Positions 1 through 38,009 of a stretch of DNA of 38,009 nucleotides are shown here, piece by piece (the stretch's first letter is position 1; the number at the start of each line of letters is the position of its first letter). The DNA comes from Candidatus Aeolococcus gillhamiae (lineage in GTDB: Bacteria > Chloroflexota > Dormibacteria > Aeolococcales > Aeolococcaceae). The stretch covers positions 1-38,009 of the forward strand of contig QHBU01000070.1 of the NCBI GenBank assembly GCA_003244045.1. Direction: 5' to 3'. Under the pieces are notes generated by a model, which had not been told where the DNA came from, searched no databases, and saw only the letters and a list, made by a program, of their open reading frames with translations. The translations under genes were made by a program, and so were the position numbers.

Positions 1-290
1 AGCTACCCATCGTCGCCTTGGTAGGCCGTTACCCCACCAACAAGCTAATAGGCCGCGAGCCCGTCATCGAGCGGCTTGCGCCTTTTTTCACATCGGGATG
101 TCCCGTTGTGACCACATCCGGTATTAATCCTGGTTTCCCAGGGCTATCCCGAACTCGAAGGTAGGTTGCTCACGTGTTACTCACCCGTGCGCCGCTAGAT
201 ACGTGACCGAAGCCACGTACCGCGCTCGACTTGCATGTTTCATGCACGCCGCCAGCGTTAATCCTGAGCCAGGATCAAACTCTCCGAAAA
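1..290 (-). rRNA. rrs: 16S ribosomal RNA, 5' part (runs off the left edge of the window)
   Basis: Reverse complement reads GGAGAGTTTGATCCTGGCTCAGGATTAACGCTGGCGGCGTGC...CACGGGTGAGTAACACGTGAGCAACC...TATTAGCTTGTTGGTGGGGTAACGGCCTACCAAGGCGACGATGGGTAGCT, the conserved 16S 5' domain. 5' end estimated from E. coli numbering. Confidence 0.97.
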
Positions 291-490
291 AACGTCTGGC
301 CGGGCGAACCCAGCCTACGACGAATTCAGACGAGGTACCTCACCAACCCACGGCGAACCGTGAGCCCTAGGCCCTTTGCGGAAAGTCGTCTCCACTCTTC
401 AATTGTCAAGGTTCTCGACGCGCGCGAATCCCAACGTAGGGGAAAACGCAGCACTTCCCGGGCAGCAACGGCCGACCGGGCAAGAGGGGG

Positions 491-519
491 ATCATACTCG
501 CGGGCGGGCTCGGCGTCAA
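491..519 (-). promoter_or_regulatory. Probable rRNA operon promoter: -35 TTGACG (519-514), 17-nt spacer, -10 TATGAT (496-491)
   Basis: Near-consensus sigma70-type hexamers with exact 17-nt spacing on the minus strand, about 200 nt upstream of the 16S 5' end and downstream of the recR stop. Confidence 0.75.
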
Positions 520-617
520 GTTGGCCGGGCACGGTCTGTCGCGGTTATCCACCCCTTCCGGCGCGTGTCACACCATACATCGGCGCGACGGTTGTGCAGC
601 CGGATCTTCCGCGTTGT

Positions 618-1217
618 TCAGAGGGCACGGCGACCGGCGAAGGCACGTGCCACGGTCACCTCGTCCGCGTACTGCAGGTCCGCGCCGGCAGGCAGGCCAT
701 GGGCCAGGCGGGAGACTGGGATCCCTCGTGGCGCCAGGCGATCGCCGAGATAATGGGCGGTCGCCTCTCCTTCCACGTCAGGGTCGGTGGCAATCACCAC
801 CTCGCGCACATCTCCCCCGTCGAGGCGGCGCTCGAGCGCGTCAATGGTGAGCTGGTCCGGCCCCACCCCGTCGATCGGGGACAGCGCGCCTCCGAGCACG
901 TGGTACACGCCGCCGAACTCTCCGCTGCGTTCCACCGCCAGAACGTCGAGCGGTTCCTCCACCACGCACATCACCGTCTGGTCACGGCTGGGGTTGGCGC
1001 AGATCGCGCAGAGGTCGCCTTCGGCGATGAAGAAGCAGCGAGTGCAGGGTCGCACCCCGTCGTGGAGGTCACGCAGCGCCGCGGCGAGGCGCTCGGTGCT
1101 CTCCGGCGTCGCCGCCATCGAGTGGAAGGTCAGACGCTGCGCGGTCTTGGGACCGATGCCGGGCAGGCGACCGAACTCCGCGGCGAGCCGCTCCACCGCA
1201 GCCGGGATGAGGCCCAT
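618..1217 (-). CDS. recR: Recombination protein RecR
   Basis: 199 aa; LPGIGPKTAQRLTFH helix-hairpin-helix, C4 zinc motif CTRCFFIAEGDLCAIC, Toprim region VVIATDPDVEGEATAHYL; adjacent to ybaB and dnaX. Confidence 0.95.
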   Translation of the reverse strand: MGLIPAAVERLAAEFGRLPGIGPKTAQRLTFHSMAATPESTERLAAALRDLHDGVRPCTRCFFIAEGDLCAICANPSRDQTVMCVVEEPLDVLAVERSGEFGGVYHVLGGALSPIDGVGPDQLTIDALERRLDGGDVREVVIATDPDVEGEATAHYLGDRLAPRGIPVSRLAHGLPAGADLQYADEVTVARAFAGRRAL

Positions 1218-1221
1218 CGCG

Positions 1222-1527
1222 TCAGATGAGGCCCGGTGGAAGGCCCAGACCGGCGGTCAGCTGACCCATGTGCTGAGCGGCGGCCTCGCGTGCCTTGTCG
1301 AGGGCGTCGTTGGCGGCGGCGAGGACCATGTCCGAGAGGAGCTCAGCCCCCTCCTCAAGCGCCTCTGGCTCGATGCTCACAGAGAGGATCTTCTGCTCCG
1401 CATTGGCGGTGACGGTCACGGCCCCGCCCCCGGCGGTGCCGGTGACGGTCATCTCGCCGAGTTCCGCCTGCAGCTTCGCCATGCGTGTCTGCATCTGCTG
1501 CAGCTGCTTCATCATGTTGCTGTTCAC
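1222..1527 (-). CDS. ybaB: YbaB/EbfC family nucleoid-associated protein
   Basis: 101 aa; MMKQLQQMQTRMAKLQAELGEMTVTGTAGGGAVTVTANAEQKILSVSIEPEAL; canonical dnaX-ybaB-recR context. Confidence 0.93.
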   Translation of the reverse strand: MNSNMMKQLQQMQTRMAKLQAELGEMTVTGTAGGGAVTVTANAEQKILSVSIEPEALEEGAELLSDMVLAAANDALDKAREAAAQHMGQLTAGLGLPPGLI

Positions 1528-1554
1528 CGGGGCCTCCTCGAGTTTGTGGGCAGT

Positions 1555-3321
<1,767 letters not shown>

Positions 3322-3420
3322 GGTACTGAGAGTAGCGGGGCGAGAGGACGCCCGGGAGTCGCGCCGTGTCCGTCGCGGAAGGCGACAGCGGCGCACGAGG
3401 TGCGCCGAGGGCAGGGGTGT

Positions 3421-3447
3421 TCGCGGTCGGATTCACTCCGACCGCGA
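3421..3447. terminator. Perfect 11-bp hairpin between the SRP RNA and dnaX
   Basis: TCGCGGTCGGA-ttcac-TCCGACCGCGA. No U-tract, so terminator function is uncertain. Confidence 0.5.
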
Positions 3448-3448
3448 G

Positions 3449-3471
3449 AGGGGCGGGATCTGCCCGCCCCT
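3449..3471. terminator. Perfect 9-bp GC hairpin between the SRP RNA and dnaX
   Basis: AGGGGCGGG-atctg-CCCGCCCCT; no U-tract. Confidence 0.5.
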
Positions 3472-3485
3472 GTAAGTCACTACGA

Positions 3486-3514
3486 CCCCCAGCGCGGCAT
3501 TGCCGCGCTGGGGG
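3486..3514 (-). terminator. Hairpin abutting the 3' end of the SRP RNA
   Basis: CCCCCAGCGCGGCA-t-TGCCGCGCTGGGGG, a 14-nt perfect inverted repeat immediately downstream of the SRP RNA 3' strand. Confidence 0.6.
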
Positions 3515-3787
3515 CAGTCGCGCACCCCACGTCGTTGGCGCGACGCCGGCGCTCACCCGATCGTTCAGCTCGGACCAGGTTGGCTACGGCACCCCCGGGG
3601 GACCGTTTACCGCTGCTTCCTTCCGGACCTGACGGGATTCACAGACCCGGGCTGCGTAGGACCCGATCGTCAACGCCAATGCGCTCGGAGCAGACCCAAC
3701 GCCACGCCCCCTCGGTGGGGAATTCGACCCCGCTATAGCGGATTGCGGGTACAGGGCACCGCTAACGCCCCATCTAGCGCGACCGCG
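3514..3787 (-). ncRNA. ffs: Large bacterial signal recognition particle RNA (with Alu domain)
   Basis: Minus strand contains the Alu-domain signature GCTAGATGGGGCGTTAGCGGTGCCCTGTACCCGCAATCCGCTATAGCGGGGTCGAATTCCCC and the S-domain signature GTCAGGTCCGGAAGGAAGCAGC. Terminal helix GCGGTCGCGC / GCGCGACTGC (one G.U) closes the ends. Confidence 0.93.
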
Positions 3788-3788
3788 C

Positions 3789-6197
3789 TCATTGTACCGG
3801 CACGGCGGGCGACTCAGAGCGCTTCCGGGGTGCGGGTTTGGGACGGTCGTCGACCACCGCGCGCGCCTCGCCCGCAGCCGCCTCCGGCGACGCCGGCCAG
3901 CTGAGGATGACCCGCGTCCCCTCGCCGAGGGTGCTCTCCACATCCACTCGTGCGCCGTGGGCTGACACCATCCTCTTCACTAGGGCCAGGCCCATGCCGG
4001 TGCCCCCGTACTTGCGAGTGGGGCTGTTGTCCACCTGGAAGAAACGGTCGAAGACGCGCTGCAGGTCATCGGAGGGGATGCCGATCCCCTGGTCGGCGAC
4101 CTCGATGCGCACCTCGCGCGCGACCTCGTCGGGGGCGAAGCTGACGGTCACCCGGCCGCGACCATCGCTGAACTTCACGGCGTTGTCGAGGACGGCGCGG
4201 AGCACTTGGACCAGCCGCTCGGGGTCCGCAAAGGCGGTGACCGCCTCGTCACCCTCGATGTCGACGGGGACCGGAAGACCACCCCGATACCGCTCACCCA
4301 CCAGCCCGAGCGTGTTCACGATCGTCTCGCGCAGCGGCACCTCGGCGGGGGTGAGCTCGAGGTTCTCGTCCTCCATCACCGCGTAGTCGATGATCGTCTC
4401 GACGATGTCGTAGAGGTTCTTGGCGGCCACCTGGATGTCACGCACCGCCTCCAGCTTCGGACCTTCCGCCCACATGCCCCAGCACATCTCGAGCAGGTCG
4501 GCGAGACCCACGATGGCGGTGAGCGGGGTGCGCAGCTCGTGCTGCACCGTGGCCAGGAAATCTGTCTTGAGCGAGTCGAGCTCGAGGAGCCGGCGCACCG
4601 TGTCGCGCTCCTGCTCGAACAACCGCGCGTTCTCCATCGCGATCGCGGCGTTGTTGGCGAGCACCGCGAGCACGTCGACGTCCGAGTCGTCGACCGTGAC
4701 GCCGCCCTTCGCGGCCGTCACGATGACCAGCGTTCCCACCACCCGATCCTGGTAGAACATCGGCACAGCGACCAGCGATCCGTGCTTGGCGCTGTCGAGC
4801 CGCAGCGTCTGGCCGGCCAGCACCTCGGCCAACCCCGGCCAGTCGGACAGCGGCGGAGGGTCGCCGTCGGTGGCAACGGCCTCGAGAGTGTCGGTGTCTC
4901 CCTGGCGTACCGCCAGCACCGCCGACCTCGGGCCGCCGCCGATCGACGCCGCGGTGCGCACCACCGCCTGCTGCAGGGTGGGAACCCCTGCGGTTGTCGT
5001 GGTGAGGGCACGCGACACACCGCTCACCTGCTCGAGCGCGTGGTCGAGTCGCCCACGCGCGTCCTCGATCTGGCGCACGTAGCCGGCGATCGCGTCGCGC
5101 ATCGTGTTGACGTTGGTCGCCAGCCTGCCCAGCTCGTCCTGTGAACGCACCGGGATGCCCGTCGTGTAGTCGCCACCGGCGATGCGCGCGACGCCACCCT
5201 CGAGACGCGCGATCGGTCGCTTGACGAACCGTTCCACGAAGACGATCACGGTGAATGCCACCACCAACACCAGGAAGATGGAGATGAGGGCGAGCACCAG
5301 GATGTCGGTGCGCTCATCGCCGACGAACTGCGACAGTGGCACCTCGACCCCGATGTACCCGGTCAGCTTGCCGGCGGATCCGTACACAGGAACGAAGCTC
5401 CCCGCCACCGCCTCGGTCGTGCCGGCACCCACGGGAGCGTCGTAGATCGCGCGATACGTCCCACCGGGCTGCCCCAGCGCCGTGCGCAGACCGGGGTCGG
5501 TGGGGGCGCTCCCGCCCATCGTCGGGCGGAGCTCGACGTCGGTGCGGGAGGCGGGGATGAACGCCGTCGGGAAGTTGAAGAGAGCCTGGAACCGGCTCAG
5601 CTGGAACGTCAGCGGCGCCACGTACGCCACCACGCCGACGACGCGGCCGCTGTGGGCCACCGGCAGCGCGACAACGTACGCTGGGATCTGCCCGCTGACC
5701 AGCTCCACACCGCACCCGCCGGGCACCGGACTCTGCCCCCCGCGCGCGCACTGCCCATGGCTGAGCGCCGTCTGCACCGCCGGCGGTGCCGCCATGGCGG
5801 GCACCGAGCTGCCCAGGCTCGGGGAGGTGCGGTTGTAGATAACATTGCCGCTCGCGTCGCTGAGCAGGAGTACTTCGCCGTCGAGGTCCACGGGCGTGCT
5901 CGCCGCGAAGACCGCCTGCACCGCGGACGACGGGTGCCGGGCCGCGAGCGCGCTGCCGAGCACCCGCTGAGAGGCGAGCCCGGTGGCGGCGCTGAGCGAC
6001 TGCACGCCGGTGAACCGATTGAGGACCTCGGCCATCACCCCGACGCGGTTGTCGGCATTGCTCTGGGCGGCGGCACGCGTCTGCTGCGCGCGGCTGTAGA
6101 TGAGGTAGCTGGCGACCCCGCCCACCACGATGAGCGCCAACAGGCAACCCGCCACGATCAGCTTCGTGGCGAATGACCGGCGCAGAGACTTGACCAC
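3789..6197 (-). CDS. Membrane sensor histidine kinase (extracellular sensor, HAMP, GAF-like, HisKA, HATPase)
   Basis: TM segments flank an extracytoplasmic region; HAMP-like ERFVKRPIARLEGGVARIAGGDYTTGIPVRSQDELGRLATNVNTM; H-box VQHELRTPLTAIVGLADLLE; N-box LDNAVKFS; G-boxes VADQGIGIP and GGTGMGLAL. Start taken at GTG 6197. Confidence 0.88.
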   Translation of the reverse strand: MVKSLRRSFATKLIVAGCLLALIVVGGVASYLIYSRAQQTRAAAQSNADNRVGVMAEVLNRFTGVQSLSAATGLASQRVLGSALAARHPSSAVQAVFAASTPVDLDGEVLLLSDASGNVIYNRTSPSLGSSVPAMAAPPAVQTALSHGQCARGGQSPVPGGCGVELVSGQIPAYVVALPVAHSGRVVGVVAYVAPLTFQLSRFQALFNFPTAFIPASRTDVELRPTMGGSAPTDPGLRTALGQPGGTYRAIYDAPVGAGTTEAVAGSFVPVYGSAGKLTGYIGVEVPLSQFVGDERTDILVLALISIFLVLVVAFTVIVFVERFVKRPIARLEGGVARIAGGDYTTGIPVRSQDELGRLATNVNTMRDAIAGYVRQIEDARGRLDHALEQVSGVSRALTTTTAGVPTLQQAVVRTAASIGGGPRSAVLAVRQGDTDTLEAVATDGDPPPLSDWPGLAEVLAGQTLRLDSAKHGSLVAVPMFYQDRVVGTLVIVTAAKGGVTVDDSDVDVLAVLANNAAIAMENARLFEQERDTVRRLLELDSLKTDFLATVQHELRTPLTAIVGLADLLEMCWGMWAEGPKLEAVRDIQVAAKNLYDIVETIIDYAVMEDENLELTPAEVPLRETIVNTLGLVGERYRGGLPVPVDIEGDEAVTAFADPERLVQVLRAVLDNAVKFSDGRGRVTVSFAPDEVAREVRIEVADQGIGIPSDDLQRVFDRFFQVDNSPTRKYGGTGMGLALVKRMVSAHGARVDVESTLGEGTRVILSWPASPEAAAGEARAVVDDRPKPAPRKRSESPAVPVQ
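3791..3796 (-). promoter_or_regulatory. -10 box TACAAT for the SRP RNA
   Basis: TACAAT lies 5-6 nt upstream of the base of the SRP terminal helix. Its last T is the first base of the upstream kinase's TGA stop. Confidence 0.6.
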
Positions 6198-6220
6198 CCC
6201 GCCTGCCTCGACGACGCGGG

Positions 6221-6877
6221 TCAGTCGGCGCCGGACGTCGCTGACCAGGTCCTGCGCACCAGCACCACGACGGCGCCGGCGGCGATGAGGTCGAGAAGCA
6301 GGAACAGAGGCCAGAGGTAGGGCGCCCGACCGAAGGAGATCCCCGCCAGCGGCGTCAGCTCGGCCACCGGCGGTGGCCCCGTCATCGACAGGCCGGCGGC
6401 CTCCGGCGAGCCGAGGGTGGTACCCGCCGAGGACGTGGCAGCGCCGCCGCCCACACCCACCCCTGACGCGGTCACGAACGACGAGCTGGAGGTGGGGGCG
6501 CTGCGCGACGCCGACCCCGTGTTGCCGGGGGTCTTCGTGGTGCCGGTGGTGGTGCCCGTGGTGCCGTTGTTCGGGGTGCTCGGGCACGTCGTCGTCGGCG
6601 GACAGAGCGGCGGGACCGAGCCTCTGCTGTTCAGGCCGGGAGACGTCGAGGGCGGCGTCGGCGTGGCGGTGGGCAGCCCCGGAAGCGGTGGCAGAGACGG
6701 CAGAGACGGCAGTCCGCTGAGGTTGTTCGAGCCCAGGTTCAGGGTCACGTTGAGGTCCGCGGCCGAGGCTGGCCCGGAGGCCGTCGCCGCAACCGCCGCT
6801 GCCAGCCCACCCAGGACGGCTGCGGCCAGCAACCGTCGAACCGAGCCTGTGAGTGGGTGCGGGCGAGGCCGGCGCAT
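6221..6877 (-). CDS. Exported Ser/Thr/Pro/Gly-rich protein with signal peptide and C-terminal membrane anchor
   Basis: MRRPRPHPLTGSVRRLLAAAVLGGLAAAVAATASGPASAADL signal peptide; low-complexity middle; C-terminal APYLWPLFLLLDLIAAGAVVVLVRRTW. TATGAT box 6 nt before ATG 6877. Confidence 0.65.
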   Translation of the reverse strand: MRRPRPHPLTGSVRRLLAAAVLGGLAAAVAATASGPASAADLNVTLNLGSNNLSGLPSLPSLPPLPGLPTATPTPPSTSPGLNSRGSVPPLCPPTTTCPSTPNNGTTGTTTGTTKTPGNTGSASRSAPTSSSSFVTASGVGVGGGAATSSAGTTLGSPEAAGLSMTGPPPVAELTPLAGISFGRAPYLWPLFLLLDLIAAGAVVVLVRRTWSATSGAD

Positions 6878-6945
6878 GGGGCGATCATACGCGGCTGGTC
6901 TCCGACCGATCCTCGTCGTGTCGTTACGGACGGACGACAACCGCG

Positions 6946-7566
6946 TCAGCGCCCGCGGCGCGGCAGGCTGACTCGCGGCTCAACACCACGGGCGAGCCGG
7001 CGCAGGTTGTCGGTGTGGCGGATGGCGATCAGCGCGCTGGCGAGCCCCGCGAAGACAAGCGGCGTGCGCCTCCCCCCCCGAGCTGCCGACACCCCCGCGC
7101 CGATGGTGGCGGACGCGGCTGCAACCATCGAGCCAACCGACACGATCCGGGTGCCCACCAGGGCGCTGAGCCCCCCGGCGACAGCCCACGCCGATGCCTC
7201 GGGCGAGATCGCCAACAGCCCACCGAACGCGGTGGCGACGCTCTTACCCCCACGAAAGCCGGCGAAGACCGGCCAGGAGTGGCCCACCATCGCCGCCAGA
7301 CCGGCGCCGACCTCCCCGGCAGGGTGGGCCCCGAGAGCGCGCGCGCAAAGCACGGCGGCGGTTCCCTTGCCGACGTCGAGCGTGAAGGTCGCCCCGGCGG
7401 CGGCCGGCCCAGCGACGCGGAGCACGTTCGTTGAGCCCATGCTCCCGCTGCCCGTCTCGCGGACGTCGAGGCCCCGCGTGGCGCGGCCGAGCAGCAAACC
7501 GAACGGGATGGACCCGATCGCGTACCCCGCGGCGGCGGCGCCGACGTCACTGACCAGCCCGCTCAT
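6946..7566 (-). CDS. plsY: Glycerol-3-phosphate acyltransferase PlsY
   Basis: YAIGSIPFGLLLGRATRGLDVRETGSGSMGSTNVLR; GHSWPVFAGFRGGKSVATAFG; multiple TM segments. Confidence 0.93.
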   Translation of the reverse strand: MSGLVSDVGAAAAGYAIGSIPFGLLLGRATRGLDVRETGSGSMGSTNVLRVAGPAAAGATFTLDVGKGTAAVLCARALGAHPAGEVGAGLAAMVGHSWPVFAGFRGGKSVATAFGGLLAISPEASAWAVAGGLSALVGTRIVSVGSMVAAASATIGAGVSAARGGRRTPLVFAGLASALIAIRHTDNLRRLARGVEPRVSLPRRGR

Positions 7567-7620
7567 GCGCGAGCGAGTGTACGGCGGCTCGTCCGGGTGT
7601 TGGCCACCCTCCGCGGACCC

Positions 7621-8505
7621 TCACGCCTCGTCGGTGTAGATGGGGTTGAACGGGTACCACTGCTCGGGCACCCGGAGCAGGTCCGGCTCCAGGACGGTCG
7701 CGATCCGCTGGGTGATCACCTGCTCGTCGTCGTCCCTGTTGGCGTGGAACGGCTCACGGACGTGGACGTGGTAGCCGGCGTCCGACCTCCAGCAGCTGAT
7801 CGGGACCAGCGGCGACCCGGTGAGACGGGCAAGGGATGCCGGGCCCGTGCTGAACTGGACCGGTCCGTTGCAGAAGCGCACCTCAGTCGTCGGCCCGCCC
7901 TCGGGGATGTCGGTGAGGATGGCCACCCATCGCCCTTGGCGCAGCGCCCTGATCAGCCCGCGCGCCGCCGCCTCCGGGGCGAACAGCTCCATCTGCTTGA
8001 CCTTTCGCGACCACGCCAGCAGCGCGGTGATGGACGGTGTCCCGACCGGCGCCATCACCGTGGTCACGGGATGGCCGGCGGCGAGCGCCATGCTGGCCGC
8101 GATGTCCCAGCTCCCGAAATGGGCGAGGACAAGGATGCCACCGCGACCGGCGTCGCGGGTCTTGTGCAGGTTCTCCACGCCGACGATGTGGCCGTACTCG
8201 AACATCTCGTCGAGCCCGATGGCGTGGATCCAGATGGTGTCGATGATCATGCGCGAGTAGTTGCGGTAGCTGGCGCGCGCGCGCCGCCGAGCCTCCGCTG
8301 CGGGCAGGCCGCCGGCGGCACGGCTGTGCAGGTGCGCGCACAGGCGTCGCTTGCGCGGCGGTTGGAGCGCGTAGGTGATCACGCCGGCGGCGTCGGCGAT
8401 CGCGTAGCGCCGCCGGCCGATGGCGCGCAGCCCGCGCGCCGTCGCCTCGAACGCCACCTCCATCCATCTCGGTGGCCTGGTGATGACGGTGCTGGTGTCA
8501 GCCAC
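7621..8505 (-). CDS. LpxL/HtrB/PatA-like lysophospholipid acyltransferase
   Basis: GGILVLAHFGSWDIAASMALAAGHPVTTVMAPVG (HxxxWD-type motif); VAILTDIPEGGPTTEVRFCNGPVQFSTGPASLARLTGSPLVPI. Confidence 0.85.
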   Translation of the reverse strand: MADTSTVITRPPRWMEVAFEATARGLRAIGRRRYAIADAAGVITYALQPPRKRRLCAHLHSRAAGGLPAAEARRRARASYRNYSRMIIDTIWIHAIGLDEMFEYGHIVGVENLHKTRDAGRGGILVLAHFGSWDIAASMALAAGHPVTTVMAPVGTPSITALLAWSRKVKQMELFAPEAAARGLIRALRQGRWVAILTDIPEGGPTTEVRFCNGPVQFSTGPASLARLTGSPLVPISCWRSDAGYHVHVREPFHANRDDDEQVITQRIATVLEPDLLRVPEQWYPFNPIYTDEA

Positions 8506-9058
8506 CGCCCGCTTTCTGCACCGCCGCGGCGAGGCCGGTCACCCCGTCGAGGCCGGCGCCCGCGTAAACGATCTTGCCATTCTTGACCAGGTATACCGTG
8601 GGCACTGCATTGACGCTGTAGGCGGCTCCCGCGGTCAGATTGGGGTCGAGCAGAAGCGGGTAGCCGCAGTGGGGCGCGTACTGCTTGTGGTACGAGGCCA
8701 CTGTCTGCGCGGAGTCCTTCGCCGCATCGACGGCGAACACCTGCGTGTTGAGCCCGCACAGCTGCGCTGCCACCTGCTGGCAGTGCGCGCAGCCCGCCTC
8801 GAAGAATTCGACGACGTAAGGCTTGCCGGCTGCCGCCGAGGCAACGGTGACGTGCGCGCCACCCACCGCCTCGAGGCTGATCGCCGGCGCGGTTGTGCCG
8901 AGGGGAAGAAGGCGCGCCTGGGGCTTGATGAACGTCACCACCAGCACCAGCCCGACCGTGCCCACCGCGAAGAAGATGATCGCTCGACGCCACTCACGCC
9001 GCGTCGGCCGCCGGGTGATCCCGAGGTAGCCGGTTGGGGGGACGCGGCGATCGGGCAT
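8498..9058 (-). CDS. Membrane-anchored thioredoxin-like/redoxin protein
   Basis: N-terminal TM (AIIFFAVGTVGLVLVVTFI), AAGKPYVVEFFEAGCAHCQQVAAQLCGL with a CxxC active site, VNAVPTVYLVKNGKIVYAGAG with cis-Pro. Confidence 0.88.
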   Translation of the reverse strand: MPDRRVPPTGYLGITRRPTRREWRRAIIFFAVGTVGLVLVVTFIKPQARLLPLGTTAPAISLEAVGGAHVTVASAAAGKPYVVEFFEAGCAHCQQVAAQLCGLNTQVFAVDAAKDSAQTVASYHKQYAPHCGYPLLLDPNLTAGAAYSVNAVPTVYLVKNGKIVYAGAGLDGVTGLAAAVQKAGGG

Positions 9059-10560
9059 CAGTGCAGCGCGCTGGCGCCGCCGCCGGCCAGTGAGATCAGT
9101 GGGCCCGCGAAGGCCGCGAAGAGGAGCCCGAGCGCGGCAGTGGAGATCGCGGCGATGCGGGCGATCCGCGGCGTGGTGGTCACCGCGAACGGGGCCTCAC
9201 CGTTGTCGTCCGCGTACATCACCGCCAGCCAACGCACCACCGCGACGCCGCAGAGCACCAGCGCCATCGCCGCGATGCCCACGGCCCAACCCCGGCCGGC
9301 ATCGAGCGCCGACTCAGCAGCGAGAAGGCGGCCGAAGAATCCTGCCAGCGGCGGCAGCCCGGCCAGCCCGAGAAGTGCGAGTGAGAGGAAGGCGGCCGTG
9401 GTCGGCGCGCGCCGACCCGCGCCGCGGTACGCGTCAATGCCTGTGCCGAGGCCGGCCGCGTCGAAGACGCCGGCGAGGAGGAGCGACGCCAGCAGCGCGG
9501 CGGCTGCGCCGAGCAGCGAGAAGAGCAGTGCGGTGCTGCCGCCGGCCGTCGACCCGGCGATGCCGCGGCCGGTCGAGGCGAGCGCCAGCAGCAGGAAGCC
9601 CGCCTGCGCGATGGACAGGTCGGCGATGAGCCGCCGGATGGTCGTGGCACGCACCGCCAGGATTGCGCCGGAGAGCATCCCGGCCGCGGCAAGAATGTCG
9701 ACGAGGATGGTCCAGCGTGTGCTCCCGGGACCGAAGCCCTCGACGGCGAAGCGAGCCAGCACAAGGGTGCCGACGACGGCGCCCAGGGCCGAGCTGAACC
9801 CCGCGATGGCCCCAGGGGTGGCCTCCTGGACAAGCCTGGTCCACGCCTGCAGCGGAGGCGCGCCGACCGCCACCAGCAAACCGATCACCACTAGGGCGAT
9901 GCCCACCACCTCGAGTGGGCCGTCGATCGGAGCGCCGGTGACACGCGCCCCGGTTGCCAGCCGAGCCAGGTCGGTGGTGCCGACGGCGGCGTAGAGGAGC
10001 GTCATCCCGTACACGGTGGTCGCCATCGCCACGCCACCGGCGAGAAGCTGGCGGAACGCTGCCTCCGCGGTCTGCCCCGACGTTTTGGTCATAGCTGTCA
10101 GAAGCGCGAGCGCCACCAGGAGGACCGCGAACGCGACGACGAAAGCGGCCATCTCGCGCTGCGCCAGGAGAATCATCGCCGCGCCCGAGCTCACCTGGAG
10201 AAGCGCGCAAAACGCGCCCGCCCGTGCCGGGGCGCGGCGTGTGTACGCCTCAGAACCGAGCACGGTCAGCACCAGGGCCAGGAGCACCAGCACCGACCCG
10301 AAGACGTGGAAGCGATCGACCATCAGTCCCCCGCTGTACGCCGCCAGGCCGACACCCGCGGAGCTGGGGCGCATCGCCTGCAGCTCGATCATCGATGCGG
10401 TGAAGGCACCGACCGCCGCGAGCAGGGTGACCCACCGGTACAGTGACGGCCGTGTGCGAGGCCGCGCGGCGGCCACGGCCGCGCACACCAGGGCGCCAAA
10501 GCCGAGCATGACCGCGGGCAGGATCCCGAGCAGCACACCGAGACCGAAATTGCTGATCAC
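9058..10560 (-). CDS. nuoN: NADH-quinone oxidoreductase subunit N-like antiporter-fold protein (divergent)
   Basis: EAAFRQLLAGGVAMATTVYGMTLLYAAVGTTDLARLA; TIRRLIADLSIAQAGFLLLALA; LLGLAGLPPLAGFFGRL. GTG start at 10560 overlaps the nuoM stop (GTGA). Confidence 0.82.
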   Translation of the reverse strand: MISNFGLGVLLGILPAVMLGFGALVCAAVAAARPRTRPSLYRWVTLLAAVGAFTASMIELQAMRPSSAGVGLAAYSGGLMVDRFHVFGSVLVLLALVLTVLGSEAYTRRAPARAGAFCALLQVSSGAAMILLAQREMAAFVVAFAVLLVALALLTAMTKTSGQTAEAAFRQLLAGGVAMATTVYGMTLLYAAVGTTDLARLATGARVTGAPIDGPLEVVGIALVVIGLLVAVGAPPLQAWTRLVQEATPGAIAGFSSALGAVVGTLVLARFAVEGFGPGSTRWTILVDILAAAGMLSGAILAVRATTIRRLIADLSIAQAGFLLLALASTGRGIAGSTAGGSTALLFSLLGAAAALLASLLLAGVFDAAGLGTGIDAYRGAGRRAPTTAAFLSLALLGLAGLPPLAGFFGRLLAAESALDAGRGWAVGIAAMALVLCGVAVVRWLAVMYADDNGEAPFAVTTTPRIARIAAISTAALGLLFAAFAGPLISLAGGGASALH

Positions 10561-12287
10561 TGGGTGCCACCGAGAGACGCCGCAATGCGGACGAGACCGG
10601 TGCCGATGACCGGTACCACGCGGCCGGCGAGAAGTCCGAACGCCACCAGGAAGATGACCAGGGGCCACAGATAGCCGAGCTCGAGAGCCGTCGTGTCACG
10701 GACGCGCGCGAACTCCTCACGCACCGGGCCGAGGAACACCCGTTGCGCGGACCAGATCAGGGCTGCCGTGCTGACCGCGGTGCTCGCCATCACGAAGACG
10801 GTGGCGTAGGGGTGGACCGAGAACACCCCGCTGAACAGCATCAGCTCCGCGCTGAACCCCGCAAGCAGCGGCGCCCCCAGGGCGGCGAGGCAGGCAAAGA
10901 TCCAGAACCCTCCGAGCCGCGGCGCCTGCGCCGCCAGACCACCGAGCCGGTCCAACGGCGCGCTGCGCGTCCGTCCCTCGATGGCCCCGCAGAGCAGCAG
11001 CAACAGCGCGCTGCTCAACCCGCCGGCGACCAGCTGCAGAACGGCGCCGTCCAGCGAGATGCTGTTGGGCGCGGCCACGGCGAGGAGCACCAGCGACATC
11101 TGGCCGATGCTCACCGCGGCGACCATGCGCCGCAGCGTGGTCTGCGCGAGCGTCAGCAGGACCCCCCACAGCGCGCTGAGCACCGCGAGCACCATCAGCG
11201 CACTGCCGAAGCGCTGTGCCTGCGCCGGGAACAGCCCGAGCGCGAACCGGATCATCCCGTACCCGGAGAGCCGCACCAGCACGCCCGCGACCACAGCGGC
11301 AACGCCGGAGCTGGCGGTTGCGGTGGTGTCGAGCATCCAGGTGTGCACCGGCACGATGACGAAACCGATCGCAAACGCGGTGAACACGAGCCAGAATCCC
11401 GCCGCCGCCACCGGACCGGTGAGCGCTCCGGCGTTGCCAAGGTCGGTCAGGTCGGAGCTGTGCGCGCTGCTGTGCACCACCACAAGGAGGAAGCCGGTGA
11501 GGAGCAGCGCCCCGCTGATGAGCACGGCCACGCCGGCGCGCGTTGCCGTGCGCTCCCGGCCGGCTCCTCCGAAGCACCTGATCAGGAGGAAGAGCGGCGC
11601 CGCCTGCATGGCGAAGAACATCACGAACAGGACCAGGTCGGTGGCACAGAGGGCTCCGTTGACCGCCGTCTCGAGCAGCAGCAGCAGCCCGCAGTACAGG
11701 CGCAGCCGCTGCTGGCGCTTCCACGCCGCCAGGAACACCGATGTGAACACAAGGGTGCTGAGCACCAGCAGGCTCAGGGTCACCCCGTCGGCGCTCATGT
11801 GGTAGTGGATCGCGAAGGCGAAGTGGCTGATCCAGGTGGTGTTCTCCTCATGGAGCTGGTCCGGGGTGGCGGCAACCCCCAGCGAGATGGCCGTGAGGAG
11901 CGTGAAGAGGGTCAGCACCAGCGCTGCTGCCGCCGCGAACAGCGCGACCGAACGGATACGGCTGCGCTGCTCCGCGGTGCGTTCGGGCAGGAACACGATC
12001 ACCAGGGCCGCGACAGTGGTGATGAACACCACGGTGCTGAGCAGGACAGACGGCAGATCGAGGCCGGTGTTGGTGGGGGTCGTCGGCGTGGTCGCCGGGG
12101 CCGGCCTGGCCGCGGCGGGCGGCGGCAGCGAGAACGCCGCAGTGGGTGGCGCGGCGACGACCGGTGCGGTGGCGGCGCTGATCGACGGTGAGACCGCCGC
12201 GATGAGCGGGTGGAACGCGGCCGCCAAGCGTGGGGCCTGCTGCGCGGCCGTCGCGGCCGACCACAGTGTCTGCAGCGTCGCGCTCAC
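10557..12287 (-). CDS. nuoM: NADH-quinone oxidoreductase subunit M-like antiporter-fold protein (divergent; Ala/Pro-rich N-terminal extension)
   Basis: AFAIGFVIVPVHTWMLDTTATASSGVAAVVAGVLVRLSGYGMIRFALGLFP aligns column-for-column with the NuoM TM7-8 region. GTG start at 12287 overlaps the nuoL stop. The longer ORF (to 14312) is an out-of-frame artefact over nuoL. Confidence 0.82.
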   Translation of the reverse strand: MSATLQTLWSAATAAQQAPRLAAAFHPLIAAVSPSISAATAPVVAAPPTAAFSLPPPAAARPAPATTPTTPTNTGLDLPSVLLSTVVFITTVAALVIVFLPERTAEQRSRIRSVALFAAAAALVLTLFTLLTAISLGVAATPDQLHEENTTWISHFAFAIHYHMSADGVTLSLLVLSTLVFTSVFLAAWKRQQRLRLYCGLLLLLETAVNGALCATDLVLFVMFFAMQAAPLFLLIRCFGGAGRERTATRAGVAVLISGALLLTGFLLVVVHSSAHSSDLTDLGNAGALTGPVAAAGFWLVFTAFAIGFVIVPVHTWMLDTTATASSGVAAVVAGVLVRLSGYGMIRFALGLFPAQAQRFGSALMVLAVLSALWGVLLTLAQTTLRRMVAAVSIGQMSLVLLAVAAPNSISLDGAVLQLVAGGLSSALLLLLCGAIEGRTRSAPLDRLGGLAAQAPRLGGFWIFACLAALGAPLLAGFSAELMLFSGVFSVHPYATVFVMASTAVSTAALIWSAQRVFLGPVREEFARVRDTTALELGYLWPLVIFLVAFGLLAGRVVPVIGTGLVRIAASLGGTQ

Positions 12288-14335
12288 TGGATGGTCACCG
12301 GGAAATGGCCGGTCACGGCCAGAACCGACGCCGCCAGCAGGATGGCCACAACGACCAGGGCCGCCGCCATCGACAGCCCCACCCGGGCGCTGCGCAGGCG
12401 GCTCAGCGCCTCGCTGAGTGTGCCGACGCTCTCCCCCATCGCGGTGGGGATCGGTTCCAGCAGCTGCACGTCGAGGGTGTCCAGCGCCCGGCCGGCCGCG
12501 ACGAACCCGCGCGGGAGGAGAGCCGCGACGCGCTCGGCGGGGGTGGGGCCTGCCAGCGCCGTGCTCGCCCAGGCAAGGTGATCGCGGGCAGGGGCCGGCC
12601 GGCGACGCCGATCCGCGGAGAAGAGCCACCACGCGGCAGCTGCCCCGACGACCGCGAGAACGGCCGCAAGCGCGAGCGCGACCGTGTCGAACGGCAGGTC
12701 CTCGCGGACGCGGCCGTAGAAGACGAAGCGAGTGAAGCTGAGCCCGGTGACGGCCCCGCTGCCCACGGTGAAGGGGCCGATCCCGGGAAGGCCGGCCAGC
12801 GTGGCCGCGGCCCCGCCGGCGAGCGCGACCAGCACGGTGCGACGCAACCGCGCGTCCACCTCCCGAAGCCGGCTGACGTCGAAGCCGCGGCGCCTGGTGG
12901 CTTCGCCCGTGGCCGCGACGAAGTACACGCGGAACGCGTACACGGCGGTGAGGACGATGGTCACGAGCACGGCCGCCGCGACGATCACGCGAACCACGCT
13001 GCTGGCGTGCCCTCCGCCGGGCAGCGCGCCGCGGAGCGCCGACGAGAGCACGCTGTACGTGTTCAGCGTCAGTCCGCTGATCCCCAGCGCCCAACCGCCG
13101 AGCGCTAGCGTGGTGCGGGGCATGCGCTGCCGTCCGCCGCCGCAGTCGCGGAGCTCGTGGCTCCGAAATCCGCGGCTCAGGTTTCCCGCCGTGAGGAAGT
13201 ACGCCACCGCCAGGAATGAGCCGGTGAAGAGGAGGAACAGCGCCGCGCTGTAGCCGCCCACCCCGAAAGCGGCCAGCATCAGACCCGCCTGGCTGCTCAC
13301 GGCGAACAGACCGATCCGGAACACGTCTCGTTGTGCCAGCGCCAGCACGGCGCCCGCCACTGCAGCGATCGCGCCGACAACGGCGACGGCGGTGAGCAGG
13401 TGAGGCGCCTCGAGCAGGAGGGGATACACCCGTGCCAGCAGCAGACCCGCGGGGATCAGCGCGGACACGGCGATCAGCGCGAGCCCGGGAACCGGGGCGT
13501 CGAGCGCGCCGCTCAGCCAGAGGTGCATGGGACCGATGGTGGCGCGGATGGAGGCGGCAACCACGAAGAGAACCGCGAGCACTACAAGGGTTCTCGCGCC
13601 CACCCCGGCCACCGCGCCGAGACGGCCGATGTGCCACTGCAGAGCCAGCTGGGAGAAGGAGAAGGGGTCGTTGCTGAGCTGGCCGTTGGTCGGTGTCCGC
13701 TGGCCGATCGAAGTGCCGAACTTGGCGAAGCTCATCACCAGGCCGAGCAACAGGGCCAGGTCGGCGCTGCGCAGTACCACGAACGTCCGCGTCGCGGCGG
13801 CCGCACTGGCCGGCCGCTGCCAGTGGTGCGCGGCCAGCATCCATGCGGCCACGCCGGCCACCTCCCACCCCAGCCAGAACTGGAACAGGTTGGGGCTGCT
13901 GACCAGCGCCAGGACACCGAAGGTCAGCAGTCCCATGACCCAGAAGAAGCGCCGGAAACCGTCGTCGCCTCTCATCGAGACGAGCGCGTGCACCTGGGTG
14001 ATGACCGAGAGGAAGAGGACGGCGAACATGAACGTCACGCTCAGAGGGTCGACGCGGATGCCCCAGAAGACGCCGAAGTCGGCAGGCACCGTCGGTGGGC
14101 CGATGCCGGTGGGCGACGTCGTCTGCAGGTCCCAGAACGTCTGAGTGTTCTCGTACACCGGGATCACATGGGTGAGCCGGAACACCAGCACCACCAGGGA
14201 CAGAGCCAGCGCGAGGCTTGTCAGTGCGACCCCGGCCTGGGCGGCACGCCGAGGCGACTCGGCGAGGAATGACACGGCGACCCCGACCAGCGGGAGAAGC
14301 ACCACCGCCCACGTGAGGTTGAGGATGATCGCCAT
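12284..14335 (-). CDS. nuoL: NADH-quinone oxidoreductase subunit L-like antiporter-fold protein (divergent)
   Basis: DPLSVTFMFAVLFLSVITQVHALVSMRGDDGFRRFFWVMGLLTFGVLALVSSPNLFQFWLGWEVAGVAAWMLAAHH; C-terminal extension ending in a final TM. Confidence 0.85.
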   Translation of the reverse strand: MAIILNLTWAVVLLPLVGVAVSFLAESPRRAAQAGVALTSLALALSLVVLVFRLTHVIPVYENTQTFWDLQTTSPTGIGPPTVPADFGVFWGIRVDPLSVTFMFAVLFLSVITQVHALVSMRGDDGFRRFFWVMGLLTFGVLALVSSPNLFQFWLGWEVAGVAAWMLAAHHWQRPASAAAATRTFVVLRSADLALLLGLVMSFAKFGTSIGQRTPTNGQLSNDPFSFSQLALQWHIGRLGAVAGVGARTLVVLAVLFVVAASIRATIGPMHLWLSGALDAPVPGLALIAVSALIPAGLLLARVYPLLLEAPHLLTAVAVVGAIAAVAGAVLALAQRDVFRIGLFAVSSQAGLMLAAFGVGGYSAALFLLFTGSFLAVAYFLTAGNLSRGFRSHELRDCGGGRQRMPRTTLALGGWALGISGLTLNTYSVLSSALRGALPGGGHASSVVRVIVAAAVLVTIVLTAVYAFRVYFVAATGEATRRRGFDVSRLREVDARLRRTVLVALAGGAAATLAGLPGIGPFTVGSGAVTGLSFTRFVFYGRVREDLPFDTVALALAAVLAVVGAAAAWWLFSADRRRRPAPARDHLAWASTALAGPTPAERVAALLPRGFVAAGRALDTLDVQLLEPIPTAMGESVGTLSEALSRLRSARVGLSMAAALVVVAILLAASVLAVTGHFPVTIQ

Positions 14336-14336
14336 C

Positions 14337-14651
14337 TCAGGCGTCCAGCTCGGTCATCTCGTCCAGGTCAGCGGTGTCCGACCGTCGCCAGAGCAGTGCC
14401 GCAACCGCACCCCCGACGAGCAGCTCGGCGCAGAGAGCTGCCAGCGTGAAGAGCGCGAGCGCGTCGCCGAGCCGGGGCACGGAGCCGTCCCCGCTCTCGG
14501 CGAAACCCACAGCAGCCACCAACGGCGCGCTGAAGAGCACGCTCAGCGAGGCAAGCGCCGCGATGACGTTGCGCCGCGTGGTGACCCCGAAGAGTCCGAT
14601 GGCGAACAGCACGGCGCTGAGCACCGCGTAGTGTGCCGGTCCTACGTTCAC
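14337..14651 (-). CDS. nuoK: NADH-quinone oxidoreductase subunit K-like protein
   Basis: 104 aa; HYAVLSAVLFAIGLFGVTTRRNVIAALASLSVLFSAPLVAAVGF...LFTLAALCAELLVGGAVAALLWRR. Confidence 0.85.
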   Translation of the reverse strand: MNVGPAHYAVLSAVLFAIGLFGVTTRRNVIAALASLSVLFSAPLVAAVGFAESGDGSVPRLGDALALFTLAALCAELLVGGAVAALLWRRSDTADLDEMTELDA

Positions 14652-15253
14652 CGGCCCGCCCCAGCGTCGCTTCCCGCTCGCTGCGCGCGCGCCGCCGCGC
14701 GGTGCTCGCGGCGCAGCCGCGCGCGCTGCTCGCGCAGCCGGCGCTGCTCGGCGGCCCGGTCCAGGACGCGCTCGTCGTCCCCGGTTCTGCCGATCATCAG
14801 CGCACCGCCGACGGCGAGCACAGCGAGGATGGCGGCGACGCCGAGGCTGATCGGCGTTCGGTAGTGGAGAAGGGTCAGCAGGCTCTGGCCGCCGCTCGGC
14901 GTGTGCGCGGTGTCATCGACGCGAGTGTTGGTGACCCAGACTAGCAGCACCCCGATGCCACCGGCGACCGCGGCGCTCAGTGGCCACGCAGTCGCGGGGC
15001 CGGGCACATCGCCGAGCAGCGGTGCGTACCCGTAACGTCGCAGCGCGGCAGCCACCAGCAGCAGGCAGCCGCTCGGTGCCACCAGCGCGACGGCGCCGAG
15101 CAGGTAGGCACCGGCGGCGATGAGCAGGATGCCGACGAGCACGCCACCGGCGAGCACTGCGAGCAGCGCCATGCGTGTGGACGGTGCGAGCACGGCGCCG
15201 AGAGCCGCGAGGACGATCAGAATCGCGAGTACGTAGAACACCGCGGTGCTCAC
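14648..15253 (-). CDS. nuoJ: NADH-quinone oxidoreductase subunit J-like protein with Arg-rich C-terminal tail
   Basis: Position before nuoK with ATGA overlap; multi-TM pattern; tail EQRRLREQRARLRREHRAAARAQRAG. GTG start. Confidence 0.7.
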   Translation of the reverse strand: MSTAVFYVLAILIVLAALGAVLAPSTRMALLAVLAGGVLVGILLIAAGAYLLGAVALVAPSGCLLLVAAALRRYGYAPLLGDVPGPATAWPLSAAVAGGIGVLLVWVTNTRVDDTAHTPSGGQSLLTLLHYRTPISLGVAAILAVLAVGGALMIGRTGDDERVLDRAAEQRRLREQRARLRREHRAAARAQRAGSDAGAGR

Positions 15254-15342
15254 CCAGCCGTCTGGTGCAGGGCTGCGGCAGCGCGGACAGACGCTTTCGG
15301 GAAAGGCGCCTCGCTCACGAGGCGGCTGCCGGCGCCGGACAT
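15250..15342 (-). CDS. Possible 30-aa leader ORF overlapping nuoJ (MSGAGSRLVSEAPFPKASVRAAAALHQTAG)
   Basis: ATG at 15342 lies 7 nt after a TACAAT box; TGA stop overlaps the nuoJ GTG start as GTGA. Confidence 0.45.
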   Translation of the reverse strand: MSGAGSRLVSEAPFPKASVRAAAALHQTAG

Positions 15343-15349
15343 CGGCGGC

Positions 15350-15355
15350 ATTGTA
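15350..15355 (-). promoter_or_regulatory. -10 box TACAAT upstream of the leader ORF / nuoJ cluster
   Basis: TACAAT, 7 nt before ATG 15342; no recognisable -35. Confidence 0.5.
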
Positions 15356-15357
15356 GG

Positions 15358-15384
15358 CGAAGGGCGAACTGCCTTCCCCCTTCG
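15358..15384 (-). repeat. Post-stop hairpin element, copy D (loop orientation inverted relative to A-C)
   Basis: Minus strand CGAAGGGgGAA-GGCAG-TTCgCCCTTCG, 4 nt after the stop of the 15389..15781 gene. Confidence 0.65.
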
Positions 15385-15388
15385 ACCG

Positions 15389-15781
15389 TCAAACCGCGTC
15401 GTCGTCCTCGAGAGCCCGATGCATGAGAGGGGGCGGCCTGTCGTCCTCATCGACGACACGCTCGAAGAGCAGGATCAAGGTCACGGCGAGCAGCGTCAGG
15501 ATGATGCCGCCGGCCGCAACCGGGTCGAGATGCACGCCGACCACGGGAACGGCGATCCCGGCGTCCCAGGCGCCCAGCCTGGCGCCGTCGGCCACTGTGC
15601 GCTGTCCCACGATGCCGGCGACGATGAGCAGGCCGCCGGCGGTGCCGAGGTGGTAGAGCCAGTTGCGCCCGCGGCGCGCCAGGAATGCTGACACCGACGC
15701 GATCACAGCGCCAGCGAGCACGCCAAGGACGCCGAGCGCGACCTGGCCCGGCGTCGGCGGCAGCGGCACCGCGAGGATCAC
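15389..15781 (-). CDS. Small membrane protein of unknown function (about 130 aa)
   Basis: GTG start overlaps the mnmA stop (GTGA); at least three hydrophobic segments; acidic tail VDEDDRPPPLMHRALEDDDAV. Confidence 0.6.
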   Translation of the reverse strand: MILAVPLPPTPGQVALGVLGVLAGAVIASVSAFLARRGRNWLYHLGTAGGLLIVAGIVGQRTVADGARLGAWDAGIAVPVVGVHLDPVAAGGIILTLLAVTLILLFERVVDEDDRPPPLMHRALEDDDAV

Positions 15782-16935
15782 GTGAGCGCCACCGTGCCGC
15801 CGCCGATCACCTCGTCGCCTTCGAAGAGGACGCCCGCCTGGCCCGGCGCCACCTGGGTCACCGGCGGATCGCAGCGCAGAAGCAGGGCGTCGTTGCCAAG
15901 CTGAACCACGGCGACCTGGGCCGGGGCCGAGTGCGCGCGAAGCTGCAACGCCAGCGGCGCGTCGTGCGCGGGGCGCTGGTCGATCCAGTGGATGTCGGTG
16001 AGGCGCACGGTGTCGCGATCCAGCGCGCTGCGCGGGCCGACGGTGACGGTGTTGGCCATCGCGTCGACAGCGGTCACGAAGAGCGGGGCCTCGTCGGGGC
16101 GTGACGGCGGCAGCCCCAGGCCGGACCGCTGGCCCACCGTGTAGAAGGGCACCCCGCGGTGCTCGCCGACCACCGCGCCGGCCTGATCGACCATGGCGCC
16201 GGGACGGAAGCGGCCCCGCAGGCGCCGCTCCAGCTCGGCGCGCACCGAGCCGTCGACGAAGCACAGCTCCTGCGAGTCTGGCTTGGCCGCCGTGATCAGG
16301 CCGAGATCGGCGGCATGGCGCCGCACCTCGTCCTTGGACGTCTCTGCGCCAAGGGGGAATACGGAGCTGAGCAGCTGCTCCTGCTCGAGGCGATGGAGCG
16401 TGTAGGCCTGGTCCTTGGCCGCCGCCCGGGCACGATGCAGAGACGCGGCGTTCCCCCGCCGACCGATGCGCGCGTAGTGGCCTGTGGCGAGGTGGGTCGC
16501 CCCGGCGGCCCGGGCCCGGTCGAGCAGCACCCCGAACTTGATCACCTGGTTGCAGCGCACGCACGGGTTGGGCGTGCGCCCGGCCGCGTACTCGTCCTCG
16601 AACGGAGCCACCACGTCGCGCTGGAACTCCGGCTCCAGGTTCCAGCTGTAGTGCGGGATGCCAATGCTGGTCGCGACGCGGCGGGCGTCCTCGACGGCGT
16701 CGATGGAGCAGCAGCCGCGGTCGCGCCGGCGCTCTCCGTCGCGCGGCCACATTGCCAGGGTGATGCCGACGGTGCGCAACCCGCGTTCCGCACAGCGCGC
16801 CGCCGCCACCGATGAATCCACCCCGCCGGACATGGCCACCGCGACGACGGCGTCACCGGGCAGCAGCTCGAAGGGGTCGTCGGGGATGCGGGCTGCCCGG
16901 CGTCCAGGCGCGGCCGGCGCGGCCGCAGCGGTCAT
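15778..16935 (-). CDS. mnmA: tRNA 2-thiouridine(34) synthase MnmA
   Basis: VVAVAMSGGVDSSVAAARCAERG PP-loop; GCCSIDAVEDARRVA; GRTPNPCVRCNQVIKFG; TVGQRSGLGLP. Confidence 0.94.
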   Translation of the reverse strand: MTAAAAPAAPGRRAARIPDDPFELLPGDAVVAVAMSGGVDSSVAAARCAERGLRTVGITLAMWPRDGERRRDRGCCSIDAVEDARRVATSIGIPHYSWNLEPEFQRDVVAPFEDEYAAGRTPNPCVRCNQVIKFGVLLDRARAAGATHLATGHYARIGRRGNAASLHRARAAAKDQAYTLHRLEQEQLLSSVFPLGAETSKDEVRRHAADLGLITAAKPDSQELCFVDGSVRAELERRLRGRFRPGAMVDQAGAVVGEHRGVPFYTVGQRSGLGLPPSRPDEAPLFVTAVDAMANTVTVGPRSALDRDTVRLTDIHWIDQRPAHDAPLALQLRAHSAPAQVAVVQLGNDALLLRCDPPVTQVAPGQAGVLFEGDEVIGGGTVALT

Positions 16936-16945
16936 CGCCGCCGCT

Positions 16946-17224
16946 TCAGCGGCCGCCGGCCACGGCGGGAACGATGGAGAGCTCGTCGCGTTCACCGACG
17001 GGCGTCTCGAGCCCCTGGCTGAAGCGGATGTCGGAGTCGTTGACGTAGATATTGATGAACTGACGGAGCTTCCCCTCCGCATCGTAGAGACGGTCATGGA
17101 AGCCCGGGTAGCGCTGCTCGAGATCGCCGAGCGCGTCGGACACCGTGGCGCCCTCGACGGTCACCTCGGCGCCGCCACCGGTGAGGCGGCGCAGCGGGCC
17201 GGGAACGCGAACTCGCACAGGCAT
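16946..17224 (-). CDS. MoaD/ThiS/CysO-like beta-grasp sulfur carrier protein, C-terminus GGR
   Basis: GKLRQFINIYVNDSDIRFSQGLETPVGERDELSIVPAVAGGR; TATACT box 6 nt before ATG. Confidence 0.88.
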   Translation of the reverse strand: MPVRVRVPGPLRRLTGGGAEVTVEGATVSDALGDLEQRYPGFHDRLYDAEGKLRQFINIYVNDSDIRFSQGLETPVGERDELSIVPAVAGGR

Positions 17225-17277
17225 GCGCGGAGTATACGGGTGGTTCGACGGCGCCCTCGTGTCGCATCCTCCGCCCA

Positions 17278-17347
17278 GGCGAATTCATTTCGCCGGAGCT
17301 GAGGCCGCTACATAGGGGTGCCCGTGGGGGAGCAGAGTTCCCCCTCG
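17278..17347 (-). repeat. Post-stop hairpin element, copy A (two stem-loops)
   Basis: GGCGAA-TTCAT-TTCGCC and CG(t)GGGGGA...TCCCCC(t)CG; 5 nt after the NUDIX stop. Confidence 0.7.
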
Positions 17348-17352
17348 CCCGG

Positions 17353-18060
17353 TCAGTGCGCCGGCGGAAGCTCGACGACCAGCGGCGAGCGCTCGGCTCG
17401 CTTGGCGGCCCCACCGACGAGGTCGTCGAAGACCAGCTGTGACCACGATTCCATGCTCAGGTAGTGGCGGCGCATCGCCGCCAGCGTGAGGTTCTCCCCC
17501 TCCAGCTTGTCGAGCTCGCGGACCGCAGTGGTCGCCACCGCCGGCTCGACCAGGAACACCAGGCCGAGGTGCACCTGTGACACTGGCGTCGAGTCGTCGT
17601 TGAGCATGGCCACCAGGCTCGCGGTGGCCGGCGACGAGCACACCACCTCCTCCGCCCACTCGCGCTGGAGCCCGCCGACGAGCGGGTCGCCGCCGGCGCC
17701 GTCGCCGGGATTGACGTGGCCACCGACCCCCAGCGAGTAGAGATGGTGGAGGCGACGCTCGCTGGAGCGGCGCAGCCGCCTGGTCAGCAGGTAGGTGCCG
17801 TCCAGGGGATGGTGCACCACGCAGTAGGGGATGATCTGCTGCATCGAGGGGTCGTCCTCGACCGCATGACGGGGCCGGTACTCCGAGGCCGCCCGGATGG
17901 TTCGCAGCACCCGCTCGAGCCCGACCGTGACCAGGCCATGCCAGGCACCGTCGGGGAAGATCGTGGTGCGCGGCACACAGAGGACATCCTCGCCATCGAA
18001 GGGCACGGTTCGCCGCCGCCGTTGCGTCGCGATGCTGTTGGCCGCGGTGGCGTCGGTCAT
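17353..18060 (-). CDS. NUDIX hydrolase-family protein
   Basis: GVGGHVNPGDGAGGDPLVGGLQREWAEEVVCSS Nudix-like box. ATG 18060 preferred over the TTG of the longer ORF. Confidence 0.78.
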   Translation of the reverse strand: MTDATAANSIATQRRRRTVPFDGEDVLCVPRTTIFPDGAWHGLVTVGLERVLRTIRAASEYRPRHAVEDDPSMQQIIPYCVVHHPLDGTYLLTRRLRRSSERRLHHLYSLGVGGHVNPGDGAGGDPLVGGLQREWAEEVVCSSPATASLVAMLNDDSTPVSQVHLGLVFLVEPAVATTAVRELDKLEGENLTLAAMRRHYLSMESWSQLVFDDLVGGAAKRAERSPLVVELPPAH

Positions 18061-18131
18061 CGACCTCAAGGTCGTGGAATTCTACGTTTTGTCCACTGCG
18101 ATGCTGGGACGGGCTGCGCCACTATTGGGCC

Positions 18132-18989
18132 ATGCCCGAGCTTCCCGAGGTCACCGCCCTGTCCGCCGGGCTCACCGAGCGGATGCGTGGACAGACCATC
18201 ATCGCCGTCCGGCTGCGCTCGATCGGCGCGCTCAAGACCTACGACCCTCGTCTCCAAGCACTGGTGGGCCATACCGTCGACGGCTGGGACCGGCACGGCA
18301 AGTTCCTGGACATGACCGCGGGCGAACTGCACCTGGTGGTGCACCTTGCGCGCGCCGGATGGATCCGCTGGCGGGACCGGCTCAACGAGGCGAAGTCGAC
18401 CCTGCGTGGTCCTCTCGCCCTCCAGCTCGAGCTCGCCGGCGGCTGCGGCATCGACATCACCGAACAGGGAACCGAGCACCGCTTGGCCGTGTACGTGGTC
18501 CGCGCCGCCGCTGACGTGCCGGGGATCGCCCGGCTGGGGGTTGATGTGCTCGACGACGCCCTGTCCGCGGCGCGGCTCGGTGAGCTGCTGCAGCAGCGCC
18601 GCGGCCAGCTGAAGACGGTGCTCGCCGACCAGTCGCTGATCGCCGGCGTCGGCAACGCCTACTCGGACGAGATCCTCCATGCGGCCCGACTCTCGCCCTT
18701 TCGGCAGGCGAGCGCGCTCAGCGAGGAGGAGACGATGCGCCTGCACGCCGCCCTGCGCAGCGTCATGAGCGGGGCGGTGGAGCGCGCCCGCGGGGTCGAG
18801 ATCGCCGACCTCAAGCCGGACAAGAAGCAGCACCTCGCCGTCCACGGGCGCACCGGTGACCCCTGCCCCGTGTGCGGTGACACCATCCGTGAGGTGTCGC
18901 TATCGACGCGCTCGTTCCAGTACTGCCCGACCTGCCAGACCGGCGGACGCGTTCTCGCCGATCGCCGGCTCAGCCGGCTGCTGCGCTGA
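18132..18989 (+). CDS. mutM: DNA-formamidopyrimidine glycosylase family protein (Fpg/Nei)
   Basis: MPELPEVTALSAGL N-terminus; LADQSLIAGVGNAYSDEILHAARLSP; zinc finger CPVCGDTIREVSLSTRSFQYCPTCQ. Confidence 0.9.
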   Translation: MPELPEVTALSAGLTERMRGQTIIAVRLRSIGALKTYDPRLQALVGHTVDGWDRHGKFLDMTAGELHLVVHLARAGWIRWRDRLNEAKSTLRGPLALQLELAGGCGIDITEQGTEHRLAVYVVRAAADVPGIARLGVDVLDDALSAARLGELLQQRRGQLKTVLADQSLIAGVGNAYSDEILHAARLSPFRQASALSEEETMRLHAALRSVMSGAVERARGVEIADLKPDKKQHLAVHGRTGDPCPVCGDTIREVSLSTRSFQYCPTCQTGGRVLADRRLSRLLR

Positions 18990-19011
18990 TCGGGTCCGAT
19001 ACTGTCGGGTC

Positions 19012-19458
19012 ATGAGCGCCGAAGCCGGAGGTGAGGTGGAGCGCGCGCTGTGGGCGCTGCGCGCCTATGACACGACCGCGCTCGCCACGGTCAGCGACTC
19101 CGGCCCTCACGTCGCCGGAGTGTTCTTCGCGCCCGAGGTGGAGGACGGTCGCATCCAGCTTGTGCTGGCCGTGCTCGACGGGTCCCGCAAGGCCAGCGAC
19201 ATCGCGCTGGACCCGCGTGTCGCGTTCATGTGCTCGCCCGGCAACCCGTCACGCTGGATCCAGGGTTGGGGGTCCGCCAACCGAGCCGACGTCGACGACT
19301 CGGGGCGCCTCGAACTGTTCCGCCGCCTCCTTGCGCACGCGCCCGGCGCCAAGCAGTTCGTCGACAACCTGCCGGTTCATCCCTTCATCGTCGCAGTGCG
19401 CGAGCTGAAGGTCGTCGAGGTCCTCGGCAAGCCGCCGCTGCTCCTGACGTTCGACTGA
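19012..19458 (+). CDS. Pyridoxamine 5'-phosphate oxidase-fold flavin/F420-binding protein
   Basis: ALWALRAYDTTALATVSDSGPHVAGVFFAPEVEDGRIQLVLAVLDGSRKASDIALDPRVAFMC. Confidence 0.72.
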   Translation: MSAEAGGEVERALWALRAYDTTALATVSDSGPHVAGVFFAPEVEDGRIQLVLAVLDGSRKASDIALDPRVAFMCSPGNPSRWIQGWGSANRADVDDSGRLELFRRLLAHAPGAKQFVDNLPVHPFIVAVRELKVVEVLGKPPLLLTFD

Positions 19459-20378
19459 TGGCGGCCCGCGCGACCGCCAGACCCGGCGCGGTGACGGTGC
19501 TCTGGGAGAGTGTCCGGCCCCGGTCGCTGACGGTCGCCGCGGTCAGCTCGGTCGTCGGCACCGCCGCTTTGGCGCCGCAGCGCGCCGTGCAGCCGCTCAT
19601 CGCCGCCGGCTGCCTGGTTCTCGCGCTGCTGCTGCAGGCCGCCACCAACGTGCTCAACGACGCGGAGGACGCGCTCACCGGCGCCGACGACTACACGGGC
19701 GCGGGAGCGTCGCTGGCGATGCGCCGCCAGTGGATCAACCCGGCCCAGGCCCGGCTCATCGCCGCCGGCCTCTTCGCCGCCGCGGCCATCCTCGGAGTGA
19801 GCATCGCGCTGGCCGTGCACCGCCCCGCGCTGCTGCTGCTCGGCCTGGCGGCCCTGGTGGTCGGCTGGGCGTACACCGCGCCTCCGCTGCGCCTCGCCTA
19901 CCGGCCGCTCGGCGAGGCGGCGTCCGCGCTGCCGATGGGCCTGGGCATCGTGTGGGGGACGGCAGCGGCCCAGACGGCCGCCGTGCCATCCTCGGTGTGG
20001 TGGGCGGCGGCTGCGCTGGCCCTGCTCACCGCCGCCATCCTGCACGCCAACAACGCGCGCGACCGCAGCCACGACGCCAGCGTCGGCAAGCACACGCTGG
20101 CGACGCGGGTGTCGATGGACGCCGTCGTCCTCGAGTTCCGCCTCCTGGTCGGCGGCGCCGCCGTGGTGCTGGCCGTGGCCCTGGCGACGCGGGGCATCCC
20201 CCTGTGGTGCCTCGGCGCGGTGCTGCCGGCGGTCATGGCGCTGCTCCTGGCGGCGCGAGCGCGCCGCGACCTCGATGCCATGGGCTGGACGCGCCTGCTC
20301 ATCGGCTGCGTCCAGCTCCACATGCTCACCGGCATCACCCTGGCCGCCGGGTTCGTGCTCAGCGCGATTCGGTGGTGA
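19458..20378 (+). CDS. UbiA-family prenyltransferase (MenA-like)
   Basis: QAATNVLNDAEDALTGADD and HANNARDRSHDASVGKHTLA Asp-rich motifs; multi-TM; ATG overlaps the PPOX stop. Confidence 0.84.
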   Translation: MAARATARPGAVTVLWESVRPRSLTVAAVSSVVGTAALAPQRAVQPLIAAGCLVLALLLQAATNVLNDAEDALTGADDYTGAGASLAMRRQWINPAQARLIAAGLFAAAAILGVSIALAVHRPALLLLGLAALVVGWAYTAPPLRLAYRPLGEAASALPMGLGIVWGTAAAQTAAVPSSVWWAAAALALLTAAILHANNARDRSHDASVGKHTLATRVSMDAVVLEFRLLVGGAAVVLAVALATRGIPLWCLGAVLPAVMALLLAARARRDLDAMGWTRLLIGCVQLHMLTGITLAAGFVLSAIRW

Positions 20379-21666
20379 GCGCACCCAGGTCGTCGAAGAA
20401 GCCCGGATAGGACACGGCCACGGTGTCGGCTCCGACGATGACGCAGTCACCAGCGCTTGGATCCGTGAGGGCGGCGGCGATCGCCCACGCCATCGCCAGG
20501 CGGTGGTCACCGGCGGCGTCGAGGCGGGCCGGGCGGAGCTGGGCGGGGCCGTCAATGACCAGTCCATCGGCCGTCTCCTCAGCGGCTACCCCGAGCGAGC
20601 GCAGCCCGGCGACCAGCGCAGCGATGCGGTCGGTCTCCTTGTGGCGCAGCTCGCCCGCGCCGCGGAATTGGGTGCGCCCCTCCGCCTGGGTGGCCACCAC
20701 TGCGATGGCAGGCAGCTCGTCGATGCAGCGGGGAACCATCGCCGGCTCGACGGTCACGCCGTGGAGTGGCGCCGCAGTGACGATCACCGTGCCCTGTGGC
20801 TCGACCTCGGCTGCGGGTGGCCCCTCCTCCACCTCGACGCGCGCGCCCATCTCCTCGAGCACCTCGAGGATGCCGGTGCGTCCGGGGTTGAGGCCGACTC
20901 CCGGGCAGCGCACCGTGGAGCCGATGCGGGCCGCCGCCAGCGCCATGAAGAAGGCCGCGCAGCTGATGTCACCGGGCACGCGCAGCCCGAACGGATCGAG
21001 CCGCGCGGGGCGCAAGGTGATCGACTCGCCGTCGGCGCTGAGGTCGGCTCCGCAGGCGCGCAGCAGCCGCTCCGTGTGATCGCGGGTCGGCACCGGCTCG
21101 TGCACCACCGTGGTGCCCTGCGCGCTCAACCCGGCGAGCAGGATGGCGGACTTCACCTGGGCACTGGCCACCTCCAGATGGTGCTCGAGCCCCTGCGGCG
21201 TGGCAGTGCCCTGCACCAGCAGCGGTGCATGCCCGTCGTCGGTGCGCAGCTGCGCGCCCATCGCGCGGAGCGGCACGGCGACGCGCTCCATCGGCCGGCG
21301 TTGCAACGACGCGTCGCCGGTCAGCGTGGCCACGGCCTCGTGGGCGGCGAGGACGCCAGCCATGAGCCGCATCGTGGTGCCCGAGTTGGCGCAGTCGAGC
21401 GGCCGCGCGGGGCTGCGCAGGCTCACCCCCGCGCCGGCGCCGTCGAGGGAGACGCGACCGTCGCCGAACGGGCGCACCGACCCGCCACAGTCCTGGAGCA
21501 CGCGGGCGGTGGCTGCAACGTCGGCGGCGGGCGACACGTTGCCGACATAGCTGCGCCCGCGGATCAGCGCCCCGAGGATCAGGGCTCGGTGGCTGATCGA
21601 CTTGTCGCCGGGAACGGTCACCTCGCCGTCGACCCTGTCCGCACCGGCGATTCGCCGCTCGCTCAT
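20359..21666 (-). CDS. aroA: 3-phosphoshikimate 1-carboxyvinyltransferase (EPSP synthase)
   Basis: VTVPGDKSISHRALILGAL; LDCANSGTTMRLMAGVLA; LRHKETDRIAAL; GDHRLAMAWAIAA. Confidence 0.95.
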   Translation of the reverse strand: MSERRIAGADRVDGEVTVPGDKSISHRALILGALIRGRSYVGNVSPAADVAATARVLQDCGGSVRPFGDGRVSLDGAGAGVSLRSPARPLDCANSGTTMRLMAGVLAAHEAVATLTGDASLQRRPMERVAVPLRAMGAQLRTDDGHAPLLVQGTATPQGLEHHLEVASAQVKSAILLAGLSAQGTTVVHEPVPTRDHTERLLRACGADLSADGESITLRPARLDPFGLRVPGDISCAAFFMALAAARIGSTVRCPGVGLNPGRTGILEVLEEMGARVEVEEGPPAAEVEPQGTVIVTAAPLHGVTVEPAMVPRCIDELPAIAVVATQAEGRTQFRGAGELRHKETDRIAALVAGLRSLGVAAEETADGLVIDGPAQLRPARLDAAGDHRLAMAWAIAAALTDPSAGDCVIVGADTVAVSYPGFFDDLGALTTESR

Positions 21667-21670
21667 GTGC

Positions 21671-22451
21671 TCACGCGGCGTGCAGCATGCCGTGCAGGAA
21701 CATGGAGGCTGCGGCGGCGCCGTCGTCGGGGTGGCTGGACATGGCGTCGAGCAGCGCCGATCCCACCACCGCCGCCTCGCACCGACCGCGCAGGGCGACC
21801 AGGTGTTCATGCCGACTCAGGCCAAAACCGATGGCCCGCGGCAGGGGCGTGGAAGCTCGTACCCGATCGAGCAGGTCGAAGGCCTCGGCGGCGATCTCGG
21901 CGCGCGCCCCGGTGGTGCCGACCACACCCACGCAGTAGATGAAGCCCGCCGCGTTGTGGCAGGCGAGCTCGATGCGCTCGGTCGGCGTGGTCGGCGCCAC
22001 CATCGGGATCAGGGCAAGGCCGTGCGCCGCACCGGCGTCGCGGAGATCCGAGGCCTCGCCGGCGGGGAGGTCGGGGACGATGATCCCGTCGGCCCCCGCG
22101 GCCGCGGCGTCGGCGCAGAAGGGGTCCAGGCCGTGGCTCAGCACCGGGTTGACGTAGGTCATCAGCGCCAGCGGGAGGGTGACGCCGGCCGCCCGTGCCG
22201 TGGCCACCTGCTCGATCGCCAGCCCCATGGTCATGCCGTTGCGCAGGGCCTGCCAGCCGGCGCGCTGCACGCTGGGGCCGTCGGCGAGCGGGTCGCTGAA
22301 GGGAATGCCGATCTCGACGGCGGCGCAGCCGGCGTCCTGCGCGGCGCGAAGCACCGCCACGGTGTCGTCTCTGCGCGGGTATCCGGCGGTGACATACGGC
22401 ACCAGTGCCGGCAGGCCGCCGGCGTGGTCGCGCAGGGCGACGGTCAGTCGC

Positions 22452-22477
<26 letters not shown>
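21671..22477 (-). CDS. trpA: Tryptophan synthase alpha chain (start 22477 or 22465)
   Basis: [59 protein letters not shown]. Confidence 0.95.
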
Positions 22478-23638
<1,161 letters not shown>

Positions 23639-23642
<4 letters not shown>

Positions 23643-24268
23643 CGCGGCACCGCGGCGGCGCGAGCCGCGCGGACATAGGCAACGACGCGCGCGGGATCCT
23701 TCACCCCCAGGCTCGTCTCCAATCCGCTGGAGGCGTCCACACCCTGTGGCTGGACGGCTTCAATGGCAGCGGCGACGTTGTCGGCGGAGAGCCCGCCGGC
23801 CAGGATCACTCGGCGGTGCCGAGAGATGGCCGCCGCCGTGACCTCGTCGACACGCGTGCCTGTGCCGCCGGGTAGCCCGTCCGCACTGGAGGGCGCGGCG
23901 TCGAGCAGCACCAGGCAGTCCGGCCACCATTGTTCGGTGAGCGCAGCCACAGCGTCGACAACGTTGATGGCGCGGATCACCGGCACAGCGGTCCGCTCAA
24001 TAGTCGACGACGCCACCCTGCCGTGCATCTGCACGGCTGCGAGCCGGTAGCGGGCCGCCGCCTCCTCGCACTGCGCGGGCGTGGCGTCGAGCATCACGCC
24101 GACGAGGTCGGCGCGTCCGCGCACCGCGTCGACGACCGCCCGCGCAGCGGCGTCGTCGACATGGCGCGGGCTAGCGGCCACCAGCACCAGGCCGAGCCAG
24201 TCCGCCCCCGCCTCGATGGCCGCATCGGCGATCTCCGGGGTGCGAACGCCGCACACCTTGACGATCAC
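23639..24268 (-). CDS. trpF: Phosphoribosylanthranilate isomerase
   Basis: [64 protein letters not shown]. Confidence 0.94.
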
Positions 24269-25068
24269 GACGGGTGCCCGGCCGCAGCGCCCTCGGCGGC
24301 GGCGACCATCTCGGTGAGCAGCTCGCCCGGCCTCTCTGCTCGCATGAGCGCCTCCCCCACCAGCACGGCGTCCGCGCCCTCAGCGACCAGGCGGGCGACG
24401 TCCGCCGGTTGCCGCACGCCTGACTCGGCGACGATGACCGTGCCCGACGGCACGCGTGCCCGCAGGCGCGCGAACGTGCGCAGGTCGGTGGTGAGGGTGC
24501 GCAGGTCGCGGTTGTTGATGCCGATGCATTGCGCGCCGGCGCCGACGGCGCGGTCGAGATCCGAGTCCGTGTGCACCTCGACGAGCGCTGCCGCGCCGCA
24601 CCGTCGCGCGGCGTCGATCGCGTCGTCGAGGCCGGGGTCGTCGAACACCGCAGCGATCAGGAGCACCCAGTCGGCGCCGGCGACGCGCGCCTCGGCGATC
24701 TGCACGGGCGACACCACGAAGTCCTTGCGCAGCACCGGGATCTCCACTGCCGCACGCACGGCCACGAGATCGGTCAACGAGCCACCGAAGTCGGGGCCAT
24801 CGGTGAGCACGGACACCGCCGCCGCGCCTGCGGCCTCGTAGGCGGCCGCCGTGGCGACCACGTCAAGGTGCCGGCGAAGCGTCCCGCCGCTTGGGGAGCG
24901 ACGCTTGAGCTCAGCGATCACCGTCCCGCCGCCGAGGATCCGTTCGATCGCCGGCGCATGCTCGAGGTTGGCGGCGTGGGCGAACATCGCCGCGCGCCCG
25001 CAATGCAGCGCCGCCGCCTCGTGGCGCTTGCGGTCGATGATCGGACCCAGCGCGCCCAGGTCGCTCAC
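24265..25068 (-). CDS. trpC: Indole-3-glycerol phosphate synthase
   Basis: VIAELKRRSPSGGTLR; VLRKDFVVSPVQIAEARVAGADWVLLI; GINNRDLRTLTTDL; VAESGV. GTG start overlaps the trpG stop. Confidence 0.95.
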   Translation of the reverse strand: MSDLGALGPIIDRKRHEAAALHCGRAAMFAHAANLEHAPAIERILGGGTVIAELKRRSPSGGTLRRHLDVVATAAAYEAAGAAAVSVLTDGPDFGGSLTDLVAVRAAVEIPVLRKDFVVSPVQIAEARVAGADWVLLIAAVFDDPGLDDAIDAARRCGAAALVEVHTDSDLDRAVGAGAQCIGINNRDLRTLTTDLRTFARLRARVPSGTVIVAESGVRQPADVARLVAEGADAVLVGEALMRAERPGELLTEMVAAAEGAAAGHPS

Positions 25069-25694
25069 TGCGCGGAGGCCAGCGAGCGCGCCGCCTCGGC
25101 GCCGGCGAGGAGGTTGCCGAGCAGGGCGTGCCCGTCCGGGGTGCCGATTGACTCGGGGTGGAACTGCACTCCGTGCACGGGGTGATCGCGGTGCTGCACG
25201 CCCATCACCGTGCCGTCGGCGGTCCACGCGGTGAGCAGCAATGGCGGCGGCAGGCTCGCACGCTCAACCACCAGCGAGTGGTAGCGGGTCGCACGCAACG
25301 GGTTGGGCAGCCCGGTGAAGACACCGGTACCCGTGTGCTGGATGTTGCTGCTCTTGCCGTGCATGATCTGCGCCGCGTTCACCACCCGCCCGCCGAATGC
25401 GAGCCCGACTGCCTGGTGGCCGAGGCAGACGCCGAGCAGCGGGATGGACATCCGCGCTGCATCGCTAACCAGGTCGACGCAGATGCCAGCGTCCTCCGGG
25501 CGTCCCGGGCCGGGGGAGAGCACGATCGCCGCCGGTTCGCCGGCGAGGACGTCATCACTGCTGAGCGCGTCGTTGCGAATCACCACCACGTCAGCACCGA
25601 GCTCGGCGAGGTACTGAACCAGATTGAAGGTGAACGAGTCGTAGTTGTCCACCACGACGACGCGTCCACGGAGGTCCTCTGCGTGCGCGCTCAC
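25065..25694 (-). CDS. trpG: Anthranilate synthase glutamine amidotransferase component
   Basis: VVVVDNYDSFTFNLVQYL; LSPGPGRPEDAG; PLLGVCLGHQAVGLAFGG; VQFHPESIGTPDG. Confidence 0.94.
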   Translation of the reverse strand: MSAHAEDLRGRVVVVDNYDSFTFNLVQYLAELGADVVVIRNDALSSDDVLAGEPAAIVLSPGPGRPEDAGICVDLVSDAARMSIPLLGVCLGHQAVGLAFGGRVVNAAQIMHGKSSNIQHTGTGVFTGLPNPLRATRYHSLVVERASLPPPLLLTAWTADGTVMGVQHRDHPVHGVQFHPESIGTPDGHALLGNLLAGAEAARSLASAQ

Positions 25695-27175
25695 GGTCCA
25701 TCGACACGCGTGATCGCGTCCAACGCGGCCGCCAGCTTGTTGTCGATCTCGCGTGCCTCCTCGTCGGGCGTTGAGTCGGCGACAATCCCAGCCGCCGCCT
25801 GCAGGTAGGCCTGTCCGTCCACCACTGCCACGGTGCGCAGAGCGATTGCCGTATCGAGCACACCGCCGCTGCCAATGTAGCCCACAGCTCCGGCGTACGG
25901 TCCGCGACCGTGCGGCTCGAGCTCAGCGATGACCTCCATCGCGCGGATCTTCGGTGCGCCGCTGACAGTGCCGGCCGGGAAGCAGGCGCGAAGCGCGTCC
26001 AAGGCGGTGCGCCCGGCCGCCAGCCGGGCGCGGATGCCGCTGACCAGGTGCATCACACGCGAGTAGCGCTCGACAACCGCCAGCTCGTGGACCTCAACGG
26101 TGCCCGTGGCAGCCACCCGGCCTACGTCGTTGCGACCGAGGTCGACGAGCATGAGGTGCTCGGCCTGCTCCTTCTCGCTGCCCTGCAGCTCGGTCTCCAT
26201 GGCGGCGTCCTCGGCCTCGGTGGAGCCGCGGCGGCGTGTGCCCGCGATGGGCCGGTAGTCGACCGTATCGCCGCGAACCCGCACGAGCATCTCGGGCGAC
26301 GCGCCGACAAGGACGCATCCGGGGCTGCTCACGTAGAACAGGTACGGCGTGGGGCTAGACAGCCGCAGCGCGGTGTACAGCGTGAACGGGTGGGCACCGA
26401 GTGGCACCGCGAAGCGACGCGACACCTGCACCTGGAAGACGTCACCGGCGATGACATGGTCGAGCGCGACCCGGACCGCTTCGAGGAAGTCCGCGCGCGG
26501 GAACGTCGACGCACTGTCCGGAAGCACTGGCCGCCTGAGGGTCACGTACCGGGGCCCGACCTCGACGTCGACCTCCACGGCAGCGGGGTGATCGACCGCT
26601 CCCGCCGGCTCCGGCGCTTCGATGCGCAGACGCATGCCGGCCAAGCGGGCGCACGCGTGCGCGTACCCCGTCGCGATGTCGCCGTCGTCGCGGCGCAGCT
26701 GGGTCACGAGCAGCACCTTGTCGCGCTCGTGGTCGAACACCGTCACGGTGCGATAGAGTGCGAACACGCTCATCGGCACTCCAGCGAATGCCGGCGCGGT
26801 CGACGGCAGACGCTCGTAGCAGCCCGCCGCCTCGTAGGCGAGGTAGCCGACCCAGCCACCGACGAACGGGACGTTGAGCCCCTCCACGGGGGCCACCCGC
26901 TCGGCGAGCACCCCTTCCAGTGGACGGAGCGGGTCCTCGGTGTCCTGGGGCGCGACCCCGAGGGGGTCGTGGCCGAGGAATGAATGGCCGTGGATGCCGT
27001 GAAGCGTGCTCGCCGACTCGAGGAGGAAGCAGTGACCGCCGACGCCGAGGCGGCGCATCAGGCTCACCGGCGTCGCCCCGCCGGCCGGCACCTCCACGAA
27101 CAGAGGAACCACGTCGTGGTCGTCGAGTAACCGGGTCGCGGTGTCGAGGTCGGGAAGGACCTGCAGCGCGGCCAT
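25691..27175 (-). CDS. trpE: Anthranilate synthase component I
   Basis: SRRFAVPLGAHPFTLYTALR; YRPIAGTRRRGSTEAEDAAMETEL; KEQAEHLMLVDLGRNDVGRVA; FPAGTVSGAPKIRAMEVI. Confidence 0.94.
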   Translation of the reverse strand: MAALQVLPDLDTATRLLDDHDVVPLFVEVPAGGATPVSLMRRLGVGGHCFLLESASTLHGIHGHSFLGHDPLGVAPQDTEDPLRPLEGVLAERVAPVEGLNVPFVGGWVGYLAYEAAGCYERLPSTAPAFAGVPMSVFALYRTVTVFDHERDKVLLVTQLRRDDGDIATGYAHACARLAGMRLRIEAPEPAGAVDHPAAVEVDVEVGPRYVTLRRPVLPDSASTFPRADFLEAVRVALDHVIAGDVFQVQVSRRFAVPLGAHPFTLYTALRLSSPTPYLFYVSSPGCVLVGASPEMLVRVRGDTVDYRPIAGTRRRGSTEAEDAAMETELQGSEKEQAEHLMLVDLGRNDVGRVAATGTVEVHELAVVERYSRVMHLVSGIRARLAAGRTALDALRACFPAGTVSGAPKIRAMEVIAELEPHGRGPYAGAVGYIGSGGVLDTAIALRTVAVVDGQAYLQAAAGIVADSTPDEEAREIDNKLAAALDAITRVDGP

Positions 27176-27203
27176 GGATGTCTGCGCGGATGTCGAACCG
27201 GCG

Positions 27204-28394
27204 CTAAGCCGGCGAGACCGCGCCCGCGCCGAGATGGAGGGCGATGCGCTCCAGGGCTCGCTCGATGTTCTCGACGGAGTTCGCGTAGCTGAGGCGGATG
27301 TGACCGGCGCCATGGGGACCGAAGGTGCTGCCCGCCAGGGTGGCCACGCCCACCTCGTCGAGGAGCTCCTTCTGCAGCTCGCGCTCGTTGTAGCCCGTCG
27401 CCGTGACGTCGGGGAACACATAGAAGGCGCCGGCCGGGCGGCGACAGCTGATGCCGGGGATGCGGTTCAGACCGTCCACGAGAATGTCGCGACGGCGCCG
27501 GAACTCGGCAACCATGGCATCGACGGCAGCGTCCGACTCCGGCGAATCGAAGGCCTCGATCGCCGCCAGCTGGGTGAACGCCGCCGCGCACGACGACGAG
27601 TTGATCATCAGCGTGTCCATCCGCTGCGCGAGTGGCACCGGCATGGCACCGAAGCCGAGTCTCCAGCCGCACATCGCCCAGGCCTTGCTGACACCGTCGA
27701 GCAACACGGTGCGCTCGGCCATGCCGTCGATGCCATAGAGAGAGACGTGGGCACTGTCATAGATGAGCCGCCCGTAGATCTCGTCGGTGAGGACCACCAG
27801 GTCGTGCTCGATGGCCAGCTGGGCGATGTTCTCGCAGTCCTCGCGGGTGAGGATTCCCCCGGTCGGGTTGGCCGGAGTGTTGACGATCAGCAGCCTGGTG
27901 CGCGGGGTCACCAGGCCGCGCAGCTCGTCGATGTCGAGACGGAAGTCGTTCTCCTGGCGGATCGGTGCGGACACCGGCGTGGCGCCGATGAAGTTCACCA
28001 GCGAGCGGTAGATCGGATACCCCGGGTCGGGCACGATGACCTCGTCGCCGGGCTCGATGATGGCCAGCAGCAGGAACGCGAGAATGTTCTTGCTGCCGGG
28101 AACGATCACGATGTTCTCCAGCGAGGTCGGGACGCCGGTGCGAGCGGTGACGTAGCGCGCGGTCGCCTCGCGGGTGACGGCCATGCCACTCGCCGGCGTG
28201 TAATGGGTGGCACCCTCGTTGAGGGCTCGGACCGCGACGTCGATGATGTTCTGGGGGGTAGCGCAGTCGGGCTCGCCGATCTCCAGGTGGATGATGTCGC
28301 GGCCCTCGTCCTCGAGTCGCCGGGCGTGGGCGAGCACCTCGAACGCGCTCTCGGTGCCGATCCGCGACATGCGCTCGGCCCAGCGGAAGTTCAC
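27204..28394 (-). CDS. PLP-dependent class I aminotransferase (aspartate/aromatic type)
   Basis: IIHLEIGEPDCATP; IVNTPANPTGGILTREDCENIA; VLLDGVSKAWAMCGWRLGF PLP-Lys motif. GTG start overlaps the acyP stop. Confidence 0.9.
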   Translation of the reverse strand: MNFRWAERMSRIGTESAFEVLAHARRLEDEGRDIIHLEIGEPDCATPQNIIDVAVRALNEGATHYTPASGMAVTREATARYVTARTGVPTSLENIVIVPGSKNILAFLLLAIIEPGDEVIVPDPGYPIYRSLVNFIGATPVSAPIRQENDFRLDIDELRGLVTPRTRLLIVNTPANPTGGILTREDCENIAQLAIEHDLVVLTDEIYGRLIYDSAHVSLYGIDGMAERTVLLDGVSKAWAMCGWRLGFGAMPVPLAQRMDTLMINSSSCAAAFTQLAAIEAFDSPESDAAVDAMVAEFRRRRDILVDGLNRIPGISCRRPAGAFYVFPDVTATGYNERELQKELLDEVGVATLAGSTFGPHGAGHIRLSYANSVENIERALERIALHLGAGAVSPA

Positions 28395-28666
28395 GCGTGC
28401 ACCGTGAACGGAGGCAGGTCGCCGCGGTACGGCTCGCGGAGCACGTCGACGGCGTCGACCTGGGCGTGTGCCGGTCCCCGGTGGAGCAGCTCGAGGATGC
28501 GGTCCACCGCGTCCGGCGGACCTTCGATCACACACTCCACGCTTCCGTCGGGCCGATTGGCGACGGTGCCGCACAGGTCGCCGGCATGGTGCGCCACGAA
28601 CGCGCGGAAGCCCACCATCTGCACCCTTCCCCGCACGGTCGCGCGCACGCGGGTCTGCTCTGACAT
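28391..28666 (-). CDS. acyP: Acylphosphatase
   Basis: VRATVRGRVQMVGFRAFVAHHAGDLCGTVANRPDGSVECVIEGPPDAV. Confidence 0.92.
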   Translation of the reverse strand: MSEQTRVRATVRGRVQMVGFRAFVAHHAGDLCGTVANRPDGSVECVIEGPPDAVDRILELLHRGPAHAQVDAVDVLREPYRGDLPPFTVHA

Positions 28667-28675
28667 AGCCCCGTG

Positions 28676-28681
28676 ATTATA
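28676..28681 (-). promoter_or_regulatory. -10 box TATAAT upstream of acyP-aminotransferase-trp operon
   Basis: Perfect TATAAT on the minus strand, 9 nt before the acyP ATG; no clear -35. Confidence 0.55.
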
Positions 28682-28703
28682 GGGAGGGCAGGCGCTCCTC
28701 GCC

Positions 28704-28730
28704 CGAGGCGGGAACGCAGTTCCCCCTTCG
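28704..28730 (-). repeat. Post-stop hairpin element, copy C
   Basis: CGAGGcGGGAA-cgcag-TTCCCcCTTCG, 3 nt after the ferritin-like gene stop. Confidence 0.65.
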
Positions 28731-28733
28731 CTC

Positions 28734-29534
28734 TTACGCGGCGACCGGGGTCAGGCGGCGGATGACGGGGAGCATGTCCTTGGTACTCGTCATCCTGGTT
28801 CCGGCCAGCTCTGACATCAACGCTAGGATCCGGCGCTGTACCGGTGCCTCGTGGTCGCGGCCGGGCAGGTACCAGTCGAGCATGCGGCTGATGTACTCCG
28901 GGTCCTCCAGCTGGTCGCAGACGCTCGGCGAGGTGACGGTGGTGGGGTGCTTGGGCGCATCGTTGGTGCTGCGCAGCATCCACAGCGTCATGCGCAGCAC
29001 GGCGGGCAGCTCGTCAGGCTTGTTGGCGATCGCCTTGCGCAGGTACTTGGCATAGCAGGCTGCGTGGCGGAGCTCGTCGGCCGCGAGGATCTTGAAAATC
29101 TTGCGCAGCAGAGGCTCGGGCGCGCTCTTGCTGAAAGCCTGGTACCAGTGGGCCAGGCGCTGCTCGCCGCAGAAGTGCATGGTCAGCGTCTCGATCGCCG
29201 GCCCCTCAGCGAAGGTGAGCCGCAGCTCGGGCAGCTCCTTCTCCTCATCGAAGGTCTGCCCGCAGGCCTCGAGGTACTTGCGCAGCACCATGTGGTGCTT
29301 CATCTCCTCGTAGAACCAGATCGACACGAAGCTGCAGAAGTCGATGTCCGTGTAGAAGTCGCGCAGGAACATCTCCGTCGCGTACAGCGCGCTGAGCTCG
29401 GTGAGACAGATCTGGCGGAGGTCATGGATCCACTGGTCGGTCAGCAGGCTGTGATCGATGGTGCTGAAATCGATCTCGTCGGTGAAGTTCCAGCGGGCGC
29501 GTTCGAGGCGAACAAAAAGGTCGTCGTAGAGCAT
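28734..29534 (-). CDS. Ferritin-like di-iron protein (acyl-ACP desaturase/rubrerythrin-type four-helix bundle)
   Basis: Four ligand segments: ICLTELSALYATE, WFYEEMKHHMVL (EExxH), FCGEQRLAHWY, AADELRHAACY (DExxH). Confidence 0.72.
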   Translation of the reverse strand: MLYDDLFVRLERARWNFTDEIDFSTIDHSLLTDQWIHDLRQICLTELSALYATEMFLRDFYTDIDFCSFVSIWFYEEMKHHMVLRKYLEACGQTFDEEKELPELRLTFAEGPAIETLTMHFCGEQRLAHWYQAFSKSAPEPLLRKIFKILAADELRHAACYAKYLRKAIANKPDELPAVLRMTLWMLRSTNDAPKHPTTVTSPSVCDQLEDPEYISRMLDWYLPGRDHEAPVQRRILALMSELAGTRMTSTKDMLPVIRRLTPVAA

Positions 29535-29628
29535 GTGCCCAGTGTCCGGCACGCCGCATGGCCAAGCCATCGGCCGTCAGAGCGGAATTGAGGGGCAAGA
29601 TTTGGCCACCGCGTCCATAATGGCCACC

Positions 29629-30864
29629 ATGTCGAACTACGCGCCAGTCGAGCCGATCCCGGGGCCGCATGAATGGGCCCCGACGGCCACTCTTCCTCCA
29701 GAGATCACGCTGCGGCTTCTCGCCGACATCGACGTCATCGCGCAGCGCATGACCCGTCGCATCGCCTCCGAGCTGGCGTTGCCCGCGCAATTCCGCAGCA
29801 TCGGCTATCTCCGCAGCGTCACCGTCGCCTGCCGAGACGCGCTGCGCACCCTCGTCCGACTGCTTCGTGACGGGCGCGGGCTGCGCACCGGCGATCTCCA
29901 GCGCCTCGGTTCCATGGGCGCGCAGCAGGCCGAGATGGGCGTCCCGCTCGAGGTGCTCCTGGCCGCCTACCGGCTCGCCGCTCGGGTGGTCTGGCGGGAG
30001 CTGATCGGTGAGTCGGCCGGACTGGACATGTTGCCCAGAGCCACTGTCATCGCCGTGACCGGACAAGTCCTCGAATACCTCGACGAGATCAGCGGCGCGG
30101 TCGGCTCGGCGTACCTCGAAACCCGCGAGCGACTGATGCGTCGCCGCGACCTCGACCGCGACCGAATCCTGCAGCGCCTCGTCGCCGGCGACGTCAGCCC
30201 CGAATTGCGCCGCCTTGCGGCAGCCAGCGATCTCGATCTGCAGCCTCCCTACCTCGTGCTGGCCTGTTCGATCGCCACCGACGAGGAGGGTGCTCTCGAG
30301 GCCGCGCTCCGCCCGCTCGGCGTGCTCACCGTCGGCGATCAGCCTGGCACGTGGATCGCACTGGTCCCCGGTCGCACCGGCGCCGCGAGGATCCTGGACG
30401 AAGCCGAACGCGCCGCTGCCGAGGCAGGGACGGTCCGCTGGGGCATCGGCCCAGTGGCCGCCGCGCTGGAGGACGTCGCCGAGGCCGCCCGCCGTGCGCG
30501 CGAGGCGCTGCAGGTGGGTGCGCGGCTCGAGCCGGCCGCGCGCGTCTGGGACGACGCGGCGGTCGGAGTGTTCGCGACCATGGCGACCGATCCCGAATCG
30601 ATGCGCCGCTTCGTGGGGCACACCCTGGGAGCCGTCCTGGCCACTCCACCATCGCGCAGCGGGCCGCTCCTCGAAACCTTGGAAGCGCTGCTCGCCACCC
30701 CGAGCCTCAACGAAGCCGCCGCCGCCCTCGGACTGCATCGCCATACCGTGGTCTACCGCATCCGTCGCCTGGCCGAGCTGGGCGTCGACCTCGAGGCACC
30801 CGCGGCGCCGCACCGCTTCTGGCTCGCCCTCCAATGCCTACGCCTGTTGCCCGAGGGGGGCTGA
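29629..30864 (+). CDS. PucR/CdaR-family transcriptional regulator
   Basis: C-terminal LLETLEALLATPSLNEAAAALGLHRHTVVYRIRRLAELGVDLEAP (PucR-type HTH); upstream CdaR GGDEF-like region. CATAAT box 7 nt before ATG 29629; ATG 29620 is the alternative. Confidence 0.87.
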   Translation: MSNYAPVEPIPGPHEWAPTATLPPEITLRLLADIDVIAQRMTRRIASELALPAQFRSIGYLRSVTVACRDALRTLVRLLRDGRGLRTGDLQRLGSMGAQQAEMGVPLEVLLAAYRLAARVVWRELIGESAGLDMLPRATVIAVTGQVLEYLDEISGAVGSAYLETRERLMRRRDLDRDRILQRLVAGDVSPELRRLAAASDLDLQPPYLVLACSIATDEEGALEAALRPLGVLTVGDQPGTWIALVPGRTGAARILDEAERAAAEAGTVRWGIGPVAAALEDVAEAARRAREALQVGARLEPAARVWDDAAVGVFATMATDPESMRRFVGHTLGAVLATPPSRSGPLLETLEALLATPSLNEAAAALGLHRHTVVYRIRRLAELGVDLEAPAAPHRFWLALQCLRLLPEGG

Positions 30865-31752
30865 GTGAGCCGCGCACCCACCCCCAACGACTTCGCGGTG
30901 CTGGGACTCCGTCCCAGCGCCGGCGACGACGAGATTCGGGACGCATATCGCCGGCTGGCCAAGATCCACCACCCCGACCGCAATCCCGGGGATGCCCAGG
31001 CGCTGTCCACCTTCCGGCGGCTGACCGACAGCTACGCGGCGCTGAAGACGCGCCCGAGGCACGCAGCCCAGGCACCACGAACGTCGCTGTCCGCCGCGGT
31101 GCGGATGCGAACGTCGTCCCACCGCGACGCCGCGGCGGCCGCGACGACCCTCGCCGAACTGGCGGTGGGCGAATCCGCCTGGGTCCCGGCCGACGCCGTG
31201 CTGGTGGGCCCCGATCGGGCGGCGGCGCTCCGCCCGGGGACGGCTGGCAGCGCCTTCCCCACCGCCCAGAACGTCATCCGCGTGGAGCGCCGAGGCGACG
31301 GCCACCACGTGTTCATGCCGCCGCAGCCGTCAGCACGCTGGCCGATCTCCGAGATCGCCGAGAGCAATGGATTGAGGGTGGCGAAGCTGTGGGTCGGCGA
31401 ACGGCAGGGCGACGAGGCCGGTCATGCCGCGGCCGCCCGCATGCCCCTGCGCCTGATGACCGGAACGCTCGCTGAGATGGCGGTGAACGCCCGCGGCTGG
31501 GTCGCGGCCGAGGCGCTCGCGATCGACGGCGGGGGCACCTGGAGCCTGGCGCTCAGCGAGCCGGTTAGCGGGCACCCGCACTACGCCACGCCGGTGCGAG
31601 TGCTGCGTGACCCCGACGGCTTCCGCGTGCAGACCCAGCTGCCTCCGGGCGCCTGGTCGCCGACCGAGACGGGCGCCGGCCCTGGGCGCGCGCCGGTGTT
31701 GAGCGTGGCGCCCGCGGACGAGCCGGGGTCAGCCCCTCTGCCCGCGCAGTGA
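30865..31752 (+). CDS. DnaJ-domain protein with duplicated uncharacterised C-terminal module
   Basis: NDFAVLGLRPSAGDDEIRDAYRRLAKIHHPDRNPGDAQALSTFRRLTDSYAAL with HPD; then two TLAE(L/M)AV...W(V)...RV...DG repeats. Confidence 0.85.
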   Translation: MSRAPTPNDFAVLGLRPSAGDDEIRDAYRRLAKIHHPDRNPGDAQALSTFRRLTDSYAALKTRPRHAAQAPRTSLSAAVRMRTSSHRDAAAAATTLAELAVGESAWVPADAVLVGPDRAAALRPGTAGSAFPTAQNVIRVERRGDGHHVFMPPQPSARWPISEIAESNGLRVAKLWVGERQGDEAGHAAAARMPLRLMTGTLAEMAVNARGWVAAEALAIDGGGTWSLALSEPVSGHPHYATPVRVLRDPDGFRVQTQLPPGAWSPTETGAGPGRAPVLSVAPADEPGSAPLPAQ

Positions 31753-31773
31753 GCCGCGGCGAGAGGGCTCACT
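31748..31773. terminator. Bidirectional hairpin between convergent DnaJ and cobalamin adenosyltransferase genes
   Basis: AGTGAGCC (31748-31755) / GGCTCACT (31766-31773), 8-bp stem overlapping both stop codons. Confidence 0.5.
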
Positions 31774-32308
31774 TGGCGACGAGTTCGTCGCCCTCCGCCT
31801 CGCGGGCCAGCATGAAAAGGAGGTCCGAGCAGCGGTTCAGGTAGCGCAGCACCTCGGCGTTGCCAAGCCCTCCCGCACGGCGTAGGGCGACGGCGCGGCG
31901 CTCGGCGCGGCGCACGATGGACCGGCCCAGGTCGAGGGCCGCGGCCACGGGGTCACCGCCCGGGATCACGAAGCCCTTGGGCAGCGCCACCCGGGCCTCG
32001 AGCCCGGCGATCTCGGTGTCGAGAGCCGCGATCATGGCCGGGGTCACCGTGGCGAAGTGCTTCTCGAGCTTGGCCCGGTCCGCGGTGGCGGTGGCCAGCT
32101 CGGCGCCGGCCGTGAAGAGCTCGCGCTGGAGGTCGAGGATCCGCTGCGCCCGGGCGGCGTCGGAGCAGAGAGCGCGGGCCAGCCCCAGCGCACTGATGGC
32201 CTCGTCGAGGGCGCCGTACGCCTCGGTGTGGAGGTCGTCCTTGGCGACGCGTCCGCCGTAGAGGAGGCTCGTCTCGCCTCCGTCACCGTGGCGTGTGACG
32301 ATGCTCAC
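31769..32308 (-). CDS. Cob(I)alamin adenosyltransferase, PduO type
   Basis: [84 protein letters not shown]. Confidence 0.93.
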
Positions 32309-33294
32309 GCCACCCAGCCGCCGTCCGCCGACGCGGCCTCGAGCACCTGCAGCGCACTGCCCTCGTTGCCGCGAGCGCGCTCCTCGACCCACTTGCTGGC
32401 CGCAATCGTGGCGGTGGTGGCGTCGCCGACTGCGGTGGTGATCTGACGGGTGAGCTGGGCACGCACATCCCCTGCGGCGAAGATGCCCGGCACGTTGGTC
32501 ATCATGGTCATCGGATCGGTGCGGTAGTAGCCGCCGGCGTCGTGGTCGACGTGGTGGTCGATGAGCCCAGTGTTGGGGATGAAGCCCACGAAGATGAACA
32601 CGCCGCCGACGTCGAGCCGCGAGGTCTGACCGTCGACCGTGTCGCGGAGATGAACATGGCTCACCTTGTGGTTGCCCTCGATGGACTCGACCACCCTATT
32701 GACCAGGATCTCGATCTTGGGGTGGGCACGCGCCTCCTCGATGAGGATCGGTTGGGCGCGGAAGTGCTCGCGGCGGTGGATCAGGGTGACCTTGGACGCG
32801 TAGCGGGTGAGGAACATCGCCTCCTCGACGGCGGCGTCGCCGCCCCCGATGACGGCCAGCTCGAGGCCCTCGAAGAAGGCGCCGTCACAGACCGCGCAGT
32901 ACGAGACGCCGCGACCGGCGAACTCCTCCTCACCGGGCACGTCCAGCTTGCGGGGGTTGCCCCCGGCGGTGACGATGACCGCGGGCGCGCGGTACTCGCC
33001 GGCATCGGTCTCAACCACCTTCATGCCGTCGTCCTCGACGCGGATGCGGTTCACCGGCGAGTACACCATCTCGGCGCCGAAGTGCTCAGCCTGGGCGAGC
33101 ATGACCGCCGCCAGGTCCCCACCGAGGATGCTCTTGAGGCCGGGGTAGTCCTCGATCAGCTCCGTGTTGAGAAGCTGCCCACCGGGGGCCTTGGACTCGA
33201 TGACCACGGCGCGGATCTTGCTGCGGCCGGCGTAGAGCGCCGCGGTGAGGCCGGCCGGTCCGGCGCCGATGATGGCGATGTCGTAGTCGTTCAC
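32305..33294 (-). CDS. trxB: Thioredoxin-disulfide reductase
   Basis: [82 protein letters not shown]. Confidence 0.95.
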
Positions 33295-33346
33295 AGCCCC
33301 ATGACCGTACCCGAAGTTGGCCCGCTCGAAGCGCCGCGGGGTGCGT

Positions 33347-34144
33347 TCACCGCGCCGCGAAGGTGGTCAGCTCGGCGATGACACGGTTCATCTGGATGGC
33401 GTAGCCCTCGGGCAGAGACTTGCTCGCCAGGGTCACGATGCCGACCACCCGGCCCTGCGCGTCGAGCACCGGGCCGCCGCTGTTGCCGGGATAGATGGGC
33501 AGGCCGTCGAGCACCAGCATGTCGTGGTACTCGGTGGTGGTCGGCGGCTGGCCGGTGGTGGTGTCGCCGGTGACCGGGACAGTGCTCTCGACGCGGGTCA
33601 CCCGCTCGTCGGTGATGTCGCCGTGCCCGGTGGCGTTGCTGCTGGCGAGCGCCACCACCGAAATGGGGAAGTCGTTGACGGTGCCCTTGAACGGCGTCAG
33701 CGGAGTGCCCGCGAAGCCGTCGCGGCTGCGGATCACGGCGATGTCGAGGTCGCGGTCGATGCCCATCACAGCGCCGACGTGGGAGCTGCCGTTGCGGGCG
33801 CGGATGCGGACGCTCAGCTGGCCCTGGACCACGTGGGCGTTGGTGACGAAGTCACCCTTGGCGTCGAGCAGCCAGCCCGTCCCCAACCCCTCGTCGTTGC
33901 TGCCGAGAGCCTCGATGGTGACCGTGCCATCGAGGTGGGCACGGGCGATGTCGTCGAGGGAGAGCGTCGGGGACGGCGCCACCACCCTCACCACGGGCGG
34001 GTGCGACGCTGAGGGAGCCGCGCCCGGCACCGCGGTGCGGTTGACGGTGACCAGGAATGCGATCACGCCGGCGAGCACAACGGCGCCGACGGCGAGGAGG
34101 AGGCGCAGTGGGCGCGACGATGCGGCCTGGCGGCGGCGTGACAC
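33347..34144 (-). CDS. Membrane-anchored trypsin-like (HtrA/S1C-type) serine protease without PDZ domain
   Basis: N-terminal [12 protein letters not shown] (His), [14 protein letters not shown] (Asp), [23 protein letters not shown] (Ser). Confidence 0.88.
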
Positions 34145-34183
34145 GACGTGGCATTGTGAGCCACCGTTGCTCAGCCGCAGCGG

Positions 34184-34801
34184 TCACGCGCGCTCAGGCG
34201 CAGGATCGAGCACTCCGCTCTCCGCGAGTCGCTGGAGGGCTCGCGCCCGGTGCGACACCGCGTCCTTGGCCGCGTCGTCGGCCTCGCCGAACGTGATCCC
34301 AAGGTCACCGCTGAGGAAGGCGGGGTCGTACCCGAATCCGCGAGTGCCACGTGGCGCCACCAGCGTACCCAGGCACTCGCCGCGAGCGAGGACCGGCTCG
34401 GCGACAGGACGCACCAGCGCCACCACGCACACGTAGCGGACCCGGCGATCGTCGGGGCTGCGCCTGTCCACCTCGGCGATCAGGCCGGCGAGTCGCTCTT
34501 CGTCGGTGGCGTCCGGCCCCATCCACCGTGCCGACGACGGCCCAGGCCAGCCGCGCAGGGCGTCGACCTCGATGCCGCTGTCGTCGGCGAGCGCCGACAG
34601 GTTCAGCCCGGCCGACACCGCCGCCGCCTTGGCGAGCCCGTTCTCCGCGTAGGTCTCGCCGGGCTCGAGCAGTTCCCCTGCCCAGCCGGCTTCGGCAAGG
34701 CTGAGAACGCGCCACGGATGGGTGGCCAGCAGACGGCGCAACTCCCGCAGCTTGCCCGTGTTGTTGGTCGCCAGCACCAGAGGCGAGGCGGGGTCGGTCA
34801 C
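34184..34801 (-). CDS. rdgB: Non-canonical purine NTP pyrophosphatase (RdgB/HAM1)
   Basis: [81 protein letters not shown]. Confidence 0.94.
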
Positions 34802-35517
34802 GCGCGGGCGAGAGCCTCCGACTGCACCTCGAACAGCCGATGGATCCCCGTCGAAGCCAGCTGGAGCAGGCTGTCCATCTCAGCACGTGAGAACGGTTCC
34901 TGCTCGGCGCTGCCCTGCAGCTCGATGAAGCGGCCGTCGCCACTGCCGACGCAGTTCATGTCGGTGTCCGCTGCCGAGTCCTCAAGGTAGTTGAGGTCCA
35001 GGCGCGGTTCGCCGCCGACGATCCCCGCGCTCACCGCCGCAACCTGCCAGCGCAGCGGGTCCTCGGCGACGAGCCCGGCGGCGCGCAGCTTGCTGATGGC
35101 GAGCGCGAGCGCGACGTAGCCGCCGGTGATCGACGCGGTGCGCGTCCCGCCGTCGGCGACGAGGACGTCGCAGTCGATGAAGATGCTGCGCTCACCGAGG
35201 CGTGCGAAGTCGACGGCGGCGCGCAGGCTGCGCCCGATGAGCCGCTGGATCTCCTGCACGCGCCCGTCCACGCGGCCCTTGCGACCGTCACGCTCGCTGC
35301 GCGTCATTGTGCTGCGCGGCAACATCGCATACTCGGCGGTGACCCAGCCGCGTCCGCTCCCCTTGCGGAACTGCGGGACGCGCTCCTCGACGCTGGCCGC
35401 GCAGAGCACGCGCGTATCGCCGGCGGTGATCAGCGCGCTTCCTTCGGCGTACGGAAGTGGACCGAGCTCGATAGTGGTGGGGCGCAGCTGATCCGATGCG
35501 CGGCCGTCAGGACGCAT
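34798..35517 (-). CDS. rph: Ribonuclease PH
   Basis: [90 protein letters not shown]. Confidence 0.95.
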
Positions 35518-35558
35518 GGCGACGCAGTGTACGCGCCGGGTTCAGCGCTGTCAGCGCA

Positions 35559-35631
35559 GGCGACTTCATGTCGCCGGAGCTGACACCCTGAGCTGGGGGG
35601 TGCCCGAGGGGGGAAGGCAGTTCCCCCCTCG
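35559..35631 (-). repeat. Post-stop hairpin element, copy B (two stem-loops)
   Basis: GGCGAC-TTCAT-GTCGCC and CGAGGGGGGAA-GGCAG-TTCCCCCCTCG; 3 nt after the tatC stop. Confidence 0.75.
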
Positions 35632-35634
35632 CCT

Positions 35635-36381
35635 TCAGCGCTTGAAGACCTTGTCGAGGATCACCACACTGGCCTCGAAGAAAACGATCAACGGGATGAA
35701 CAGTGCTGTCGGCGTGTACGGGTCGGCGCCGGGCGTGACCAGCAACGCACCCATGATGATCCCGACCCAGATGGCCTTGCGCTGCTTGCGCAGCCGACGC
35801 GACGACACGATCCCGAGCAGTCCGAGGAGGATGATCACGACGGGGAGCTCGAAGGTCACGCCGAAGGCAAGGATCAGGATGACCAGGAAGGAGAGGTACG
35901 AGTTGATGTCGGGGAGGTACACGGCACTCCCGCCGAGGAATGTGGCCAGGAAGTTGAGGCCGATCGGCATAACGAAGTAAGCGAAGGCGGCGCCCCCTCC
36001 GAAGAGAACCAGCGCGGAGCCGATGAAGGGGCCGACGAACTTCCGTTCCACCGGTCGCAGCCCGGGGGAGACGAACGTCCAGCCCTGCCACAACACCACG
36101 GGCATGGCACCGATCAGCCCGATGATCATCGAGATCTTGATGGGGATGGTCAGCCCCTCGGTGGGGCTCGTGAAGACCGCCTGCGAGGTGATGTGGTTGT
36201 TGGTCTTGCCCAGCACCGTGGTCAGCGGGCGGAGCAGGAAGTCGAGGATGGCGCCGTGGAAGACGAACGCGGCCACGGTGGCGACCATCCACGCGATGAA
36301 CGAGATGATCAGGACGCGACGGAGCTCCTCGAGGTGTTCCACGATGGTCATGCGGCGCTCGTCGCCGGCCACTCCCTGCAC
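35635..36381 (-). CDS. tatC: Sec-independent protein translocase TatC
   Basis: RMTIVEHLEELRRVLIISFIAWMVATVAAFVF; NSYLSFLVILILAFGVTFELPVVIILLGLLGIV; TPGADPYTPTALFIPLIVFFEASVV. Confidence 0.94.
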   Translation of the reverse strand: MQGVAGDERRMTIVEHLEELRRVLIISFIAWMVATVAAFVFHGAILDFLLRPLTTVLGKTNNHITSQAVFTSPTEGLTIPIKISMIIGLIGAMPVVLWQGWTFVSPGLRPVERKFVGPFIGSALVLFGGGAAFAYFVMPIGLNFLATFLGGSAVYLPDINSYLSFLVILILAFGVTFELPVVIILLGLLGIVSSRRLRKQRKAIWVGIIMGALLVTPGADPYTPTALFIPLIVFFEASVVILDKVFKR

Positions 36382-36413
36382 CTCTCAACGCCTCCGTGAG
36401 AAGGCGGTCACCG

Positions 36414-36764
36414 TCAGACGGGGGTAGTGTGGTCGCCTTCGCCGGACGCGCGCTCGGTCGGCGCCGCAGGAGCAGTTCCGCCGCCCACCGGCTGGGGCTC
36501 GGGAAGCGGGGCCGGCGTGACCGGCACGGCCGCACCGGGCGCGGAGGCCGCGGCTGCAGCAGCTGTGCCTGCCGCGTGAGGATCATCCGACTGAGTCGCC
36601 TTATGGAACTCGTCGCGCGTTTCCGACGTGGCCTTGCGGAACTCACGGATGGCCCGCCCGAGACCGGACCCGATATCGGGCAGCTTGCCGGGCCCCCAGA
36701 TGATCAGAACGATCACCAAGAGAATCGCGATGTATCCCCAGTGACCGGCTCCCAGGCCTGGCAT
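36414..36764 (-). CDS. tatA: Twin-arginine translocase TatA/TatE-type subunit
   Basis: [47 protein letters not shown] Shine-Dalgarno upstream of ATG. Confidence 0.9.
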
Positions 36765-36878
36765 GGCGACGAACCTCCATTACTTCGGTCGGTCCCCGGA
36801 CCGTGACCTCTGGCGAGGCAATTCGAGTGTAGCATCGCCCGTGTCAGATCCCTGAGGTGTCGCTGAGACGCGCCCTGG

Positions 36879-38009
<1,131 letters not shown>

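Follow-up and report, generated by a model that had tools for sequence, protein, structure and literature searches.

An orphan NuoJKLMN cluster, putatively a non-pumping complex I membrane arm, in four families of one bacterial class

The window analyzed here, a 38,009-nucleotide stretch forming contig C70 of the host genome (G000), carries five genes homologous to the complex I membrane-arm subunits NuoJ, NuoK, NuoL, NuoM and NuoN. These proteins carry replacements at most positions of the proton path, and the genes are under purifying selection. The best reading, to which a probability of about one half is given, is that they would form a membrane assembly that does not pump and is retained because of a structural or regulatory role.

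Gene content and family identity

All five reading frames lie on the minus strand from 15253 to 9058, contain no internal stops and overlap or abut, with 4-bp overlaps at J/K, L/M and M/N. The original prediction of a NuoJKLMN-like cluster at 9058-15253 was thus correct in its five homologues and in the intactness of their frames. The NuoK-like gene (14337..14651, 104 aa) was identified by PF00420 (2.5e-13), the NuoL-like gene (12284..14335, 683 aa) by PF00361 (1.2e-26), PF00662 and TIGR01974 (2.8e-66), the NuoM-like gene (10557..12287, 576 aa) by PF00361 (1.1e-37) and TIGR01972 (306 bits, above the cut-off), and the NuoN-like gene (9058..10560, 500 aa) by PF00361 (4.4e-29) and TIGR01770, in each case together with alignment. 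The Pfam and NCBIfam models therefore place K, L, M and N in the membrane-arm families of complex I; TIGR01974, TIGR01972 and TIGR01770 are the best or second-best models for L, M and N, and the cut-off is exceeded by M only. The NuoM-like protein bears an Ala/Pro-rich extension at its N-terminus. The NuoJ-like gene (14648..15253, 201 aa) has no Pfam match above the cut-off; its membership was established by a profile-to-profile comparison with canonical NuoJ (hhalign probability 99.2, E 3e-19), its position ahead of nuoK and alignment. The C-terminal tail of this protein is Arg-rich. Mrp antiporters were considered as an identity and set aside, as K, L, M and N score higher with Nuo models than with Mrp models. 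At the locus itself, no MrpE, MrpF or MrpG partner was noticed.

On the same strand, a TlpA/ResA-like thioredoxin gene (8498..9058, AhpC-TSA/Redoxin matches) overlaps the nuoN stop codon. By synteny, a gene for a small membrane protein of 130 aa (15389..15781, minus strand) lies between nuoJ and mnmA (15778..16935, minus strand); the latter serves as the syntenic anchor in all four families discussed below and is placed outside the putative assembly. No NuoA-I gene was found among the window genes in the cluster or beside it, as had been predicted. The host is a metagenome-assembled genome (MAG) of 2.96 Mb (84% complete, 5.9% contaminated), and its nearest named relative is Candidatus Dormiibacterota bacterium palsa_875, with 68% identity in NuoL. 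From the name of this relative, the host is taken as Dormibacterota-like.

Compared with the membrane arm of complex I, especially that of the 11-subunit nuoABCDHIJKLMN form, the five subunits, their order and their overlapping frames are alike and directly homologous; however, the orphan locus lacks A, B, C, D, H and I, and also E, F and G. NuoH and the NuoB/C/D quinone site, which belong to a functional complex I, are therefore missing at the locus.

Replacement of the proton-path residues

Residues were assigned by MAFFT alignment to the E. coli subunits, with E. coli numbering. In NuoK, E36 is replaced by S and E72 is kept. NuoL keeps E144, R175 and D178 and shows K229R, H334L, H338G and K342A, a gap at H254 and loss of K399/D400. 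NuoM shows E144A, K173R, K234G, K265R, H322Q and H348G, with H241 and E407 kept, and NuoN shows E104A, E133A, K158R, K217A, H224Q, K247A and K395R, with E154 kept. In NuoJ, the YAGA/pi-bulge motif is missing. As a result, the Lys/Glu pairs and central lysines of NuoL/M/N and the E-channel glutamates of NuoK are not intact as sets. The alignment bears out the substitutions that the original prediction had read by eye in NuoK, in NuoM (E144A, K234G, K265R) and in NuoN (E133 to A, K217A, K247A), and also the absence of the NuoJ motif. In NuoL, its calls on E144, D178, K229, H334, H338, K342 and K399/D400 hold, whereas the proposed H254A is a gap. Its wider statement, that residues were lost in every subunit, is true of every subunit but not of every residue, since several are kept (e.g., NuoK E72 and NuoN E154).

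Misalignment was excluded as a source of these differences, because the same alignment recovers the canonical residues in the host's canonical Nuo proteins and in G045, a relative from the host's family. The host canonical NuoL lacks E144 and R175 as well, and the other listed residues are kept in canonical Nuo. NuoL E144 is not diagnostic here, because the host canonical protein has Gly at this position. The TMH5 glutamate (E. coli E144) is replaced by Gly or Ala in the canonical NuoL of this class, as seen in the host copy (L008:7481-9448 on G000 C156) and in those of G159, G045, G135 and G251, and the remaining key residues of canonical NuoL are largely intact despite this loss.

The three antiporter-like subunits of the window hold only 3 lysines in 1,759 residues, compared with 23 in the host's canonical copies and 24 in G045. 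Per L+M+N set, the predicted membrane core contains 14-20 Lys, Asp, Glu and His residues instead of 28.6. The charges were not relocated, and no substitute charges appear within the membrane core. A part of the Lys to Arg exchanges may stem from high G+C content after lysine had become dispensable. Alignment tables of relatives indicate that the losses are clade-wide, and the replacements differ from lineage to lineage and between genera. Among the orphans, NuoM D135 is present in 27/27, NuoL D178 in 23/27 and NuoM H241 in most; no tabulated proton-path residue is shared by all of them, NuoL D178 and NuoM H241 being missing in family f2. A paper on Mrp calls the key lysines of these subunits essential and "absolutely conserved", and it gives the Lys of TMH7 and the Glu of TMH5 as invariant, essential pairs (PMC7419157). 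Mrp cation/proton antiporters likewise consist of antiporter-like subunits standing alone without a redox module (PMC7419157); however, the Lys/Glu residues are retained in Mrp and not in the orphan JKLMN.

Purifying selection on the cluster

Pairwise omega values (Nei-Gojobori) are 0.07-0.36 for the orphan J to N genes; mnmA gives 0.15-0.33 and the canonical copies give 0.03-0.25. The orphan genes are under purifying selection close to that on the flanking mnmA. At positions invariant in canonical sequences, the f1 orphans retain 89% of Arg, 71% of Gly/Pro, 41% of other residues and 28% of Lys/Glu/Asp/His. For the window alone, the comparison of retention against all other classes gave a Fisher p of 0.007, a descriptive value, the sites not being independent. 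A pseudo-operon was rejected on the basis of the intact frames and of omega far below 1, in agreement with the original opinion that the cluster is not in decay. Since selection still maintains JKLMN, it probably performs a job that nobody has described.

Distribution and neighbouring genes

JKLMN without BCDHI was found beside mnmA in all four sampled families (f1, f2, f3 and f4) of the class, whose members are soil bacteria. About 60 loci were collected in total (in f1, most of 32 genomes), with genes called by a simple custom script; many of the relatives are incomplete MAGs, and some loci end at contig edges. No description of a JKLMN-only cluster was found in open-licence papers. Very divergent JKLMN, with 26-30% identity and lower G+C, were observed in G063 (L109:5611-11678), G217 (L108) and G218 (L106); the N protein of G063 was matched in a profile comparison.

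Two members differ in gene content. G045 possesses a full nuoABCDHIJKLMN at the same place, adjoining mnmA and the same small membrane protein, and its proton-path residues are canonical and intact. In G207 (genus g135), nuoA and JKLMN are kept and about half of the residues are lost; its nuoA (L090:10581-10883, 100 aa) is directly ahead of J, whereas BCDHI have disappeared.

The neighbours vary by family. The small membrane protein occupies this position in almost all f1 relatives, G045 among them, and matches zero Pfam families. Its comparison with the small proteins of f3 and f2 gave an hhalign probability of 88-90%; with between-family homology at only this level, a universal sixth subunit was dropped. 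The TlpA-like gene is present in G000, G054, G127, G204, G215 and G216 and absent from palsa_875, G159 and G045; as it occurs in some genera only, it was dropped as a partner. In f3, a conserved FNR-type FAD/NAD-binding oxidoreductase (PF00175/PF00970) lies between the small membrane gene and nuoJ (e.g., L048:11210-11998) and is a possible partner there. The 514-aa gene ahead of J in f2, considered as a NuoCD candidate, is a polyprenyl synthetase, and f4 has other genes at this place, some of them ABC-transporter-like. BLAST revealed no redox genes hidden between mnmA and nuoJ.

Canonical complex I in the carriers

A search of the host genome for a second, canonical nuo recovered an operon on G000 C156 comprising the end of D and then E to N. 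It holds the single NuoH and the single NuoD of this genome. Nearly all orphan carriers also possess a canonical nuo operon, and one full-strength NuoH copy was counted in nearly all of them, compared with two in G045. A third nuo-like piece was seen in the host MAG (L009:1-2495, on the 3.9 kb contig C129), comprising an intact gene for a NuoM-like protein, the beginning of one for a NuoN-like protein and, judged by eye, a short protein resembling the NuoL C-terminus; this is a tiny contig in a MAG with contamination.

The presence of canonical operons in the carriers leads to the next best explanation after a non-conducting assembly. The orphan JKLMN might take the place of the canonical JKLMN on canonical NuoA-I. 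The resulting NADH:quinone oxidoreductase would pump little or not at all and act as a gear, allowing NADH oxidation against a high proton-motive force. The retention of the five membrane-arm genes as a set fits this idea, and the incomplete nuo2 cluster of Streptomyces coelicolor (SCO4599-4608), whose function is unclear and which lacks C, D, E, F, G and L, has been suggested to contribute to a hybrid machine (PMC9239103). Both clusters are second, incomplete nuo clusters beside a canonical operon; however, the orphan cluster lacks the quinone module and has all three antiporter-like subunits. The exchange is nevertheless rather unlikely. The orphan arm is from a different and distant complex I (the window N is 28% identical to the host canonical N), and J and K, which would be needed to contact canonical NuoH and NuoA, are among the changed subunits. 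Additionally, G063 (91% complete) has the cluster and no NuoH was seen in it, for which an assembly gap could account.

Origin from an 11-subunit complex I

In a concatenated L+M+N tree, the sequences of the mnmA locus form one group (support 100) adjoining the full 11-subunit operon of G193. In a larger tree, G045 and G207 are sisters (support 100) and are placed with the f1 orphans (94-95). From the full operon of G045 and the partial one of G207 at this place, the cluster is concluded to descend from a second complex I of 11 subunits (nuoABCDHIJKLMN) whose redox and quinone module was lost. G045, in which this locus still has the complete operon and the canonical residues, shows the direction of the change. 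If lost genes do not return, the loss in G207 must be separate at least from that in the other orphans, and about four losses would be counted on the best tree. The redox and quinone module was thus probably lost several times, with all five antiporter-arm genes retained each time.

A different history, compatible with any function, would be one ancient loss, after which the G045/G207 lineage regained a full operon. In its favour, 27/27 orphans share an Arg at E. coli NuoL H358 that is absent in G045 and G207. However, the L+M+N tree places these two genomes with the f1 orphans, grouping of all orphans together is mildly rejected (p-AU 0.03), and the G045 operon is at the same locus with flanks identical in kind. 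This history is therefore considered improbable.

Possible function of the orphan arm

The preferred explanation is a sealed, non-conducting arm. The sequences show that B, C, D, H, I and usually A have disappeared from the locus with J-K-L-M-N staying together, and that proton-path residues have been replaced in a lineage-specific manner with no new membrane-core charges. The five proteins may still assemble like the distal arm of complex I. AlphaFold2 models built from two sequences each had a pLDDT of 38 for NuoM and 37 for NuoL, too low for the models to be used. Lacking a redox partner, such an assembly would receive no energy from electron transfer and would conduct no protons, and the loss of charged residues would close a path through which an uncoupled antiporter arm could leak protons. 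Its role would then be structural or regulatory. If the role were purely structural, retention of the whole set of five, including the quinone-side J and K, would be hard to account for. The original suggestion was a non-pumping or repurposed arm; the first half is favored, because residues known as essential are lost from the sequences, whereas repurposing goes a conjectural step further. More tentative is the broader proposal of a stand-alone, class-wide NuoJKLMN that handles neither electrons nor protons, has a role unrelated to complex I, and was reached several times in parallel through loss of the redox module.

A different conduction route is conceivable, because some charged residues persist (NuoM D135, NuoL D178 and NuoM H241). 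Several systems have adopted antiporter-like proteins as transporters, and by analogy with Mrp, DAB and the cyanobacterial CO2-uptake complexes, the arm might move Na+, K+ or CO2/bicarbonate through an altered path. That no tabulated residue is common to all orphans and that no soluble partner is conserved speak against it, and such a transporter is regarded as doubtful. A DabA (UPF0753) gene, which accompanies the NuoL-like DabB in DAB-type uptake complexes, was not noticed among the neighbours at the locus.

Slow decay of a useless remnant, left after loss of the redox module and not yet deleted, would predict the observed variation of proton-path residues between genera and the lower conservation of orphan L, M and N relative to the canonical copies in the same genomes, but it is already disfavoured and quite improbable. 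Five frames totalling about 2,060 codons have stayed intact in dozens of genomes with identities as low as 26-40%, every pair gives an omega far below 1 and similar to that of mnmA, and Gly, Pro and Arg positions are selectively retained.

Significance for complex I

The 2M complex I of Nitrospira, green complex I and the Manganitrophaceae Complex_I_3 indicate that the membrane arm is evolutionarily modular (PMC9040806). Those systems gain or swap pumping subunits inside a complex I; in contrast, the orphan cluster has lost the redox module and the pumping residues. A question in the study of complex I is which residues serve pumping and which serve only the building of the arm. Evolution in this class appears to have preserved the arm and dispensed with the pump, and a full state resembling the ancestor, a partial state and several end states occur side by side. 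These clusters therefore offer a natural series for telling structural from catalytic positions. Moreover, an independent function of the arm, if there is one, would mean that complex I subunits do something so far undescribed.
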